This document shows, piece by piece, positions 1-64,000 of a stretch of DNA of 64,000 bases. The DNA comes from Rubritalea squalenifaciens DSM 18772. Lineage in GTDB: Bacteria > Verrucomicrobiota > Verrucomicrobiia > Verrucomicrobiales > Akkermansiaceae. A model generated the notes under the pieces. The model made no database searches. It was given only the letters and a program-made list of their open reading frames with translations, and had not been told where the DNA came from. The position numbers were made by a program, and so were the translations under genes. Every line of letters starts with the position of its first letter. The first letter of the stretch is position 1. Location of the stretch: the NCBI RefSeq assembly GCF_900141815.1, contig NZ_FQYR01000005.1, positions 248,001-312,000 on the forward strand, written 5' to 3'.

Positions 1-715
1 CGTTCTTAGCAGACTCTTCAATAGTTTTGGTCGCGTCCTCAATGAGTTCAGGAGATGATTCAGCAAGCACTGATACCACACGAATGTCATGTTTGTTTAA
101 TTCATTCGCTGTAAGGACGAAGTCTTCGTTAAGCGTTTCCTGAGCCCATGGCGACCAGAAGTGGAGCAGGACAGCTTTGTTCTTTGCCAGAGCATCCTTG
201 AAAGTGACTTGTTTACCGTTGCGGATATTGGTGAAGGGTTGATCAGGTTTGATGGTGACTGATGCCATGGCCTCATTAAGGTGAAGCTTTTCAATATGGG
301 GGGCGTAGGCTGGTGCTTGGGCTGGGCTTAACCAAAACGCTTCGGTAATATGCTTCTTGAAATTGGCCTTATCGTTTTTTTGAAGAGCGGCGATTGCCTG
401 AGTGTAATGCACCACTGCGAGCCAGTCCTCTGTGACTGAGAAAATTTCCGACTGAGCAGGATCAAACTTATCTTTGAGTTTGAGGAACTCATCAGAGAGT
501 TTGGCGATAGCATTGTTGTCCTTGTGGTCAATGTAATAGAGGAAGCGAGCTTCGAGTCTAACTTGGTCGGGTATTCCTGCTTTCTCTGCCTCTTGGATAG
601 CCGTGCTAAATTCAGCAGGATCACGCAGTGTGAATATTTTCTCAAGGACGACTTGTTTGTCCTGCGCTTGGCAGGGAATCAGTCCGATGCAGAGTAGAGC
701 GAGAAGCAACTTCAT
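1..715 (-). CDS. Secreted thioredoxin-fold (TlpA/redoxin-like) protein lacking the CxxC, 3' end outside window
   Basis: The frame opens at ATG 715 and runs off the left edge (238 codons visible). Residues 1-18 form a signal peptide (MKLLLALLCIGLIPCQAQ). The middle is an alpha-helical stretch, and from about residue 160 a thioredoxin-like segment begins, with the typical 'VLLHFWSPWAQET' strand and helix start. In TlpA/ResA proteins this position carries W-C-x-x-C. Here both cysteines are absent (W-S-P-W-A-Q), so no thiol-disulfide exchange is expected from this domain. The fold assignment is inferred from the strand pattern VLLHFW...IRVVSVLAES. A non-catalytic, scaffold or binding role is possible; the substrate is unknown. 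Confidence 0.75.
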   Translation of the reverse strand, partial: MKLLLALLCIGLIPCQAQDKQVVLEKIFTLRDPAEFSTAIQEAEKAGIPDQVRLEARFLYYIDHKDNNAIAKLSDEFLKLKDKFDPAQSEIFSVTEDWLAVVHYTQAIAALQKNDKANFKKHITEAFWLSPAQAPAYAPHIEKLHLNEAMASVTIKPDQPFTNIRNGKQVTFKDALAKNKAVLLHFWSPWAQETLNEDFVLTANELNKHDIRVVSVLAESSPELIEDATKTIEESAKN

Positions 716-772
716 ACTCAATCGAATAGATCAAAAATGCAGCGCTTGCAAGTGAGCTGCTTGATACTGGTG

Positions 773-809
773 TGTAAAAACAAAAAAAGCCGCAGTCGGA
801 AACTGCGGC
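773..809 (-). terminator. Intrinsic terminator after the LysM lipoprotein gene
   Basis: Inverted repeat GCCGCAGT (789-796) / ACTGCGGC (802-809) with a 5-nt loop. On the minus strand it is followed by a T-rich tract (complement of the A run at 775-788). It lies 30 bp after the stop of the LysM lipoprotein gene. Confidence 0.8.
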
Positions 810-838
810 CTAGAAAATGTGTATCCAGTAAGTGGTAT

Positions 839-1309
839 TTAGTTGCTAGGAATCTGGATCGTTTGGCCCAGCTGCACGATAGTGTTGGTCATGCCATTGG
901 CTCGCTGAATAGCTTCTACGCTGGTGTTGTATTTGCGAGCGAGTCCCCAGAGAGTATCGCCGGCTACTATGGTGTGCGGAGTTGTAGCACCGGCAGGCAC
1001 TGCTGCGCCAGGTGAAGGGATGTAGTTACCTCCAGCAGGTTCCACAGAAGGAGCTGCACTCGGGATAGGCTGATAAGGTGCAGCGTTTGGACCTGAGTTT
1101 GGAAGGTAGTTCGGATTGTTATTGGCGTAGGCATTTGTCTCACCATTTGGCATCGGTGCTGCATATGGATTAGACGCGTTTGCATATCCCGCATTGTTCG
1201 GTGCTGCTGCAGGAGCTCCATAAGGATTGCTGGCATTGCCACCGAATTTCTCACAGGATGTGAAGAGGAGGCCTGCGGCTGTGGAAAGAATGAGTAATTG
1301 GATCTTCAT
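839..1309 (-). CDS. LysM-domain lipoprotein
   Basis: 156 residues. The lipoprotein signal has a lipobox LLFTSC (Cys19), so the protein is predicted to be anchored in a membrane facing the periplasm. A low-complexity linker rich in Asn, Pro, Ala, Gly and Tyr (residues 25-105) has repeated 'NPYGAP/NPYAAP' units. The C-terminal 45 residues are one LysM module: 'HTIVAGDTLWGLARKYNTS' then 'QANGMT'-like spacing and 'LGQTIQIPSN'. LysM modules bind the GlcNAc-containing glycan of peptidoglycan, so this is probably a cell-wall-tethering lipoprotein. The gene is monocistronic, with its own terminator downstream. Confidence 0.9.
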   Translation of the reverse strand: MKIQLLILSTAAGLLFTSCEKFGGNASNPYGAPAAAPNNAGYANASNPYAAPMPNGETNAYANNNPNYLPNSGPNAAPYQPIPSAAPSVEPAGGNYIPSPGAAVPAGATTPHTIVAGDTLWGLARKYNTSVEAIQRANGMTNTIVQLGQTIQIPSN

Positions 1310-1371
1310 TGCTGGTATTTTAGCACTTGGTTTCTCTATGTAAACGCTACACTCGTGGAATTCTTTCTAAA

Positions 1372-2175
1372 TCAGGCGGGAAATTTGAAAAACTCTTGGG
1401 CTGTCGCATTCGTATGCTGGTTAAGCTCATGCAGGGTTTCACCACGGGATGCGGCAATGGCTTCAGCTGTGTGAAGTGTGTAGGCTGGTTCGTTGCGCTT
1501 GCCCCGGTATGGAGTGGGGGCGAGGTAGGGTGAGTCAGTCTCTACCATGAAGCGGCCAGCTGGTGCATCGACTGCAGCTTGTATGCAATCTTTGGCGCTC
1601 TTGAAAGTAGCGATGCCTGTGAAGGAGATATAGCCGCCGAGTTCAAAAATTTCACTGGCGTTCTCCAGTGGCCCGAGGAAGCAATGGAAGACCGCTTTCA
1701 CGTCATGCGCGAACTCACGGTAGATGGCTATGGCATCATCCATGGATTGTTTGCCGGAACGATCACGTGTGTGGATGACGACATTTTTGCCGAGCTCCTT
1801 GGCGAGTTCAAAATGCTGTCTGAGGAAGTCTCTTTGACGCTGATGATAGTCATCAGCTGACCAGCCGTCTGGAGCAGGGTGATAGTAGTCCAGTCCGGTC
1901 TCGCCGATGGCTACACATTTTTGGTGCGAAGCTAATGTGTGTAATTCGACGAGGTAGTTATCCGGAGTTTCATGGACATCACATGGGTGAATGCCGATGG
2001 CGGTAAAAACCTGCGGAAATTTTTCTGAGATGGCGATGTTGGTCTTCGCGTCTTCCAGGCAAGTGGCCAAGGTAACCATGCGAGTGACGCCATTAGCCTC
2101 TGCTCTCGCGATGATATCTGGTAATTCCTCGTTGCTGAATTTATGGGAGGCCAAGTGGCAGTGCGAGTCGATCAT
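1372..2175 (-). CDS. tatD: TatD-family metal-dependent hydrolase
   Basis: 267 residues, the usual size for TatD/YcfH DNases. The N-terminal metal motif 'MIDSHCHL' (HxH) is present, followed by 'AIGIHPCDV', 'AIGETGLDYYH', 'FIHTR'-equivalent 'VVIHTRD', 'FHCFLG' and 'VETDSPYLAP', which are the metal ligands and active-site segments of this amidohydrolase-fold family. TatD enzymes act as 3'-5' exonucleases or deoxyribonucleases in the cytoplasm. It is the last gene of a four-gene leftward operon, 14 bp after sufE. Confidence 0.93.
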   Translation of the reverse strand: MIDSHCHLASHKFSNEELPDIIARAEANGVTRMVTLATCLEDAKTNIAISEKFPQVFTAIGIHPCDVHETPDNYLVELHTLASHQKCVAIGETGLDYYHPAPDGWSADDYHQRQRDFLRQHFELAKELGKNVVIHTRDRSGKQSMDDAIAIYREFAHDVKAVFHCFLGPLENASEIFELGGYISFTGIATFKSAKDCIQAAVDAPAGRFMVETDSPYLAPTPYRGKRNEPAYTLHTAEAIAASRGETLHELNQHTNATAQEFFKFPA

Positions 2176-2189
2176 GTGCAGTAGCGTGC

Positions 2190-2606
2190 TTACTTGCTGG
2201 AGAGCTCGAGTGCGTGCTTCTTCATCTGAGTGGCCATCAGGTTAAGAGCATTCGCGCGTGTTGGGGCGAGATGCTCTTTAAGGCCAGTTTGTTCGATGAA
2301 GCTCATGTCGGCAGTAAGAATATCATCGGCCTTCTCTCCATCAAGCACGCGGACAAAGAGTGCAATCATTCCCTTGGTGATGAGGGAATCAGAGTCCGCA
2401 TGATAGCGGATAGTTTCACCTTCAGCCGTAGCGTCCAGCCAGACTTGTGATTGGCAGCCTTTGATCAGCTTTTCACCCGTCTTCATTTCGGCAGGCATAG
2501 CCGGAAGCTTTTTACCAAGCCCGATCACGTACTCATAACGCTCGGTCCAATCTTGGAAGAGGTTTAGTTCGTCGAGAAGTTCTTGCTGTTTATCTTGGAT
2601 GCTCAT
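2190..2606 (-). CDS. sufE: SufE-family cysteine desulfurase activator
   Basis: 138 residues, full family length. The motif 'KLIKGCQSQVWL' holds the sulfur-accepting cysteine (about residue 51), followed by 'DSLITKGMIALFVRVLDG' as in SufE/CsdE. SufE takes persulfide sulfur from a SufS/CsdA-type desulfurase for Fe-S cluster assembly. It lies between ygfZ (15 bp upstream) and tatD. The ygfZ neighbour also serves Fe-S enzymes, so the pair makes functional sense. No sufS is in the window. Confidence 0.93.
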   Translation of the reverse strand: MSIQDKQQELLDELNLFQDWTERYEYVIGLGKKLPAMPAEMKTGEKLIKGCQSQVWLDATAEGETIRYHADSDSLITKGMIALFVRVLDGEKADDILTADMSFIEQTGLKEHLAPTRANALNLMATQMKKHALELSSK

Positions 2607-2621
2607 GTCAGGATGTGCGGT

Positions 2622-3452
2622 TCAGGATGAAATCACTTCAGCGTTTGCTTCGCCGCAAGTGAATGTGTTGCTGTCTTGGTATTTTCTCTTGCGGTATGCA
2701 AGGGCTATATGTGTTCCGTCTATTTCACAGACGCTGGTGATGACACCGGCTGGTTTGTCTGTGCTGGCATTGCCGGTGATGAGTGGTGTGCCTTCATGGA
2801 CCTTCGCATCGATCTTGAGTAGCACAAGATGCCGGTTTGTTTTGCCGGCAGACTTCATGCGTGAGATGACTTCCTGGCCCGTGTAGCATCCTTTGGTGTA
2901 TGAGATAGCCCGCTCTTCTAGGCCCGCTTCAGGGGGAAGGGTTTCATTGTCGAGTTCGTGGCCCCACTTGGGGATCATGTGGGTGATGCGGGCACGTTCA
3001 GCATCAGCTTCGCATATTGGTGTGGCTTCCAACTCAGGTACGCAGTCTCGGATTACATCCACACCGTACTGGCCGAGACGAGTGCATGACCAGCTGCCTG
3101 GGATTTCACGGCTAGGCTCGATGATGTGAGTGAACTGGATCTCATCGCTGACATCGCTAAGCTCTGCATCATCGGCGATGATGTAACGGTCGAGACGTGT
3201 AAAGAGTTCCTCTCGCAATGATGGGTCGCAGTCGATGAGGAGATCCTCACCATGCTGGCGAACATAGAGGTCCCCGTCCATCTTGCCTTTGAAGTTGGCT
3301 ACGATGGCATATGGGGCCTTGCTCTCGGTAGCTAGAGAGACGTCTTGGGAGATTTGGCCATTGAGGTACTGCCGTGCGTCTGGGCCAGAGAGTTTGAAGA
3401 CAGCCCTCTCAATGGGGAACTGGGAATCTGCAGTGAGAGTGAACGGCTTCAT
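2622..3452 (-). CDS. ygfZ: YgfZ/GcvT-family folate-binding protein
   Basis: 276 residues. The N-terminal half is GcvT-like ('GPDARQYLNGQISQDV'). The YgfZ signature K-G-C-Y-x-G-Q-E appears as 'YTKGCYTGQEVISRMKSAG', with the conserved cysteine. YgfZ proteins bind a folate and help maintain or repair Fe-S clusters in enzymes such as MiaB. The start ATG overlaps the stop of the upstream dehydrogenase gene by 4 bp, so the two are translationally coupled. Confidence 0.9.
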   Translation of the reverse strand: MKPFTLTADSQFPIERAVFKLSGPDARQYLNGQISQDVSLATESKAPYAIVANFKGKMDGDLYVRQHGEDLLIDCDPSLREELFTRLDRYIIADDAELSDVSDEIQFTHIIEPSREIPGSWSCTRLGQYGVDVIRDCVPELEATPICEADAERARITHMIPKWGHELDNETLPPEAGLEERAISYTKGCYTGQEVISRMKSAGKTNRHLVLLKIDAKVHEGTPLITGNASTDKPAGVITSVCEIDGTHIALAYRKRKYQDSNTFTCGEANAEVISS

Positions 3453-4279
3453 ACGTCGAACTGTTTATAGAGTGCTGAATAGTCGAGATCCGCCAAACCT
3501 TGGTCGCAAAGTTTGGTCATCATCTCGGAGGTGGCGTCGATGCCCGGTGTGTTCAGCTTGGCTTCTTTGGCAAGCTCGCGTGCGAAGACGGAGTCCTTGC
3601 GCATGTTATCCAGCGAGAAGTGGGTGTCATAGTCACCGCTGGCCATGGTCGGCAGTTTCATGGCCGCGAGAGGTGAACCGCAAGCATTCGATGTTACGGC
3701 GGGGATAAAGGTTTCTGGTGAGACGCCGTGAGCTGAGGCGATAGCCATGGCTTCGGATAGCGCCTGTACGGTGGATGCTGAGATTAGGTTGGTGGCGATC
3801 TTTACCACGGTGGCGTCACCCACTTTCCCCAGAGGGATGATTTCTTTGGAGGTGACTTCCAGTACTGGACGGAATTTTTCTAACACCTCGGTGTTGCCGC
3901 CGAAGTAATACACGAGTTCACCATTGTGAGCGGCTACTTTGGAGCCGGTGAATGGGCAGTCGAGATAATCGATCCCTAGTTTCTCGCACTCAGTAGCCAG
4001 CCATTTGGTTGTGTCCAGATCGATGGTCGAGTGGTTGATGATTGTATGTGCAGAGGTGAGAGCGGGACGGATGCTTTCGAAAGTTTCCCGGCAGGCCTTA
4101 CCGTCTTTCAGGTAGAAGGCGAGTACTTCAGAGGCCTTGGCGGCAGCAGCTGCGTCAGCCACAGAGTCGTCACGATCCTTGGGGGTGCGGTTCCAGGTGG
4201 TGACGGAGTGACCTGCCTTGGCGAGGTTGTCCGCGCAGCGGGAACCGATGATGCCTAATCCGAAAATAGAGATGTTCAT
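3449..4279 (-). CDS. NAD(P)-dependent 3-hydroxyisobutyrate dehydrogenase-family oxidoreductase
   Basis: 276 residues. An N-terminal Rossmann motif 'IFGLGIIGSRCADNL' (GxGxxG) is followed by 'WNRTPKD', the family segment 'DCPFTGSKVAAHNGEL' (substrate loop) and the catalytic-lysine helix 'GKVGDATVVKIATNLI'. These are the marks of the beta-hydroxyacid dehydrogenase / GHB-glyoxylate reductase superfamily. The substrate cannot be told from sequence. First gene of the leftward ygfZ-sufE-tatD operon. Confidence 0.85.
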   Translation of the reverse strand: MNISIFGLGIIGSRCADNLAKAGHSVTTWNRTPKDRDDSVADAAAAAKASEVLAFYLKDGKACRETFESIRPALTSAHTIINHSTIDLDTTKWLATECEKLGIDYLDCPFTGSKVAAHNGELVYYFGGNTEVLEKFRPVLEVTSKEIIPLGKVGDATVVKIATNLISASTVQALSEAMAIASAHGVSPETFIPAVTSNACGSPLAAMKLPTMASGDYDTHFSLDNMRKDSVFARELAKEAKLNTPGIDATSEMMTKLCDQGLADLDYSALYKQFDV

Positions 4280-4361
4280 ATGCTTGAAGGTTGGTGGGTG
4301 AAATAAAATTGGCGCGCCCAGAGAGAGGGAGCGCCAAATGAAGGGGGAAGAAAAGTCTAAA

Positions 4362-5207
4362 TTATTCTCCGCGGCTAAGAGCTACCTTGGACATGAGAGC
4401 TGACTTTTCTTTGATCTCTTTTACTTTAGCTTCAGTTGGCTCCTGGTCGGCGGCGAGGGTCATCGTTGTTTTGAGGCCAGAGCACAGTTTGCGGAGTTCC
4501 TGGATGTGCTTGCGCTTGGAAACCCGGGGATCCAGCTGGCCGAGGATGACTTCATAGTAGTCGGCTACATCTTCACGAAAGACTTGATTGGCACGTTCTT
4601 CGGTGAAGTCGCGGTCTACGGCTAGTGCAGCACAGCTCAATGCGCGGATCCAACCGCCCAGTGAAATCAGGTGGGCCAGATCGGCATCACGGAGCTGGAC
4701 GAGCTCAATCTCGACGTCTTTCTGGGTGGCAGCCAACTCTTCCTTGAGCTTTTCGGATTCGCGCTTCTTGGCGTGGTCGAGCAGTCTGGCTGCATGGCGG
4801 TTGACACGCTCTCCTGCACCCAAGGCTTTGCCGTAGCGGGACAGGTCCTTGGCGATGCCCTCGATGTCATCAAGGGTATTATTTTCCACTGCGAGGAAAC
4901 CTTCTGCAATCAGGAAGCCAATTTCAATCGCCAGATCAGAGCGGTCGAGGGGCATTTTCTCTGGTAGCTTAGGGCGTGTTTCCTTGGCTGGTAGCGGTGT
5001 GAGTTGGGAGAGATCTTCAAAGATAAGCTTGATGGAGGGGGCCGTAAATTCATTGATGCCTAGTTCTTCGCGAACATGGGGGTCATCGATGAGATCTGCA
5101 GGGATAGGCTTGGCACCGTTGTTTTCCCCCTCTTCCTGCGCGACCGAGATCGTTGGGAGGAAGAGGCTGAAGCTCATACAAACGATGGCAGAATGTTTAA
5201 ATCTCAT
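4362..5207 (-). CDS. Secreted protein of unknown function
   Basis: Start chosen at ATG 5207, because it opens directly into a signal peptide (MRFKHSAIVCMSFSLFLPTIS-VAQ). An ATG 36 bp upstream would prepend a non-signal stretch. The mature 258 residues are mostly helical and charged, with a long E/K/A-rich segment around residues 125-180 ('LLDHAKKRESEKLKEE') that may form a coiled coil. I recognise no domain or catalytic motif. Monocistronic; divergent from the glycosyltransferase at 5386. Confidence 0.7.
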   Translation of the reverse strand: MRFKHSAIVCMSFSLFLPTISVAQEEGENNGAKPIPADLIDDPHVREELGINEFTAPSIKLIFEDLSQLTPLPAKETRPKLPEKMPLDRSDLAIEIGFLIAEGFLAVENNTLDDIEGIAKDLSRYGKALGAGERVNRHAARLLDHAKKRESEKLKEELAATQKDVEIELVQLRDADLAHLISLGGWIRALSCAALAVDRDFTEERANQVFREDVADYYEVILGQLDPRVSKRKHIQELRKLCSGLKTTMTLAADQEPTEAKVKEIKEKSALMSKVALSRGE

Positions 5208-5385
5208 AGGTTTAAATAAGCATGATTTGGTCGATTCTTGCAAATCAAACCTAGCGATTTGAGGATGATTTACTGGTTAGACAGGGAGACTATGGGTTGA
5301 CAACCCGGTGATTATCAGGCAAGTGGGAGGCGCCAGCAGGTGGGGTTATTCCTATCTGTTAATAATTTACCCCGATTAAATCATC

Positions 5386-6903
5386 ATGGAGTGGACCTGG
5401 TACATCTTATATTTCTTAGTCCTAATCTGCCTCGCAGGTTATGGATTCCATAGGCTTACGATCATATATTTGTATCTGAAGCACTCCAAAGACGTCCCTC
5501 AGCCAAGGAAGCATTTCGAGGAGCTGCCCATCATTACGGTCCAGTTACCTGTCTTCAATGAAATGCACGTGGTTGAGCGCTTGCTGGAGAAGGTGTCCCA
5601 GCTGGACTACCCCAAGGATAAGCTTCACATTCAGTTGCTGGATGACTCTACTGATGAAACGACCGAGATTTGCGCTCGCGAGATCAAAAAGCTTCAAGAT
5701 AAGGGCTTTGATGCCGATTATATCCACCGTACAGACCGTACTGGCTTCAAGGCGGGTGCTCTGGAGAACGGCATGAAATATGCCAAGGGCGAGTACCTTT
5801 TCATTTTGGACGCAGACTTCGTGCCGAATCCTGATGTACTGCAGAAGACCATTCATTACTTTGCGGACGAAAAGATCGGCATGATCCAGACCCGCTGGGG
5901 TCACTTGAACCGCAACTACAACATGCTCACTCGAATCCAGGCGATGTTCCTTGATGGTCACTTGGAGCTTGAGCAGACTGCCCGCAACCGTTCCGGCCGT
6001 TTCTTTACCTTCAATGGTACTGGCGGTATGTGGCGTAAGTCCTGTATCCAGGATGCTGGCGGTTGGGAGCATGATACGCTCACTGAAGACATGGACCTCA
6101 GCTACCGTGCGCAGCTCAAGGGGTGGAGATTCATCTTCCTTAAGGAAGTGGAAACTCCTGCTGAGCTTCCTGTGGACATGGATGGTTTCAAGAGTCAGCA
6201 GCACCGCTGGACCAAGGGCTCTATCCAGTGCTGTAAGAAGTGTCTGCTTAACATCTGGAGGAGCGATTATCCTCTTAATGTGAAATTGGAGGCCACCGCT
6301 CACCTGACATCCAATTTCGCCTACCTTGCACTGATTCTTCTCTGCTTCCTCATTTATCCTAAGGAAGAATTCAGACCGCAGTGGGAATTGCTTCAAAACT
6401 ACCCTTGGATTGAGCATTTCCTGAATATCCCGATTTTCTTCTTTGGCTCCGTATCCGTGGCTCTTTTCTACTTGGTTGCTCAAAAGGCGCTTCGCCCAGG
6501 TCAGTGGTATAAGGAAATTTTCTATCTGCCATGCTTGCTGGCTCTTGGGATTGGTATGTCAGTTAACAATGCTAAAGCGGTTCTCGAGGCGATCTTTAAT
6601 CACCAGACAGGATTTGTGCGTACACCTAAGTACGGTATTGATAAGGACAAGAAGGATAAAAAGCAGGCGAGCAGCAGTCGCTACAAGGCGATCAAATCGC
6701 TCACACCTTTTCTTGAGCTTGCCTTCGCATTCTTCTTTAGTGTTGTGGTGATTTCTAATATAATCGACGAGAAGTGGCTGACAGCAGTTCTACTCAGTCC
6801 GTTCCCTGTTGGTTTCTTCTACACATCATTACCTTCGCTGATGCGCATGTTGCCTAGTCGCGGAAAGAATGAGGCAGATGCCATCGTAGATGAGGGTAAG
6901 TAA
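5386..6903 (+). CDS. Membrane glycosyltransferase, GT2 family (cellulose synthase/CslA-like)
   Basis: 505 residues. One N-terminal membrane segment (residues 4-28) is followed by a GT-A catalytic domain with the processive beta-glycosyltransferase motifs: 'LLDDSTDET' (Asp85/86), 'DADF' (Asp142), 'TEDMD' (Asp235) and Q-Q-H-R-W (residues 271-275). At least four C-terminal membrane segments follow. The arrangement matches bacterial relatives of glucomannan synthase/cellulose synthase-like proteins, which use nucleotide sugars and extrude a beta-glycan. No BcsB- or PilZ-like partner lies beside it. The next gene, an L,D-transpeptidase, starts 24 bp on and may be co-transcribed. Confidence 0.88.
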   Translation: MEWTWYILYFLVLICLAGYGFHRLTIIYLYLKHSKDVPQPRKHFEELPIITVQLPVFNEMHVVERLLEKVSQLDYPKDKLHIQLLDDSTDETTEICAREIKKLQDKGFDADYIHRTDRTGFKAGALENGMKYAKGEYLFILDADFVPNPDVLQKTIHYFADEKIGMIQTRWGHLNRNYNMLTRIQAMFLDGHLELEQTARNRSGRFFTFNGTGGMWRKSCIQDAGGWEHDTLTEDMDLSYRAQLKGWRFIFLKEVETPAELPVDMDGFKSQQHRWTKGSIQCCKKCLLNIWRSDYPLNVKLEATAHLTSNFAYLALILLCFLIYPKEEFRPQWELLQNYPWIEHFLNIPIFFFGSVSVALFYLVAQKALRPGQWYKEIFYLPCLLALGIGMSVNNAKAVLEAIFNHQTGFVRTPKYGIDKDKKDKKQASSSRYKAIKSLTPFLELAFAFFFSVVVISNIIDEKWLTAVLLSPFPVGFFYTSLPSLMRMLPSRGKNEADAIVDEGK

Positions 6904-6927
6904 ATATTTACCCACTACGAATCTTCT

Positions 6928-7626
6928 ATGTTACCAAGACGCCTGTTCGCAATTTGCGGGCTCGCCCTCACGAGCCTGTTGTTCCTCCCACTGTCGAGCT
7001 GTACCAATATCCCGGACAGCCGTAGTAAAATGGTGGTTAGTGTAAAAGATCAGACAATGGTGCTGACTCAGGATGGTCAGCCTGTAAAGGCCTACAAGGT
7101 GTCGACATCCAAGTATGGTTTGGGTGATATTCACCGCAGCTGCCGTACGCCGCTGGGTAAAATGCAAGTGGTGCGCAAGATTGGTGGAGGTGCTCCATCG
7201 GGTGCCGTGTTCAAATCTCGCCGTCGTACTGGTGAGGTGATCAGGCCAAACGCTCCTGGGAGAGATCCCATTGTTACCCGCATCATGTGGTTGAAAGGCT
7301 TGGAGAGATGTAATCGCCATGCCTATGAGCGTTACATTTACATTCACGGTACTCCTGAGGAAAGGAATATTGGCAGGCCGGTCAGCTACGGATGTATTCG
7401 TATGACCTCGTCGGATGTCATTGATCTCTACAGTCGCATTGGGGTTGGGGCTCAGGTGGAGGTGGTACGCGGTAGTTTGAGTTCGACTCGTGAAGGTCGT
7501 GAGTACGCCAAGGCGATTGACCGTCAACGCGAAGCTCAGGAGGCTGCTGTAAAGGGAGCCGCAGATGTGCCTGCGAAGTCCGAGCATGCTACAGTGGCTC
7601 TGGAGGATGATCCTGACGAAGCTTAA
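6928..7626 (+). CDS. L,D-transpeptidase (YkuD) lipoprotein
   Basis: 232 residues. The lipoprotein signal has lipobox LSSC (Cys25). The YkuD domain spans roughly residues 35-175, with catalytic motif 'IHGTPEERNIGRPVSYGCIRM': His140-region and the nucleophilic Cys in S-x-G-C-x-R-M. These enzymes form meso-DAP to meso-DAP (3-3) cross-links in peptidoglycan or attach lipoproteins to it. The C-terminal 40 residues are an Ala/Glu/Lys-rich tail. It follows the glycosyltransferase by 24 bp. Confidence 0.92.
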   Translation: MLPRRLFAICGLALTSLLFLPLSSCTNIPDSRSKMVVSVKDQTMVLTQDGQPVKAYKVSTSKYGLGDIHRSCRTPLGKMQVVRKIGGGAPSGAVFKSRRRTGEVIRPNAPGRDPIVTRIMWLKGLERCNRHAYERYIYIHGTPEERNIGRPVSYGCIRMTSSDVIDLYSRIGVGAQVEVVRGSLSSTREGREYAKAIDRQREAQEAAVKGAADVPAKSEHATVALEDDPDEA

Positions 7627-7714
7627 GCCGCTTAGTCTCTGTGATTATAGTGCGTCAAAGCAGATCGCTAGTGCCCTTGGATTGCAAAAAATCTCGAAGG
7701 AGGGTTCAAAAATC

Positions 7715-7742
7715 TTGACAAGGCCATTGGTGTGACTAGTTT
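7715..7742 (+). promoter_or_regulatory. Candidate sigma70 promoter for rpsT
   Basis: A perfect TTGACA (7715-7720) lies 16 nt from a weak -10 TAGTTT (7737-7742), 52 bp before the S20 start codon. The -35 is convincing and the -10 is not, so this is a suggestion only. Confidence 0.45.
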
Positions 7743-7794
7743 CTCCGCCCCGGCCTGCATAGCCGCAAAACGCAATTAAGATTTTTCATAAACC

Positions 7795-8061
7795 ATGGCT
7801 AATACTAAATCAGCACTCAAGCGCGTACGCCAGAACGAGAAGCGTAACCGTATCAACACAGCCCTTAAGAGCCGTGTTAAGTCCCTCCGTAAGCGTTCCA
7901 TCGAAGCTGCGGAAAGAGGAGAGAAAGAAGCTTCTCAGAAGGCTTACTCCCAGTTTTCTTCCGCTGTAGACAAGTGCGCGAAGAAGAAGATCATTCATTC
8001 GAACAAGGCTGCAAACCTCAAGAGCAAGACCGCGAAAGCTATCGTGGCTGCTACTGCTTAA
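7795..8061 (+). CDS. rpsT: 30S ribosomal protein S20
   Basis: 88 residues, highly basic, starting 'MANTKSALKRVRQNEKRNRIN', typical of bacterial S20 with its three-helix bundle that binds 16S rRNA. 'SAVDKCAKKKIIHSNKAANLKSK' is the conserved C-terminal helix. Own promoter candidate upstream and a strong terminator downstream: a single-gene transcription unit. Confidence 0.97.
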   Translation: MANTKSALKRVRQNEKRNRINTALKSRVKSLRKRSIEAAERGEKEASQKAYSQFSSAVDKCAKKKIIHSNKAANLKSKTAKAIVAATA

Positions 8062-8128
8062 TTAAGCAGGCGTTGAGCCTATGCAGCGCAGGGCGCTGAC
8101 TCTGCGAAATGAAAATCAATTTTTGAAT

Positions 8129-8161
8129 GGGGGTGTTTCCAAATGGACGCCCCCGTTTTTT
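8129..8161 (+). terminator. Intrinsic terminator of rpsT
   Basis: GGGGGTGT (8129-8136) pairs with the 3' arm ACGCCCCC (8147-8154), with a CC/GG extension inside and loop AAAT. It is followed by GTTTTTTG. Confidence 0.8.
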
Positions 8162-8243
8162 GTCCGTGTCGAATTGTCACAGGACGCATTTTTAAATAGA
8201 CCGACGCAACGAGCTCGCTACCATAGCGAGACGATAACAAATT

Positions 8244-8474
8244 ATGAATCAAGCACCCAATAACGACCGCATGAAGAAGGCTCAGGAGATTGTTTCCAAT
8301 CCCTCCTCTTACAAAGTATGCGAAGGTTGTGACTCTATTGTGGGTCATGGTGCTATCACGTGCCCAAATTGTCATGGGTACAGATTTGATGACGAAGCTT
8401 CACGAGTGATCGATCAGGCGATCTATCTCGGGGCGCGTAAAAAAACTTCCGTGACTGCGGAAGATCTTGGATAG
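8244..8474 (+). CDS. Small zinc-ribbon protein of unknown function
   Basis: 76 residues. Two knuckles, 'VCEGCDSIV' (CxxC) and 'ITCPNCHGYRFD' (CxxCH), make a compact zinc ribbon at residues 26-50. The rest is helical. No enzymatic residues are recognised; nucleic-acid or protein binding is likely for such a ribbon. It sits 9 bp before pdxA and is probably co-transcribed with it. Confidence 0.75.
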   Translation: MNQAPNNDRMKKAQEIVSNPSSYKVCEGCDSIVGHGAITCPNCHGYRFDDEASRVIDQAIYLGARKKTSVTAEDLG

Positions 8475-8483
8475 GAGTATCCC

Positions 8484-9347
8484 ATGTCCGCTAAACGCAT
8501 CGGCATTACGCTGGGTGACCAAGCCGGTATCGGCCCGGAGATCGTGGATGCTGCACTGAAAGCCGGTGAATGGCCGGCCGATGTCCAGTTTGAGATCATC
8601 GGCAAGCGTATTCAGGCGACCCCTGGTGAGCCCACTTGGGAAACGGCTAAGGCTGCTCTAGAGGCTTTGGAGGAGGGGGCAAGTAAGCTCCAAAATGGAG
8701 AAATCGATGCGATTGTCACTGCGCCTGTAGCTAAGGAGGGCTTGCATACGGTGGGCTTTGAGTTTCCGGGGCAGACGGAATTTTTTGCAGACCGCTTGGG
8801 GACGGAAAACTACGCCATGTGTCTCGCTGGTGAGCATTTGACTGTAGCTCTGGTGACGATCCACGTATCGCTGGCCGAGGTGCCGCAGCTCCTGACGGAG
8901 AGAGAGATTATCAGGGTAGGGAAGCTACTTGAGGAGTTTTGCCTTAGAAAGGGAGTGGAGCAGCCTCGAATCGCTGTGTGTGGACTGAATCCTCATGCGG
9001 GAGAGAATGGCGCCTTTGGGCTTGAGGATCTCGAAATAGTAACACCTGCTATCAAGAAGCTCAACGAAGGCCATAAGGTGCCAGTATTTACGGGACCGCA
9101 CTCAGCGGATACCATTTTTCGCCCGGCCGCCAATGGGGAATATGATGCGGTTCTTTGTATGTACCACGATCAAGGTTTGATCCCGCTTAAACTATTGGAT
9201 TTTGATACAGGTGTGAATACGACTTTGGGGCTACCGAGGCCTCGTACCAGTCCGGATCATGGGACTGCCTTTCAGATTGCAGGTCAGGGAGTTGCGAGTC
9301 ATTCCTCGATGCTGCATGCGATTAAGCTAGCAGTGGAGCTGGCTTGA
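8484..9347 (+). CDS. pdxA: 4-Hydroxythreonine-4-phosphate dehydrogenase, shortened form
   Basis: 287 residues, against about 330 in most PdxA proteins. Key elements remain: 'ITLGDQAGIGPEI' at the N-terminus, and the metal-ligand histidines in 'TIHVSLAEVPQLL', 'GLNPHAGENGAFG' and 'CMYHDQGLIPLKLL'; 'GPHSADTIF' is also present. The shortening lies between 'EIIGKR' and 'ALEALEEGASKLQ' (about residues 40-60), where a segment seen in E. coli PdxA is missing. The enzyme oxidises 4-phosphohydroxy-L-threonine in the DXP-dependent pyridoxal phosphate pathway. TGA stop. Confidence 0.9.
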   Translation: MSAKRIGITLGDQAGIGPEIVDAALKAGEWPADVQFEIIGKRIQATPGEPTWETAKAALEALEEGASKLQNGEIDAIVTAPVAKEGLHTVGFEFPGQTEFFADRLGTENYAMCLAGEHLTVALVTIHVSLAEVPQLLTEREIIRVGKLLEEFCLRKGVEQPRIAVCGLNPHAGENGAFGLEDLEIVTPAIKKLNEGHKVPVFTGPHSADTIFRPAANGEYDAVLCMYHDQGLIPLKLLDFDTGVNTTLGLPRPRTSPDHGTAFQIAGQGVASHSSMLHAIKLAVELA

Positions 9348-9404
9348 GTGTTTTTGTGAGTCTATATTGCTTGACCTTTATCTAGTTTCGGGCATTGGTT
9401 CGGC

Positions 9405-9752
9405 ATGTTTCGCATATTACTGAAGTCGAAGATTCACCGTGCAATGTGCACGATGGCAGATGTTGAGTATGAAGGAAGTATCGAGATTCCTTCAGACCTC
9501 ATGGATGCTGCGGGTATCATTGGTGGGGAAAAAGTCCTGGTGACATCTGCGACTGCTGGCGGACGCCTTGAGACCTATGCCCAGCCTGGTGAACCTGGTA
9601 CGGGTAAAATCATCATGAACGGCGGCGCAGCTCACGTGATCAAAGCTGGTGAGCGTATCACCATCATGGCTTTTGCGCTCTCTCAGGAGCCTGTCGAGGC
9701 CAAGAAAATTGTCTGCAACGACAAGAATGAAATTATCCGTAAAGGAAAGTAA
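9405..9752 (+). CDS. panD: Aspartate 1-decarboxylase precursor
   Basis: 115 residues. The proenzyme self-cleaves at Gly24-Ser25, seen here in 'YEGSIEI' at exactly those residues, which gives the N-terminal pyruvoyl group of the alpha chain. Lys9 ('KSKIHR'), Tyr58-region 'LETYAQPGEPGTG' and the 'NGGAAHVIKAGERITIMAF' barrel segment follow the family. It makes beta-alanine for pantothenate and CoA. Confidence 0.95.
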   Translation: MFRILLKSKIHRAMCTMADVEYEGSIEIPSDLMDAAGIIGGEKVLVTSATAGGRLETYAQPGEPGTGKIIMNGGAAHVIKAGERITIMAFALSQEPVEAKKIVCNDKNEIIRKGK

Positions 9753-9855
9753 GGCTTTCGATTTACTTAACTAAACTTAAAGGCATGGTGAAATGCCATG
9801 CTGCGGCAAATCATGACTTTACAATGGTAGGATTGCCGCACATATTTCGCGTCCC

Positions 9856-10416
9856 ATGATTCTCGCAGAAACAACAACTTGGATTACGGTTACCACAAAC
9901 GTCCTTCTCGTGATTGACGTAATGGTCTGTCTGCTGCTTTGCCTCGTAGTGCTGATGCAGCGTCCTAAGCAGGAAGGTCTCGGAGCCGCTTTTGGTGGTG
10001 GTATGACCGATCAGGCTTTTGGTGCCCGTACGACTGACGTGCTGCAAAAAGGTACGGTGTACCTCGGATCCGCATTTTTCGTAATTACTTTCATTCTCTC
10101 CATCCTGACAAGTGCCCCAACCTACGCTGATCAAAAGATTCAGAAGGACAAAGAGGAGGCCGCCAAAGTTGAGGAAGAAAAGCAAAAGGTACTAGCTAAC
10201 AAAGAGACTCAAGACGAAGTCAACGCCGGTATCGAAGCTGCAGAAGAGGCTACACCAGCTGAGCCTGCAGCTAGTGAGACACCAGCAGAGCCAGCTCCAG
10301 CCGAAGACGCCCAGCCTGCCGCTGAGGAGACACCAGCTGAAGGCGCTAGCGCCGCAGAGACACCATCCTCTGAGGAGCCTGCTCCACAAGAAGAGCCAAA
10401 GAAAGACGGCGAATAA
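9856..10416 (+). CDS. secG: SecG preprotein translocase subunit with acidic Ala/Pro/Glu tail
   Basis: 186 residues. The first 90 are SecG: two membrane segments (about 13-35 and 70-90) around the conserved cytoplasmic loop 'LMQRPKQEGLGAAFGGG'. SecG associates with SecYE and assists translocation. From residue 95 a Lys/Glu coiled stretch leads into about 70 residues made almost only of Ala, Pro, Glu, Thr and Ser (repeats of 'ETPAEPAPAE'). The tail is disordered; its role is unknown. Confidence 0.92.
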   Translation: MILAETTTWITVTTNVLLVIDVMVCLLLCLVVLMQRPKQEGLGAAFGGGMTDQAFGARTTDVLQKGTVYLGSAFFVITFILSILTSAPTYADQKIQKDKEEAAKVEEEKQKVLANKETQDEVNAGIEAAEEATPAEPAASETPAEPAPAEDAQPAAEETPAEGASAAETPSSEEPAPQEEPKKDGE

Positions 10417-10435
10417 TTTCTAATCACGCACACTC

Positions 10436-11626
10436 GTGCAAGATTCACAAGACGCACCGGTTTGGGCGCAGTCGGAATCCTTTCCGGCAAAGCCTGATAC
10501 CGGTGTTTTTGGTTTTGTGGATGTGAAGGGCAATGCGTCCCCTTGTGAGAATCTGGATGATCTGAGCAAGGCTATCGAGAGCTCCAAGCTAGGGATTGAA
10601 TATGTCTGGACTCCTGAGCATGTTCATCTTTTGGTGCCAGAGGAGCTAGATGAGCTGCGCCCGGTTTTGGTGAAACGCCAGCAAAGCTGGGCCAGACAAG
10701 ATATCCAGGATGGCCAGCGTATGACTGTCCTGTTTGGGGCGGTGCTTGTATGGGCGGGCTATTCCGCGTTCACGAATGGTCATGGACACTGGAGGGCTGT
10801 TTGGGAAAACCCGACTCTAGGAATCAGTGCCATTCTTTTACTAATCTTTGGCCTTATCCCTTGGTATGAGGGCTGGAAAGTTTTGCGTAAAAAGCCGGGT
10901 TCGGATCCCGAGTACTGGAGCAAAGAGATTGGAGAAGCTCGTTTCGATAGCTGGATTAGCCGTCAAAAAGCTCCCGTATGTTATGGCTTGCTAGCCATCA
11001 TGCTGCTGACAGGTGTCGTGCAGTACTTTATTGAGGGCGGTTTGACTTGGGGTGGAAAATCGCTGCGTGGTGCCGGATTACTTAAGGGGGAGAATATCGA
11101 GTGGTGGCGTTACTTCACCGCACCGTTGTTGCACGGGCATCTGGTGCACTGGGTGATGAATTTTGCGGCGCTTAAATATCTGGCGCGTCGGGCAGAAGTT
11201 CTCTCTGGCTGGCCACATGTGGTGATTGTTTTCTTGCTGTCTTCCTTGGTAGGTGGAGTGGCGTCGGCTACCTTCTTGCCAGAAGCTCCCAGCGTTGGCG
11301 CCTCAGGTGGTATTCTGGGGATACTGGGCTTCTTGTTGGTCTTTGAGACATTGCATTTCAAACTGGTGCCTCGTACATCCCGTCGTCGCTTGCTCGCTGG
11401 TGTGGGCTTGGTTGCACTGATGGGGATCTTGGGCTTTAGCTTCGTAGATAATGCTGCTCATGCGGGCGGTTTGTTTGCCGGCATGGTTTATGCTGGCTTG
11501 GTGTTTCCGCCCACAAAATCTCCTGACCGTCCGCGAGTACTATTACGCGATAAGCTTGTCGGGTTGCTAGCTGCGGCTATCCTCGTAGCCTCAGCAGCGC
11601 TTTGTATCCTAAAAATCAGCGCTTAG
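10436..11626 (+). CDS. Rhomboid-family intramembrane serine protease
   Basis: 396 residues, starting at GTG 10436, 19 bp after secG. A soluble N-terminal region of about 90 residues and two membrane segments precede the rhomboid core (about residues 180-370). Rhomboid marks: 'HGHLVHWVMNF' (H-x-x-x-H-x-x-x-N), the nucleophile in 'GASGGILG' and the catalytic His in 'NAAHAGGLFAG'. The catalytic Ser-His dyad is therefore present. It cleaves transmembrane helices in the membrane; the substrate is unknown. The stop overlaps the convergent hydrolase gene by 4 bp. Confidence 0.9.
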   Translation: MQDSQDAPVWAQSESFPAKPDTGVFGFVDVKGNASPCENLDDLSKAIESSKLGIEYVWTPEHVHLLVPEELDELRPVLVKRQQSWARQDIQDGQRMTVLFGAVLVWAGYSAFTNGHGHWRAVWENPTLGISAILLLIFGLIPWYEGWKVLRKKPGSDPEYWSKEIGEARFDSWISRQKAPVCYGLLAIMLLTGVVQYFIEGGLTWGGKSLRGAGLLKGENIEWWRYFTAPLLHGHLVHWVMNFAALKYLARRAEVLSGWPHVVIVFLLSSLVGGVASATFLPEAPSVGASGGILGILGFLLVFETLHFKLVPRTSRRRLLAGVGLVALMGILGFSFVDNAAHAGGLFAGMVYAGLVFPPTKSPDRPRVLLRDKLVGLLAAAILVASAALCILKISA

Positions 11627-12495
11627 GCGATTGAGTGAAGCTCTGGCAGAGCGATAGCGTCTATCCATTTGGCCAGAGTCTGAAATAGACGGTCACGGTT
11701 CGGTTCAGCGAAGGTTTCGTGTCTCATGTCTGCAAACTCGTGATAGTGGCGATTGCTTAGCTTGAGTTGATCGAAAAACTTCCTGGCAAAGGCAGCGGGG
11801 CAGACTTCATCACTCCCTCCTTGGGTGAAAAGAAAAGGGAGGTCATCTGTAAAATTGGGTAGATAGGTGTGCACATGCTCTTCCATCTTGAGGAGATCTA
11901 TTCCCCAACCGAGCGAGACTCGCTGGTGGCCGAGTTGGGCTGGATCCTTGGGCATCTTGCCTTTAGGTTCCTCACCGTGTCGGCACATGTCTGGAGTGAC
12001 TCCCGTATGAATCGTGAAACGGGGAATCATCTGAGATAGTTTGCCGACAAAACTGATGAAGGTATCTGAATGCTTGTTGCCAGGCCGTAGCAATGGCGCG
12101 TTTACCCAGCAGAATTCAGGTCTCTGCAGCTTGTCCTGCAGGGCGAGGGTGAGATGCCTCAGGGTGAGTAGTCCCCCCATGGAGTGGCCTGCTATGCCAT
12201 AGGGGAGACCATCAGTGGCTTCTATATTTGAGCGGATCACAGCATCCATGTGGGGGATGCTGCCCGTGTGTCCCCGCTTTCCGGGGCTGCGTCCATGTCC
12301 CAGTAGGTCGGTTACAATGCAGCGTATGCCTCTTTCCGTGAATGGATGGAGGACATCAAGATAACGCTCACCATAGTCGCCTTGACCATGGTTGAAGATG
12401 CAGGCAGCCCGCAGGGGAGTACCCGGATTCGGATGCATGATGATCCTGTGCATCAGGTGACCATCTATTTCCGTATACAGGTACTCAGGGTTCAT
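11623..12495 (-). CDS. Alpha/beta hydrolase (serine aminopeptidase / monoglyceride lipase type)
   Basis: 290 residues. Oxyanion segment 'IFNHGQGDYGERY', nucleophile elbow G-H-S-M-G-G, and acid and histidine regions 'FLFTQGGSDEVCP' and 'MRHETFAEPNRD'. The set matches the Hydrolase_4 family (monoacylglycerol lipase / lysophospholipase-like), a cytoplasmic esterase. No signal peptide. The SirB1-like gene lies 10 bp upstream on the same strand. Confidence 0.87.
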   Translation of the reverse strand: MNPEYLYTEIDGHLMHRIIMHPNPGTPLRAACIFNHGQGDYGERYLDVLHPFTERGIRCIVTDLLGHGRSPGKRGHTGSIPHMDAVIRSNIEATDGLPYGIAGHSMGGLLTLRHLTLALQDKLQRPEFCWVNAPLLRPGNKHSDTFISFVGKLSQMIPRFTIHTGVTPDMCRHGEEPKGKMPKDPAQLGHQRVSLGWGIDLLKMEEHVHTYLPNFTDDLPFLFTQGGSDEVCPAAFARKFFDQLKLSNRHYHEFADMRHETFAEPNRDRLFQTLAKWIDAIALPELHSIA

Positions 12496-12505
12496 CCTCG
12501 TTCAG

Positions 12506-13342
12506 CTATTGGAGGCTGTCATGGAGCTTCCTGAACAGGAGGGCTTCCCCCATTTGTTTGTCCTTGCGGAAGGAGTGTTCCAGATTGCGCAGAATACGGC
12601 TGAGCATATGGCCAAGGTGGCATTCAGTCAGGATCGCTATTTTAGCTGTCTGTGAAATGTTCTTGTTGTTGCTCAGCAGTTCATGCACTGGGATCAGTCT
12701 GCCGCGATGGAAGCAGTCCACGAGCAGGGCCTTGCCATCGATGTGGATTCGGGCCAGGAAGTGGCCTGGATAGTTGCAACCAGAGACTTCTAATTCCAGA
12801 CGGTGGGCTACCAGGATGAACAGTGTGGCCAGGCTGATCGGGCTCCCAAAGCCTGTATCAGCTACCCAGCACAGGTCATTGTTCTGCGGGATGTAATAAT
12901 TCTCCCGGTTGCCGATGAATTTACCGGATTCAAACATCCATAGTCTGAGCTGATTAGCTGAGAGATTTTCAATTTCATCGGCGGCCTCCATGGCGAGCAT
13001 GTCGATCATGTCCGGCAATGAGGGTCTGAGAGTGACTCCATCGTGAAGGAAGTCAGAGACTAGGCGGAGGAGGGATTCAAAAGTATCCCAATCTTCGGCA
13101 AGTGCATCGGCTCCACCATGGGGAACCTGCCACTCATGCTCCAGTGTCTCCCGGCGTCCGGGTAGGAGGAGATGGGATAATTTCATACGGTCACGAACGG
13201 GCAGATCGATAGCGAGTGCTGCGATTTCGTGGCTGAGGTCGCCGTTAGTCTCAGCGAACTCATGTTGAAGTGCCGACTGTATTGCAGGCTCCTCGTCATC
13301 AAGGAGCTTGAGCAGATATGGCAACTGTTCTTCCGTAACCAT
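12506..13342 (-). CDS. SirB1-family transglutaminase-like protein
   Basis: 278 residues. After a helical N-terminus, the family core reads 'GSPISLATLFILVAHRLEL' then 'CNYPGHFLARI', as in SirB1/YchA proteins, where a transglutaminase-like fold carries the G-x-P-x-x-L-x-x-L and 'P.HFLV' motifs. A C-terminal helical repeat part follows. The biochemical role of SirB1 proteins is not established. It is upstream of and probably co-transcribed with the alpha/beta hydrolase. Confidence 0.82.
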   Translation of the reverse strand: MVTEEQLPYLLKLLDDEEPAIQSALQHEFAETNGDLSHEIAALAIDLPVRDRMKLSHLLLPGRRETLEHEWQVPHGGADALAEDWDTFESLLRLVSDFLHDGVTLRPSLPDMIDMLAMEAADEIENLSANQLRLWMFESGKFIGNRENYYIPQNNDLCWVADTGFGSPISLATLFILVAHRLELEVSGCNYPGHFLARIHIDGKALLVDCFHRGRLIPVHELLSNNKNISQTAKIAILTECHLGHMLSRILRNLEHSFRKDKQMGEALLFRKLHDSLQ

Positions 13343-13476
13343 TGCTTTGTTTCTACATTTAGGGGTTATTGACGCAAAGCACTAAAAAAGTACTTTGCAT
13401 CTGTTAGTGTACCACCATAGTCAACAAATTGCAGTGTATTTTTGAGGAAGATTTGTAAAATTTTATAACCTTCTGA

Positions 13477-14673
13477 TTACGAGTTGTTCCTGTTCTTCTT
13501 GAAGAGCCTTCCTTGGGCGAAGGGTTTTTCGATAACCAGAAAAATAATGCTACAAAAAGCGATGGTAATGCCTCCCAAGATAAACATCGTGAGGTAATTG
13601 AATGGCCATTCACCTGGAGTGATGGGAATCAGGCGGTCGATGATGTGAGGTCGAACCAGTTGGTAGAAGAGGAAGCTGTGGAAGAGGTAGATCGTGTAGC
13701 ACATAGCTCCGATAGCCGTGATCCAGGGGATCGAGAAAAGTTTGCGTAGATAGTGGCCTCGAAGTACTGCGGTGAAGCCGACAAGTAGGGCAAAAGGCTT
13801 CCACTCGATCCATGGGGAATACTCAATGAGGATGAATGCGAGAGGCCACACCAAGAGTCCTACCGCGTCCCATATCTTCGCATAAGCTGAGGTGGTGTCT
13901 TGCCAATACGAGATGTAGAGATCAGCCAACAGAAGGCCGATGATGAAATAGCTGAATTGGCCAATCAGACTGTGGCCCCAGAATCCAGAAGAATACAGGG
14001 CATTGCACCAGCCCGAGAAATACGAGGAGACGAGGGCGAGAGCCATGAAACAAAGACGGCGGATGATGGCTGGTTTGATGGCAAAAAGCGAGCAGAGCAG
14101 TGGGGCCAAGAGGTAGAATTGAACCTCAATTTCCAATGTCCAAGAAACGGTCAGTACTGGGTTCAGCGCCCCATCATAGAACAAGGTGTGTGCATAGATT
14201 AATCCTGCACCGTAATGAGGGAGGTTGTTGATAAAATAATCTCCACCATTCATCAGCGTGTAGTAGAGAAAGAAGAGAGTGAGAGTAAGTAGATAGGGAG
14301 CCTCGATGCGAATCAGGCGCCTGCGGAAGTATCGCTTGAGTTGGGGCTTGCGGCTTCCCGTGAGATAGTGGGAAGCATAGGGGAGGGCGAGAACCATGCC
14401 GGATATCACAAAGAATATCTGCACGCCAAACCAACCTTTCGCGATGATGAAATTGATGAGGTGCAGCCCCCGGTTATCCAGCGCATCCGCGGCATTCATC
14501 TTCTCAGAGCCATCCAGGAAGAAGTAGTGGCAGTGGAAAAGAACGACGAGCACGATGGCGAGACAGCGCAATCCGTCGATCTCTGGCACATAGCGTCCGG
14601 AGGACGTAGTTCTCCCGAAGAGGGAGAGAAAGCGCTTCATCAGAGATGCTGGTGGTGGAGCTTGGTCAGTCAC
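13477..14673 (-). CDS. Membrane acyltransferase, acyltransferase-3 (OafA/YrhL) family
   Basis: 398 residues, GTG start at 14673. About ten membrane segments. The family signature 'EIDGLRCLAIVLVVLFHC' (with the R-x10-H active-site region) starts near residue 32, with 'GWFGVQIFFVISG' and 'RRRLIRIEAPYLLTL' after it. These enzymes O-acetylate or O-acylate cell-surface glycans with an acyl donor from the cytoplasm. Monocistronic; the substrate is unknown. Confidence 0.88.
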   Translation of the reverse strand: MTDQAPPPASLMKRFLSLFGRTTSSGRYVPEIDGLRCLAIVLVVLFHCHYFFLDGSEKMNAADALDNRGLHLINFIIAKGWFGVQIFFVISGMVLALPYASHYLTGSRKPQLKRYFRRRLIRIEAPYLLTLTLFFLYYTLMNGGDYFINNLPHYGAGLIYAHTLFYDGALNPVLTVSWTLEIEVQFYLLAPLLCSLFAIKPAIIRRLCFMALALVSSYFSGWCNALYSSGFWGHSLIGQFSYFIIGLLLADLYISYWQDTTSAYAKIWDAVGLLVWPLAFILIEYSPWIEWKPFALLVGFTAVLRGHYLRKLFSIPWITAIGAMCYTIYLFHSFLFYQLVRPHIIDRLIPITPGEWPFNYLTMFILGGITIAFCSIIFLVIEKPFAQGRLFKKNRNNS

Positions 14674-14985
14674 GCCATGATAAAAGTTGCCAGCGTGTAT
14701 AAGCTCAAGCCTTCAAGGTAAAGGGTTTTTGTGTTGGTGGAGGGGGCATCAAGCAATTGTACGAATGCCCAAATCAGTGACGCTTAGTGGCCGATCTTCA
14801 CATCGTTTGATACACGGCGGGTGCCAATGGCGGCTGATTATCAGAGGCACAGTTGATTCCAACTCCCTTGACAAGAGACTTGGCAACTGTGTTTAGTATA
14901 TAAACTTACTAAATCGCTTATCATTTGTACTCGCATGTGAATCAATTTGATATGACCTAAGATTCCGCAAGCAAACCTATATTCT
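14674..14985. other. Intergenic region between divergent genes
   Basis: 312 bp upstream of both the acyltransferase (leftward) and the SHD1 protein (rightward). A TTGACA box (14868-14873) is followed by an AT-rich TAGTATATAA stretch (14894-14903), but the spacing (20 nt or more) is too long for a good sigma70 promoter. No convincing small gene or RNA seen. Confidence 0.4.
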
Positions 14986-16227
14986 ATGAAAAAGAACATA
15001 CTCACATTGAGCTTAAGCCTTCTCGGTCTCGTGACGGCTCAAGCGGCAGAATTTCGTATTTGGACCTCTCTCAAAGGTACCAACGTTGAAGCGCAGTTTG
15101 TCAAGATGACTGACAAGGAAGTGGTGCTGACAACCAAGGCGCCTAAAGAAATAAGACTGAAACCTACTGATTTGAGCCTGGCTGACCGCCAGTACCTTGT
15201 TGAGTATGCTGATGCAGACAAAGACATCGTCCTGCAAGGCAAGCTGAATGTCCCTGAGAAGGAAATCAAGTTGCCTAACGACTTCTTGCGTGAGCTTGAA
15301 CAGACGATGACTTTTGGTACAGACAGCGAAGCTATCTACAATCTATGGGAAACTGAGCATTTCATTTTTGCCGCTCAAGGTCGTATTCGCGTGAAGGGGA
15401 TTGCTGAGACAGCAGAGGCGTGCTGGCACGGGATGGCATTCCAGCATTATGAATTTCGTGAGAACTGGGGTAAGCAGAAGTATCTCGTTGTTATCCCAGA
15501 AAGTTCTGAATCCTATACGGCCCTTAAGCCCTATCAGGTTAAACGCCTCAAAGATATGGGCGAAGAAAAGTATGCTGTTCATGTGGAGAACACGTGGGAT
15601 CAAGTAGGCTCCACTCGAATCTTAGTTCCGAAAGATCAGGTGAAGCCACTGAACCTGATGGAGATGGGGCTCGTTTTTCACACGAGAGATGACAAAGACT
15701 TCCGTGATGATTTTGTACCTTTCCAGACTCACTGCTTGGCCTCAGCGATGTACAACTTCCAGATCGGCGGAATCTCTCAGGTAAGTGGAAAAGGCTACTT
15801 CGCACTCTCTACCGGCCATGCTTACTACAAAGAAATTCTTCTGACCGGTAAGACTGAGACAAACATGCTCAGTGCTGAGACTGATGGGGAGATCTCCAGT
15901 AAGAGTGGTTTCAAGGATGGCCGTTCCTGGGCGAGAACATTAAGTTCACTGGTTAGAAAGAACAAGGTGACTCCGAAGCTGGATGACATGCTGCAGCTGG
16001 ATGTTACTCAGTTGGATCCTGAGAAGCTCGTACTGATGTACTCATTCTCTGCCTACATGCAGAGTACTCCGAAGCGTATCGCAGCATATTCTAAACTGAC
16101 TCGCCGTATTCATACTTCTAACCAGATTCCTGACCCTAGTGAGATGGCTAGAATCTTTGGTTTTGAGACTGTCGAGGCCTTCCAGAAGGACTGGGCGGAA
16201 TTCATTATGAGCAAAGATTTCCGATAA
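14986..16227 (+). CDS. Secreted SHD1 (SLA1-homology) domain protein of unknown function
   Basis: 413 residues. Signal peptide to about Ala21 ('LLGLVTAQAAEF'). Residues 22-70 form an SHD1-like module ('FRIWTSLKGTNVEAQFVKM...VVLTT...IRLKPTDLSLADRQYL'), a small beta domain common in secreted proteins of Planctomycetota and Verrucomicrobiota. The remaining 330 residues resemble the scaffold of gluzincin-like secreted proteins but show no HExxH, so I do not call it a peptidase. The next gene (33 bp on) also carries SHD1 modules, so the two probably work together. Confidence 0.72.
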   Translation: MKKNILTLSLSLLGLVTAQAAEFRIWTSLKGTNVEAQFVKMTDKEVVLTTKAPKEIRLKPTDLSLADRQYLVEYADADKDIVLQGKLNVPEKEIKLPNDFLRELEQTMTFGTDSEAIYNLWETEHFIFAAQGRIRVKGIAETAEACWHGMAFQHYEFRENWGKQKYLVVIPESSESYTALKPYQVKRLKDMGEEKYAVHVENTWDQVGSTRILVPKDQVKPLNLMEMGLVFHTRDDKDFRDDFVPFQTHCLASAMYNFQIGGISQVSGKGYFALSTGHAYYKEILLTGKTETNMLSAETDGEISSKSGFKDGRSWARTLSSLVRKNKVTPKLDDMLQLDVTQLDPEKLVLMYSFSAYMQSTPKRIAAYSKLTRRIHTSNQIPDPSEMARIFGFETVEAFQKDWAEFIMSKDFR

Positions 16228-16260
16228 TTGAATCAAGTGGTTTCTAACAAATTTAAGAAG

Positions 16261-17628
16261 ATGAAAAGAATTACTAAACTTGTACGCCTGGGTCTGGCTA
16301 CTATTGCCTTGTCCTCACCAGTGTTGGCGGACGATGATATTAACTACAGGCAGTTTACCTCATCAGATGGCAAAACAATCAGTGCAGTCGTAGTGGATAA
16401 AGATGATGAGTCTGTGACTTTGCTCTTGGAGAATGGCAAGCGTGCCAAAGTCCCTAATGACCGGCTCAGCGCGGATGACCAGGAATATGTCAAAGGCTGG
16501 AACAAGGCCAAAGCAATCTTCCTGCAGCAATGCCGTGGTTTGACCATTGGTGAGCTTCTCACTCTGAGGGGCTATGAAGGCATCCCAATCAAGTTCATGG
16601 GGAATTCAATGCTGATCAAGGCTGAGCTGAATGGAAAGCCTGCCAAGTTTATCTTGGACACAGGAGCAGGCACGAGTCTGATCCATACGGGGACGTGCGA
16701 ACGTACTGGTTGTGCATTGGGGCCATTTGACCAAAAGGTCTATGGTGTATCCGGTGAAGCCCCGGCTGCATGGTCAGACGTGGATGAAATCAAGATTGGT
16801 GAGTCTGTGTTTAAGAATCGCAAGATTCTGGCCACAGATATGCTGCGTGATAAGCCCAAGGGGTCACCTCTTAGAGATGACGGCCTGTTTGGAGCTGACT
16901 TTCTTTCTCAGCTAGATGCTGTTATCTCCTACCGTGAGCGCAAGGTTTTCATACGTCCAGATAAGTCCGATGAGAGTACACTCAATGGTGAATCTGATGA
17001 GGAAGCTCTGACTTTCCGGATTTTTAAGACCAAACGAAATCAGGCGTACCGCGGTAACATCGTGAAGAAGACGGCGTCTGTAGTGACCATCAAGCTGCAC
17101 CAGCAGGATAAAGAAGTCCAGGTGCCTATCTCCCAGCTGTCTGAGGATGATGCTCTGTATACGATTAACTGGTCCGAGGCGAAGGCGATGTTCTTGAGGC
17201 ACTGCCGTAGTCTTACGATTAGAGAATTGCTTGAGCTGAGAGAGTATCAGGATTTCGAGTACGACCGTAAGGGGAACCACATCTTTGTGGATGGAAAGCT
17301 AAACCAAAAGGATGTGACCTGGATGATCGATACAGGAGCGGACAATTCCCTGCTGCACATTGATGCCGCCAAAGAGGCTGGTGTTGAAGTTGGCCCTATG
17401 GACAAGAAGGTCTACGGGGTTGGGGGCGAGGCTCCTGCTGCAGCCTGCAGTGTGGAGTCAGTCGAACTTGGCAAGGCTATCTTCCGTAAACGCAAAGTCT
17501 TGGCGACAGATCTGGACCGTTTTGATCAGAATATCTCCTATGTCGGTCTCTTTGGGGCTGACTTCATGAGGGAGTGTAATGCGGTGATCACCTACAGTGA
17601 GAAACGTATTTTCCTGAAGCAGAACTGA
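16261..17628 (+). CDS. Secreted double retropepsin-like aspartic protease with two SHD1 modules
   Basis: Start at ATG 16261, which opens a signal peptide ('LATIALSSPVLADDD'); an in-frame TTG 33 bp upstream is less likely. 455 residues built as a tandem duplication: SHD1 (about 27-80), retropepsin-like domain with 'FILDTGAGTSLIH' and 'GLFGADFLSQLDAVISY', second SHD1 (about 247-300), second retropepsin with 'WMIDTGADNSLLH' and 'GLFGADFMRECNAVITY'. Each half has one D-T-G, so an intramolecular pair could supply the two catalytic aspartates that viral retropepsins get by dimerising. Predicted to act outside the cytoplasm; the target is unknown. Confidence 0.83.
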   Translation: MKRITKLVRLGLATIALSSPVLADDDINYRQFTSSDGKTISAVVVDKDDESVTLLLENGKRAKVPNDRLSADDQEYVKGWNKAKAIFLQQCRGLTIGELLTLRGYEGIPIKFMGNSMLIKAELNGKPAKFILDTGAGTSLIHTGTCERTGCALGPFDQKVYGVSGEAPAAWSDVDEIKIGESVFKNRKILATDMLRDKPKGSPLRDDGLFGADFLSQLDAVISYRERKVFIRPDKSDESTLNGESDEEALTFRIFKTKRNQAYRGNIVKKTASVVTIKLHQQDKEVQVPISQLSEDDALYTINWSEAKAMFLRHCRSLTIRELLELREYQDFEYDRKGNHIFVDGKLNQKDVTWMIDTGADNSLLHIDAAKEAGVEVGPMDKKVYGVGGEAPAAACSVESVELGKAIFRKRKVLATDLDRFDQNISYVGLFGADFMRECNAVITYSEKRIFLKQN

Positions 17629-17655
17629 TGTCCATTCTCATTTAACTCATTGTTG

Positions 17656-17688
17656 AGTGCCGGGGTCTATACTCCGGCACTTTTTTTG
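17656..17688 (+). terminator. Intrinsic terminator of the SHD1/retropepsin pair
   Basis: AGTGCCGG (17656-17663) / CCGGCACT (17674-17681) followed by TTTTTTTG, 28 bp after the retropepsin stop codon. Confidence 0.85.
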
Positions 17689-17705
17689 TGGGGCAGTATG
17701 AAGGT

Positions 17706-18167
17706 TTAAACTAGCCTGACAGACATGGTTGTAACGGGTGTATCGTGGTAGCTCTCATCCGCAATGGCGCGCCACCCCAGCTTCCGATAGAAATTGGCTT
17801 GGTCAGGGGTGTAGAGGTAGAGGGTGCTTATGTCGTTGTGCCGGGCTCTCTCCATCACTGACTCCACCAGAATTCGGCCGATCCCCTGACGTCTTTCATT
17901 TGGGGAAACATAGACACTGGCGAGCCAAGGCCGGAGCTCGGTGTGAGTGTCCATATCTGATTCGATGATCGCTGCGGAACCGCAGAGCTTCCCATCCCTC
18001 AGGTAGATGAATGTAGAGGGAATGAAATCCGGCTTCAGGTAGTCTTGCATCTTGAAGATACGCTGTTCGAGTGTCTGTCCAGGGTTCAGGTGAGCCCACT
18101 CTTTCTGATGCCAGCTGGCTAGGGTATCCAAATGATGCGGGTAGTCTCTGAGGTCGTGAACAGGCAT
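17706..18167 (-). CDS. GNAT-family N-acetyltransferase
   Basis: 153 residues. The acetyl-CoA pyrophosphate-binding motif A appears as 'LASVYVSPNERRQGIGRILVESV' (R-x-x-G-I/G), followed by the motif B strand 'ISTLYLYTPDQANFYRKLGW'. Full domain length. The acceptor substrate cannot be told. Monocistronic. Confidence 0.88.
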   Translation of the reverse strand: MPVHDLRDYPHHLDTLASWHQKEWAHLNPGQTLEQRIFKMQDYLKPDFIPSTFIYLRDGKLCGSAAIIESDMDTHTELRPWLASVYVSPNERRQGIGRILVESVMERARHNDISTLYLYTPDQANFYRKLGWRAIADESYHDTPVTTMSVRLV

Positions 18168-18182
18168 GTTGTATGTGTGAAT

Positions 18183-18215
18183 AATAAAAACGGCTTACAG
18201 TTTCCTGTAAGCCGT
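18183..18215 (-). terminator. Intrinsic terminator of the MoxR/Bat operon
   Basis: Perfect 11-bp stem ACGGCTTACAG (18190-18200) / CTGTAAGCCGT (18205-18215), 4-nt loop. On the minus strand it is followed by TTTTTATTAT. It lies 34 bp after the stop of the 1239-residue gene. Confidence 0.85.
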
Positions 18216-18248
18216 ACGCTTGTAAATCTGAAAATACTGCCCCTAAGA

Positions 18249-21200
18249 CTAGATGGCCTTTTGCCAGTTCTGCGCAATGGACTTCAGCTGCTCCTGCTCA
18301 GGAGTGATGCACTCAGGACCGAAATAGGTGGTCTGAAGTTGCTTGATTTCCTGGTCCAGTTTGGCCTTTTGGTCTGCGTTAAGCTTCTGGCTTTCCCTGA
18401 TCTTATTCAGGTAGGAAAGCAGGGTAACAGGTGTTAGGTCGGATGGGAGAGCTATCACGTTGTGTTTGATTTGCTCTGGAGCGGGCTTGCGTGACTTGAC
18501 GAAGAAGAAGCCAAGTAGGGCCAAGATGGCAGCACCGGCGGAGTACAGCCAGATATTGACTGAGGCAGCTTCCGCTTTGTTTAGCTCTACGCTTTGTCCT
18601 ACCGCGAGCAGATCGACATCATCATAGCGCTGCCTGAGTAGACCATCTTCTTTCGCAAGAGGAAGGAGTGGTTCAGGGAAGCTGAAGCTGGCGGGGAGAG
18701 AGTCTCCAATAGGTTTGAGACTAATGACCCACTCGTGAGAAGAGATGGGGGCCAAGTCATCGGATTCCGCGTCGAGCTCTACGATTTGAAGTTCACGGTC
18801 TTCAATGTTAGAGACTTCAAAGCCCTCAAAGGATTGTTGAATCAGCTTATCCAGCGGCGGAATGATGCCGTGCCCCGTGGCTTTGACTTCCAGTAGTAGG
18901 TTGCCGTCCTTTTCGAGCTTACGCTCGTCAAGTACCATGGTGAGCTTGAGATCCCGGTGTGGGCGCTCGGTATCAGGTGCATTGGCGCTGATAGGGATGG
19001 CGGGAGAGGTGATCGGGAGTACGACGTAGCCTGAGGTGTCCAAGAAGTCGAGGTCGATTTTGAGCGGTGGGATGGTGTCCACTTGTGGACCCTTCGGCTT
19101 CAGAAGGATGTAGGCATAAGGCGTGACCGTCCAGCCTGGCTTGGAGTCAGAGCGTGACTGTACCTTGGAAGAATGGAAGGTGAGGGAGACGATCTCAAAG
19201 TTCTCAGCGAGCGCAGAGCGGACGGATTCTTCGAATTTGTCACGGTAGTCTTCAGGCGGTCTCCCATAGTTGTATCCACTACGCGTATTGCTCTGGTTGA
19301 CCAAGTAGCGCTGGAAACCGTTAGATTCCCTTTCGATCTCCTGAGTGTGCTTCAGGTTGATATACAAACCAAATGGCTTGTCTGCATCAATGTTGGTGCT
19401 GCCATCCACATAGGCGTCTAACTTCACCTCAGTCACCAGATCTTCGTAGTACTGGTAGAGCAAGTTGCCGTCTGAGAATTTCGGGTGGTCGCCGACAATG
19501 CTGATCGCAGCTTTGAGATAGCGGAACTTGAGATCAGGGGCGACACTGGCCAAGCTCTTGTTGAGAGCATCTGCGAACATAGCCATGTGGCGTTCGCCAG
19601 CAGCTTCATCTACAGCGGTGATGTAATCGAGAGCTTCCTTGATTTTTGCATACTCGCTAGGGATCGGCTGATGATGGTTTTTAAGCGCTTGTAAGATAGG
19701 GGATCCCAGAGCTCCAAAGAACCATTGCGTATATGGGGTGATGCTTTCATCGCTCGTTTTATCCAGAGGTAGCTTGGACGCGTACTTGGCTGCACCGGCG
19801 GCAAAGAGCTCCATGGCTTTTTGCTTGTTGATCGTGTGGCTTGAGTGGGAGCTGATACTGGAGAGGTAATTGGATTCCTCCTCCACCAGTGCGGCATGGT
19901 TTACCTGTAGCTTCCAATTGTCTGGGTACTTCTCCAGGCTAGATTCACAGAGCTGCTTGGCCATGGCGTAGCCTTTGATGATTTGCTGCTGCAGCTCTTT
20001 GTCCGTACGTTTGGTTTTGGCCTCAATCTGAAGTTTAGGGTCCGGCCATAGTCCAGCAAGATTGGTTCTCATCTGGCTGAGCAGGGAGTTAACGACCTCT
20101 GGATTCATAGTTTCCATGGGGCCAAACACGGCCTCCAGAGTCTCAAGTCTCCATACCTCCGCTGTTGAGTGAGCCGCCACAAATGCGGAGGCAAACTCAC
20201 GTTGGAATGTGTCACCCAGATTCAGTGAGGCTACTTTCTTGATGAGTTGAGCTAATTGCTTGAGGTTGCGCTCTTGCTTGGAGCGGGTGAGCGGGATGGC
20301 TTCAGCTTTTTGGTTCATCCCGTACATGTAGAAGTAGCTGGAGCGGTAGCGGTTGTTCTGGGTGTTGGGGTTGTGGTTTTCAGCCCATACGTTGATCATT
20401 TCTCGCACAAGCCCCTTCGCTTGATCGGGGCGGTACTGAGCAATTTTTTCCAGCAGAGGGAATGCCTTCTCTTCCTCTTTCACTTTGAGGTAGAGTTTGG
20501 AGGCATCCACTAGATAGTTCAGGCGAACTTCATCATCTACAAGGGAAAGCCACTTTTCAGATGGAGCAAAGGAGAGGAGATCGCCAGAGCGGATGGGGAG
20601 GACCTTGATGTGGTTCGTCTGAGAGCGCTGGCGAGACATGTAGAAAATATTTCCGTAGCTGTCTGCCTGCATCTCGGGTCTGAGACTGGTTGAGGTGTCG
20701 TAGCGATAAGAGTGTTCCGCTTCCTGGTTCCAATTGCGCAGGTAGAGAGTAAGTAGCTCTGACCATTCATTAGGAGAGACTTTGGTGTTCTCTAACAGCG
20801 TGTTGACGGCCGCAGATTGAATCTTCAATTGCTCGAGGCGGAAGTCCGCATCTCTATTCTCTCTGGTTTGGGATGAGAGAATGCCAACCGCGGATAGGAT
20901 TTCATACCCAACAGCGTCCGTGGTTGCGAAGGATTCCTTGAGCCATTTGCTGCTGGTGTCTTCCTGTAGATCAGGAAGCAGGGAGAGCGCACGGTAGAGT
21001 GCGCTGACTCTCTTGTCATAGGGAGCCTCTTTCTCAGAGAGTAGCAGGGTGGAAGTGCTCCAAGCCAAAGCGAGATGCTCTTTGCCTTTACGTGCTTGGT
21101 GCGCGGCTGTGTGGTATTGGGAAATAAGGTCGGTAGCTTTGAAGTTGTTGGACTTCTTAGCTTCATCGGGTGTTGGGAGGTAGCCAGCTACGTGATCTAG

Positions 21201-21968
21201 CAACCCCGCGGAGATTAAAAGCTCAGCGGTATTGAGAGCTGTTTCGGGAGTGGTTTTCCCAAGGGCCTTATTGCCTTTGTCTAGTTGTTCATAGAAGTCA
21301 GGAAGGAGCTCTGTGTCTCCACTGATGAGTCTAGCGAGTAACTTGATCGTGCCGGAGTCCAAGGCCTTGGGCGAGGCAGCAGCTAGAGGAAGGACTTCAT
21401 TTGCCGGGAAATACTGTGCTTGAGTATGGGGGCGAGCTCCGGTAGCCGATATCTCCGGGCTGGGTGTGACTTTGGCTGGTTGAGTCAGCTGTTGCAGGAC
21501 ATGGCTGTAGATTTGGCTGGCCTCGTTTTCAGGAAGGCTCGCTAGTGTCTTGGAAAAGCGCTCCCAGTTGCTCAGGGTGACATCCACGCGGATTTGTTTG
21601 AGGATTGCTTGGAAGCGTTCGGTTTGCTGGCGGGAAGGTAGCTTCTTGATTTCTTCCTCACTGAGCTCAGGGACAACTGTTGGCTTATGTTTTTCCGCGA
21701 GTCTGGTCTCGATGATACCCGAAGTCGAACGGTCAATCTGCAGCTGCCTGAGCAGCTTCATCTTGCCCTGTTGGGAAGCGTTGGATGGTGGTCTGCCAGC
21801 AGCTGCTTGTTGCTGCTGCATCATCATCTTGACTTCTTCAGGTGACAGAGCGCGAGTCTGGCCGTTACCAGGGCTTTGAATGATCTGGATCTGGGCAGGA
21901 CTATTCTGGGCCCAAGCTGGAAGAGCGCAGAGAGAGAGGCAGGTGAGGAAAAAGGTGTTTTTCTTCAT
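18249..21968 (-). CDS. Very large secreted, C-terminally membrane-anchored helical-repeat protein of the Bat operon
   Basis: 1239 residues. Signal peptide (cleavage near 'LPAWA-QNS'), then a Q-rich spacer with 'MMMQQQQAAA'. About residues 110-800 are alpha-helical and TPR-like, and about 800-1130 are beta-rich. One membrane helix ('WLYSAGAAILALLGFFFV') lies near residue 1145, with a cytoplasmic tail of about 85 residues ending in a predicted coiled coil. Bat operons usually end with BatD/BatE, which are also large, periplasmic and membrane-anchored; this may be their functional counterpart, but I see no clear BatD similarity. Last gene of the operon, 48 bp after the extended batC-like gene. 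Confidence 0.75.
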   Translation of the reverse strand: MKKNTFFLTCLSLCALPAWAQNSPAQIQIIQSPGNGQTRALSPEEVKMMMQQQQAAAGRPPSNASQQGKMKLLRQLQIDRSTSGIIETRLAEKHKPTVVPELSEEEIKKLPSRQQTERFQAILKQIRVDVTLSNWERFSKTLASLPENEASQIYSHVLQQLTQPAKVTPSPEISATGARPHTQAQYFPANEVLPLAAASPKALDSGTIKLLARLISGDTELLPDFYEQLDKGNKALGKTTPETALNTAELLISAGLLDHVAGYLPTPDEAKKSNNFKATDLISQYHTAAHQARKGKEHLALAWSTSTLLLSEKEAPYDKRVSALYRALSLLPDLQEDTSSKWLKESFATTDAVGYEILSAVGILSSQTRENRDADFRLEQLKIQSAAVNTLLENTKVSPNEWSELLTLYLRNWNQEAEHSYRYDTSTSLRPEMQADSYGNIFYMSRQRSQTNHIKVLPIRSGDLLSFAPSEKWLSLVDDEVRLNYLVDASKLYLKVKEEEKAFPLLEKIAQYRPDQAKGLVREMINVWAENHNPNTQNNRYRSSYFYMYGMNQKAEAIPLTRSKQERNLKQLAQLIKKVASLNLGDTFQREFASAFVAAHSTAEVWRLETLEAVFGPMETMNPEVVNSLLSQMRTNLAGLWPDPKLQIEAKTKRTDKELQQQIIKGYAMAKQLCESSLEKYPDNWKLQVNHAALVEEESNYLSSISSHSSHTINKQKAMELFAAGAAKYASKLPLDKTSDESITPYTQWFFGALGSPILQALKNHHQPIPSEYAKIKEALDYITAVDEAAGERHMAMFADALNKSLASVAPDLKFRYLKAAISIVGDHPKFSDGNLLYQYYEDLVTEVKLDAYVDGSTNIDADKPFGLYINLKHTQEIERESNGFQRYLVNQSNTRSGYNYGRPPEDYRDKFEESVRSALAENFEIVSLTFHSSKVQSRSDSKPGWTVTPYAYILLKPKGPQVDTIPPLKIDLDFLDTSGYVVLPITSPAIPISANAPDTERPHRDLKLTMVLDERKLEKDGNLLLEVKATGHGIIPPLDKLIQQSFEGFEVSNIEDRELQIVELDAESDDLAPISSHEWVISLKPIGDSLPASFSFPEPLLPLAKEDGLLRQRYDDVDLLAVGQSVELNKAEAASVNIWLYSAGAAILALLGFFFVKSRKPAPEQIKHNVIALPSDLTPVTLLSYLNKIRESQKLNADQKAKLDQEIKQLQTTYFGPECITPEQEQLKSIAQNWQKAI

Positions 21969-22016
21969 GAGAGAATAACTGGAATTGGAAAGTGTAGGTG
22001 TACTTGAAAGTGAGAT

Positions 22017-22715
22017 TTAGGAACCTGAGCCATCTGCCGGTGGAGCTTGTCCCGCTCCTCGTGAGTCTGTTGGCTTATTGCTAGGCTTGCCTGGTTTGTT
22101 GCTCGGACGACCGTTCGAGCTGCCGCAGCCCTCTCATTGTGAAGGGAGTGGGAGACCGTACAGTTCGCGTGGGGTAGCACGGGCAAGACGGATGCTGGCT
22201 TCCAGATCAAGTAGGTGCTTGTCTGCGGTAGAGGAGTTTTGAGCGAGTAGCTTGTACTCCTGACGGGCGGCTTCGATCTCTGGCTCCCAGTCGCTATCAG
22301 GGCGACCTTCTAGCTTCATGAGGTAAGTCATGTAATAGCGCGCATTGGCTAGGGAGGAGAGGGCATCTTCCTTGAGCTGCTCAGAGGCAGTAGGGTTGTC
22401 ATTGATTTCCTGGACGAGTGCTGCGAGGTCTGCCCTCGCTTCCGGAAGCTTGGCATCCATCATTTTCGCTTTAGCGATCTGTAGCTTGATTTGCTGAGCG
22501 GCCTCGGTTTCATCCTTGGGGAGCTTGGCTAAGGCATCGTTGAGCAGTTCAATCGCTTCGGACCAGTTTTCTTCTTCAAGTTGCTGATCGGATTGCTCTA
22601 GCAGGTCATCGACTTTATCCAGTGCCAGAAGCTTCTGGCCCGGCCCATAATGGTAGGCCACTCCCAGCAGTGGGAGGATCAGCCAGAGGGTGGCTATGGT
22701 GATTCTTTTCTTCAT
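22017..22715 (-). CDS. BatC-like TPR protein with predicted selenocysteine-containing C-terminal extension
   Basis: The frame opens at ATG 22715 with an N-terminal membrane anchor ('IATLWLILPLLGVAYHY', residues 7-23) and TPR-like helices (about 30-190). A TGA at 22136-22134 would end it at 193 residues. The same frame stays open for 38 more codons to TAA at 22019-22017, reading 'U-EGCGSSNGRPSNK' and then a Pro/Lys/Ser/Gly-rich tail. Residue 194 would be Sec in a U-x-x-C redox motif. A hairpin with a GGUC loop starts 13 nt after the TGA. Read-through also closes an otherwise odd 165-bp gap to 48 bp in a tightly packed operon. The 193-residue product is certain; the extension is inference. Confidence 0.6.
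22101..22120 (-). promoter_or_regulatory. Predicted bacterial SECIS hairpin after the TGA of the batC-like gene
   Basis: Read on the minus strand: GCUCG, A/C mismatch, A-U and C-G pairs, loop GGUC, then the 3' arm ending CGAGC. The loop starts 22 nt after the UGA. Position and the GGUC tetraloop match the E. coli fdhF SECIS, where the loop G and U contact SelB. Not tested by covariance. Confidence 0.55.
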
Positions 22716-22733
22716 GGTTCTTTTTGGTTATAG

Positions 22734-23732
22734 TTAGGCTCCCTCCTGAGCTTGAGGGCCGGGTGAAAAACGAGCGGTAAAATAATGCATGATCATCGGT
22801 AGGAAGGCGAGAAGGAAGGTCGATACCCCAAGGGTGATCAGGGCATACTCGCGAATGGTAAGCTGCAACTTGTCTTCCTCGATTTTCAAGGTCCCCAAAC
22901 CTTTGAGTACGTCGGTAGGAACATGCGTGCTGTTGCCGTCGTGATAGGCGCCGCCAAGACGAGTGGCGATCTGTGAGAGTGTGCTGACGTCCTGTCTGGA
23001 CTGTGTGCCGTCAATGAAAGTGCCTTGTTTAGGATCGCCAACACCCAGTACGAGGGTGGAGCCAACGGAGGCCGGAAGTTTAGGCATGCCGCTCGCTGGT
23101 ACCGTATCGCCGTCTGAAGCGATGACGAGTGTCGCCGAGCCCGCTGGCCAGTCTTTGGCTATCTCAGCGACTTCTTGAATGCCGTCGAAGAGTCGGGTTT
23201 TGCCGGGAGGGAAGACGCTGGATAGAGGCAGGCCATCGAGGAAGTTCAGTATGACTTCGACATCGCGGCTTTCTTTGACGACGGGTTTGGCGCCGTTGTA
23301 CACAGCCACCATGCTGAAGTGAAGTTTGTCGTCTGTGGTACGTTGCAGAATCGATTGCAGGAGGGCTGAGGCGCGCTCAGTACGAGAAGTCTTAGAGCTG
23401 CTTTGACCTGCATCCTGGAGGCGCATGGAGGGGGAGACGTCCAAGAGAAGGACGAGATGTCTTCTCTCCACAGCAGGAACTTCTTCCACGACCTGATTGC
23501 GGTGAACCTTTGGTTTGCCAAGGAAAAGGGTGGCTGCAGCCCAGGCCATGGCTGCTAGAGCGAGAACTCTGAGGATGGGGACAATGTAGACGATGGCTGG
23601 AATGGAGGCGTCTGTGCCGAAGGCGAGGTGGCGTACCCGCATGACGCGGCGTGAGTGCACGAGTTCGGCGCCAGCGGTGAGGATGGCGGCTGCGATAGCA
23701 ATCAGTATGGCTGGTGAAAATGGCATTACCAA
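22734..23732 (-). CDS. BatB-like von Willebrand factor A membrane protein
   Basis: 332 residues. Two N-terminal membrane segments, then a VWA domain with the metal-ion-dependent adhesion site 'LLLDVSPSMRLQDAG' (D-x-S-x-S; here D-V-S-P-S) and the second Asp in 'VIASDGDTVPA', and a C-terminal membrane helix near residue 300. BatA/BatB proteins are found with MoxR ATPases and are thought to assemble complexes at the envelope. The start overlaps the batA-like gene by 7 bp. Confidence 0.88.
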   Translation of the reverse strand: MVMPFSPAILIAIAAAILTAGAELVHSRRVMRVRHLAFGTDASIPAIVYIVPILRVLALAAMAWAAATLFLGKPKVHRNQVVEEVPAVERRHLVLLLDVSPSMRLQDAGQSSSKTSRTERASALLQSILQRTTDDKLHFSMVAVYNGAKPVVKESRDVEVILNFLDGLPLSSVFPPGKTRLFDGIQEVAEIAKDWPAGSATLVIASDGDTVPASGMPKLPASVGSTLVLGVGDPKQGTFIDGTQSRQDVSTLSQIATRLGGAYHDGNSTHVPTDVLKGLGTLKIEEDKLQLTIREYALITLGVSTFLLAFLPMIMHYFTARFSPGPQAQEGA

Positions 23733-24643
23733 GGAGTGTAGCGGAGTCCGAAAAGGGTGAGAATATAGGTGCCGGCTACGGCAAACAGAGCGATCACGTA
23801 AGGCGTGTAGTGATCCACGGGATCAGGAGTCAGCCGCTTGAAAGGAGCTTTCTGCATCTGATCAATATGAGCAAAAACTTCTGTGAGGGCCTGAGGGTCG
23901 CCTGCGGTGAAGGTGCTACCTCCTGTAGCTTGAGCAATCATGGTCACCTCTGCCGGAGCTTCCCCTTGACCGATATGGATACCGTAGAGAGTGATGTTGT
24001 TGTCTTGCAGACTTTTGGCGATTTTCTGGTCGTTTCCGTTGCTAAGGTCGTAGCTATAACCATCAGAGATGAGGATGATCACTCGGTCTCCACCGTCAGA
24101 CTGTAGCAGGAAACGCTCAGACTGCTTGAGCGCGCTGCCAATCGCAGTGCCTCCGCGGAACCAGTTAGGAAGATTACTCGGGTGGAGGAAAGGAGGGGCA
24201 CAAGAGAATGAGGACGGGTCCGTGGTGAGTGGAACCCAGCGCAAGTTGTCATCACCGAAGACAATCAGTGAGAAGGCATCCCCTTTGCGGTGGGTGAGAA
24301 ATTCATTCAAGGAATCCATCGCTACTCCGTAGGCGTCTTTATTGCCAAACTTGGCAGTCATAGAGCCTGAGACGTCGAGGCAGAACTGGATGTTAGTCAG
24401 TTCCCGCTCAGACTTGGGGCGCTCAAAGCGGCGTGGACCGGCAAGGATGACCACCACCAGGGCGAGGATGACTGCTGGCAGACTGTTGGCGAGATTCAGA
24501 AGCCGTGATGTCCAGCGAGCACTTGGAGTATCCTTGTGGTCGAATGGTAAGGCCAGGGCGCGTGTGTGCTTTCTCCACGTGTAGATGACGAGAAGCACAG
24601 GAATGATGAGGGCGATGAGAACCGTTGGGTGTGCGAAAGACAT
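23726..24643 (-). CDS. BatA-like von Willebrand factor A membrane protein
   Basis: 305 residues. Membrane segments at about 8-22 and 55-72, VWA domain with MIDAS 'FCLDVSGSMTAKF' (DxSxS), the Thr/Asp sites 'RGGTAIGSAL' and 'ILISDGYS', and a final membrane helix around 283-300. It is followed by the overlapping batB-like gene, so the two VWA proteins are probably made in equal amounts and face the periplasm together. Confidence 0.9.
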   Translation of the reverse strand: MSFAHPTVLIALIIPVLLVIYTWRKHTRALALPFDHKDTPSARWTSRLLNLANSLPAVILALVVVILAGPRRFERPKSERELTNIQFCLDVSGSMTAKFGNKDAYGVAMDSLNEFLTHRKGDAFSLIVFGDDNLRWVPLTTDPSSFSCAPPFLHPSNLPNWFRGGTAIGSALKQSERFLLQSDGGDRVIILISDGYSYDLSNGNDQKIAKSLQDNNITLYGIHIGQGEAPAEVTMIAQATGGSTFTAGDPQALTEVFAHIDQMQKAPFKRLTPDPVDHYTPYVIALFAVAGTYILTLFGLRYTPW

Positions 24644-24650
24644 TAGGTGA

Positions 24651-25463
24651 TTACTGATTCTCCTTCTTGAAAGTGGTGAGTAGAGGCTCGATCTCCTTCT
24701 GGGTCACGGAGGCTGATGGGGCATGCAGCCAGTGTTCGATCTTGAGGACGAGTGGTGAGGCCTCTGTATGGGTGCGAAGCTGAGTGATTGCATCAGCCGT
24801 TGGCATGAACTCGAGCCCTGGCACTTGTTTCTTCCAGTGACCAATGATGAGGCGCTCCAGTTCAGCTTGCTGATTATGGCTTAGGTCACCATGAGCAGTG
24901 GCGAGAACGAGTTCTTGGATTTTCTCATAGGTGCTCAGTTTGATTTCTTCAGCTCCAGATGCGTCTTTGTTCTTCTTACGGTAGAAAAGAATCAGCAGAA
25001 AAATGAGAATCCAGACTGAAGCCAGAGTCCAAAGCATCACCCGGTAGTTGCTAAGGTTGGAGGGCGTGGAGTAGCTTAGCTTCTGTGGCTTGGGGAGAGT
25101 GTCTGCCGGGTGTTGAACGGTGACCTCAAGTGCCGTGTCCAGCTCGCTGACAGGCTCTTTGCTGTCGGCATAATGTAGGTACTTGCTTAGCTGGTGCGTG
25201 CCAGGATCTAGTCCGTACACCTCCATGTCATAGCGGAAGCCTTCAGAGGCAGGTTTGATCTCTAGGATGCGGATCACCAATGAAGAAGAAAGGTTCTTGC
25301 GTGGAATCGGCTCTACCTGACTGCCTGGAATGTAGACGTCCGTTACTTTGACTGGCATCCCTAGAGGGCTGCTTTTATCCTCAGCGTGGATATGCTGCAT
25401 GGGCAGCAAAGCTAGGAGCGCTGGTAGCAGGAGGAATAGGTAGATGTGCTTGAATAGTCTCAT
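24651..25463 (-). CDS. Membrane protein of the MoxR/Bat operon, function unknown (DUF4381-like position)
   Basis: 270 residues. A signal peptide (to about residue 27), a beta-rich periplasmic part of about 130 residues, a single membrane helix 'VMLWTLASVWILIFLLILFY' (about 145-165) and a helical cytoplasmic C-terminus of about 100 residues. In Bat operons this slot, between DUF58 and BatA, is commonly held by such a one-helix protein. Nine bp after the DUF58 gene. Confidence 0.75.
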   Translation of the reverse strand: MRLFKHIYLFLLLPALLALLPMQHIHAEDKSSPLGMPVKVTDVYIPGSQVEPIPRKNLSSSLVIRILEIKPASEGFRYDMEVYGLDPGTHQLSKYLHYADSKEPVSELDTALEVTVQHPADTLPKPQKLSYSTPSNLSNYRVMLWTLASVWILIFLLILFYRKKNKDASGAEEIKLSTYEKIQELVLATAHGDLSHNQQAELERLIIGHWKKQVPGLEFMPTADAITQLRTHTEASPLVLKIEHWLHAPSASVTQKEIEPLLTTFKKENQ

Positions 25464-25472
25464 CGGGTTTAT

Positions 25473-26321
25473 CTAGTGACCTAACAGATGGCGTGACTGG
25501 AGGAAGAGCCTCAGGCGGGCGAGAATGGGTTTATTCGTGTAAATCGGTAAGTGATCCACGGCAGCTTTCTTGAGAGCGGTGGATATTTCCTCCAAGTCTG
25601 AGAACTCTTTTTTGGCTGAGATGGTAAAGCTGTGCCCGGATTCCACTTCCTTACCGCGGATGAATCCAGCGCCGCTCAGGTTGTCTTCGGCCGGATCGCG
25701 CAAAATAAGACCGATCACATCGTGTTTCTGATTGAGCCGCTTGATGGCTCGCATTGCTTCAGAGTCGTGAAAATCCGAGATGACGAAAATCAAGGTGTTG
25801 TCTCCCAGCGTGGGGCTGAGTGAGAGAAGTTTTTGACCGAGATGGGTGCTCTCGTGGAAATCATAGTGCCTAAGCTCGTGCAGCCAGCGCATCACGGTAT
25901 CTCTGGAGAGTGATGGCTTGATATTCAAGTCTCGGGATCCGGCTCCCATCACGCCGACAGGAGAAACCTGATCCAAGCAGGTGAGCGCCAATCCTCCTGC
26001 TAGCTGGACTGCCAGCTGGTACTTGGAAATCGGGGTCGAGGACAGTGTCATGGAGGACGAGGTGTCCACGATGAACCAGACTGGTAGGCACTTTGGGGTC
26101 TCGTATTCTTTGACGTGAACCACTCCAGTGCGTGCACTGATTCGCCAGTCGATGGTTTTGACCGGGTCTCCCTGAATATAAGGACGTGACTGCACGTACT
26201 CAATGCCCTGACCTAACATTTGTGAGCGATCCGTCCCATAGGAAAGCGAGTCCGCCAGTCGCTTGACGGCGATGAAGAACTGGCGGGAGTCCAGAGGGTC
26301 TGAATGTTCTAACAGAGGCAT
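25473..26321 (-). CDS. DUF58 domain protein
   Basis: 282 residues. The DUF58 signature region reads 'GTDRSQMLGQGIEYVQSRPYIQGDPVKTIDWRISARTG' in outline, with 'R.Y..GD....IDW..sART', followed by a VWA-like part: 'FIVDTSSSM' and 'FVISDFHDSEAM'. DUF58 proteins accompany MoxR ATPases and are presumed to be their client or partner. It lies 33 bp after the moxR-like gene. Confidence 0.9.
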   Translation of the reverse strand: MPLLEHSDPLDSRQFFIAVKRLADSLSYGTDRSQMLGQGIEYVQSRPYIQGDPVKTIDWRISARTGVVHVKEYETPKCLPVWFIVDTSSSMTLSSTPISKYQLAVQLAGGLALTCLDQVSPVGVMGAGSRDLNIKPSLSRDTVMRWLHELRHYDFHESTHLGQKLLSLSPTLGDNTLIFVISDFHDSEAMRAIKRLNQKHDVIGLILRDPAEDNLSGAGFIRGKEVESGHSFTISAKKEFSDLEEISTALKKAAVDHLPIYTNKPILARLRLFLQSRHLLGH

Positions 26322-26354
26322 TGGCTGTGAAGCTAGTTGGCTTAAATAAGAGGA

Positions 26355-27338
26355 TTAGGAAATGGATTCCTCGATGATTTCCTGAAGGACACCGTGTGGT
26401 GTCTTGCCTTCAGCTAGAGCCTCGTAGTTCAAGCGGATACGGTGCAGGCAGACATCGTCAGCAAGCGCGAAAAGGTCTTCTGGGATCACGTAGTCACGAG
26501 CATGAATGAGGGCGCGTGCGCGGGATGCTTTCAATAGAGAAATACCAGCACGTGGGGAGCAGCCGACTTCAAGATCTTTGTGATGGCGAGTACGCTCGAT
26601 GATGTTGACCGTGTGCTTGAGGAAGACATCACTGACGTGCACGTTGTAGACGGCTTCCATGGCTTTGACCAAATCATCGGAGGAGCCGACGGTGTCATCG
26701 GTGATCATGTCGAACTCGGAGCGAGCTACGGCGCCACTACCTTCACGTTTGACGCCGAGCTTGAGGTTACGGCGGAGGATTTCCTCCTCGTCCTCTGGTG
26801 TCGGGTAAGACAGGCGGTGACAGAGCATGAAGCGGTCAAGCTGGGCTTCGGGCAGTTCGAAAGTACCTGATTGCTCAATCGGGTTCTGAGTCGCAATGAC
26901 GAGGAATGGGGTCGGAAGAGCAAAGGATTGGTTGCCGAGAGTCACCTTGCGTTCCTGCATGGCTTCCAGCAGGGCGCCCTGCACTTTTGGGGCTGCACGG
27001 TTGATCTCATCCGCCAGCAGCAGGTTGGTGAAGATCGGGCCTTTGTGAGTACGGAAGCTTGAGGTCTTTTCATCGAAGATCTCCGTTCCAAGAATATCTG
27101 AGGGAAGAAGGTCGATCGTGAACTGGACGCGGCGGAAATCGAGGTGCAGCGACTGGGAAATCGTGTTTACCAGAAGAGTTTTGGCCAGTCCGGGCATGCC
27201 CTCGAGGAGAAGGTGACCTGATGTCAGTAGGGCGATCAAGGTGCGCTCCACTACAGTATCTTGGCCGACGATGATTTGTCCCACGCGATTGCGGATGTTA
27301 TCAAGATAAGCGGCGGTGGAGTCGATATTGGTGGTCAT
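26355..27338 (-). CDS. MoxR-family AAA+ ATPase
   Basis: 327 residues. Walker A 'GMPGLAKT', Walker B 'LLADEINRA', the MoxR helix-2 insert 'LEAMQERKVTLG', sensor 1 'VIATQNPIEQSGTF', 'LPEAQLDRFM' arginine-finger region and a lid domain with 'GCSPRAGISLLKASRARA'. MoxR ATPases act as chaperones that mature or load metal cofactors onto partner proteins, often with VWA proteins as adaptors. First gene of the seven-gene leftward operon. Confidence 0.95.
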   Translation of the reverse strand: MTTNIDSTAAYLDNIRNRVGQIIVGQDTVVERTLIALLTSGHLLLEGMPGLAKTLLVNTISQSLHLDFRRVQFTIDLLPSDILGTEIFDEKTSSFRTHKGPIFTNLLLADEINRAAPKVQGALLEAMQERKVTLGNQSFALPTPFLVIATQNPIEQSGTFELPEAQLDRFMLCHRLSYPTPEDEEEILRRNLKLGVKREGSGAVARSEFDMITDDTVGSSDDLVKAMEAVYNVHVSDVFLKHTVNIIERTRHHKDLEVGCSPRAGISLLKASRARALIHARDYVIPEDLFALADDVCLHRIRLNYEALAEGKTPHGVLQEIIEESIS

Positions 27339-27508
27339 AGGTGATTTGCTGGATAAAGCGGGTTAGTGTGGAAAGCGGAGACGACTGCGATTTGGGCAAA
27401 AGGCAGCGGAATTTAGCTATAAACGCTACATTTTTGGCATTTTGTTTAAAAAACTACGCGAAAAGTGAATCCTGGTTTCATTGGGCGATGAGCTTTTGTC
27501 TTATTCTG

Positions 27509-27542
27509 GAGACAAAAATGGCCCACAGAGTCTGTGGGCCAT
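27509..27542 (-). terminator. Intrinsic terminator of the azurin-fused propeller gene
   Basis: Perfect 11-bp stem ATGGCCCACAG (27518-27528) / CTGTGGGCCAT (27532-27542), loop AGT. The minus strand reads TTTTTGTC after it. It is 32 bp past the stop codon. Confidence 0.87.
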
Positions 27543-27573
27543 TGGTGTACAGAGTAAGAAGTAATCTGGTGCT

Positions 27574-30471
27574 TTATTCCACGATCATGACGCCCTGCAT
27601 GACCTGCCAGTGGCCAGGGAAGGTACAGATGAATGGGTACTTGCCCTTTTCCTTGGGAGCGACGAAGTAGGTGGTGTGCGTGCCTTTCGGGTCGACTACC
27701 TTGGTGAAGGCTACGACGTCAGCTTTGTCGTCAGGGACGTAGCTCTTCTCGAGAGCTTTCGGGTCATTCATCATCTTGAAGGCGGCTTCGCCGACTTTCT
27801 GTTTCGCGCCGGGCTTTACGATAACCAGATTGTGCGGCATGGAGTCCTCATTGTGGAGCACCAGGGCGACTGATTCACCGGCCTTCACCTTGAAGTCCTT
27901 CAAGTTGTACTTGAGCCCCATGATGGTCTTCACCTTGACCTGGCGGGCGTGCTCGTCGACTTTACCTGACTGAGTATTGAGGTCGTCCTCTTTGCTATTG
28001 TTAGAATCACGGTCGCTCATCAAGTGGAACTCACGGTCTTTGGTTTCGTTCTTAGGCTGGGCACCAGCGAAGTTGATGAACTTGCCGAGATGGACGATGG
28101 TCGGGAAGATGTCTGACTGGAATTTCACGCCCTCCTTGGATTTGAGGTGCATGCGCAGCTGCATCTGCATGGCCGGTTGCAGGTCTGGGATTTCCACGAA
28201 GAGTGACTTGCCGTCCTCGGAAAGCATGGCACTGGTGACGGGCAGTGGATCATGGCCGAGAGATTCCGGGTTCTTGACGGAGTATTCTGGAGAACCGTAC
28301 TGGCGGGAATTCTTGTAGTTCCACATCTGGGCAAAGTGGTTGGCTTTGTTAGAGGCGAACTTTGCATCCAGGGCTTCCGGGAAATTTACTTTGATGCCGT
28401 TGTCAAAGACCTCATAGCCTACCGGCTGGTGTATATCCTTGCCAGTGTATCTGAGGCGGTGGAGGCAGCCGTCATGGATGGCGTAGTCGCCCCAGCCATC
28501 GAGGCCGACCAGATAGACCTGGCCGTCGGCTGGATTGACCGCTCCGCGGGTCACGCCAGAGAGGAACTCTCCGGGCATCGGAACGGAGGCGATCTGTCTG
28601 TGGCCTGTCGTTTTGGCATTCTCATCGAAGAGAATCTGGTACCAGGAACCATAACCGTAACAAATACCGATGAGGGTCTTGTTCTTGCCAAGAGGGCCCC
28701 AGCGCTCGCTGTCGACTTCAAGGAAGCCTCCGGTGGAGTTGTCCACGCCACGCGGTACATAGCCCAGAGGAATGCTCAGCGCGTCCTTGTTTTTAAATCC
28801 GTGGTTGTCTCCCTTCTTGAGTTCAATGACGGTGGAGGTCGGAGTATTGGTGCCTTCCTGTGGGCCCACGAGGATGGTGTCGTCAGACATTTTTCCAAAT
28901 CCCATGCAGTTACGCAGACCTTTGGTCAGTTCCTCGCTCGTCTGGCCGTCTGGTGAAATTCGGTAGGCCGCCCATTGGGCCACTAGGTAGGTGTATCCCT
29001 TGGAATCACGCTCCATGCCAAAGGTGTGAGTGTGGCTGCCGGGAAGACCTTGAAAGGCATTGGAGAAGTTGCCATAGAAGTCAGCTTCGCCGTCGCCATT
29101 GAGGTCTTCCACAGTCGTGATCTGCTCACGCTCGAGAACGTGGAGCTTGCCGTCCCAGATTTTCATACCGAAGGGCTGGTTCAGACCAGTGGCGAATTTA
29201 TCCCAGGTGACTTTGCCATCCTTTGAAGTGAGGCCGGTCACCTTCCAGATTTCACCCATAAGTGTGGAGATGTAGGCAGTGCCTGACTGATCAAAGACGA
29301 TGTCCGTGAAGAACATCAGCGACTTGTTTTCATTCTTGAAGGGAAGAGGAATGGTGTCCACCACGTAGGCGGCATCATCGGCTCCGCGCTTGATGTCCAC
29401 GGTATAGGTGTCGCTCCACTTGCTCTTGCGCTCATGAGCCAACTGGGAAAGAGCTGGCTGAGATGCCTTGGTGCCGGAAGAGGCGAGCCCTTTGGAGGCA
29501 GCGGACTCGTCGGCACTGAAGTAGATCTCCACAGAGCTTCCTTTGGCCATGCCCTTGAAATGTACGAGGAGCATGCCATTGGTGACTTCCAGACGACAGT
29601 GCTCCTTGTCTGAAACGAGAGCGGACCAGGTCTGCTTGCCGGCAGATCCTGTCAGAGTACCATCGCTCAGAGTTTTGGCGTCCCCCTTGGCTTCAAACAG
29701 GGCAAGGGTGGCATTCTTCAGGCCATTGGTGAATTCTAGCCTGCGGCAGAGGACCTTGTTGTCCAGTTCTGAGACGTGATCCAATACGGTGGAGCCACCA
29801 AGCTGGTACTCAAAGACGGGGCCGCAGTCGGCATCGTACATGCCGATGTATTTCTGCTCCTTCTTGTCTACCTGCCAGCCGATAGAGCTCGCATTGGCCT
29901 TCTGCTGACCACGGGACTTTCTGACCTTGCCGTCGGCAAAGCCTAGGATGGTCTTGCCTGCTGGTGCGGCACCACTGGAAGTACCCCAGCGGTAAGGATT
30001 AAAGTGAACAAAGTTCCCGTCCCAGAAGCGGGCGAAGGTGAGATTGGACTTGGCGGAGAAAACGGTGTGCAGGTGATTGGGGCCACCTAGCTGGATAGCA
30101 ATGCTATCCGGAGATACTGGCCCCTGCTGGCCGACGAAGGATGACTGACCCATCTCATTCCAGCGGCCGTCCTTGTAGCCGTTCTGGTTGTGCTTGCCCC
30201 AGTGACCGTGCTCACCACCGTCCAGACCAGGATAGCTGGGAATGATGGCTGGGATCGGATTCTTGGGATCCATGTAGTAATCGGCCTGGCGCTGGTAGAA
30301 GTCGTAGAGGCGCTTCTCATTAGCGGTTTCATTGGCCAGTTGGTAGCCATCGCGGCCTTTGCTAGTGTCGGCATAAGGGTGCTTGCTCCCCTTGGCCACG
30401 TTGAGTTCAGCGGCGCCAGCCTGGGTGGCCAGCAGCGCGCCGAGGATCAAATGGGTATAGTGCTTTTTCAT
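27574..30471 (-). CDS. Secreted beta-propeller (L-sorbosone dehydrogenase-like) protein with C-terminal azurin-type copper domain
   Basis: Start chosen at ATG 30471, the first Met with a signal peptide ('LILGALLATQAGAAEL'); 965 residues. The N-terminal 330 residues resemble the DUF6797-type module of planctomycete/verrucomicrobial proteins. About 340-680 is a propeller with 'IVFDQSGTAYISTLMGEIW' and 'LNGDGEADF'. About 850-965 is a cupredoxin: 'GLKYNLKDFKVKAGESVALVL', first His ligand in 'MPHNLV', and the loop C-T-F-P-G-H-W-Q-V-M, which gives the Cys, His and Met ligands in azurin order. An extracytoplasmic electron-transfer role is inferred; the substrate is unknown. Confidence 0.85.
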   Translation of the reverse strand: MKKHYTHLILGALLATQAGAAELNVAKGSKHPYADTSKGRDGYQLANETANEKRLYDFYQRQADYYMDPKNPIPAIIPSYPGLDGGEHGHWGKHNQNGYKDGRWNEMGQSSFVGQQGPVSPDSIAIQLGGPNHLHTVFSAKSNLTFARFWDGNFVHFNPYRWGTSSGAAPAGKTILGFADGKVRKSRGQQKANASSIGWQVDKKEQKYIGMYDADCGPVFEYQLGGSTVLDHVSELDNKVLCRRLEFTNGLKNATLALFEAKGDAKTLSDGTLTGSAGKQTWSALVSDKEHCRLEVTNGMLLVHFKGMAKGSSVEIYFSADESAASKGLASSGTKASQPALSQLAHERKSKWSDTYTVDIKRGADDAAYVVDTIPLPFKNENKSLMFFTDIVFDQSGTAYISTLMGEIWKVTGLTSKDGKVTWDKFATGLNQPFGMKIWDGKLHVLEREQITTVEDLNGDGEADFYGNFSNAFQGLPGSHTHTFGMERDSKGYTYLVAQWAAYRISPDGQTSEELTKGLRNCMGFGKMSDDTILVGPQEGTNTPTSTVIELKKGDNHGFKNKDALSIPLGYVPRGVDNSTGGFLEVDSERWGPLGKNKTLIGICYGYGSWYQILFDENAKTTGHRQIASVPMPGEFLSGVTRGAVNPADGQVYLVGLDGWGDYAIHDGCLHRLRYTGKDIHQPVGYEVFDNGIKVNFPEALDAKFASNKANHFAQMWNYKNSRQYGSPEYSVKNPESLGHDPLPVTSAMLSEDGKSLFVEIPDLQPAMQMQLRMHLKSKEGVKFQSDIFPTIVHLGKFINFAGAQPKNETKDREFHLMSDRDSNNSKEDDLNTQSGKVDEHARQVKVKTIMGLKYNLKDFKVKAGESVALVLHNEDSMPHNLVIVKPGAKQKVGEAAFKMMNDPKALEKSYVPDDKADVVAFTKVVDPKGTHTTYFVAPKEKGKYPFICTFPGHWQVMQGVMIVE

Positions 30472-30780
30472 GATGCAGAGTTGAGTCAGAAGAAAGGATG
30501 TCGGCTGATGGTCCGGACTCAAGTGAGCAGCCTTCACCGCTGCTCGCTTCAGTACAGAAGCCAGTCTTCTGTTTTAATAATGTCTCGGAGGGATTGGGTA
30601 TTAGACGTATGACAAACCTATGCAGAGATCAGAGACATCCTGAATGTCTTGCTGGATACGTTCCCCGGCAGGGCAAACTATCCTAAAAGGGAGCCAAAGC
30701 TTGTCATGCGCAAATTGTAAAGAAAAGCCCTAGGAGCTCCTAAGTAATAAGTTGGGGTTCTTCGAAGAAAGTGATGTTTT
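30472..30780. other. Intergenic region upstream of the azurin-fused gene
   Basis: About 310 bp with no supported gene. A short palindrome AGGAGCTCCT (near 30730) is present. The promoter of the leftward azurin-fused gene should lie here, but I see no clear -35/-10 pair. Confidence 0.4.
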
Positions 30781-30819
30781 AAAACAAAAAAAGTGCGGCC
30801 CGGGATGGGCGCGCACTTT
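30781..30819 (-). terminator. Intrinsic terminator of the small Cys/Gly/Lys-rich gene
   Basis: AAAGTGCG (30790-30797) pairs with CGCACTTT (30112 offset: 30812-30819), extended by an inner GCCC/GGGC stem. On the minus strand TTTTTTTGTTTT follows. It lies 28 bp after the stop of the 45-residue gene, which supports that gene being expressed. Confidence 0.82.
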
Positions 30820-30847
30820 GGGAAAATTGATGATTGAGTCTGGAAGA

Positions 30848-30985
30848 CTAGTCGACTTTCTCGGTCTTGTCGCCTTTCTTGCCTTTGCAACCGCCGCCTT
30901 TGCAGCCGCCGTCGGATTCAGCCATGGCGAAGCCAGTGAGAGCGAGGAAGCCAGTTGCAGCGATGATGGTATTCTTGATAGTCAT
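30848..30985 (-). CDS. Small secreted Cys/Gly/Lys-rich peptide
   Basis: 45 residues, too short for many gene callers. A signal peptide ('TIIAATGFLALTGFAMA', cleavage after AMA) is followed by a mature peptide of about 23 residues: ESDGGCKGGGCKGKKGDKTEKVD. Two cysteines are spaced C-K-G-G-G-C in a Gly/Lys-rich setting. Support comes from the clean signal peptide, the TAG stop and a strong terminator right after it. Metal binding or a disulfide hairpin are plausible; function unknown. No detectable partner gene. Confidence 0.72.
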   Translation of the reverse strand: MTIKNTIIAATGFLALTGFAMAESDGGCKGGGCKGKKGDKTEKVD

Positions 30986-31286
30986 AGGTTTCTTTTTTAG
31001 TTCGTTGTTTTTTGGCACGTGCCACTTGCACGCTTCTACTCAGAGGCGGGGAGTAGCTGGCTTATTCCGGGCAAAGGGAAATTTTTTTAAGACCCTCCTG
31101 GTGATAGCCGACTCGCCGACACAAAGTATCGTCAGGTGAAACTCCCGGGAGCTGGGAAAGTTGCGCGCTCGCTAAAAATTTTTCCCAGCTCTGAAAAGGA
31201 GAGTACAGGAGAGATCTGTCACAGGGGTCACAGGAAAGGTGTCGACCATCCCTGTGCTGCTGTGCTATGAGCTGGGGCAGTGTGCT
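30986..31286. other. Intergenic region with inverted repeats
   Basis: About 300 bp between divergent genes. It holds a palindrome GGCACGTGCC (near 31014), the long inverted repeat listed separately, and a direct repeat of GTCACAGG (about 31217-31233). No gene seen. Confidence 0.4.
31150..31190. repeat. Inverted repeat, possible regulatory hairpin
   Basis: AGCTGGGAAA (31150-31159) and TTTCCCAGCT (31181-31190) are perfect inverted copies around a 21-nt spacer. No T-tract follows on either strand, so it does not look like a terminator. It lies about 100 bp before the HAD gene. Confidence 0.5.
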
Positions 31287-31736
31287 ATGAAAGTGGTTTT
31301 CCTAGATATTGACGGGGTGCTGGTAAACGGGCGCCAGATTACACCCTCATTTGATCACGGGGCGGTCAAGAGGCTGCATCATCTGGTGACCAGCCATGAG
31401 GCCAAGGTGGTACTCTCCTCAGACTGGAGGCATACCTGGGCGCCAGAGAGACTCTCCAAGGAGATTCTCTATCAGACGGGAGTGGAAATCCACATTGATG
31501 ACGCCACACCCTCCAAGGTGAAGGATGAGGAAACCGGACTGTACCTGGCTGATATCCGTGGTGCGGAGATCCAAGCCTGGCTGGATGATAACGAGGTTAG
31601 TGCCTACGTGATCCTGGATGACATGGAACCGCGCAACTTTCTCCAGCATCAGTTAGGCAAGCACGTCTGGACGAATTTCCATACTGGCTTCACTCAGGAA
31701 AAGCTGCAGGAGGCGGATAGCGTGCTTTGTGGTTGA
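31287..31736 (+). CDS. HAD-like phosphatase domain protein (HAD_SAK type)
   Basis: Start at ATG 31287 ('MKVVFLDIDGVLV'); an in-frame GTG 48 bp upstream adds nothing conserved. 149 residues. HAD motif I D-I-D-G-V-L is followed by 'VVLSSDWRHTW' (motif II Ser region) and 'YVILDDME' (motif IV acidic pair). This matches the single-domain HAD proteins related to those of Swiss-army-knife RNA-repair systems. No RNA ligase or kinase gene is adjacent, so the specific role is open. Confidence 0.78.
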   Translation: MKVVFLDIDGVLVNGRQITPSFDHGAVKRLHHLVTSHEAKVVLSSDWRHTWAPERLSKEILYQTGVEIHIDDATPSKVKDEETGLYLADIRGAEIQAWLDDNEVSAYVILDDMEPRNFLQHQLGKHVWTNFHTGFTQEKLQEADSVLCG

Positions 31737-31777
31737 GATCATTTGATAGCTAGGATCAACCAGAGACTTAGAAGTAG

Positions 31778-32020
31778 TTTTGGGAGGTTGCCGAGATCTG
31801 GAAAGCGTACGCCGCGCTAGGGATTTCTCCCCGCTACTGTTACGAGGCGTTCATCGCAGCCAAGCATCTCCGCTTCGATAGGTTCAAGCAGTTGCTCTGG
31901 GAGGCGTGTGTGACGTTTCAAAAGCCGAGCCAGTGGCAGGATGTAAAACGGAAGCCAATCTCACGCGGGAAGAAGTACCGTTTACGTTGTCAGTTGCTGA
32001 CTATCTCTCAGATTGTGTAG
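31778..32020 (+). pseudogene. Probable gene remnant, no start codon
   Basis: An 80-codon open frame between TAG (31775) and TAG (32018) with protein-like composition: aromatic and basic residues in an amphipathic pattern ('EIWKAYAALGIS', 'FDRFKQLLWEACVTFQKPS', 'RGKKYRLRCQLL'). It has no ATG, GTG or TTG near its beginning. I do not recognise the family. The setting (next to orphans and a broken transposase) suggests decay of an acquired gene. Confidence 0.4.
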
Positions 32021-32365
32021 CAAACGAAATGCACAATCAATCCAGCTGCTTTACGTTACCGTCTGGAAAAGGGGGGGCCTGTTGAGAAGGCGGTAAGTAT
32101 GGATCTCATGAGGGCTGAGATGACTAATGGAAGAAGGTGATGTTGCCCTTGATGGGCAAAAATTGAGTGAATATCAGATGTGACATTTTTCCAAAAGATC
32201 AAGTGATCTGAACTAAAATAGTCAGCAACAAAGTCATCGACACATCTCGACTTATCCTTTATTCCATGATATGTGAAACGTCTTTACTGCTCCATCCCCG
32301 CCGCCCGCAAGCCCCTGCTGAATATCAGCGGGAAGTAGACTAATTGTACTGTTCGGCCAATAATT
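32021..32365. other. Intergenic region, nothing recognised
   Basis: 345 bp before the next secreted orphan. No open frame, RNA or clear repeat that I can support; it includes a run of seven G at about 32069. Likely part of the same degraded accessory patch. Confidence 0.35.
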
Positions 32366-32809
32366 ATGAAGACACTAGCAACACTCACGGCCATACCGAT
32401 TCTGCTCGGAACTACACTTGCTGAAGTTCATGACCGCATTGGATCATCTGGAGGCCCTAAGCACATTCATATAGAGACATACGACAGCACATCAAATGTT
32501 GTCCGCAAGGAGGTATTCGTTTTCAAGGCACACGTCATCTCAATCGAGGTCATTCCAGAATACAATGATCCCGCAAAGAACAAGGAAGAAGGGGGCCAAT
32601 ATTTCGTCAAAATCAACATCTCACGCATCCATCCGCAAACGCAGAATTCTGGAACTATAGGAGGCGCTTCCAGCGCATCATACTTCATTCCTCACAAGTC
32701 GAGGGCGGCCGCAATGGCCGCAGCCCGCAAGCTTGTTTCCGAAGTAACAAATGCCGAACAAGGCAGCGCACACCAATCCACTACCCGCCCCGAGTCGAAA
32801 TCTAAATGA
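32366..32809 (+). CDS. Secreted protein of unknown function
   Basis: 147 residues. Signal peptide to about Ala19 ('ATLTAIPILLGTTLAEV'). The mature part is beta-rich for 80 residues ('KHIHIETYDSTSNVVRKEVFVF', 'YFVKINISRI') and then an Ala-rich helix ('SRAAAMAAARKLVSE') and a polar tail. No known domain. Located in the accessory patch; codon use is similar to the rest of the window. Confidence 0.65.
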   Translation: MKTLATLTAIPILLGTTLAEVHDRIGSSGGPKHIHIETYDSTSNVVRKEVFVFKAHVISIEVIPEYNDPAKNKEEGGQYFVKINISRIHPQTQNSGTIGGASSASYFIPHKSRAAAMAAARKLVSEVTNAEQGSAHQSTTRPESKSK

Positions 32810-32892
32810 TCATCTTTCCAACCCTTATCCCCGAAGTCTTAGCGCGCCCCCGGTAGTGAATGGGTGGCTTATGACGTTGTGCCAAAAACAAG

Positions 32893-33447
32893 ATGCGCCT
32901 CTCCTCGATTCTGATTCTCACCATGGTGGCACTTGTAGGCTGCACTGAGAAGGAAGCCCTGATACCTGAATCCCAATCCCAAGACAACGCAGATCAGAAG
33001 ATGACCACACCGGACGCTATGCCAACCGCCAAAGAAGATGCCCAAGCCTTAGTTGATGAGTTCATGCCGTTTGCCGAGCTGATGCTGACCAAGCACCGAG
33101 AGTTCTTTCCATTTGGTGGTCGGATGTCAGTTGGGGGTGAGATCACGCACGAGGGCGCTTCCGACGGAACTGAGCAGCCTCCATCGCAGACGTTGATTGA
33201 TTTGCTGCGGCAGGCTCACAAGCAACAGGCGGCAAAGAAGGAGATCAGGGCCGCGTGCATCGTTTACGACATTCGCACCATCCCTCCTGGCAAGGCTGAG
33301 AAGCAGGATGTGATCGCCTTCGAGTTGGATCACCGCGATGACTATTCAGTGGTGGTAGTTTTCCCGTATTCGTTCGCCGGAGGTGGCGAGTTGCAGATTG
33401 AAGCGCCGTTTGCGTCACCGGGTGACGGAGCAATCTTCGCGAACTAA
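32893..33447 (+). CDS. Lipoprotein of unknown function
   Basis: 184 residues. Lipobox LVGC (Cys17) after a short hydrophobic run, then a polar linker and a compact alpha/beta region ('ACIVYDIRTIPPGKAEKQDVIAFELDHRDDYSVVVVFPYSF'). The second half resembles the general plan of small secreted immunity or stress proteins, but no family is recognised. 83 bp after the previous orphan, same strand. Confidence 0.65.
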   Translation: MRLSSILILTMVALVGCTEKEALIPESQSQDNADQKMTTPDAMPTAKEDAQALVDEFMPFAELMLTKHREFFPFGGRMSVGGEITHEGASDGTEQPPSQTLIDLLRQAHKQQAAKKEIRAACIVYDIRTIPPGKAEKQDVIAFELDHRDDYSVVVVFPYSFAGGGELQIEAPFASPGDGAIFAN

Positions 33448-33519
33448 TCGACAACGCACAACAAGATATGATGAGAAGGCAGCCAGAGGAGTGACTCTTC
33501 TAGTAGAATAGCCTTCCTT

Positions 33520-33861
33520 ATGAATACGAAGATCCCTGAATACACTGTTTGAATCGACCTTGGAGATCAGAAGCATTTTATCTGTGTGCTGGACGATGAA
33601 GGCGTGCAATTGGAGTCGCGATTACTGGCGAATACGAAGGAAGCTTTCAAGCGGCTCTCGAATAAATATCCTAGTGAGTTGATCGTGATGGAGGTGGGGG
33701 CATTCCTCGTTGTAGATGGTCATCCAGTCGTGGACCATTTCCTCAGATCCCTCGGGTGCAGAGTACAAAAGCCTTCTGCGGGTCAAGCTTCAGCTGTAGC
33801 TGGAGTTCGAGTTGAATCCAATTTCCTCAGGCTGTTTGGTAACATAGCGCAGAGCGCATGA
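33520..33861 (+). pseudogene. Broken IS110-family transposase, N-terminal fragment
   Basis: The frame starts at ATG 33520 and reads MNTKIPEYTV, TGA (33550-33552), then 'IDLGDQKHFICVLDDEG', 'RLLANTKEAFKRLSNKYPSE', 'IVMEVG' and 'FLRSLGCRV'. This is the RuvC-like DEDD N-terminus of IS110 transposases, with catalytic Asp in I-D-L-G and Glu in M-E-V-G. The TGA replaces the Gly normally found before I-D-L-G (a one-base GGA to TGA change). After about 33780 the similarity ends and the C-terminal serine domain is missing. An inactive remnant. Confidence 0.72.
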
Positions 33862-33975
33862 GGAGAGATGCTGCGTGGCTGAGCTACCGGCTACGGGTCA
33901 TCGCCCAATGCGGATAAACTAACAAACAATGAATCACAAAATGCCCTGTCCCCAAACTTTGGTGTAGACCCAAGA

Positions 33976-34007
33976 AAAAGGACTTACAATCACTTGTAAG
34001 TCCTTTT
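33976..34007 (-). terminator. Intrinsic terminator after tRNA-Val
   Basis: Perfect 14-bp stem AAAAGGACTTACAA (33976-33989) / TTGTAAGTCCTTTT (33994-34007) with loop TCAC. On the minus strand it ends in a T run. It lies 9 bp from the tRNA 3' end. Confidence 0.85.
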
Positions 34008-34015
34008 AAGAAAGA

Positions 34016-34090
34016 TGGTGCGCAATACTGGATTTGAACCAGTGACCTCTACCATGTCAAGGTATTGCTCTACCACTGAGCTAATCGCGC
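34016..34090 (-). tRNA. tRNA-Val (anticodon GAC)
   Basis: 75 nt with encoded CCA. Read on the minus strand: acceptor GCGCGAT/ATTGCGC, D-arm GCTC/GAGC, anticodon stem ATACC/GGTAG (five positions, last one weak) with loop TTGACAT (anticodon GAC, codon GUC), a 5-nt variable loop and T-arm ACTGG-TTCAAAT-CCAGT. Discriminator A. It flanks the accessory patch at 31.7-33.9 kb. Confidence 0.93.
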
Positions 34091-34165
34091 TTTTTGAAAG
34101 CTGTTATCCCTTGCGGGACTGGGGATGGGATAGTCCCGCAGGGATGGGCTTGCAAGAATTTTTTT

Positions 34166-35770
34166 CTAAATTTCGACAGCAACGGCGGAGATGACGCCTG
34201 GAGCAGCATTGAGAGCCTCGATGAGATCCGCTGCTGGAGTGGAGTCGAGCTCGATGATGCTGAGGGCATTACCTTCGGATTTGTTGCGTGCGAGGGAGAG
34301 GTTGGCGATGTTGAGATCGTTCTCGGCGAGCTTGGTGCCGACGAGGCCAACGATGCCCGGGCGGTCGTCGTTGCGGACGATGAGGAACTTGCCCTGGATG
34401 TTGGTGTCCACGTAGAGGTGGTCGATCTCGACGAGGCGTGGGGACTGGCCGATGATGGTGCCAGCCACGCGGAAGCGCTTCCCGTCCTTCTTGAGCTCGG
34501 CAACGATGAGTTCGGAGAACTCGGTCTGGGCGTTGATGGTGGACTCGATGAGCTCGAGACCCATTTCCTTGGCCACTGCCGGGGCGTTGACGATGTTTAC
34601 CTGGCCGTCTGGGCGGGCTGCCTCGAGGTAGCCGTTAAGGACGGTGCGGGTGATGAGGGCGTAGTCCTTCTCAGCCACTGGGCCGTGGTAGGAGACGCGG
34701 AGTGCGTCCGGGTTGACCGGGCCAAGCTTGGCTAGGAATTTACCGAGGGACTTGCCGAGGCTGAGGTAGCCACCGACTTCTGCCAGAGCGGCTGCGTCGA
34801 GTGATGGCATGTTGATGGCGTTGCGGATCTCACCAGTGGTGAGGAAGTCGCGAAGCTGCTCGGCTACCTGGATACCTACGTTTTCCTGGGCTTCGTTGGT
34901 GGAAGCACCGAGGTGTGGAGTGAAGGCGACGTGTTTCGGTAGGTCGAAAAGAATGTGGTCGGCTGCAGGTGGCTCGTCTTCGTAGACGTCGAGACCGCAA
35001 CCTGCGATGTGACCGGAGTCGATGGCTGCGCGGAGTGCTGGCTCATCGATGAGGCCACCACGGGCACAGTTGACGACGATGGCACCCTGGTTCATGAGGG
35101 CCAGGCGCTCAGCGTTGATGATGTGCTTGGTGTCGTCTGTGAGTGGTACGTGGAGAGTGACGAAGTCTGCGCCAGTGAGAGCCTCGTCCGGAGTGGCGGC
35201 GAGCTTGACCTTGAGCTGGTCAGCGCGGGCCTGGGTGAGGAATGGATCGTAAGCGACGACGTTCATGCCGAAGGCTTGAGCGCGCTTGGCGAACTCGGAA
35301 CCGATGCGGCCCATGCCGAGAACGGCGAGGGTCTTCTCATTGATTTCGATACCTTTGAAGGCTTTACGGGCAGCCGGGAAGTCGCCGGAAAGAACTCCCT
35401 GGTGAGCCGGGCCGATGTTACGGGCGGCAGAGAGCATGAGGGTGAAGGCGAGCTCCGCAGTGGAAATGGTGTTTCCTGTAGGGGTGTTCATGACAATCAC
35501 GCCGTGGTCGGTAGCGGCTTCGCGGTCTACGTTGTCCACACCGACGCCGGCGCGGCCAATAACCTTGAGGTTGGTAGCTGCTTCCAATACCTCGCGAGTG
35601 ACCTTGGTTTGGGAGCGGATGACGAGGCCGTCGTAATCTCCGATGATGGAGATGAGTTCCTCTGGGGAGAGGCCAGTGTTTACGTCGACTTGAAGGTCAG
35701 GGTTAGAAGCCATGGCTTCTACGCCTTTTTCAGAGATGGGGTCGGAGACGAGGATACGTTTTGTTGCCAT
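34166..35770 (-). CDS. serA: D-3-phosphoglycerate dehydrogenase
   Basis: 534 residues, the long form. The NAD-binding domain has '[11 protein letters not shown]', '[19 protein letters not shown]' (GxGxxG), catalytic Arg in '[14 protein letters not shown]' and His in 'FTPHLGAST'. It is followed by an allosteric substrate-binding (ASB) domain and a C-terminal ACT domain ('[22 protein letters not shown]') that usually binds L-serine for feedback control. First step of serine synthesis. Monocistronic, next to tRNA-Val on the same strand. Confidence 0.96.
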
Positions 35771-35992
35771 AATATTGTGAACGTGAAGAGAGTTGGGAGT
35801 GTGCGTGGAAACTAGGGAGAGCTATCGGATCTGTCAAAGGTGGGTCGTGTATTATGCCGCTTTTTTCAGAAAATATGACACTACTGTGGGCAAATAAACC
35901 TAAATGACAGGTGAAAGAGCTACTGGAACAAATGCGTAACTGAATTTATGGTGTAGGAGCAGACTTGTGACCCTACGCTGACCCTCCAAGTC

Positions 35993-36730
35993 ATGACTCT
36001 GGCACTCCATAGCCGGGACTTCGAGCCATTCGGCTTGTCCCACCTGGTCGCCTTGGCCGTCACCATCCTGATTGGTTACGGTTTATGTAGGCTGATGCGC
36101 TCTGATGTGGCGGAGAAATGGAAGGACCGCTCACGCTTGATTCTTGCGATTGTCCTGTTCGGTAGTGTGTTGGCGGATCCACTGCTGGCGTGGTGGCGCT
36201 ATGCGTACGATCCAGAGATGGCCCTGAAATTCATTGTCGGTTACTCCCTGCCTTTCTACTTGTGTGATGTGGTGGCTGTTATCCTCGGGGTGGCTCTCTT
36301 GCAAAAGAATCAACGGCTGGCCGAAATAGGCTACCTGTGGGGGATCGCCGGCACCTTGCAGGGACTGATCACGCCTACGCTCTACTTTGACTGGACCACG
36401 CCTGAGTACTACGCCTTTTTTGCCCAGCACGGCGGGGTGCCAGTTGCTGCCATGGTCCTGGTGATCGGCATGGGGCTGAAGCCTGAACCGGGGGTCTTCA
36501 AGCGGGCGCTATTCTCCAGCTGGGCCTACATGGCTATCATCTACGCGCTGAATGGAATGCTGCAGACGAATTATGGTTTCCTGAATGCCAAGCCCTCGGT
36601 CTCGACCTTGTTTGATTATATGGGGCCATGGCCTTACTACTTGATCACGTTGCAGGTGATCGCCTTCGGACTGTATGCGCTCTTGTTACTGCCTTTCCGG
36701 GGTGGGGATACCCGCCAGATCTCTGAATAA
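35993..36730 (+). CDS. YwaF/TIGR02206-family integral membrane protein
   Basis: 245 residues with about seven membrane segments. Family hallmarks: 'FEPFGLSHLVALAVT' at the N-terminus (conserved His in the first helix), 'YSLPFYLCDVVAVI' (LP...LC), 'WGIAGTLQGLITP' and 'NYGFLNAKP' near the sixth helix. Function of the family is not firmly known. It lies 106 bp before ilvD. Confidence 0.8.
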   Translation: MTLALHSRDFEPFGLSHLVALAVTILIGYGLCRLMRSDVAEKWKDRSRLILAIVLFGSVLADPLLAWWRYAYDPEMALKFIVGYSLPFYLCDVVAVILGVALLQKNQRLAEIGYLWGIAGTLQGLITPTLYFDWTTPEYYAFFAQHGGVPVAAMVLVIGMGLKPEPGVFKRALFSSWAYMAIIYALNGMLQTNYGFLNAKPSVSTLFDYMGPWPYYLITLQVIAFGLYALLLLPFRGGDTRQISE

Positions 36731-36836
36731 GGGGTGATGACGTAAAATACCCCGAAATTGACGAATGCTGTGACTTCCACAGGCTTGACGCGTGGGATGG
36801 TTGTGAAACACTGCCTAACACTAAGTTTTTAAAGGT

Positions 36837-38546
36837 ATGAACGAGTACGAAAACAACAAGCGCCCCTATTCCTCCAAGGTAGTAGACGGCGATGACCGCG
36901 CTCCAAGCCGCGCGATGCTCTATGCAGTAGGCTTTGAAAAAGAAGATTTTGAAAAACCACAGGTCGCGATTGCGTCTCTCTGGAGTGAAGTGACTCCGTG
37001 TAACATCCACCTCGATAAGCTCGCCACTGAGGCTGCCAAGGGTGCGGATGCTGCCGGTGGTAAGTCCCTGACCTTCGGTGCTCCTACCGTTTCCGACGGT
37101 ATCTCCATGGGTACCGAGGGGATGAAGTACTCTCTGGTCAGCCGCGAGGTGATCGCAGATTCCATCGAAACCGTAGTCGGTGCCGAGGGAATGGATGGTC
37201 TGGTCGCCATTGGTGGTTGTGACAAGAACATGCCTGGCTGCATGATCGCGATTGCTCGCCTTAACCGTCCGGCTGTCTTCATATACGGTGGTACAATTCT
37301 GCCAGGCTGCGCCATGGTGAAGGGTGAGAAGAAGGATCTGGATGTGGTTTCTGTTTTCGAGGCAGTTGGTAAGCACGCTGGCGGTGAGTTCAATGACTCC
37401 GAGCTTCATACGGTGGAGAGCTGCGCGATCCCAGGTGCAGGTTCCTGTGGTGGTATGTATACTGCGAACACGATGGCCAGTGCCATCGAAGCTCTCGGTA
37501 TGTCCCTGCCAAACAGCTCCGCTCAGGCGGCTGTGGGTGACGATAAGCTGATGGACTGTTTTGACGCTGGTGCTGCGGTGATGAACATGATCGAGAAGGG
37601 CATCCGCCCAAGCGACATCCTCACGCGCAAAGCTTTCGAGAACGCGATTACCGTGGTGATTGCCCTTGGTGGTTCCACCAATGCAGTGCTTCACCTTCTG
37701 GCCATGGCACATGCTGCCAACGTAGAGCTGAGCATCGACGACTTCACAGAAATCGGTAAGCGCGTTCCTGTGGTTGCCGACCTCAAGCCTAGTGGTAAGT
37801 ACGTGATGGCTGACCTCGTAAGAATCGGCGGTACCATCCCGCTGATGCGCATGCTTCTCGAGGCAGGTCTCCTGCACGGTGACTGCATGACTGTGACTGG
37901 CAAGACCATGGCTGAGAACCTGGCGAATTCCCCGCTTTACTACCCGGAGGACCAGAAAGTCATTCTCCCACTCGACAAGCCGAAGAAGAAGGACAGCCAC
38001 CTGCGCATCCTGTACGGTAACCTCGCCTCTGAAGGTTCCGTGGCCAAGATTTCCGGCAATGAAGGTCTCAGCTTTACGGGTAGAGCCCGCTGCTTTGACA
38101 GTGAGGAAGAGTCCATGAAGGCGATTCTTGATGGTCAGATCGAAGCTGGCGACGTGATCGTTGTCCGCATGGAAGGGCCAAAAGGCGGCCCTGGTATGCG
38201 CGAGATGCTTGGCCCAACTGCTGCCGTCATGGGCCGCGGACTTGGCGATAAGGTTGCTCTTATCACGGACGGGCGTTTCTCCGGTGGCAGCCACGGCTTC
38301 GTGGTAGGCCACATTACTCCAGAGGCATTCGTCGGTGGTACCATCGGTCTGCTGAAGGATGGTGATACGATCACCATCGATGCCGAGAACAACGAGATCA
38401 ACGTGGACCTAAGTGAGGAAGAGTTGGCCGAGCGCCGTGCTGCCTGGACTCAGCCTGAGCCACGCTACCGCCGCGGTGTGCTGGCTAAGTACGCCAAGCT
38501 TTGTGAATCCGCCTCCAAGGGCGCAGTGAGCGACGCTGGTCTCTAA
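36837..38546 (+). CDS. ilvD: Dihydroxy-acid dehydratase
   Basis: 569 residues. Fe-S cluster and metal-site motifs: 'CNIHLDKLA' region, '[20 protein letters not shown]' and '[21 protein letters not shown]', plus '[12 protein letters not shown]' and '[19 protein letters not shown]'. It converts dihydroxy-isovalerate/methylvalerate to 2-oxo acids in valine/isoleucine synthesis. The long open frame on the opposite strand (36645-38312) is a by-product of its codon bias. Confidence 0.96.
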
Positions 38547-38576
38547 TAATCAGGGCACAAAGCCGATTTTTGGATG

Positions 38577-38614
38577 CCGGGAATGATCTTATGTCATTCC
38601 CGGTATTTCTTTTT
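38577..38614 (+). terminator. Intrinsic terminator of ilvD
   Basis: Perfect 10-bp stem CCGGGAATGA (38577-38586) / TCATTCCCGG (38594-38603), 7-nt loop, then TATTTCTTTTT. It separates ilvD from the selenoprotein gene, which must have its own promoter. Confidence 0.87.
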
Positions 38615-38672
38615 GGAATAATTGTGGCATGGTATACGTCTAGTATTAAGGCGTATGACGTTTACCAAAACA

Positions 38673-39260
38673 ATGAAACTGAAATCACTTGTTACCATGT
38701 TGGCAACAGGTGCTGCTCTTAGCGGACTGGCTATTGCCGAGTCCGGTGCGGATGCTCCGGCGTCCAAGACAGAAGCGGCAGCTGTTGAAGGGAACGAGAC
38801 CATCAAGGTCTACGTTGTAAACTCTAGCGGCGGCGGTTGAGGCGCTGCTAACAAGGTCCGTGCGGCCTTGACGAGTCAGGACGGTGTTAAAGCTGTCATG
38901 CTCTCTGGTACCAGAGCGTCTGTCATCATGAATGACGACAAGACCCTGGATGAAGAGAGTGTCAAAAAAGCGATCACAGGCAAAGGCCTCAAGTTCGAAT
39001 CCTTCGAAGCGAAGGAGATGGCTGTGCCTAAAGCTGAGTACGTGCTCGCTGTAACAGGTGCTACCTGAGCCATCACTAATGGTAAGGCCCGTGCGGCCTT
39101 AGAAGAGATGGACGGTGTAGCAGCTGCTTACGTTGACAAACAAATCAAGATTCACCTTGCTGAAGACAAGGCTCTGGATGAGGAGGCTGTGAAGGCCAAA
39201 CTCAAGGAGTTCAAAATCGCAACCAAGGAAATCACCAAGTCTGACAAAGTCCCATTCTAA
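38673..39260 (+). CDS. Predicted periplasmic selenoprotein with two tandem HMA-like domains (two in-frame TGA/Sec codons)
   Basis: 195 residues if the TGA codons at 38838-38840 (residue 56) and 39066-39068 (residue 132) are read as selenocysteine; the frame otherwise runs unbroken from ATG 38673 to TAA 39258. Signal peptide to about Ala22 ('GAALSGLAIAES'). Two beta-alpha-beta-beta-alpha-beta units follow: about 43-115 ('IKVYVVNSSGGG-U-GAANKVRAAL') and about 120-190 ('YVLAVTGAT-U-AITNGKARAAL'). Both fit the heavy-metal-associated fold, where the loop G-M-T-C-x-x-C precedes the first helix. Sec falls on the first Cys; the second Cys is Ala in domain 1 and Thr in domain 2 (U-x-x-T). Own terminator downstream; an upstream ATG (38655) is possible. 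The missing second Cys argues for redox rather than metal binding. Confidence 0.85.
38852..38870 (+). promoter_or_regulatory. Predicted bacterial SECIS hairpin 1
   Basis: CAAGGUC (38852-38858) pairs with GGCCUUG (38864-38870), one U-G wobble, loop CGUGC. The stem starts 12 nt after the first TGA, and the loop lies 19-23 nt after it, inside the usual bacterial SECIS window. The loop contains the G-U pair order seen in SelB-binding loops. Confidence 0.7.
39083..39101 (+). promoter_or_regulatory. Predicted bacterial SECIS hairpin 2
   Basis: UAAGGCC (39083-39089) pairs perfectly with GGCCUUA (39095-39101), loop CGUGC identical to hairpin 1. The stem starts 15 nt after the second TGA. The shift of 3 nt from hairpin 1 corresponds to one extra codon in domain 2. 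Confidence 0.72.
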
Positions 39261-39297
39261 GACTTTTAACTTAAACAGATCATTCGCCTAAATACGA

Positions 39298-39334
39298 TCA
39301 CCCGCTTGGTTCTCAAGCGGGTGATTTCTTTTTC
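39298..39334 (+). terminator. Intrinsic terminator of the selenoprotein gene
   Basis: Perfect 11-bp stem TCACCCGCTTG (39298-39308) / CAAGCGGGTGA (39314-39324), loop GTTCT, then TTTCTTTTTC. Located 38 bp after the TAA at 39260 and far from either TGA, which places the transcript end after the full-length reading. Confidence 0.88.
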
Positions 39335-39354
39335 AGATGATGTAAAGCGAGCTG

Positions 39355-40833
39355 CTAATTGGTGATGTGCTCCTTGAGGGAGTCAAAGCTCCAGAAGTCT
39401 CTCTCATCGTCCTTCTCAGGCTGAATGAGCATGAACTTACGCTCGTTGAGCTTCTTATTGTACTTGTACCAAGTAGGTGCGGAGATCCAGTGAGGGTTAG
39501 ACTCCAGGCTGCCTTCCCAGGTGACCAGCTTTGAGCGCAGCTCTGCTAGTTTGGTAGGATTGGAGGCTGCTAGATTGTTTAGCTCAGATGGGTCGTCCTT
39601 GAGGTTGTAGAGTTGTGGCTCTCCGTGTGCAGGGTCGAGTAGCTTCCAGTCACCGGAGCGCACAGACTTGGCACGCAGTGTCATGCGCCAGAACAGGTTC
39701 TCATGAGGAGGCTCTGTCTTTTCACCTTTGAGATAGGGGAGGAGGTTGACGCCGTCAGTAGCGGTAGCGATTTCTTTGGCTTTTTTGTAGGAGGTTCCCA
39801 GTGGCTGGGCTTCTGGTGCGGGGGCTCCTGCTGCGGCGAGGAAAGTAGGGAGGATATCCAGCGAGATGATAGGTTGGCTATAAGTAGTGCCCTTTGGAAG
39901 GGTGCCTGGCCAGCTGTAGATGGTGGGAATGCGCAGACCTCCCTCGAGGTTGGATCCTTTTCCTCCTCGGCATGGGGCGTTGATGGCATGGGAGACTTCC
40001 ACGGAGCCTCCGTTGTCAGAGAGGAAGACAATGAGGGTATTCTCTAACTGACCTAGTTCTTCAAGCTTGCTGACAATGGTGCCAATGTTGGTATCCATGT
40101 TGTGCTGCATGGCGCAGTAGATACGGCGTGTCTTGTCCTTGATGTGAGAGAACTTGGCGAGATCCTCATCCTTGGCCTGCATTGGTGAATGCGGGGTATT
40201 GTAGGAGAGGTAGAGGAACCATGGCTTCTCAGCCTTGCTGTTTCGCTCAATGAAGTCATTGGCTTCCAGCGTGAACCAGTCGGTGAGGTAAGGGGTGCGA
40301 ACTTCTTTGATTTTCTCACCATTGAGGGTGAGCTTATTTTTCTCTACTGTAGGCCAGTAGCTATGGCCACCGCCAAGCATGCCGAAGAAGTAGTCGAATC
40401 CTCGCTGGTTCGGGTGGAACTCAGGAATGGCTTCTCCTAAGTGCCACTTGCCAATGATGCCTGTGGTGTAACCCGCGTCCTTGAGTTTGTTGGAAATGAG
40501 TGGCTGCTTGAGATCAATGCCTACATGCTCATCCTTCATGTACTTCGGGTGAGAAAGGTTATGCTCGAAACCAAAGCGGTTCTGGTAGCGGCCAGTCAGT
40601 AGCCCTGCTCGGGATGGGGCACAGACGGAGGCGGAGACGTAACCGTCAGTACAGCGTACGCCATTAGCTGCCAGTTTATCCAAGTTGGGGGTAGGGACTT
40701 GCTTGGATCCATAGCAGGACAGGTCTCCATATCCCATGTCATCGGCAAGGATGAGTAGCAGGTTCGGCTTGTCGGCGGCTGTCAGAAATGCCGATAAGCT
40801 CAAGAAGAGCGTCAGGAGTGATCTGAAAAACAT
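39355..40833 (-). CDS. Secreted sulfatase (arylsulfatase type)
   Basis: Start chosen at ATG 40833, which opens a signal peptide ('LLTLFLSLSAFLTAA'); 492 residues. N-terminal metal site 'NLLLILADDMGYGDLSCYGS', then the sulfatase signature C-A-P-S-R-A-G-L-L-T-G-R, whose Cys becomes formylglycine and therefore needs a formylglycine-generating enzyme. Further metal and substrate sites: 'GIIGKWHLGE' and 'FLSDNGGS'. Sulfatases of this kind desulfate polysaccharides, frequent in marine Verrucomicrobiota. The carbohydrate target is unknown. Confidence 0.93.
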   Translation of the reverse strand: MFFRSLLTLFLSLSAFLTAADKPNLLLILADDMGYGDLSCYGSKQVPTPNLDKLAANGVRCTDGYVSASVCAPSRAGLLTGRYQNRFGFEHNLSHPKYMKDEHVGIDLKQPLISNKLKDAGYTTGIIGKWHLGEAIPEFHPNQRGFDYFFGMLGGGHSYWPTVEKNKLTLNGEKIKEVRTPYLTDWFTLEANDFIERNSKAEKPWFLYLSYNTPHSPMQAKDEDLAKFSHIKDKTRRIYCAMQHNMDTNIGTIVSKLEELGQLENTLIVFLSDNGGSVEVSHAINAPCRGGKGSNLEGGLRIPTIYSWPGTLPKGTTYSQPIISLDILPTFLAAAGAPAPEAQPLGTSYKKAKEIATATDGVNLLPYLKGEKTEPPHENLFWRMTLRAKSVRSGDWKLLDPAHGEPQLYNLKDDPSELNNLAASNPTKLAELRSKLVTWEGSLESNPHWISAPTWYKYNKKLNERKFMLIQPEKDDERDFWSFDSLKEHITN

Positions 40834-40997
40834 AATGATTATCTGTAATATAGATTGAGCGAGGTAGGGAGGATTATTTTGGTCATCTTGATGCAGTAAG
40901 CACAAGCTGGCCACAACTTAGTGTCATCAATGACGGTGGATCTTTCGAAAATATATCAAATACCCACAGGTGGACTATGTCTTAAAAGTGCGTAGTC

Positions 40998-41750
40998 CTA
41001 GGAGGCAAAGAAGGGATTATGGGCTAATTCCTGGGTAACCGTTGTCATGGGACCATGACCAGGGCATAAGATGGTATCGCCTGGAAGTCTGAGAATATGG
41101 TTCCGGATATTGGAGAGAGCCGTTGTGTAGGCGCTAGTGGATGGGCAGCCACCAATCGAGCCAGCAAAAATAGCGTCCCCTACAATGCAGACATCTTTCT
41201 CAAGGCCTTTGATGAGATAGGCAAAGGCTGGCGAAGCGTGGCCGGCAACATCGAGAATGTGGATGCTGAGGTCAGCGATACGCATCTGGTCCCCGTGCTG
41301 GAGTTGTGCCGGGCGGTGTATTTCGGCCGTGGTGAATGAATTCAACTCAGCAACATGGTCGGGGTGCTCATGGGTAATAAACACATGCTGGGCATCAGGG
41401 GCCAGAAGTTGGAGGTCTGAAGCATCTGTGCCGGTATCGAAAATAAGATTCAAATCACCCGAGGTGATGACATAGGCATTGACGCCGAGATGGCCAAAGG
41501 GGGAAGTGACCTGGGTCAGACCGGGCACGATAGGCGTGTGAGGCCGGTAGTTCTTGAGGTTGAGAAGACGCTCAGCGCTGAGCTGCAAGTGAGGGGCGAT
41601 GGAGCGGATCGCCGAAGGATTTTCGTTGCCCTGTAAGCAATCGGTGATCGATCGCTCGGGGATGCCAGCTAGCTTGGCCAGGGAGACAATGGGGCAGCCA
41701 TGGCCTCGGATGGCTTTTGAAATACAGTCGTTGAAATCGTCTTCCAGCAT
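40998..41750 (-). CDS. Metallo-beta-lactamase-fold hydrolase with N-terminal helix-turn-helix-like segment
   Basis: 250 residues. MBL motifs: H-x-H-x-D-H in 'FITHEHPDHVAEL', 'ILDVAGHASPAFAY', 'CIVGDAIFAGSIGGC' and 'ILCPGHGPMTTV', placing it near glyoxalase-II-like hydrolases. The first 65 residues ('IVSLAKLAGIPERSITDCLQGNENPSAIRSIAPHLQLSAERLL') are not part of the MBL fold and look like a small lambda-repressor-type helix-turn-helix. Cytoplasmic; substrate unknown. Confidence 0.85.
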   Translation of the reverse strand: MLEDDFNDCISKAIRGHGCPIVSLAKLAGIPERSITDCLQGNENPSAIRSIAPHLQLSAERLLNLKNYRPHTPIVPGLTQVTSPFGHLGVNAYVITSGDLNLIFDTGTDASDLQLLAPDAQHVFITHEHPDHVAELNSFTTAEIHRPAQLQHGDQMRIADLSIHILDVAGHASPAFAYLIKGLEKDVCIVGDAIFAGSIGGCPSTSAYTTALSNIRNHILRLPGDTILCPGHGPMTTVTQELAHNPFFAS

Positions 41751-41865
41751 AGATTAACCTTAGTGAATGAGACTGGTATTATGCACCTATCTAGTGTGAA
41801 TGATCAAGTAAGTAGCGATCAAGATCATCCCTTGACCGATGCTAGCCATGCCTAAATAGTAAGGT

Positions 41866-42336
41866 ATGGTTAATAAAATCAATCGAAGGGAATTGTTAAA
41901 GAAAGCAGCCTTTGCTGTACCGGGCGTATTCGCACTCAACTCATGCGGTACGCTGCTCTATCCTGAACGTAAGGGCAGAAGGGGCGGGCGTGTAGATCCA
42001 GCAGTGATCGTGATGGACGGTCTACTTTGCCTTGTTTTCCTACTGCCAGGTGTCGTGGCCTTTGCTGTCGATTTCTCGACTGGAGCTATCTACACAGGCG
42101 GACATGCCAGCTTGCAGAAGCACGATGTCCAGGGAACCAGTGAGGATGACTACAATGCGGTTCTCGCCAAGGCGACAGGCAGAGACATCAAACTTAGCGA
42201 CTCAACGCTTCGTGTCTCCCAAAAAGAAGGTGTGCTCACAGCAAGTGATCTTCATGTGGCCAAGAATGGGGTAGGGAAGATCCCACGACTCGTCAAAGAT
42301 AGCGACGGTCACATCATTCGCTGCGAAGCAGTCTAA
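41866..42336 (+). CDS. Small conserved lipoprotein
   Basis: 156 residues. An N-terminal 'RRELLKKAAFAVPGVFALNSC' region gives a lipobox LNSC with twin-Arg-like residues in front. The core 'GTLLYPERKG...GRVDPAVIVMDGLLCLVFLLPGVVAFAVDFSTGAIYTGG', broken here for length, resembles a widespread small-lipoprotein family with one hydrophobic hairpin. The second half is polar. Function unknown. Confidence 0.75.
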   Translation: MVNKINRRELLKKAAFAVPGVFALNSCGTLLYPERKGRRGGRVDPAVIVMDGLLCLVFLLPGVVAFAVDFSTGAIYTGGHASLQKHDVQGTSEDDYNAVLAKATGRDIKLSDSTLRVSQKEGVLTASDLHVAKNGVGKIPRLVKDSDGHIIRCEAV

Positions 42337-42369
42337 GTAAGCCAAGATTCCCTCAAATGATTCTCAATG

Positions 42370-42397
42370 AAAAGAGCCGCATTCGTGCGGCTCTTTT
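42370..42397. terminator. Bidirectional intrinsic terminator
   Basis: Perfect 12-bp stem AAAAGAGCCGCA (42370-42381) / TGCGGCTCTTTT (42386-42397) with loop TTCG. T-runs exist on both strands. It serves the lipoprotein gene (+) and the PEP-CTERM gene (-). Confidence 0.87.
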
Positions 42398-42429
42398 CAA
42401 TTTTTAAAGTAAATCGTTATAAGCGTCGC

Positions 42430-43131
42430 TTATCGGCGCCTGCGGATGATGAAGCCGAGGCCAGCCAAGCCGAGTAAGGCTGTGCTGGATGGTTCAGGTA
42501 CTGACTCGATGATAAGACCGCTGATCGCGGAGCGACCACCACTTCCTGTAGCGCCGCCGACAATCGTGAGATCATCCAGGGTCAGGTTATCGAACACGAC
42601 ATAGTCCTCGCCTTCGACAAAGGTCCCTGTGAAGGAGCCACTGTCGGTGATCAGCTTAGTGACACTGTCGATCGTGTAGTTCATGAAGCGCTCATTACCA
42701 GGCTCACCGGAATTCGAATCACCATAAATCGTGACTCTGTAGGCACCAGTGAAAGCGCTGCTTAGGTTATTGATGGTGAGTGATTCGGAGGCATTGAACC
42801 CGTACCATCCATCCATCATGACATAGTCATCGTTCGTGCTGCCTCCATTGAAATAGGAGTAGCCTGAATTGACGTCGAGGGTGACACCGGTGACTGTGGA
42901 GCCGTCTGCGTAGTTTAGGGCTTTACCTGTGAAGCTAAGCCCGTCGCCGCCGTTGTTTTGTACGTGGTTCCAGGTGTCGCTGCCATTAGTGCCAGCGGAA
43001 ATGACTGTTCCATCTGGAGAGGAATTCAGGTTGGAGACCGTAACGCCTCCATTGTGGAACATGATGTTTATGGACGCCGCATAGCTGGGGACAGCTAGGG
43101 CTAGGCTGGTTGCTAGAGTTAGGAGTTTCAT
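42430..43131 (-). CDS. PEP-CTERM sorted secreted protein
   Basis: 233 residues. Signal peptide ('LLTLATSLALAVPSYAA'), a beta-rich body with Asn/Gly/Ser repeats, and a classical C-terminal sorting tail: V-P-E-P-S ('SVPEPSSTALLGLAGLG') then a hydrophobic helix and 'RRRR'. Such tails are processed by exosortase (EpsH/XrtA-type) in exopolysaccharide-producing Gram-negatives. The body lacks a recognised catalytic domain. Confidence 0.9.
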   Translation of the reverse strand: MKLLTLATSLALAVPSYAASINIMFHNGGVTVSNLNSSPDGTVISAGTNGSDTWNHVQNNGGDGLSFTGKALNYADGSTVTGVTLDVNSGYSYFNGGSTNDDYVMMDGWYGFNASESLTINNLSSAFTGAYRVTIYGDSNSGEPGNERFMNYTIDSVTKLITDSGSFTGTFVEGEDYVVFDNLTLDDLTIVGGATGSGGRSAISGLIIESVPEPSSTALLGLAGLGFIIRRRR

Positions 43132-43233
43132 ATGTGTGATGTGTTACAAGTGCATGATAAAGTTCATGCCACCACACAGGAATCTTGCCCGGGATTGAAA
43201 CGTTAACTAAAAAAAGATATTTTTTGTGGAGAG

Positions 43234-45708
43234 TTATTTCGGGCTGTGCGGAGTCTTTGCCTCAAGAGTCCCTTCTGTGACTCCGAGTTTCTCCAGCGCG
43301 CCAAGATCCTGCCAGAGCATATGGCCGTCTCGCTTCTGCTCGATGAGCTGCTGGTAGGCCTGCAGGGTGCGGGCGGTAGTGGTTTTGTCCTCATCGAGGA
43401 AGTCGATGCGGTAGCGGTGCAGGCCAGTGGATCTGACGGAGTCGTAGAAACGGGCTCCAGTCTGAGCGCGGCCGTTGAAGAGGGTATTCCGGCAGCCGAC
43501 GTCAGCAGCCAGAGTGTGGAGCTGGCCTACACGGTCACGCAGCTGAACCTTATGTGTTTCACAGGGGCGACCGCAGTCTTTGTAGGTGGTGCCTTCGGAG
43601 AGGAACGTGCAGAAGACGCAGTGCTCCATATGAAACATCGGCATGTGCTGATGCAGTGTCTGCTCGAACCAATTTGCAGGCGCTGCCTGAAGAAGGTCCA
43701 TGAGCTGATTGATATTCAGGTCATAGGAGAGGGTGAGGTGGTCGAGTCCTGCTTCTTCAATCAAGATCTTGGCTGTCGCCGGGTTGGCGCAGTTCAGTGA
43801 GAAGTCGCCTGTCTTGTAGAGTTCATCACGATCCTTGAAGTAAGTGACTGCACCGAGGTTACGGATGAGAATGCCGTCTGGAGCAGAGCGGTCGATAAAC
43901 TTGAAATAGCCTGTCTCGTTTGGTTTCTGAATGCGAGGTGTCGCCAGATGAATGGTGGCGTCTCCGCCGTGAGCACGCACAATTTCCACCGCTTCTTTGT
44001 AGCGGCGAATGTCCTCGAAGTCCGCATAGATGCGTTTGATGCCATTTTCCAGGGCGGCTTCGATCTGGTGTGGGTGGCGAGTGAGCGCGGACAATTCTGC
44101 GGCCTGCTCCGAGACTTGGGAGAGTTGTTCGGCGGAGGGTAGTATGTCTCCTAGGGTTCCGGTGGCTGGTTTAGGAGTGGCTTTTACCTCTGCGGCCGCT
44201 TGCTGGTCGAGCTTTTCAACGAGTGCTCTTCGCAGGCGGTTGAGAGCTGAGAGTGGTAGAATGAGGTCGCCTTCCAATTGGTTGTCGAGTGAACCAAGCT
44301 CGTAGGCGGTGTTTCCGAGGCGGCCGATTTTATCGACTAGGGTCTCGGTGTTGAGTGGTCGGTTCTGGGCCTGTTCCAGCTTCTCAGCGGAACTCACGGA
44401 AATGCCGTTACAGCTGAGGATGAGCGCTTCGCCGACGCAGCCTGTGACGGTGATGTTGAGACCTGAGCGGAGAGGCTCCAGCTTGACATTCTTCCACATG
44501 GCTCGGACCTCGGAGTTCAGCTTCGGATCATCTGTCTTGTAGATGACGATGCCGGGCTTGATGCGATCCCAGTTGATTTTGGAATGCTTGTGGTGGAAGG
44601 AAAGGCAGTTGCCTTCGACCTTCCAGACGCGGGAGCCTTGCTCCAGGTTGCGGTTCTCGCCTGCATCGAAGACGATGCCGTCTCCGGGGGCAAGTCCGAC
44701 CGGTCCTTCTTGGTTGAGGATAATCCAACCGCGGCCACAGTTTTCTACCGTACCTACGCGGACGCCACGTTTTTTGCCAAAGCGGCCATGGGTCAGGTAG
44801 GGGTGATTGGTTCCAGCGAGCCATCCGGTGGAAAGGCCGCGGGAGAAGGTCATTTCCAGAGAGTAGCGGTCACGCTCGGTGACGGTGGACTCACGCTGAG
44901 CGACGGCATCATCAATTGCCTTGCGGTAGACGCGAGTCACCGCGGCTACGTATTCAGGAGACTTGAGGCGGCCTTCGATCTTATAGGAAACCACGCCTTG
45001 GTTGACGAGATCGGGGATGAGGTCAACGGCGGCGAGGTCCTGCGGTGAGAGAAGGTAGCGCTGCTCTCCCATGTCTTTCGTTTCACCATCGACCACGAGT
45101 TCGTAAGGCATGCGGCAGGCTTGGGCACATTCGCCTCGGTTGGCGGAACGCTGGCCCAGGGACTCGGAGGTGAGGCATTGGCCGGAATAGGCCACACAGA
45201 GGGCTCCATGGACGAAGACTTCCAGTGGTACGCATTCCTTGGGAGAGAACTTTTCAATTTCCTTGAGTGAGAGTTCTCGTGAGAGGACGGCGCGCTCCAG
45301 GTGGTAAAGGGAATCGATGAATTCCAGACCTTCAGGAGAAGTGATGGTCATTTGGGTAGAGGCATGGATCTCCAGTGAGGGGGCCACGGTGCGAGCCAGG
45401 CGGGCGAGGCCTAGGTCTTGCACGATAATGGCATCTACTCCGGATTTCTCGAGATGGCGTAGCTGGGCTTCCGCAGCTGCCAGCTCGCTTGTGAAAATCA
45501 GGGTATTCATGGTGACGAAGCCTTTCACGCCATGTGCGTGCAGAAACTCCATGAGCTCTGGCAGGTCTTCGTCGGTAAAATTGTCGGCACGCAGGCGGGC
45601 ATTGAACTTGGAAAGGCCGAAAAAGATGGCGTCCGCACCATTGGCTACAGCGGCGCGTGCGCAGTCCCAGTTTCCGGCTGGTGAGAGAAGTTCAGGTTCG
45701 CGTTGCAT
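43234..45708 (-). CDS. U32-family peptidase / 23S rRNA C2501-hydroxylase-type protein
   Basis: 824 residues, two halves. The N-terminal half has the U32 signature: 'VFVHGALCVAYSGQCLTSES' followed by 'RGECAQACR' (conserved Cys). The C-terminal half carries a second U32-like region with 'HMPMFHMEHCVFCTFLSEG' and 'DCGRPC'. Long two-part U32 proteins include RlhA, which hydroxylates 23S rRNA with an Fe-S cluster, so tRNA/rRNA modification is as likely as proteolysis. Monocistronic. Confidence 0.88.
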   Translation of the reverse strand: MQREPELLSPAGNWDCARAAVANGADAIFFGLSKFNARLRADNFTDEDLPELMEFLHAHGVKGFVTMNTLIFTSELAAAEAQLRHLEKSGVDAIIVQDLGLARLARTVAPSLEIHASTQMTITSPEGLEFIDSLYHLERAVLSRELSLKEIEKFSPKECVPLEVFVHGALCVAYSGQCLTSESLGQRSANRGECAQACRMPYELVVDGETKDMGEQRYLLSPQDLAAVDLIPDLVNQGVVSYKIEGRLKSPEYVAAVTRVYRKAIDDAVAQRESTVTERDRYSLEMTFSRGLSTGWLAGTNHPYLTHGRFGKKRGVRVGTVENCGRGWIILNQEGPVGLAPGDGIVFDAGENRNLEQGSRVWKVEGNCLSFHHKHSKINWDRIKPGIVIYKTDDPKLNSEVRAMWKNVKLEPLRSGLNITVTGCVGEALILSCNGISVSSAEKLEQAQNRPLNTETLVDKIGRLGNTAYELGSLDNQLEGDLILPLSALNRLRRALVEKLDQQAAAEVKATPKPATGTLGDILPSAEQLSQVSEQAAELSALTRHPHQIEAALENGIKRIYADFEDIRRYKEAVEIVRAHGGDATIHLATPRIQKPNETGYFKFIDRSAPDGILIRNLGAVTYFKDRDELYKTGDFSLNCANPATAKILIEEAGLDHLTLSYDLNINQLMDLLQAAPANWFEQTLHQHMPMFHMEHCVFCTFLSEGTTYKDCGRPCETHKVQLRDRVGQLHTLAADVGCRNTLFNGRAQTGARFYDSVRSTGLHRYRIDFLDEDKTTTARTLQAYQQLIEQKRDGHMLWQDLGALEKLGVTEGTLEAKTPHSPK

Positions 45709-45787
45709 GATCTTGAATGAGTTGTCCTTGGCTGACCCCTTGCCAGCGCAGGCGCGTCTTGGGGTATTCTAGTCCAAATTTCGAGAA

Positions 45788-45821
45788 AATAAAAAACCCG
45801 GAACGAAGATGGTTCCGGGTT
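45788..45821 (-). terminator. Intrinsic terminator of the small coiled-coil lipoprotein gene
   Basis: AACCCGGAAC (45795-45804) / GTTCCGGGTT (45812-45821), 7-nt loop. The minus strand then reads TTTTATTTTC. It is 28 bp past the stop. Confidence 0.85.
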
Positions 45822-45848
45822 GGGTGGTGAAATCTGTAAGAATCAGCC

Positions 45849-46145
45849 TTATTCGCCATCAGGGCTAGTGTCTGGATCAAGGGCCTCAGCGGCTTTTTTC
45901 CGGGCTTCGTCCATCTTCTCTTTGGCTTCTTCAGCAGCGTTTTCCATGCTTTCTTTGACAGAATCACTGGCCTTCTCAGCTTCTTCAGTAGCTTTCTTGG
46001 CTGCATCTTCCATCTCCTCAGCGGCTTTTTCCATTTTCTCGCTCGCTGCATCCATTTTTTTCTCGGCCTCTTTTTTATCGGCCTGGTCACAGGACACGAG
46101 TACGGTTGCGAGGGATGCGATGATTAATGTAGGTTTTAGTTTCAT
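45849..46145 (-). CDS. Small alanine/glutamate/lysine-rich coiled-coil lipoprotein
   Basis: Start at ATG 46145 because it opens directly into a lipoprotein signal ('LIIASLATVLVSC', Cys19); an upstream in-frame ATG has no signal. 98 residues. After Cys19 almost the whole protein is a heptad-like repeat of A, E, K, M and S ('KKMDAASEKMEKAAEEMEDA'), a predicted long coiled coil with an acidic tail. Such lipoproteins (compare Lpp-like) may act as envelope spacers; function inferred only. Confidence 0.75.
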   Translation of the reverse strand: MKLKPTLIIASLATVLVSCDQADKKEAEKKMDAASEKMEKAAEEMEDAAKKATEEAEKASDSVKESMENAAEEAKEKMDEARKKAAEALDPDTSPDGE

Positions 46146-46221
46146 AGCAGGATTTTTTTTGGTTTTTGCGGAACGGGGAAATAATCGCCGAACCAATCCT
46201 ACCTGTAACATGGCAAGCAAC

Positions 46222-46983
46222 TTATGTCATGTAATTAACCTGAAAAAGTGTTAGGCCGTCTGCTGGGGCGCAGTAGGGGGATTTGCCGTAGGGGAGATCA
46301 TCTGGCTGGTCGAGCAAGGCTAGATGGTCATCGAGTCTCAGGCGCCCTTGTGCGGCCTGTACGGCGGCACCCGTAAGCAGGCGAACCATTTTGTAAAGGA
46401 ATCCATTGCCTGAGTAGATGATGCGGTACCCACCATCGATTGTAGTGAGTTTGGCTTCTGTAATGGTTCTGGAGTAGTCGGTAGACTCAGTTTCATTGCC
46501 ACGATTGGCCGCGAAGGCCTTGAAGCAATGAGTGCCTATGTAATGGGTGAGGGCCTGCTCCAGGGTAGCTGGATCCAATTGACGTGGTAAATGCCAAGCC
46601 AGTCCCGCCTGGAGAGGGGGCATGACGGGCTGCATGCAGAGCTCGTAATGATAGGTTTTGCCTGTTGCTGAGTAGCGGGCGTGGAAATCATCGGCGACTT
46701 GTTCGCAGTCCATAACCCGGATGGTAGCTGGCAGTTTGGTGTTCAGAGCCGGAACCCAGTTGTAGGGGTTCATATCCACGGTGTTTGGTGCGTCAAAGTG
46801 CGCGATCTGGGCATTGGCATGGACACCGGTGTCCGTGCGACCGGAGGAATGGATGCGTACCTGCTGTTTAGTCACAGCCTCGATGGCCTGTTCAATGATA
46901 TCCTGGATAGTGTTTCCGCCCGGTTGCGATTGCCAGCCTGAGTATGGGCGGCCGTCATAGGCTATGGTGAGTTTGAGGCGCAC
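46222..46983 (-). CDS. truA: tRNA pseudouridine(38-40) synthase
   Basis: 253 residues. 'KLTIAYDGRPYSGWQSQPGG' at the N-terminus; catalytic Asp in 'SSGRTDTGVHA' (GRTDxGVHA); 'FLYKMVRLLTGAAVQ' near the C-terminus. It isomerises uridines 38-40 in the anticodon stem. Co-transcribed with ruvX, 12 bp downstream of it. Confidence 0.95.
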   Translation of the reverse strand: MRLKLTIAYDGRPYSGWQSQPGGNTIQDIIEQAIEAVTKQQVRIHSSGRTDTGVHANAQIAHFDAPNTVDMNPYNWVPALNTKLPATIRVMDCEQVADDFHARYSATGKTYHYELCMQPVMPPLQAGLAWHLPRQLDPATLEQALTHYIGTHCFKAFAANRGNETESTDYSRTITEAKLTTIDGGYRIIYSGNGFLYKMVRLLTGAAVQAAQGRLRLDDHLALLDQPDDLPYGKSPYCAPADGLTLFQVNYMT

Positions 46984-46995
46984 GAGAAATGGTGG

Positions 46996-47439
46996 TTAAA
47001 ATGCTGGAGGAAGTTGCTGGTCGAGCCAATCGCTGAGAATTTCTACCGCAGCGGCTTGGTCGATGATTTGTTTCTGCTTCTTGGTGTTCTTGCCTGCGGA
47101 GCGAAGCTTTTCTGAGGCTGCCACCGTGGTCAATCTCTCATCGATGAAATGCAAGGGCAGTGGTGCCGGCAGCGCTTCACGCAGCTCCTCGGCGAAGGTG
47201 CGGATTTTCTCTGCCGCAGTCCCTTCCGAGCCATCCATGCGCAAGGGCAACCCGATGACGATCTGCTTGATGGAGCGTTGACGGATCAGTTCGATGATAC
47301 GCGGTATGGCTGGTGTTGTCTGGCACTGGATCGTTTCTAGCGGATGGGCTAAAATTCCCAGTGAATCTGTAATGGCTAGGCCGATGCGGGCCTCGCCGTG
47401 ATCAATGCCGAGCACGGGATGCTGGTCTTCTGCATGCAT
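46996..47439 (-). CDS. ruvX: YqgF/RuvX-family putative Holliday junction resolvase
   Basis: 147 residues. RNase H-like fold: 'VLGIDHGEARIGLAITD' (first Asp), 'IVIGLPLRMDGSEGTAAEKIRTFAEEL' and 'FIDERLTTVAA' (conserved E-R-x-T). YqgF proteins are linked to 16S rRNA 5'-end processing as well as recombination. First gene of the ruvX-truA pair. Confidence 0.93.
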   Translation of the reverse strand: MHAEDQHPVLGIDHGEARIGLAITDSLGILAHPLETIQCQTTPAIPRIIELIRQRSIKQIVIGLPLRMDGSEGTAAEKIRTFAEELREALPAPLPLHFIDERLTTVAASEKLRSAGKNTKKQKQIIDQAAAVEILSDWLDQQLPPAF

Positions 47440-47569
47440 GGCCGGAGGCTAGCCTAGAATTCCCAGATGCTCCATACAGGAGTTTGAGGATTTTTGAGAC
47501 GGTAACTGGGCATATTGTGTTGTGAAATCTTCTAGTGGTGTGGAGATTTATATGTTAGGTTTAATCGTT

Positions 47570-48016
47570 ATGAAATCGATCATTGCCGCGTTGGACTTTT
47601 CAGAAGGTATGCATGAAGTGTTGAAGCAAGCTGGGGAAATCGCCCTGGCATTCAAAGCGCGCCTGTATCTTGTGCATGTGGTAGAGACGACTCCGCTCTA
47701 TACGATGTATGGGATGCATCCGGAAGAGTTACCGACTCTGGGCGAGTACCGTGATGCTGCGAAACAGCGCGGTGCGAAGAAACTGGCAGAAGCCCGCCAA
47801 GAACTGGACCCACAGGTTGCCGATGTTCATGGGGAGCTCTTGGAGGGAGATGCCATTGATGAGATTTTAGAGTTTTCTAAGAAAGTAAGCGGGGATCTAG
47901 TAATTTGTGCCACCCATGGACACACGGCTTTGGGCAGCGTCTTGATGGGTAGTGTACCAAGTGGCCTGGTCAGGAAGGCCAAGGTTCCCGTGCTGGTGAT
48001 TCCTGTTCATAAGTAG
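47570..48016 (+). CDS. Universal stress protein (UspA family)
   Basis: Start at ATG 47570 ('MKSIIAALDFSE'). 148 residues. The ATP-binding fingerprint G-2x-G-9x-G-(S/T) is present as 'THGHTALGSVLMGSVPSGLVRKAKVPVLVIP', placing it with ATP-binding UspA proteins. Cytoplasmic stress protein; divergent from ruvX. Confidence 0.9.
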   Translation: MKSIIAALDFSEGMHEVLKQAGEIALAFKARLYLVHVVETTPLYTMYGMHPEELPTLGEYRDAAKQRGAKKLAEARQELDPQVADVHGELLEGDAIDEILEFSKKVSGDLVICATHGHTALGSVLMGSVPSGLVRKAKVPVLVIPVHK

Positions 48017-48343
48017 ACCGGATATCGGTGAAGTAGCCGGGCGGATTGCTTGGTGGTATTCTTGTCCTTAGCTCAGTGGCTAGCTGATGTGGCATTCAGG
48101 ATGACGTGGTGTGATGTGGAAAGTGAGAAGAAAATAGAGAATTCCGGCTTACCTACTTGGGCTGAGTGCCTGTTGATACATAGGAGGCTTTCCGCTAGAA
48201 GGTTTAAATTAATGTTAACATTGTACGGTCAATGGTCGTTCCTTAGTGATCGTGACTGACTTTGAGGGCATTATGATACATTTTGTGGTGTGAAAGTCTG
48301 TGCACGTATCATACAGTGCAAACTACTCACACTCACATATTCT
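48017..48343. other. Intergenic region upstream of the Verru_Chthon gene
   Basis: About 330 bp with no gene I can support: the small open frames are unlike proteins. An AT-richer section (48200-48290) probably holds the promoter of the next gene; no clear boxes. Confidence 0.35.
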
Positions 48344-51300
48344 ATGAAAAAAACTACTCTGAACCATGGAGTCTACTCACCTCCGCTTGGTTTTGCATTA
48401 GTATCCGCAATCGCCATCATGATATTGCTGGCTGTGGTTTGCTTGGGAATCATTTCCTTAAGTGCTCGTGAATCCAAGAGCACTAACTGGGAGCGTTCGC
48501 AAGCCATTGCAAAATCAAATGCCCGAATGGCACTGATGATCGCCCTCTCGACCCTTCAAGAAGAGATGGGGCCGGACCGTAGGGTGAGTGCCGAGGCGGC
48601 GATTTTTGATACGAACAAAGACACCGTAGAGATTGATGGGGTGGCTCAGTCAAGGTGGTTGGCGAGCTACAATGCCTGGGGGAACTGGCTCAATGCTGAA
48701 TATACACCACCTTCGGCAGATGGTTCACTGCGTATTCAGGATACTTATGTCGAACGGCGAGCCCCAATGTTCAGAAGGTGGCTGCTCTCGCTGCCAGAGG
48801 GGAGTGAGAGGGATTCAGCGGCAGCATTAGCCGCAGGATTTCTTGATGCGAAAAACTCAGTAGTGATGGTTGGGAAAGGATCGCTGGGCGACGTCCCAGA
48901 ATCTGGTAAGAGCCAGATCACGAAGGCGTATTTGAAAGATGTCAAAGATGGGGGGAGATATGCGTGGTGGGTCGGTGGTGAAAATCAGCGTGCTAAATCG
49001 AATCTTGGGAAGGAGAAGAGAACTTTATCTGCTGATGAATATGAACTGGCCGGTGGCAATACCCCTATTTCAGGCTTTGATCAGATTGAGGGATTTGAAG
49101 GGCTTCGTAATAATGAAGAGAGTGTGGCAAAGCTACTCTCTCTGAGAACGCATGAAGTGGCTGGTGTCTCACAAGAGATAGCCAAGAAGCATTTCTTTGA
49201 TCTAACGACTTACGCAAAAGGTTTCCCAGTCAGTGTGAGAACTGGAGCCCTAAAGAAGGATTTGAGTTTGCTGTTTGAAGGGGACTATCTACCCTCAAAA
49301 TACACCTATGAGCCAGGCTCGGATTATGAGCCTTCCATTAGGCCAATGAGCCCTGACCTGTGGGCCTATCAACCCAAGGTGACGAGCCGGGGATTTGCCT
49401 CTTGGGAGAACATGAGACGATTTTTCAGGTTTTATCGTTCAGAAAATACAGATGGTAAACCTCCGTTGGAGTGGAATGGAAAGATGGGGCGTACCTTGAT
49501 TGAAGGAGATCTTGCGCCTGAGGAATGGAAGCAATCTCCGTCCGAGAGGTATAGCAGGATCCCTCTCTTGGCAAAGCTGACCATTATCTACAGTACCAAG
49601 ACAACCAAGGTGAGTGATGGTAAGTATCATTGTGACCTCTATTACTCGCCCATCTTTGTGTTTTGGAATCCCTACAATGTAGAAATGAGAGTTCCCTATG
49701 GTACTCTGGGAGCCTTGACCTTGGCCTACAAGATTCAGCCCATGGCTTTCAAGTTATACAAGGGGAGTGTCCCCCAAGGTGACTGGCAGAGTCTATCTAT
49801 CAGCAAAGGCTCGGACTATGGTTCCCTTTTTGAATTTGATGGTGGCGACTTGGTGCTCAAGCCGGGTGAGCTGAAGATATTCTCTAACCGAAAAGGAGGA
49901 GCTTATAATCGGCTTTACGAAGGCTTTGATCCACAAGCTTACGATGGTCGCAGATTTCGATTGTTTTCGAACATTTCCCGAGCAGACAATCCAGGAATTC
50001 GCTTGAAGTTTGATTACCCGGCTAACCAGAGTGGTAACGTGTGGTTTGGGAATACGCCGGGTTCTCTTAATATCCCATTGATGAGACCTCCGGCCGCAGG
50101 AAATGCGGCATGGATGCCTAACATGTATCCGCATGATTGGCTGAATAAAGAGCAGAGCAATCAAACGGAGCTTACTGAGAGCAGTAGCGCGGGAGTCGCT
50201 CGTTGGTTTTTTGATGATAATATCTCACCGGTGGCTTTTGTGAGCCTTTCGATGAAGAATTCGTCTCCGCTAGACTACGAGTCCATAGGATGGGCAAGGG
50301 ATTGGCGTAGCAGGAACTGGATTCAGGCTCCGGCCCAGTACTTTGGTGGAGCTCTTTATATCTCGGAGGATGAAACCATCGCCAATACTCAGCGGATGGA
50401 TGATCCGTACCAGTTTCATTTTGGGCCGCTCAGTCCGGCAGAGATACCAAAGATTGTTCCGCAAGAGGGGGCAAATGCATGGCTTGGTTCAGGCAGTGAG
50501 CCGCGTGAGCAGATCACGGCTCTTTCTTTGCTAGAGTTGCCTACGGTTCCAGTCACGAGCATGGCTGGATTTTCAGGGATGCGGATCAATCCCGGTTGGC
50601 ATTCACTCTCTGGCTACAATACTGGATCGGGGGCTTGGAATTCACTCGCCGCCATGGGTAAGAGGAATAATTATCAAAGCGGTATTACCGGGCCTGCGAT
50701 TGGGAATTCTTTCGCGCATCCCATGATTGCAGGGGATCGTGTTTACCGTTATCTGGATAATTCAAAGAGTCAGGATATCACCAGTTATCGTGGCCAGTTT
50801 GTAGAGCGTGATTCACAGGCATTTAATGATTATTGGGATCACACCTTGTTGATCAATGATGGCTTGTGGGATGATTACTTCCTCTCATCCATTAGTGACC
50901 AGGCTCGGCCCGGAGCCAGTCAGCCAATGAGCGCGAGTGAACTGGTGGAGCAATTTTACAAGGGAGAGAGCAAGCTCCCAAACACCCGTCTAGTGGCGCA
51001 TGCGGCCGGCCGCAAGACAGATGAGTTGATTGCTGAAATTCTGGGTGATGAGGGTTATAAGAAGGTGGCCGCTCATCTGATGATAGATGGCGCCTTTAAT
51101 GTGAATTCGACTTCTGTGGAGGCGTGGGCTTCATTGTTTCATAGTATCCGCGAAAATTTGCCGACTTACCGGAGGTCAGACCAACATGAGGTGATTAAGC
51201 CAAGCTCTGAGGATGCCGTAGTCGTGAGCCGGATGATTACGGCGAATACTGATAAGGAGTATACTGATGTAGAAGCAGGGATAGTTCGCGATGATGGCCT

Positions 51301-51949
51301 CAGAACCTGGTCAGGGGTGAGAGAAATCACGGATGATCAGATTCAGCGCCTGGCTCAGGAGTGCGTGAAACAAGTGAAGCTCAGAGGTCCGTTTTTGAGT
51401 TATTCTGAATTCATCAACCGTAGGCTTTCAACAGGCAGTCTCGGGCTCACAGGAGCATTGCAAGCTGCCATTGATTATGACGATGCAAATCCAGACCCCA
51501 GTTCAATCAATTACCGCTTTAAGAGTGCGCCGGAAGATTTGATCAAAGAGAGTGACCTCGATGATGGAGGGAATAGTCCCCATGTGTTTGATAACCCTAA
51601 GGCCGCGACCGGCTCACGCTTTGCCGGAGTGCCTGGCTATGTAATTCAGTCAGACGTTCTCAAGCCGATTGGGAACACTCTAACTGTGAGGGATGATACC
51701 TTTCGTATCAGGGCTTACGGAGAACATAAGAGTGAGGATGGCAAGGTGCTCGCACGCGTCTGGTGTGAAGCCATTGTGCAACGTATGCCGGAGTATGTAG
51801 ATTCTTCTGATCCCGCTTGGGAGTCCTACGGGCAGATAGATGAAGACGGCAGGATCGTGGAGTCGGGTGAGTTGAGTCAGCTAAACAAGAAGTTCGGCCG
51901 TAGGTTCAAGGTGACGCAATTCCGCTGGTTGAATGAGGATGAAGTATGA
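48344..51949 (+). CDS. Verru_Chthon cassette protein A (prepilin-like)
   Basis: Start at ATG 48344; 1201 residues. The N-terminus 'PPLGFALVSAIAIMILLAVVCLGIISLSARES' in outline is a type IV prepilin-like signal: a Gly-Phe junction followed by a hydrophobic helix. The remaining 1150 residues are rich in Tyr, Trp, Asn and Gly, with 'SYSEFINRRLS' near the C-terminus, as in the TIGR02600 family of Verrucomicrobiota. These proteins normally occur in a cassette with three other prepilin-like proteins (B, C, D); none is adjacent here. Presumed exported by a type II/IV-pilus-like machine. Confidence 0.85.
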   Translation: MKKTTLNHGVYSPPLGFALVSAIAIMILLAVVCLGIISLSARESKSTNWERSQAIAKSNARMALMIALSTLQEEMGPDRRVSAEAAIFDTNKDTVEIDGVAQSRWLASYNAWGNWLNAEYTPPSADGSLRIQDTYVERRAPMFRRWLLSLPEGSERDSAAALAAGFLDAKNSVVMVGKGSLGDVPESGKSQITKAYLKDVKDGGRYAWWVGGENQRAKSNLGKEKRTLSADEYELAGGNTPISGFDQIEGFEGLRNNEESVAKLLSLRTHEVAGVSQEIAKKHFFDLTTYAKGFPVSVRTGALKKDLSLLFEGDYLPSKYTYEPGSDYEPSIRPMSPDLWAYQPKVTSRGFASWENMRRFFRFYRSENTDGKPPLEWNGKMGRTLIEGDLAPEEWKQSPSERYSRIPLLAKLTIIYSTKTTKVSDGKYHCDLYYSPIFVFWNPYNVEMRVPYGTLGALTLAYKIQPMAFKLYKGSVPQGDWQSLSISKGSDYGSLFEFDGGDLVLKPGELKIFSNRKGGAYNRLYEGFDPQAYDGRRFRLFSNISRADNPGIRLKFDYPANQSGNVWFGNTPGSLNIPLMRPPAAGNAAWMPNMYPHDWLNKEQSNQTELTESSSAGVARWFFDDNISPVAFVSLSMKNSSPLDYESIGWARDWRSRNWIQAPAQYFGGALYISEDETIANTQRMDDPYQFHFGPLSPAEIPKIVPQEGANAWLGSGSEPREQITALSLLELPTVPVTSMAGFSGMRINPGWHSLSGYNTGSGAWNSLAAMGKRNNYQSGITGPAIGNSFAHPMIAGDRVYRYLDNSKSQDITSYRGQFVERDSQAFNDYWDHTLLINDGLWDDYFLSSISDQARPGASQPMSASELVEQFYKGESKLPNTRLVAHAAGRKTDELIAEILGDEGYKKVAAHLMIDGAFNVNSTSVEAWASLFHSIRENLPTYRRSDQHEVIKPSSEDAVVVSRMITANTDKEYTDVEAGIVRDDGLRTWSGVREITDDQIQRLAQECVKQVKLRGPFLSYSEFINRRLSTGSLGLTGALQAAIDYDDANPDPSSINYRFKSAPEDLIKESDLDDGGNSPHVFDNPKAATGSRFAGVPGYVIQSDVLKPIGNTLTVRDDTFRIRAYGEHKSEDGKVLARVWCEAIVQRMPEYVDSSDPAWESYGQIDEDGRIVESGELSQLNKKFGRRFKVTQFRWLNEDEV

Positions 51950-52012
51950 TAAGTCATTATGATCGCGTTCAAACTCTGGAAAGCACTCTAACTATAGGAT
52001 AAATTTATCGTG

Positions 52013-52735
52013 ATGCCATTTCGTCATATAGTCCATGTATTGATAGCCATGTGTACCCTAAGCCTGAGCTTGAAAGCCCAGGACGGGGAGCCCGTACGCG
52101 AGCCCAAAGGCAAGTTTGCATACCTCATTTGCACCAAGATACCCAAGGGGGTTGAAAATCCGGTGAAACTGCTCAGGGGAACGAAGACCGAAGAGGTGTC
52201 CCTGTCATTGCGGAGTGCTTCACTGCGGGTGAAATTGCCAACCAATGGCAAATTTCAATTGGTGAAGACAGCGCCCGAAGGTGTGGGGGAACTAGTCGAG
52301 GGTATGCAGGTGATTGCCGAGACTCAGATTCCCAAAGAAGTACGTGAGGCACTGATCATTTTGACGCCCACGGTGGATGCCGAGGCGAAGAAAGCAGGCT
52401 TGGTCTTTGACGCTCATGTCCAGGATCTTGCCAAATTCAAGGGTGGGGACTCCCTTTATGTTAACTTCACCAAGGAGCTTATCGGGGTACACCTGGGGGA
52501 GAGCAAGAAGATGCTCAAGCCGAACTCCTCACTGATTATCGAGACAGGGGCTACTGATCAGCCTTTGAACACAGCGGTGAGCTACTGGAGGCGTAAAGCA
52601 CAGGGGGAAGCATGGGACCGTATCAGCTCCTCGACCATTGCCTTTTACCCGACCAGACGTGAGATTTGTTTCTTCTATCCACGCTCAAATGGGCGGATTG
52701 GCTATCGTGGTGTGACCTGCCCGGTGGAGGAATAG
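52013..52735 (+). CDS. Secreted protein of unknown function next to Verru_Chthon protein A
   Basis: Start at ATG 52013 (a GTG just before it is equally possible). 240 residues. Signal peptide ('IVHVLIAMCTLSLSLKAQ'). The body is beta-rich with no known domain and has a Tyr/Phe/Arg-rich C-terminus ('REICFFYPRSNGRIGYRG'). It follows the Verru_Chthon gene by 63 bp and probably shares its transcript, so it may be a partner of that surface protein. Confidence 0.7.
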   Translation: MPFRHIVHVLIAMCTLSLSLKAQDGEPVREPKGKFAYLICTKIPKGVENPVKLLRGTKTEEVSLSLRSASLRVKLPTNGKFQLVKTAPEGVGELVEGMQVIAETQIPKEVREALIILTPTVDAEAKKAGLVFDAHVQDLAKFKGGDSLYVNFTKELIGVHLGESKKMLKPNSSLIIETGATDQPLNTAVSYWRRKAQGEAWDRISSSTIAFYPTRREICFFYPRSNGRIGYRGVTCPVEE

Positions 52736-52785
52736 CCTGTGCTCACTACTTGACATGGCCCTGTGCATGGCGAAAGGTTCACTTC

Positions 52786-53994
52786 GTGAAGAAAACCCGT
52801 AGTTCTAAATTAATAGCAGCAGGTCTAGGAGCCATGCTGCTCAGTGGATCTTTGAATCTTGTGAATGCACAAACAGTAGAAACGCCAGCCGATGTGGCAG
52901 CAGCCCCGGCGGACGCGCAAAAGACGGCTTCGGGCCTTGCCTCGAAGGTTTTGAAAAAGGGAACAGGAACTGAGCACCCAAGTGCTGCTGATAAGGTGAC
53001 CGTTCATTACAGCGGTTGGACAACTGATGGTAAATTATTTGATAGTTCTGTACAGCGAGGTGAACCAACGACTTTCCCTCTGAATCGTGTGATTCCAGGC
53101 TGGACTGAAGGTGTCCAGCTGATGGTGGAAGGTGAGAAGCGTCGCTTCTGGATTCCTGCTGAGCTTGCCTATGGTGAGAACCCACAAGGTGGTGCTCCCG
53201 GGGGAATGCTCTGCTTTGATGTAGAGTTGCTCAAGATTGATGCTGCTCCAAAAGCTCCAGCCGATGTGGCTGAGGCTCCAGCTGATGCAGAGAAGACTGA
53301 TTCTGGCTTGGCCTCCAAAGTATTGACTAAAGGAACAGGCACTGAGCATCCAAGTGCGGAAGACAAAGTGACTGTCCACTACACAGGCTGGACTACAGAC
53401 GGTCAGATGTTTGATAGCTCTGTCATGCGTGGTCAGCCGGCTACATTTGGTCTGAATCAAGTGATCAAGGGCTGGACCGAAGGTGTACAGCTCATGGTAG
53501 AGGGCGAGAAGCGCCGCTTCTGGATCCCTGCTGAGCTGGCCTATGGCGAAAACCCTGGTGGCGGCCGTCCTGGGGGCATGCTTTGCTTTGAAGTGGAACT
53601 TCTTAAGATTAACAAAGCTCCTAAGGTGCCAGCTGATGTGGCAGCGCCGCCAGCTGATGCTGAGATAACCGCTTCAGGTCTTGCATCCAAGGTGATCACC
53701 AAGGGCTCGGGAACAGATAAACCAAGTGCCTCTTCCATGGTGGAAGTTCACTACAGTGGGTGGACGACTGATGGGCAGCTTTTCGATAGTTCAGTACAGC
53801 GTGGTGAAACGGCTAAATTCCCATTGAATCGCGTGATCCCTGGCTGGACCGAGGGCCTGCAGCTGATGGTGGAGGGCGAGAAGCGCCGCTTCTGGATCCC
53901 TGCCGAACTCGCTTATGGAAAGAATCCTCCTGCAGGAGCTCCCGCAGGCATGCTCTGCTTCGACGTGGAGCTTGTGAAGATCCTCTCCAAGTAG
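52786..53994 (+). CDS. Secreted FKBP-type prolyl isomerase with three tandem FKBP domains
   Basis: GTG start at 52786 opening a signal peptide ('LIAAGLGAMLLSGSLNLVNAQ'); 402 residues. Three near-identical units of 124 residues (about 34-157, 158-281, 282-402), each with a linker 'PADVA..PADA..T.SGLASKV' and an FKBP core: 'VTVHYSGWTTDGKLFDSS', 'VIPGWTEGVQLMVEGEK' and 'WIPAELAYGENP'. Active-site Tyr, Asp, Trp and Tyr positions are kept in all three. Catalyses proline cis-trans isomerisation of exported proteins in the periplasm. 50 bp after the preceding gene. Confidence 0.93.
   Translation: MKKTRSSKLIAAGLGAMLLSGSLNLVNAQTVETPADVAAAPADAQKTASGLASKVLKKGTGTEHPSAADKVTVHYSGWTTDGKLFDSSVQRGEPTTFPLNRVIPGWTEGVQLMVEGEKRRFWIPAELAYGENPQGGAPGGMLCFDVELLKIDAAPKAPADVAEAPADAEKTDSGLASKVLTKGTGTEHPSAEDKVTVHYTGWTTDGQMFDSSVMRGQPATFGLNQVIKGWTEGVQLMVEGEKRRFWIPAELAYGENPGGGRPGGMLCFEVELLKINKAPKVPADVAAPPADAEITASGLASKVITKGSGTDKPSASSMVEVHYSGWTTDGQLFDSSVQRGETAKFPLNRVIPGWTEGLQLMVEGEKRRFWIPAELAYGKNPPAGAPAGMLCFDVELVKILSK
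52885..53994 (+). repeat. Three in-frame direct repeats of 372 bp inside the FKBP gene
   Basis: Repeat starts at 52885, 53257 and 53629, exactly 372 bp (124 codons) apart, each opening with the codons for P-A-D-V-A. Amino-acid identity is high while synonymous codons differ between copies (for example the W-I-P-A-E-L-A-Y-G block), which suggests old duplications kept by selection. Confidence 0.85.
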
Positions 53995-54018
53995 AGACAT
54001 CGTTAAGTTTTACGCTAA

Positions 54019-54050
54019 TCCCTGCCAGTTCTTCTGGCGGGGATTTTTTT
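54019..54050 (+). terminator. Intrinsic terminator of the FKBP gene
   Basis: TCCCTGCCAG (54019-54028) / CTGGCGGGGA (54034-54043) with one G-T pair, 5-nt loop, then TTTTTTTG. Confidence 0.85.
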
Positions 54051-54089
54051 GTGTATAAAATATGGCGAGGGCTCTGTAAGAAAAGAGTC

Positions 54090-54422
54090 ATGAAGGAGAT
54101 ATTCAGACATCTCGACCTGTCCACTGTGTCGTACTACGGTAATTTGTTAGAATCTGAGGGCATACCGGTGATTCTTCGCAATGAGCACACCACGACCTCT
54201 GGCATCACAAGCATCCCGATCCCAGAGTTCTACCCTAATATCTGTGTGCTCTACGATGAGGATTATCCCAAAGCGTGGGATATCCTGAATAAAGCGATGC
54301 ATGCCGATAAGGAGAGGGCAGGTCAGGAAATTGTCTGCCCTAAATGTGGTGAAGTGAATCCCGCTAACTTCGACTTTTGCTTTTCCTGTGAAGAGAATTT
54401 GGTGTTTGAGAATAAGTCATGA
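54090..54422 (+). CDS. DUF2007-like signal-transducing protein with C-terminal zinc ribbon
   Basis: Start at ATG 54090 ('MKEIFRHLDLSTVSYYGNLLES'). 110 residues. The first 70 match DUF2007 proteins ('LLESEGIPVILRNEH', 'PNICVLYDEDYPKAWDIL'). Residues 80-105 form a zinc ribbon 'VCPKCGEVNPANFDFCFSCEE' (two CxxC pairs). Function unknown; possibly a sensor or adaptor. The stop overlaps the next gene's start by 4 bp. Confidence 0.8.
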   Translation: MKEIFRHLDLSTVSYYGNLLESEGIPVILRNEHTTTSGITSIPIPEFYPNICVLYDEDYPKAWDILNKAMHADKERAGQEIVCPKCGEVNPANFDFCFSCEENLVFENKS

Positions 54423-54946
54423 AGTTGTCGGTTTCATGTATTGGCATACTGGCTAGTTTGTGTTTGACGTGCTGCGATTCTGATCGCCCCTCTATTGGAT
54501 CACAAACCGAGGAGGAGTATGGGGTACGCTCAGGATTTCAGGGTGATGAAGGTGATGCCTTGGATGACGGAAGGGTAGTCTTTCATGTCTTTGAAACCGT
54601 GAAGGATGATCCGACTGTTAGGGTGCCTGTCTTTTTGGAGGAGGACTATGGGATGATTGTTTTCAATGTGGGCTCTTATGAGGAACCTGCGCTGCAGGTG
54701 AAATTTATGGAGAAATCCTCTAGGGAGATCATTGCGGCCAATGGGATGGAAGAAGTATTGCTGTATATCGGTAAGATGAAGCGAGGTTGCTCCATCGGTC
54801 ATTACGATACCTGCTCGGTGCCTACCTTTTATGGTTTGGACTATGGTATGATAGAACGTATCGACTCGGCATTAGAAAGACAGGGGCTTAAGCTGCCTTC
54901 TGGTGAGCGGCATGTAACATGTATTTGCCCTGAGACGGGTGGGTAA
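54419..54946 (+). CDS. Lipoprotein of unknown function
   Basis: 175 residues. Lipobox LTCC (Cys18 or 19) after a short hydrophobic run. The body is alpha/beta with acidic patches ('EEDYGMIVFNVGSYEEPALQVKF') and a C-terminal 'RHVTCICPETGG' carrying two Cys. No family recognised. Translationally coupled to the DUF2007-like gene. Confidence 0.7.
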   Translation: MKLSVSCIGILASLCLTCCDSDRPSIGSQTEEEYGVRSGFQGDEGDALDDGRVVFHVFETVKDDPTVRVPVFLEEDYGMIVFNVGSYEEPALQVKFMEKSSREIIAANGMEEVLLYIGKMKRGCSIGHYDTCSVPTFYGLDYGMIERIDSALERQGLKLPSGERHVTCICPETGG

Positions 54947-54979
54947 AAAAATCCCCGCGAACGTTTGCTCGCGGGGATT
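54943..54979 (-). terminator. Intrinsic terminator of ppc
   Basis: AATCCCCGCGA (54950-54960) / TCGCGGGGATT (54969-54979), 8-nt loop; the minus strand continues TTTTTACCC. It can also stop the convergent lipoprotein transcript. Confidence 0.85.
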
Positions 54980-55001
54980 GCTAAAAGGGTTGTTAGTTGG
55001 C

Positions 55002-57779
55002 CTAGCCGGTGGTGCGGAGACCACTGGAGATGGCGTTGATAGACAGGAGGATTTTCGGGAAGAGGGCATCTGCCTGTTCTTCTTTTTCCTCTGCCTTCAG
55101 CTGACGCCAATCTTTGATGAGCTTCACTTGTTGCTTGTGAAGCACGCGAAGTGGTTCTTCGCGGATCTCGAGAGTCTTGTGCATTCTCGGGCGACGCTCG
55201 GTGAAAGCGCCGTCGAAGACCTCGGTGAGTAGCTCGTGGGTGAGTTCGAACTCGGTCAGGATAATATCCATGAATTTCTGACGCAGTGCCTCATCGGTAA
55301 CGAGACTGGCGTAGGCTTCCATGAGTTCCTTGTTCGCACTGGCGAGGTTGGTTTCTACGTTGGTGAGAACGTACTGGAGGAAGATGGATTTCTTGAGGTT
55401 CTGCTTCAGAGTGGCGAAATCTTCAGGAGATTCATCTTTGATACTCTTGAGCGCGCTGCCGGTGCCGAACCAACCCGGGAGATAAAAGCGAGCCTGTGTC
55501 CATGAGAATACCCATGGAATGGCACGCAGGTCATCCAGTGAGAAGGATGTCTTGCCTGTACGGCGGGACGGGCGGGATCCGATGCGGGAGTTTTCCAGAG
55601 CGTCGATGACGGTAGCCTCGCGATAGAATGGGATGAATCCCTCGGTGCGAAGGAGTTTCTGGTAAGCTGCTTCGGAACCCTTGGATAGTCTGTCCATGAA
55701 CTGAATACATGGATCTTCAGTGGGTTCACCGTACTTGTGCTTAGCCGCCGTGGCAGCCGTACAAGCTGCGAGCAACTCCACGTTGTAGGTGGCGTTGGCG
55801 AGGTTAGCGTACTTCTGGGCGATGGTTTCACCCTGCTCAGTCATACGGAAGTGACCGGAGAGGGAGCCGTGTGGAAGAGCTGCCATGAACCACTGAGTTG
55901 GGCCTGCACCGCGGGAAATGGTGCCGCCACGGCCGTGGAAGTAGCGGAGCTTGATATCGCGCTTGGCTGCGATTTCCACCATGGCTTTCTCTGCGCGGTA
56001 GAGTGCCCACTGGGCGGTCAGGATGCCACAGTCTTTGTTGGAGTCTGAGTATCCAAGCATGACCTGCTGGACCACATTGCCGTCCATGAAGCGGAGCTTG
56101 TAACTGCGCTGGGTGACCTCGTGGTCAAGGAAGCCTGCAAGGAGGTCCTGGGAGGAATCCAAATCGTCCTTGGTCTCATAAAGTGGTACGACCTCGATCG
56201 GAGAGGCGAGACCCTCTTCGGTATTCACCATGAGGCCAGCCTCACGCATGAGAACGTAGACGACCAGGAGGTCGGATACGGAGCGGGTCATGGAGACGAT
56301 GAAGGAACCGATGCCGTGATTGCCATGGTTGCGGATCTGCTCAGCAATGACTCGATAGCTGTTGAGTACGGAATCTGCCTCAGGGCCAGCGGTGGAGTTG
56401 TTGTGAATGAACGGGCGGGTGGAAAGAAGTTCCTTGGAGAGGAATTCGAGTCTCTTCTCTTCTGGCCAGCTGCCGAAGTTTTCGCCGTCCTCGACTTTCG
56501 CACGGACTAAAAGCTGGCTGAGTGCCTTGTCATGGTACTCGGAGTTCTGGCGGATATCGATGGTGGCCAGATGGAAGCCGAAGGTTTTGACCTTGTGGCG
56601 GATTGGGGAAACGTGCTGCTCGATGAGGTGGGAGCAACCAGTTTCCTGCAGAGTGCTCTCTAAGATGGCGAGATCCGCATCAAGTTGCTCAGGGCCTCCG
56701 TAGCCTCCACGGCCTTCTGCGGTGTCGTAGAGTTTGCCACGCATGAGGTAGACGAGTTGTCTCCATGGCTCGTCCCTGTTCTGCTCGACGACTTTTTCGG
56801 CCCAAGCTGTGTCGGAAAGCTCGAGCTTCATCAGGTCGATGCGCTTTTGCAGCGTCTGCGGAATTTCCTGGAACTGGCTGGAAATAGTGAGGTGGAACGC
56901 GATCTCCTTGAGCTCCTTGCGGAGGAGAACGAGTGAGTGATAGCGGAGGTCGGCTAGAGTTTTCTTGGTGACTTCCGGGGTGACCAGCGGGTGGCCGTCG
57001 CGGTCTCCGCCGATCCAGGTGCCGAAGGTGATTTTAGGGTAGCACTCGGAGTTACGCAGCTTCTTCACGGAGAAACCAGCATCGCGCCATGCTTCCGTGA
57101 AGTGACCGTCCAGGCGGTTGAGCACTGCCGGGAACATCTCGCGCAGGTAGTAGAGTGCGTTACGCAGTTCCTGATTGAGGTCAGGGCGTGTCATGTGAAT
57201 CTCACCGGTACGCCAGAGTGTTTCCATGGCGGCAGTGATCTTCGTGTTGATGCGGCGCTTCTCGCGCTCGGTGAATTTGGGATACTCGCTGGTGACGAGG
57301 TTTTGGTAGATTTCGCGGTGGCGCTCACGGACAGTGGCGCGTTTGGCTTCGGTCGGGTGAGCGGTCAGGACTGGCTCCACATGTACATCACGAAGGACGG
57401 AAAGGATCTGGTCTTCATCAAGGCCGAGTTTCTTCATGTCCTTAATGGCACGGGCCCAGAGGCCACGGATGGAATCGGCACCGAGTGATTTCTCTCGCTC
57501 ACGGCGGATGGCGGCGGAGACTCGCTCTTCAACCATGTTGAGAAGCTGGAAGCCGATGGAGTAAAGCTGCTGGATTCCCTCCGGTGGATCGGATTTTGGG
57601 GTGTCGCCACGCCAAGGCAGGAAAGGAAGAAGGTCGTCTTCACCGAGGCTGGTCAGTGCTTCTGAGAGACAGTCAACTAGCAGGCTGAGCGTGGAATCGA
57701 TTTGCTCGAAGCCTTGGAGTCGGAGATCGTCGCGGATTTGGTCTTTGTCAGTCACGGGGGTAGTATGAACGAGAGACAA
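55002..57779 (-). CDS. ppc: Phosphoenolpyruvate carboxylase
   Basis: 925 residues, family length. Catalytic His in 'EPVLTAHPTEAKRATV'; 'GTWIGGDRDGHPLVT'; 'MLGYSDSNKDCGIL'; Arg/Gly loop 'FHGRGGTISRGAGP'. The C-terminus 'NAISSGLRTTG' ends in the canonical (N)TG. It carboxylates PEP to oxaloacetate to refill the TCA cycle. Monocistronic. Confidence 0.97.
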   Translation of the reverse strand: MSLVHTTPVTDKDQIRDDLRLQGFEQIDSTLSLLVDCLSEALTSLGEDDLLPFLPWRGDTPKSDPPEGIQQLYSIGFQLLNMVEERVSAAIRREREKSLGADSIRGLWARAIKDMKKLGLDEDQILSVLRDVHVEPVLTAHPTEAKRATVRERHREIYQNLVTSEYPKFTEREKRRINTKITAAMETLWRTGEIHMTRPDLNQELRNALYYLREMFPAVLNRLDGHFTEAWRDAGFSVKKLRNSECYPKITFGTWIGGDRDGHPLVTPEVTKKTLADLRYHSLVLLRKELKEIAFHLTISSQFQEIPQTLQKRIDLMKLELSDTAWAEKVVEQNRDEPWRQLVYLMRGKLYDTAEGRGGYGGPEQLDADLAILESTLQETGCSHLIEQHVSPIRHKVKTFGFHLATIDIRQNSEYHDKALSQLLVRAKVEDGENFGSWPEEKRLEFLSKELLSTRPFIHNNSTAGPEADSVLNSYRVIAEQIRNHGNHGIGSFIVSMTRSVSDLLVVYVLMREAGLMVNTEEGLASPIEVVPLYETKDDLDSSQDLLAGFLDHEVTQRSYKLRFMDGNVVQQVMLGYSDSNKDCGILTAQWALYRAEKAMVEIAAKRDIKLRYFHGRGGTISRGAGPTQWFMAALPHGSLSGHFRMTEQGETIAQKYANLANATYNVELLAACTAATAAKHKYGEPTEDPCIQFMDRLSKGSEAAYQKLLRTEGFIPFYREATVIDALENSRIGSRPSRRTGKTSFSLDDLRAIPWVFSWTQARFYLPGWFGTGSALKSIKDESPEDFATLKQNLKKSIFLQYVLTNVETNLASANKELMEAYASLVTDEALRQKFMDIILTEFELTHELLTEVFDGAFTERRPRMHKTLEIREEPLRVLHKQQVKLIKDWRQLKAEEKEEQADALFPKILLSINAISSGLRTTG

Positions 57780-57845
57780 GTTAGGCGAAACCCTGTTTTT
57801 ACAAACTTGTGCAGGAATCCTGTCATCTAATTAAGTTTTGGGCAC

Positions 57846-57873
57846 AAAAAAGGCGTACCGATCAGGGTACGCC
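57846..57873 (-). terminator. Intrinsic terminator after nuoA
   Basis: Perfect 8-bp stem GGCGTACC (57852-57859) / GGTACGCC (57866-57873), then TTTTTTG on the minus strand. It shows that nuoA is transcribed alone. Confidence 0.83.
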
Positions 57874-57902
57874 GTGAATGATTTCGTATTCGGGGGTGGC
57901 TT

Positions 57903-58274
57903 TTACTCGTTCCAGCTGAGGGCGCCTTTCTTGAGAGCATAGACGTAAGCGACGGCAAGAACGCCCACAAACCCGAGTGCACTCCATAGTGGGACGGTGC
58001 TCACTGCGATGAGTTCCTTGAACTGGAGAGCGAAGGGATACATGAAAACGACCTCGATGTCGAAGAGGACGAAGAGCATGGCCACCATGTAGAACTTGAC
58101 GCTGAAGCGTGCGGAGCTGTCACTTAGCGGAAGCATCCCGCACTCGTAGACTGTATCCTTGTACTGGCTCTTACGGCCTTTTTTGCCAAGAAGCACGCTC
58201 AGTCCAAGTGAAATGGCCGCGAATCCGATCGCGGTCAGAGCCTGGAGGACAACAGGAAAGTAATCTTGCAGCAT
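57903..58274 (-). CDS. nuoA: NADH-quinone oxidoreductase subunit A
   Basis: 123 residues with three membrane helices. Signature between helices 1 and 2: 'KDTVYECGMLPLSDSSARFSVKFYMVAMLFVLFDIEVVFMYPFAL' in outline, with the conserved E-C-G and 'LFDIE' (Glu/Asp in helix 2). Subunit of the proton-pumping arm of complex I. No other nuo gene is adjacent: nuoB, unusually, does not follow, and a terminator closes the unit. Confidence 0.94.
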   Translation of the reverse strand: MLQDYFPVVLQALTAIGFAAISLGLSVLLGKKGRKSQYKDTVYECGMLPLSDSSARFSVKFYMVAMLFVLFDIEVVFMYPFALQFKELIAVSTVPLWSALGFVGVLAVAYVYALKKGALSWNE

Positions 58275-58301
58275 GATATGAATCTGGTGGAAGCTGGTGG
58301 C

Positions 58302-58339
58302 TAAAAAGAAATTAGCCCGTGCAGATCTTCTGCACGGGC
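58302..58339 (-). terminator. Intrinsic terminator of the small gene at 58407
   Basis: GCCCGTGCAGA (58315-58325) / TCTGCACGGGC (58329-58339), 3-nt loop; the minus strand continues TAATTTCTTTTTAG. Confidence 0.85.
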
Positions 58340-58406
58340 CAAGGTTTAAAGTTCATTCTGAATTAATGCCAGCAGAAATTCAGACTTCGGGGTGGGATAA
58401 GTGTTT

Positions 58407-58703
58407 TTAGTCAGCTTCAAAGCTGCTGTGTGCTTCTGGAAGGCGGGAGAGTCCCTTGTATTCTTTGCCCTGCTTCTCCACCATACCTCTGGTGACGAGG
58501 TTCTGGAGTTTCTCATAGGCGCGGAGACGGAGCATTTCTTCGCCGCCACTCACAGCGTTACGTTCCTTGAGGCGGTCGAATACGGATTCGAAAAGTTCAT
58601 TGAAGCCAAAGAAACGATCCTCAGCCCCGAGGACATGAACGATCTCATCTGTCACGTGATCTGGTACGCGACGAGAGAAGCGTGTTCGTTTAGTAGTTGC
58701 CAT
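58407..58703 (-). CDS. Small conserved-looking protein, winged-helix-like, function unknown
   Basis: Start at ATG 58703 ('MATTKRTRFSRRVPDHVTDEIV'); an upstream ATG adds an unrelated stretch. 98 residues, no signal peptide. A basic N-terminal tail precedes a helical part ('FGFNELFESVFDRLKERN') and a helix-turn-helix-plus-wing-like end ('AYEKLQNLVTRGMVEKQGKEYKGL'). The layout suggests a DNA- or RNA-binding winged helix; that is inference. Confidence 0.65.
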   Translation of the reverse strand: MATTKRTRFSRRVPDHVTDEIVHVLGAEDRFFGFNELFESVFDRLKERNAVSGGEEMLRLRAYEKLQNLVTRGMVEKQGKEYKGLSRLPEAHSSFEAD

Positions 58704-58981
58704 AACGGGGACGAATATAACATATTCCCATGCTAAACGCGAATGCAAATTACCACAAATATGAAAATTTGTTGAGGGCTGCCAAGAAAATAAGCATGAT
58801 TTTTTCGAAAAATCTCTGAGAACATGCTGAATTTACCTGCTTCTTTTTCAGCATTAAGGAGCGACGTCAAATAGAGGAATGGTGATTATTTTACTTAAGA
58901 TAACTTAATCAAACAGAGAAATCCGCCTGAAATGGTTGCTTAGAGCTGGCAAAATAAAGGCAATCATGTAGCCCTAATGGC

Positions 58982-59578
58982 ATGATCGCAAGACTACGAG
59001 GAGAGGTTCTGGAAGCGCTGCCAAACCGTTTGGTGGTGGATGTAAATGGAGTGGGATATCTTGTGCATGTTCCCCTCTCTACCTACGACAAGCTGAACCC
59101 TTTGGTTGGTGATGCGATTGATCTGCGTACTCATCTGCATATCCGAGAGAATGCTCAGACCTTGTATGGATTTGCAACGGACTCGGAGCGGGACATGTTT
59201 CTGCTCTTGATCGACCGTGTGAGTGGGATTGGCCCTGCGATCGCGATGGCGGTGCTGAGCGGGATGCCGGTAGAGCATTTTAAAACTTGCGTGGTGAATA
59301 GTGAGGTAGCTGCGCTTTCCAAGATCAAAGGACTGGGCAAGAAGACGGCTGAACGGATCGTGCTAGAACTGAAGGATAAGGTGGGTGTGGCTGAAAGCTG
59401 GAAGGCGGCGAGTGAGAGTGAAGTGCCTAGTGCGGGTACTGATGCCGAGATGGCTCTGATCGGACTTGGTTATAAGCAAGTAGAGGCGCGTAAGGCGGTG
59501 AAGAAGATTCTGGATGAGGACGCATCCGCCAGTGTGGAGGAAGTGTTGCGTGGTGCTCTGAGGCTGCTTAATAGTTAG
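58982..59578 (+). CDS. ruvA: Holliday junction branch migration protein RuvA
   Basis: 198 residues. OB fold at the N-terminus ('MIARLRGEVLEALPNRLVVDVNGVGYLVHVPL'), two helix-hairpin-helix motifs ('RVSGIGPAIAMAVLSG' and 'KIKGLGKKTAERIVLELKDK') and the C-terminal domain III ('DAEMALIGLGYKQVEARKAVKKIL') that contacts RuvB. Forms a tetramer on four-way junctions. No ruvB or ruvC adjacent. Confidence 0.95.
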   Translation: MIARLRGEVLEALPNRLVVDVNGVGYLVHVPLSTYDKLNPLVGDAIDLRTHLHIRENAQTLYGFATDSERDMFLLLIDRVSGIGPAIAMAVLSGMPVEHFKTCVVNSEVAALSKIKGLGKKTAERIVLELKDKVGVAESWKAASESEVPSAGTDAEMALIGLGYKQVEARKAVKKILDEDASASVEEVLRGALRLLNS

Positions 59579-59619
59579 AAGATATTTTGCAAAATGCGGA
59601 ATGAGGGTAAGCTGGGAAT

Positions 59620-61131
59620 GTGGAAGGCACACTCATTTATCCTCATCAGCTTTTTGATCAACACCCGGCCCTGGCGAAAGGGCGGAAAGTGTACTTTATT
59701 GAGGAGCCGCTGCTCTACGGAAAGGATAAGCATTGGCCGCTCAAGCACCATGCCCGTAGACAGGCTCTCATTAAAGAGGCGGGTGATCGGTACCTAGAGG
59801 TACTGCTGGGTGAGGGGTATGAGCTTGAGGTTATCTCTCTGGGGGTTGAGCTGTCTACCAGCCGGGAGATGCTGGATCAGCTGCCGGGTGGTTTAGAGAA
59901 GGTCGTGCTTTGTAAGGTAGTCGATGACTTGCTGGAGCGTCGGCTTGAGCAATGGGCCGAGGACAAGGGAGTGACTCTGGATTGGGTGGATTCACCAAAT
60001 TTCCTGACTCCCGAGGCCTGGTGGCGCAACTATTTTCAAGGCAAGGTGAAGCCCTTCATGGCACATTTTTACAAGGCGCAGCGCAAGCGACTGGGGATTT
60101 TGCTGGATGATGAGGGGGAGCCAGCGGGCGGGCGCTGGAGTTTTGACGAGGAGAATAGGAAGAAGCTTCCGAAAGATTATCAGCAGCCTGAGCTGCCGGA
60201 GCAAAAGCCTTTCGATCAGTCGACGAAGAGCTGGGTGGCCAGATTGTTTCCTGATGCCTGGGGGACGGCGAATGGTAATCAGGGTCTGCCTCGTACTCAT
60301 CATGAGGCTGAAGCTTGGCTGGAGGTCTTCCTGCAGGAGAGGTTTGAGACCTTCGGGGATTACGAGGATGCCATTTCTAGCCGCTTTGCGACTCAGCAGC
60401 ATAGTGTGCTGACCCCAATGTTGAATATCGGATTATTAGACCCCGTGAAGGTGGTGGATCGCGCCTTGGAGTATGGTGAAGCTTATCAGGTGCCGCTTAA
60501 TTCCGTAGAAGGTTTTGTAAGACAAGTGATCGGGTGGCGAGAGTTCATGCGCTGTATGTATGAGTTGTATGGCCGCAAGATGCGTATGGAGAATTTCTGG
60601 GGGTTCGAGCATGAGATGCCTCGCTGTTTCTACACGGGACGGAGTGGCTTACCTCCGGTGGACAATGCTGTGCGGCGAGTTTTGGAGACTGGTTACGCCC
60701 ATCACATCGAGCGACTGATGGTCTTTGGGGTCATCTTTCAGCTCTGTCACGTGAAGCCGACATCAGTCTACCAGTGGTTCATGGAGTTGTTTGTTGATGC
60801 CTATGACTGGGTCATGGTGCCCAATGTCTATGGGATGAGTCAGTTTGCCGATGGTGGGAAATTTGTCACCAAGCCCTATGTCTGTGGTTCCAACTATATT
60901 CGCAAGATGAGTGACTATCCCAAAGGGGGATGGTGTGAGATATGGGATGCTCTATTTTGGGACTACATCGCGGCTAACAGGAGTTTCTATGCCGAGCAGC
61001 CAAGGCTAGGTATGATGGTGCGCCAACTGGATAGGATGGGGGAAGTAAAGCTAGAGGGCCATCGTAAGCTTGCACGCGAATATCGCGAACGGATCCATCG
61101 CGGCTGGGAATGTGAAGAGGAGCTCTTCTAG
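59620..61131 (+). CDS. Cryptochrome/photolyase-related protein (FeS-BCP/PhrB clade), Fe-S cysteines mostly absent
   Basis: GTG start at 59620 (GTG-GAA-GGC: 'MEGTLIYPHQLFDQHPALAKG'). 503 residues. 'YPHQLF' and 'LLYGKDKHWPLKHHARRQALI' are N-terminal alpha/beta marks of the prokaryotic (6-4) photolyase-related family. The FAD-binding helical part has 'RQVIGWREFMRCMYEL', 'GYAHHIERLMVFGVIFQL' and 'NVYGMSQFADGGKFVTKPYVCGSNYIRKMSDY', broken for length. In PhrB the next segment reads Y-C-x-G-C and carries cluster ligands; here it is 'DYPKGGWCEIWDALFWDY'. See findings. Confidence 0.88.
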   Translation: MEGTLIYPHQLFDQHPALAKGRKVYFIEEPLLYGKDKHWPLKHHARRQALIKEAGDRYLEVLLGEGYELEVISLGVELSTSREMLDQLPGGLEKVVLCKVVDDLLERRLEQWAEDKGVTLDWVDSPNFLTPEAWWRNYFQGKVKPFMAHFYKAQRKRLGILLDDEGEPAGGRWSFDEENRKKLPKDYQQPELPEQKPFDQSTKSWVARLFPDAWGTANGNQGLPRTHHEAEAWLEVFLQERFETFGDYEDAISSRFATQQHSVLTPMLNIGLLDPVKVVDRALEYGEAYQVPLNSVEGFVRQVIGWREFMRCMYELYGRKMRMENFWGFEHEMPRCFYTGRSGLPPVDNAVRRVLETGYAHHIERLMVFGVIFQLCHVKPTSVYQWFMELFVDAYDWVMVPNVYGMSQFADGGKFVTKPYVCGSNYIRKMSDYPKGGWCEIWDALFWDYIAANRSFYAEQPRLGMMVRQLDRMGEVKLEGHRKLAREYRERIHRGWECEEELF

Positions 61132-61802
61132 AGAGGTCTCAGGCTAGAGAGGCCTCCGTCAGCATGGAGGATTTGCCCTGTGATCCACTTGGCTTGAGGT
61201 GAGAGCAGGAAGGTGGCTAATGCTGCGGTGTCTGCGGGATCTCCTATTGCTTTGAGTGGGTGGCGTTCGCTGGCAGCTTTTTGCTTGGCTTCATTATTCA
61301 CCAGGGCCGAGGCAAGCGGGGTATGGTTTAATGAGGGAGCAATGGCGTTCACGCGGATGTGGGGAGCGAATTCAGCAGCCAAGGAGCGAGTCAGTCCTTC
61401 GATGGCGCCTTTAGCCATGGCGATGGATGCATGAAAGTTCATGCCTGTCTGGACGGCTACCGTGGAGAACAGGAGGATGGATGCTTGGCCTGATTTTTTT
61501 AGAGAAGGTAATGCCTGCTGGATCGTAGTGGCTGCACCGAGAGCATTCAGGCGGAATTCATCGACCAAATCAGCTTCGCTAAGCCGATGAAAGGGTTTCA
61601 AGGTGATGGAGCCTGGACAGTAGACAAGGCTGTCCAGGGTTTCGGGAAGTTCAAGCTGAGTAGGGTTCAGCGCGTCGTATGTCTGGTGTTGATAATCGGT
61701 AGGATTCCGGCAAGCGGTCAGAATGTCGTGTCCTTGTTGGGAGAGTTGGGCGGCGATTTCTTTTCCTATTCCTGAATTTCCTCCGATTATTAAGTGGGTC
61801 AT
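61128..61802 (-). CDS. Short-chain dehydrogenase/reductase, divergent active site
   Basis: 224 residues. NAD(P) motif 'LIIGGNSGIGKEIAAQL' (GxxxGIG). Catalytic region reads 'LLFSTVAVQTGMNFHASIAMAKGAIEG': Ser and Lys are kept, but where classical SDRs have Y-x-x-x-K the -4 residue is Ile. In the FabI-like spacing (Y-x6-K) the Tyr is His. Probably still binds NAD(P)H, but the chemistry is uncertain. The stop overlaps the convergent photolyase gene by 4 bp; the start overlaps the upstream SDR gene by 4 bp. Confidence 0.85.
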   Translation of the reverse strand: MTHLIIGGNSGIGKEIAAQLSQQGHDILTACRNPTDYQHQTYDALNPTQLELPETLDSLVYCPGSITLKPFHRLSEADLVDEFRLNALGAATTIQQALPSLKKSGQASILLFSTVAVQTGMNFHASIAMAKGAIEGLTRSLAAEFAPHIRVNAIAPSLNHTPLASALVNNEAKQKAASERHPLKAIGDPADTAALATFLLSPQAKWITGQILHADGGLSSLRPL

Positions 61803-63355
61803 GGCGTAGATTCCTGGGTGTTCGTGGGTATGACTGTATCACTCAGAGGTTTATCGATGGTGTTTTTCTGTGCCCAACCTGCCGCTAACTTCTTCGCCAT
61901 ACTGGGGAAGATGAGGTAGTGGAAGGGTAGGGTACTCCACCAGTAGAGGCGCCCCATGACGCCGCGTGGTCTGAATGTAGCAGTCTGGTATAAGGTGTCC
62001 CCTAACACAGAAAATTCAAGCCAGGCTTCGCCGGGAAGTTTCATTTCGGCGTACAGGATCAGCCTGCCGGCAAGCGGGTCGGCTAGAATAACGCGCCAGA
62101 AGTCGAGAGCGTCACCGGGTTTAAGTTGGGTTGGCGAGCGTCTGCCTCTACGGACACCGATTCCTCCCACGAGCTTGTCTAGGAAACCTCTGAGACTCCA
62201 AGCCCAGTTCATGGATGGCCAGCCCCGTTTGCCGCCCAGTGACCACAGTGCATGGACCACGTCATCCTTGCTAGCTGTTAGTTTGCAGCTCTGCTGGTCC
62301 GTGATCACACCATACTCCGGAACTTGGATGTTTTTGATCTGGCGAAGGGAGAGCCTGCCTGAGGACAGAGCGCCATACCAGGTAGAGGGGACTCGGTTTT
62401 GAGCAATCAGTGAGAAAGCTCGATTGATGGCTTCATCGTAGTCGATCAGGTCGATAGGAAGGATAGATCGGATATTTTCTTCCTGACAGACTGTTTCCAT
62501 GTGCAATGACCCCACCAAGGCTTTGGCCAGCTGGTAGTTGGTGGCCGTCATGATAGAGAGCCAGTAGGATGATAGCTTTGATGACAGGACGGGCACAGGG
62601 ATGATGAGCCTTGTTAGGTGTCTATCACGCGCATACCGGCGGAGCATGTCCTCATAGGTGAGTACTTCCGGGCCGCCGATGTCGAAGGATTTGCCAATGC
62701 AATTCTCGTTGTCCATGACTCCTGTCAGGTACTCGATAACATTGCGAATCGCGATCGGCTGACAGCGAGTACGTACCCACTTGGGAGTGATCATCACCGG
62801 AAGCTTTTCTGCCAGGTCTCGAATGATCTCGAATGAGGCTGAACCCGAGCCGACAATGATGGACGCCCTCAGGGTAGTGAGGGGAGCATAGGCTGTACTC
62901 AGGATGTCATGCACGCGTTTGCGGGACTCAAGGTGCTGGGAGAGCTTGCCCTCTTGCGGTAGCAACCCTGATAGATAGATGATCTGTTCACAATCCGTCT
63001 CGTCAATCCAGCGTGTGAAATGATCGGCACAGGTGCTTTCACGTTTATCAAAGCCTGGTCCCGTACCCATGGAGTGGATGAGGTAGTAGGCCGCATGAAT
63101 GTCCTTTGGACACTGGGGCTGCTCTTCGATTGGGCGTTGGAAATCGACTTCAATGATGGTGAGCCGATTTTCGAGCATTTCGGTGATCTCGTTAGGAAGC
63201 CGTTCCTTATTACGCACGGCAGCAACGATGTGATGGCCGGATGTGGCCAGGGCTGATATGAGGCGCATGCCTATATAGCCATTGGCACCTGTAATGAGAA
63301 TTTTTAAGGGTCTTTTCAGGTGCCGAATATGAGGGATAACATCAAATTCAGGCAT
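61799..63355 (-). CDS. NAD(P)-binding SDR-like protein with DUF2867 domain
   Basis: 518 residues. Atypical/NmrA-like SDR domain at the N-terminus ('ILITGANGYIGMRLISALATSG', 'AAYYLIHSMGTG', 'IYLSGLLPQEG') and a C-terminal DUF2867 region ('DALDFWRVILADPLAGRLILYAEM', 'LPGEAWLEF', 'RPRGVMGRLYWWSTLPFHY'). This pairing is a known two-domain protein of unknown function that binds NAD(P)H. It is often found near photolyase-related genes, as here. Confidence 0.85.
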   Translation of the reverse strand: MPEFDVIPHIRHLKRPLKILITGANGYIGMRLISALATSGHHIVAAVRNKERLPNEITEMLENRLTIIEVDFQRPIEEQPQCPKDIHAAYYLIHSMGTGPGFDKRESTCADHFTRWIDETDCEQIIYLSGLLPQEGKLSQHLESRKRVHDILSTAYAPLTTLRASIIVGSGSASFEIIRDLAEKLPVMITPKWVRTRCQPIAIRNVIEYLTGVMDNENCIGKSFDIGGPEVLTYEDMLRRYARDRHLTRLIIPVPVLSSKLSSYWLSIMTATNYQLAKALVGSLHMETVCQEENIRSILPIDLIDYDEAINRAFSLIAQNRVPSTWYGALSSGRLSLRQIKNIQVPEYGVITDQQSCKLTASKDDVVHALWSLGGKRGWPSMNWAWSLRGFLDKLVGGIGVRRGRRSPTQLKPGDALDFWRVILADPLAGRLILYAEMKLPGEAWLEFSVLGDTLYQTATFRPRGVMGRLYWWSTLPFHYLIFPSMAKKLAAGWAQKNTIDKPLSDTVIPTNTQESTP

Positions 63356-63464
63356 TCTTCATTGAAACACATTAACGCACTGATAGACAAGAATATTTGT
63401 GCTACAGGAGGAAAAGAAATTTGGTCGGTTTTTGATAAAAATTTGAGCGAGCAAACGTATCTAT

Positions 63465-64000
63465 TTATTCGAGTATTTTTCTCGCGAGGGCTGTGGCTTT
63501 TTGGTTGAGCTCTGCATCGTTTTGAGTCGCTCGATTCCTTAATAAATCTAGCTTTTGATGACCAGACAGAGACAGGCCAGTAGGGGATGCCATGGTCAGC
63601 AAATTGTGCAGGTCATGGCGTTTGCCGAGGACTCTGCCGAGTTCACGTAGGCGTTCGATAGACTTGCCAGGCTGTTTGCTTTCCATTTCAGCGAGAATTT
63701 CTTTTTGATAGTAAAAATATTTTAGCCATTTGCGGCACTGGTGCCATTGTTTCATGGAGCCGCTTTTCAGCGCTTGAGTGAGTTTGTGGCGTAGCTTCTT
63801 ACGGGTCTGTTTGAGGCCTGGTCTGAGCAGCTGGATATCGTTCAGCAAATCACGGCATGATTGCCAGTGAGAGAGATTGCTCTGGATGAGTTCACGCGGG
63901 GATTCATCCAAGTTTGTCTGATGGGTGCAGGACTGTGTGAAAAACTGCTCTCTCAGTTCGTTCTCCCATTCTGCGGTGTTGTCTTGGCTGGTAGAATTCA
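63465..64000 (-). CDS. CHAD-domain protein, 5' end outside window
   Basis: The frame stays open from the stop at 63465 to the right window edge, so the start lies beyond it; a TTG at 63911 is only an internal codon. The visible 178 residues are helical and Arg/Lys/His-rich ('KQTRKKLRHKLTQALKSGSMKQWHQCRKWLKYFYYQKEIL' in outline, 'LRELGRVLGKRHDLHNLL'), as in CHAD domains (conserved histidines alpha-helical domain), which bind polyphosphate. Upstream residues read 'NTAEWENELREQFFTQ'. Confidence 0.82.
   Translation of the reverse strand, partial: NSTSQDNTAEWENELREQFFTQSCTHQTNLDESPRELIQSNLSHWQSCRDLLNDIQLLRPGLKQTRKKLRHKLTQALKSGSMKQWHQCRKWLKYFYYQKEILAEMESKQPGKSIERLRELGRVLGKRHDLHNLLTMASPTGLSLSGHQKLDLLRNRATQNDAELNQKATALARKILE

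Follow-up and report, generated by a model that had tools for sequence, protein, structure and literature searches.

The batC-like gene of a Bat operon in Rubritalea squalenifaciens very probably encodes a selenoprotein whose C-terminal tail belongs to the protein. The in-frame UGA at codon 194 is, with even greater confidence, predicted to be read as selenocysteine (Sec) by tRNA-Sec and SelB via a downstream hairpin with a GGU loop. The conserved tail, the hairpin, the codon pattern at the site, and the Sec machinery together argue that BatC is a selenoprotein whose C-terminal selenothiol arm is disordered and probably periplasmic. The features of the gene are as follows, in positions of the whole 64-kb stretch that was analysed (the window):

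22017 to 22715, minus strand: putative batC-like selenoprotein gene, 232 residues, predicted Sec at residue 194
22715-22134, minus strand: open reading frame from the ATG up to the TGA, 193 amino acids
22134 to 22136, minus strand: in-frame TGA, predicted to be read as Sec194; relatives have TGA or TGC/TGT in the same column
22125 to 22127, minus strand: TGC for Cys197, the predicted partner of Sec in the U-E-G-C pair
22101 to 22120, minus strand: SECIS-type hairpin GCUCGAAC-GGUC-GUCCGAGC (in full GCUCGAACGGUCGUCCGAGC), with the loop GGUC at 22112-22109
22017 to 22133, minus strand: C-terminal tail EGCGSSNGRPSNKPGKPSNKPTDSRGAGQAPPADGSGS and the TAA stop (22019-22017), 38 codons past the TGA

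The first-pass annotation had pointed to 38 open codons past the TGA, beginning with Glu-Gly-Cys-Gly, and to an odd intergenic gap. Both were borne out when the frame was read to the TAA. Up to the next ATG (21968), the gap is 165 bp if counted from the TGA and 48 bp if counted from the TAA, and the remaining junctions of the operon are an overlap and gaps of 7, 9, 18, and 33 bp. The product is predicted to consist of an N-terminal membrane helix, a TPR-like helical domain, and the disordered GAGQAPPADGSGS tail. Further long frames interrupted by a TGA occur in the window. At position 2624 on its minus strand, a TGA lies between long open frames (280 and 143 codons); these are probably two adjacent genes in the same frame.

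A first search found 14 relatives in Verrucomicrobiales and Planctomycetota, 11 of which have a TGA at exactly this codon and 3 a Cys codon. Profile searches then covered 387 genomes from the phylum, 260 from the family, and 392 from Planctomycetota, and yielded 107 genomes for analysis. The Sec site is occupied by TGA in 52 of them, by a Cys codon followed by TGA one codon later in 12, by TGC or TGT in 25, and by a codon for Gly, Ser, or Val in 18 divergent cases. A comparison of orthologous Bat operons had been proposed earlier, and it revealed TGA or TGC/TGT at the site with a conserved Gly-Cys downstream. The pattern that had been named as speaking against Sec, a TAA or TAG at the site with no Gly-Cys after it, is absent, as neither codon occurs there in any of the 107 genomes. 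The 12 genomes with the shifted TGA form a subclade of Planctomycetota that has an adjacent Cys-Sec (PGG-C-U-QGSGLL) in place of UxxC (L107-L113, L115-L119).

In the TGA forms, the tail is 35-45 residues in length, ends in Gly-Ser in 50 of the 52 sequences, and contains a D-x-R-x-[AGS] motif in 46 of the 52. Over all pairs, the tail has a pN of 0.34 versus a pS of 0.69, which means purifying selection; thus, the tail appears to be translated and constrained. The TGA lies inside a conserved coding region with Cys orthologues at the same position, and the TGA, the tail, and the GGU hairpin recur together across two phyla. Two kinds of more distant sequences were also seen. Divergent BatC relatives (L036-L040, L130-L141) in genomes lacking selB have a Gly-rich tail ending in GSGS with no thiol at the site, and one locus (L142, G587:C164) is a second, more distant batC paralogue that adjoins a batB-like gene and has no Sec tail.

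The hairpin noted earlier was also found at the right distance, with its GGUC occupying +25 to +28 relative to the first nucleotide of the UGA. Its folding energy as a single sequence is not unusual (z 0.33) and thus was not used as evidence. Instead, hairpins were scored across the family by requiring a GGU loop and a stem of at least 5 bp under a strict rule of four loop nucleotides. Such a hairpin is present in 46 of 48 distinct TGA forms and in none of the 25 Cys forms or the 16 other forms, and 3.4 +/- 1.7 hairpins are expected from synonymous-codon shuffles. The GGU is mostly at +22 or +25 in the TGA forms. Among 32 distinct stems, 86% of the cells are paired versus 57% after shuffling, and two-sided stem changes number 64 versus 24 +/- 3.6 in the shuffles, although these covariation figures are inflated because the hairpin was picked in each sequence by best pairing. 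This does not bias the controls with synonymous shuffles and Cys forms, for which the hairpin was picked in the same way. In the Cys-Sec forms, the hairpin differs slightly, has a shorter loop (CUCG-GUU-CGAG), and fails the strict rule. In summary, the downstream hairpin is conserved, covarying, and missing in Cys forms. The explanation that the TGA is an ordinary stop followed by a non-coding frame has practically no probability left and is refuted by the comparative data on orthologues: 38 open codons may occur by chance and a single hairpin energy is unremarkable, but the tail is under selection in two phyla, and the Cys-codon orthologues read straight through a site that never carries TAA or TAG.

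The host genome (4.3 Mb, 97% complete, with relatives in Akkermansiaceae/Verrucomicrobiales) encodes tRNA-Sec with the anticodon UCA, selA, selB, and selD. The selD gene has its own in-frame TGA in the catalytic loop, CGG-U-ASKL (L027 around 1530, G000:C3:915205). A formate dehydrogenase with a TGA is present in several relatives, and no match to a TGA-containing formate dehydrogenase was found in the host genome. A selB above the cut-off was found in 61 of the 64 genomes with a TGA, and the remaining three, which are drafts (one of them 65% complete), have selA. Conversely, selB is missing in 39 of the 43 genomes without the TGA; the other four, which have selA as well, make up a divergent subclade of Cys forms. 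On a tree built without the tail, two Akkermansiaceae genera form a Cys clade that is nested next to Sec clades, as would be expected if Sec and Cys were exchanged upon loss of Sec decoding. The tree has four Sec/Cys changes. Thus, the association with selB rests on few independent events and is support rather than a powered test; in a test of independent pairs on the tree, about two pairs were informative, all in the expected direction and with no significance.

Might the UGA be decoded as an amino acid other than Sec, through leaky or programmed read-through or a reassigned UGA? This is very improbable. TGA is a normal stop codon in the host, where it ends 8 of the 34 long frames of the 64-kb window, and it even serves as the gene's own terminator in 22 of the 52 TGA-form batC genes. 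Moreover, the TGA form occurs only alongside selA or selB, the residue aligned with it elsewhere is Cys, and the SECIS-type hairpin is confined to the TGA forms.

The Sec residue lies outside the folded part of the protein. AlphaFold2 predicts a TPR-like domain of helices with confidence up to about residue 186 and disorder in the tail beyond it. By sequence and structure comparison, a thioredoxin-like fold is absent around the UxxC motif. The closest solved folds are BamD and TPR adaptors. This likeness is one of fold only: weak sequence matches to YfiO/BamD lie far below the family cut-offs, and the batC product has no visible lipoprotein box, in contrast to BamD. The hydrophobic helix at the N-terminus is preceded by a lysine/arginine start, which suggests that the protein is anchored in the membrane with its tail in the periplasm. 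Since the folded domain ends before Sec194, a product truncated at the UGA should be stable. This raises the idea of a selenium-dependent switch, in which the UGA gives rise to both an extended product and an intact, truncated TPR protein, and read-through would in addition govern the coupling to the downstream gene (165 versus 48 nt). The gap lengths would fit, and the idea is compatible with Sec insertion at codon 194. However, it is rather improbable, since the Cys forms always make the tail and truncation may reflect mere inefficiency of decoding.

The kept residues of the tail are informative about its chemistry. A single Sec together with a single Cys is found in 45 of the 52 TGA tails and in all 12 Cys-Sec forms. 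In five TGA tails, the Cys is gone and a second Sec has appeared; of the last two, one combines two Sec with a Cys and the other has a lone Sec. The Cys forms mostly carry three to five Cys residues in the tail, arranged as CxCKSGKC or CKCKGCCNGVC. Where a tail has two TGA codons in frame (UQGCU, UQGU, UQRTU, and USGNGTU; L066, L124, L020, L097-L099), the GGU hairpin lies 22-25 nt past the second TGA, and thus two Sec residues may be inserted a few residues apart. Some lineages have no thiol at the site, which indicates that the arm is not required for every function of the family.

It was considered whether the tail of such a selenoprotein is a ligand arm or chaperone for soft metals (Cu, Zn, or Hg) rather than a redox arm. 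The Cys arrangements of the Cys forms could bind metal, and the operon proteins offer no widely conserved partner Cys (positions 148 and 175 of BatA are partly conserved). On the other hand, nearly every Sec form has just two ligands, as U-x-x-C, and outside catalytic metal centres Sec seldom serves as a structural ligand for a metal. A metal arm is therefore unlikely, if worth keeping in mind. The kept pair points to a selenenylsulfide or diselenide redox couple, with a metal site less likely. U-x-x-C is the commonest redox motif among selenoproteins (table in PMC13188914).

The neighbouring genes are as follows:

22734 to 23732, minus strand: batB-like VWA membrane protein
23726 to 24643, minus strand: batA-like VWA membrane protein
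24651 to 25463, minus strand: membrane protein of 270 amino acids with no family match, conserved in the operon
25473 to 26321, minus strand: DUF58 protein
26355 to 27338, minus strand: MoxR-type AAA ATPase
18249 to 21968, minus strand: protein of 1239 amino acids in the batD position, with, by eye, a putative signal sequence and C-terminal membrane helix

The BatC-like label of the first-pass annotation holds by operon position and TPR-like fold, as a TPR-like protein directly follows the BatA/BatB VWA genes in a MoxR-DUF58-VWA operon, whereas no family model matched the product. Similarly, the 1239-aa and 270-aa proteins gave no match to family models, including the BatD (oxygen tolerance) model in the case of the 1239-aa protein, which is called batD by position only. 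As in known Bat operons and MoxR-VWA systems, MoxR, DUF58, two VWA membrane proteins, a TPR-like protein, and a large downstream protein occur in the same order. The differences are the selenothiol or Cys-rich tail of BatC, a feature not known to have been described for Bat proteins, and the downstream protein that matches no BatD model. The order BatA-BatB-BatC-large protein is kept in both phyla, in Sec and Cys forms alike. In one genus and at a few further loci (L058, L062-L064, L067-L069, L071-L072, L017, L018, and L022), batC and the large gene are paired with no adjacent batA or batB. Thus, the large protein seems to be the closest genetic partner of batC.

How might the arm work? BatC would be a membrane-anchored TPR-like protein within the MoxR/VWA Bat complex, and its C-terminus would form a flexible arm with a Sec/Cys pair, which would be U-x-x-C here and C-U, U-x-x-U, or three to five Cys in other lineages. 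It is reasonably probable that this arm lies in the periplasm, can form a selenenylsulfide reversibly, and is the redox element of the Bat complex together with the large protein in the batD position. It may act either in the reduction of oxidised envelope proteins or in the sensing of oxidants. The earlier suggestion that a selenothiol tail gives the Bat operon a redox role is plausible on this reading of the sequences. The aerotolerance name, from Bacteroides, is more than 25 years old, and the link to oxidative stress is disputed. According to the account of Tang and co-workers cited in PMC3557215, reducing agents partly rescued the first bat mutant, and it was proposed that the Bat proteins are a source of reducing power in the periplasm. 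In contrast, Leptospira bat mutants had no oxidative-stress defect, and a role in oxidative stress was not supported (PMC3557215).

The predicted decoding follows that of E. coli FdhF, which is decoded by SelB with a SECIS inside the gene. Shared with that type are the in-frame UGA, a hairpin whose apical loop carries GGU about 22-25 nt downstream, SelA, SelB, SelD, and tRNA-Sec in the genome, and Cys orthologues. Unlike FdhF, the batC product is a TPR-like protein of a Bat operon and would carry Sec in a disordered C-terminal arm. Mammalian thioredoxin reductase has a C-terminal Gly-Cys-Sec-Gly arm. A Sec/Cys pair on a flexible C-terminal arm is thus common to both, and some Planctomycetota BatC proteins even have the adjacent Cys-Sec, but BatC lacks the flavoprotein domain, differs in fold, uses a bacterial SECIS, and is predicted to be membrane anchored.

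The family is absent from the 119 prokaryotic selenoprotein families in a review of May 2026 (PMC13188914), none of which is a TPR, Bat, or VWA-operon family, and the NCBIfam selenoprotein models gave no match to the batC product. No relevant paper linking selenoproteins to BatC, or to tetratricopeptide proteins and SECIS elements, emerged from the literature searched. An earlier mention may exist in Supplementary Table S9 of PMC4807772 (Porphyra Planctomycetes genomes), which lists selenoprotein candidates. As judged from the sequence comparisons, this is a previously unlisted selenoprotein family common to Verrucomicrobiota and Planctomycetota. Since inventories and annotation pipelines miss it, public entries for batC are likely truncated at the UGA.

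A Sec/Cys pair on one subunit provides a concrete, testable redox site for the Bat system. The versions that exist in nature (Sec, Cys-Sec, Sec-Sec, multi-Cys, and thiol-less) constitute a ready experiment on what a protein gains from selenium. A bolder and tentative idea is that the Bat MoxR-VWA envelope complex of the Verrucomicrobiota/Planctomycetota lineage has a selenium-dependent redox arm as its operating element, and that the efficiency of UGA recoding, and so the selenium supply, would decide whether BatC has its arm. If this is true, the Bat complex would be a selenium- and oxidant-responsive machine of the cell envelope.

Follow-up and report, generated by a model that had tools for sequence, protein, structure and literature searches.

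The window analysed here is a stretch of 64,000 nucleotides from Rubritalea squalenifaciens DSM 18772, and positions are counted from its first letter. Gene content by itself suggests, as probable, a verrucomicrobial source near Akkermansiaceae. A single frame runs from an ATG at 38673 to a TAA at 39258-39260 and is interrupted only by two TGA codons, at residues 56 and 132; re-reading the sequence gave this frame, its coordinates and both TGAs exactly as an earlier note on this DNA had described them. Mechanical ORF calling cuts the gene into pieces of 72, 66 and 50 aa, the splitting that the note had ascribed to ordinary gene calling. When UGA is read as selenocysteine (Sec), the following features can be placed along the gene:

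38673..39260, + strand: full coding sequence with UGA as Sec, 195 aa (TGA=U translation; 50 full-length homologues collinear across both TGAs)
38673..38738, + strand: signal-peptide-like N-terminus, residues 1-22, ending AIA/E (read from sequence)
38799..39023, + strand: HMA-like domain 1, residues 43-117 (AlphaFold2, pLDDT mostly >90; structural matches to HMA domains)
38838..38840, + strand: predicted Sec codon 1, TGA, residue 56, invariant in the family (translation, alignment)
38852..38870, + strand: SECIS-like hairpin 1, CAAGGTC-CGTGC-GGCCTTG, UGA to apical loop 18 nt (covariation, native fold)
39033..39239, + strand: HMA-like domain 2, residues 121-189 (Pfam HMA 124-179; model; PDB profile alignment)
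39066..39068, + strand: predicted Sec codon 2, TGA, residue 132, invariant in the family (translation, alignment)
39083..39101, + strand: SECIS-like hairpin 2, TAAGGCC-CGTGC-GGCCTTA, UGA to apical loop 21 nt (covariation, native fold)
39296..39326, + strand: terminator-like hairpin with a T tail, closing the transcription unit

Translation could also start six codons earlier, at an in-frame ATG (38655), although homologues begin at an MKLK-type Met. The N-terminal segment, MKLKSLVTMLATGAALSGLAIA, resembles a signal peptide, its cleavage site being a by-eye judgement made without a predictor. Several homologues from the same genus have a lipobox (e.g. TTASC) in place of the plain signal peptide, which agrees with export of the protein, itself an inference from sequence. 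An ilvD-like gene upstream (36837-38546) has its own terminator-like hairpin (38572-38608), and with such hairpins on either side the gene appears to be transcribed on its own; both the signal-like segment and the downstream hairpin, which the earlier note saw as framing the long reading, were seen again here. Neighbourhood comparison across genera gave no conserved operon partners, no metal-transport or mer genes adjoin the gene, and no conserved reductase partner was found near it. In six genomes of a single genus (L056, L058-L060, L062, L063) the next gene downstream, on the same strand, is peroxiredoxin-like; it is not kept in other genera, and we rejected it as a conserved partner and regard it as local synteny. 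A defence library held no match for the gene, and an Rfam scan of the window returned only a tRNA, with no known RNA family at this locus.

The protein is predicted to consist of two HMA-like domains. An AlphaFold2 model based on a 39-row alignment (mean pLDDT 85.8) has two strand-helix-strand-strand-helix-strand units, joined by a linker of about three residues (118-120), with both Sec residues at the start of helix 1. The best Foldseek matches in the PDB include ATP7B, the tandem domains of CopA, Atx1 and CopZ, and on structural realignment each half matched many HMA domains with Z near 10. Pfam HMA (PF00403) is matched just above its cut-off (25.8 bits against 24.8) and by 18 of 39 family members at E 0.01; taken together, a ferredoxin-like fold and a PF00403 profile match, as required of an HMA domain, are both present. 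In the profile alignment Sec132 falls on the first Cys of GMTCAAC in CopA, and no gap is needed to place the second repeat on CxxC, U-A-I-T lying on C-A-A-C. The first repeat (motif UGAA) is one residue shorter after Sec, which refines the claim that Sec stands at the first-Cys place of CxxC in both repeats. The second Cys of CxxC is absent from both domains, with T, K or another residue at site 2, and the protein does not meet the definition of a CxxC metal site, having Sec in first position and no second Cys in either domain. The homologue alignment contains no conserved Cys in the mature protein. The tandem HMA folds and the loss of the second Cys that had been proposed from sequence alone thus find support in Pfam, in the model and in structural and profile matches.

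The homologue search used a four-sequence profile against 260 genomes of the source genome's family and found the protein in 51 of them, spread over several genera. A homologue with both TGAs also occurs outside the family, in a single genome from another family of the order, and among 388 genomes sampled across the phylum there was no full-length copy further away. All tandem homologues that align over their full length have two in-frame TGAs, and in 50 of 50 these occupy one shared pair of columns, with no TGA elsewhere. Eight columns are invariant in the 39-sequence alignment, namely G53, G55, Sec56, S78, G79, G129, Sec132 and R140. Ahead of the first TGA the median dN/dS is 0.28, between the two TGAs it is 0.17, and beyond the second it falls to 0.10; judged by these ratios, purifying selection is strongest 3' of the second TGA, where a genuine stop would give the reverse trend. 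An in-frame UGA with conserved sequence beyond it, as demanded of a bacterial selenoprotein, is therefore found at both columns, and homologues ending at these TGAs, which would have refuted the reading, did not appear. The earlier note had expected either Cys or TGA at both positions in homologues, and only the TGA half of that expectation held: no Cys form was found among the homologues from searches of the family, class and phylum, nor in a scan of GTDB genomes with Cys-codon patterns, and the Cys-substituted protein and the alignment, used as queries, had no match in GTDB contigs. The pattern scan placed Cys codons at the Sec sites, which makes it blind to TGA forms, and its outcome counts as evidence against Cys forms alone. 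Homologues with Cys in place of Sec, which are usual for bacterial selenoproteins but not essential, thus did not turn up in these searches.

Each TGA is followed by a SECIS-like hairpin of seven base pairs (-12.3 and -15.7 kcal/mol at spacings of 18 and 21 nt), the stem lying 14-32 bases after the T of TGA at site 1 and 17-35 bases after it at site 2. The loop has five nucleotides, mostly [CA]GUNN (CGUGN or AGUNN), with G second in every sequence at both sites. At site 1, 90.7% of alignment cells are paired (37 distinct sequences) and five of the seven pairs have changed on both sides; at site 2 the values are 93.1% (25 distinct sequences) and six of seven. The covariation score at both sites is higher than in all 500 shuffles and all slid controls. 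As the hairpins sit in coding DNA, synonymous codons were also resampled within each gene: 6.2-6.6 of the 7 positions are paired in the observed sequences, against a mean of 4.0-4.3 under resampling, and none of 1000 resamples reached the observed value. Stem covariation thus exceeds codon constraint. Fold energy as the sole evidence for the hairpins was rejected, given that the native fold is no better than shuffled sequence at site 1 (z 0.03; site 2, z -2.35), and the site 1 stem is weak in a few homologues. The published bSECIS model allows 16-37 nt from the UGA to the loop, and the G at loop position 2 together with the spacings of 18 and 21 nt satisfies it (PMC13188914). When the genome was scanned with a covariance model built from site 2, the top two hits were the two sites of this gene (E 1e-12 and 0.007), with the caveat that the two sites also have protein homology to each other; nothing else in this genome scan was convincing, and it revealed no further selenoproteins.

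The machinery for decoding UGA as Sec is present in the source genome. Both selA (506.8 bits against a cut-off of 267.9) and selB (300.1 against 242.25) were identified, together with a tRNA-Sec with the anticodon TCA (UCA) and a selD with one in-frame TGA in the context SCGGU. A bacterial selenoprotein requires SelA, SelB, SelC and SelD, and the genome meets this; a genome without sel genes would, by the earlier note's own reckoning, have refuted the reading. The selD gene (L105, G000:C3:915205-916134) has its in-frame TGA within MASCGGU, so that selenophosphate synthetase is itself a predicted selenoprotein here. A match to selA occurs in 48 of the 51 genomes that carry the tandem gene and in 22 of the 209 that do not (Fisher p 2e-31); the genomes are related and this p value overstates the independent evidence. 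Of the carriers, three gave no selA match, and all three are draft genomes. The 22 genomes with selA but without the tandem protein include most of one genus (g142), and Sec must therefore serve other proteins in them.

From the sequence evidence we regard it as almost certain that the gene encodes a Sec-decoded double selenoprotein, and both TGAs are very probably Sec codons, although selenium incorporation is inferred. SelB and tRNA-Sec from the same genome would decode UGA 56 and UGA 132, each with a SECIS hairpin just 3' of it. The product would be a single exported protein with two HMA (ferredoxin-like) domains fused in tandem, in which Sec sits where helix 1 begins, in the first-Cys place of CxxC, and the second thiol is lost. 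CopA, ATP7B, CopZ, Atx1 and MerP, which are close relatives in structure or profile, handle soft metals, and in them the residue at the first-Cys position is a ligand. Since the relatives by fold and profile are often soft-metal carriers, and Sec here replaces a metal-ligand Cys, metal or metalloid binding is our first choice of function, with redox chemistry next. The binding is inferred, and we give it roughly an even chance of being the main role. The protein would most likely act outside the cytoplasm as a binder of a soft metal (Hg, Cu, Ag or similar) or of a metalloid, each domain contributing one selenolate ligand, and it would either clamp one ion between the domains or hold one ion in each with the help of an outside ligand. 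In metal-bridged dimers of the HAH1/Atx1 type two HMA domains share one ion, and by analogy the tandem could supply the missing second ligand, one selenolate from each domain meeting on a single ion; the Sec-Sec distance has not been measured. Taken as a whole, an exported Sec-only double-HMA binder of soft metal or metalloid is the best explanation that we can offer, held with only slightly better than even confidence. Several points count against it: the second CxxC ligand is missing in both domains, metal and mer genes do not adjoin the gene, none of its neighbours is kept across genera, no Rfam family covers it, the fold energy of hairpin 1 is unremarkable, and three draft carriers show no selA match. 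The suggestion in the earlier note of a redox or selenium/metal-handling function outside the cytoplasm fits these observations, but has not been shown.

A double selenoprotein could instead be a redox protein, forming an intramolecular diselenide or using peroxidatic selenols in the periplasm, with the HMA fold as no more than a scaffold. We consider this possible, though clearly short of an even chance. The majority of selenoproteins are redox enzymes, and here both Sec residues are invariant along with the nearby Arg140, the protein contains no resolving Cys for Sec, and the gene stands alone without metal genes nearby. At the second site the usual motif is UxxT, which resembles several Sec motifs of the peroxidase type (PMC13188914), but its threonine is not invariant (K, D, E and I also occur); nor are HMA domains known as redox catalysts, and the conserved reductase partner that such a protein might have is not seen nearby. 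That the protein is mainly a store or carrier of selenium, comparable to selenoprotein P rather than to a metal binder or an enzyme, is improbable: it is small, predicted to be exported and has two Sec and no conserved Cys, yet two Sec at fixed structural positions are few for storage, and the strictness of their G-x-G-Sec context would better suit an active site.

Recoding of UGA to another amino acid, or low-level readthrough without Sec, is more doubtful still. Sequence alone cannot show which residue is inserted, but the genome encodes the Sec machinery, whose occurrence across genomes tracks that of the gene, the hairpins match bSECIS in place, loop and spacing, and the predicted Sec falls at the position of a metal-ligand Cys. 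A changed genetic code was also rejected, as long ORFs in the window terminate at TGA. Finally, although the ORF list alone shows three short ORFs, a broken gene or three unrelated frames with true stops can hardly be reconciled with two identical TGAs in 50 sequences from several genera, with purifying selection that rises after the second TGA and with HMA folds collinear across both.

Returning to the double selenoprotein, we raise, as a tentative idea, that the family represents a Sec-only metallochaperone-like class in which the two Sec act jointly outside the cell membrane, clamping a metal as Se-metal-Se or serving as a diselenide switch. As far as the sequences searched so far can tell, such chemistry would have no Cys counterpart. 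Methods that search for Cys/Sec pairs have been described (PMC1088965). As classical searches need Cys homologues at the Sec position and no Cys form was found, such methods would miss the tandem family, and ordinary gene finders, reading the UGAs as stops, fragment and overlook the gene. This suggests that Sec-only families may remain uncounted. The tandem family also offers a clean test of what selenium contributes to a well-understood metal-carrier fold.

A second predicted HMA selenoprotein family occurs in this lineage: about 40 genomes of the source's family have it, and a further family of the class yielded weak matches. This second selenoprotein family comprises short exported single-HMA proteins with the motif G-[LM]-x-U-x-x-x-C and one TGA (L096:4001-4333, L097:235-579, L098:3001-3348, L099:2983-3312, L100:81-413 and L101:1327-1668 are examples), in some cases as a pair of neighbouring genes (e.g. 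G457:C32, G456:C188, G458:C47), and a hairpin follows the TGA, for instance AAGTGCA-GGC-TGCACTT. A representative reached no curated NCBIfam cut-off. It shares with the tandem protein the exported HMA fold, Sec at the first ligand position and many of the same genomes, but has one domain and retains a Cys four residues after Sec, whereas the tandem protein has no conserved Cys. One bacterial lineage is thus predicted to retain no fewer than two types of exported HMA selenoprotein. Ordinary exported CxxC HMA proteins occur in the same genus as the Sec forms, one single-domain (L137:3998-4372, G000:C3) and one tandem (L102, G457:C202), with a Cys-rich, Lys-rich N-terminal segment, e.g. DCKDGSCKKKKCD; the tandem one was a weak match to the homologue search and was set aside as a separate protein.

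The tandem protein reaches the cut-off of none of the curated NCBIfam HMA families tested, and a 2026 review of the prokaryotic selenoproteome has no fitting entry, which does not exclude earlier naming elsewhere. MerP (TIGR02052), the periplasmic Hg carrier, is likewise an exported HMA domain, but has one domain, a CxxC and a mer operon, whereas the tandem protein has two domains, Sec only and no mer genes near it, and its score is 20.3 against a cut-off of 92.55. Sec-containing MerP-like reads have been noted in ocean metagenomes (PMC2398784). The N-terminal tandem HMA domains of CopA (2rml) and ATP7B are the best PDB matches in fold and profile and likewise form a pair; they are cytosolic CxxC domains of P-type ATPases, while the protein described here is free-standing, by inference exported, and without a conserved Cys. 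HMA-type or metal-transport proteins with Sec include the MerT/CopZ fusion-like selenoprotein NF045683 (11.5 bits against a cut-off of 375) and a Sec-containing E1-E2 ATPase (UxxC), both of other architectures. NF041115, the UxxU metal-binding (seleno)protein (putative mercuric reductase-type HMA; PMC13188914), combines the HMA fold with two Sec and is the best NCBIfam match for 30 of 39 family members; the score here is 28.5 against a cut-off of 95, and the motifs UGAA and UAIT do not fulfil UxxU. It has both Sec in one UxxU of one domain, whereas the tandem protein has one Sec per domain and is inferred to be exported. HMA selenoproteins are thus already known as a kind, and we call the Sec-only tandem with one Sec in each domain a new variant of it.
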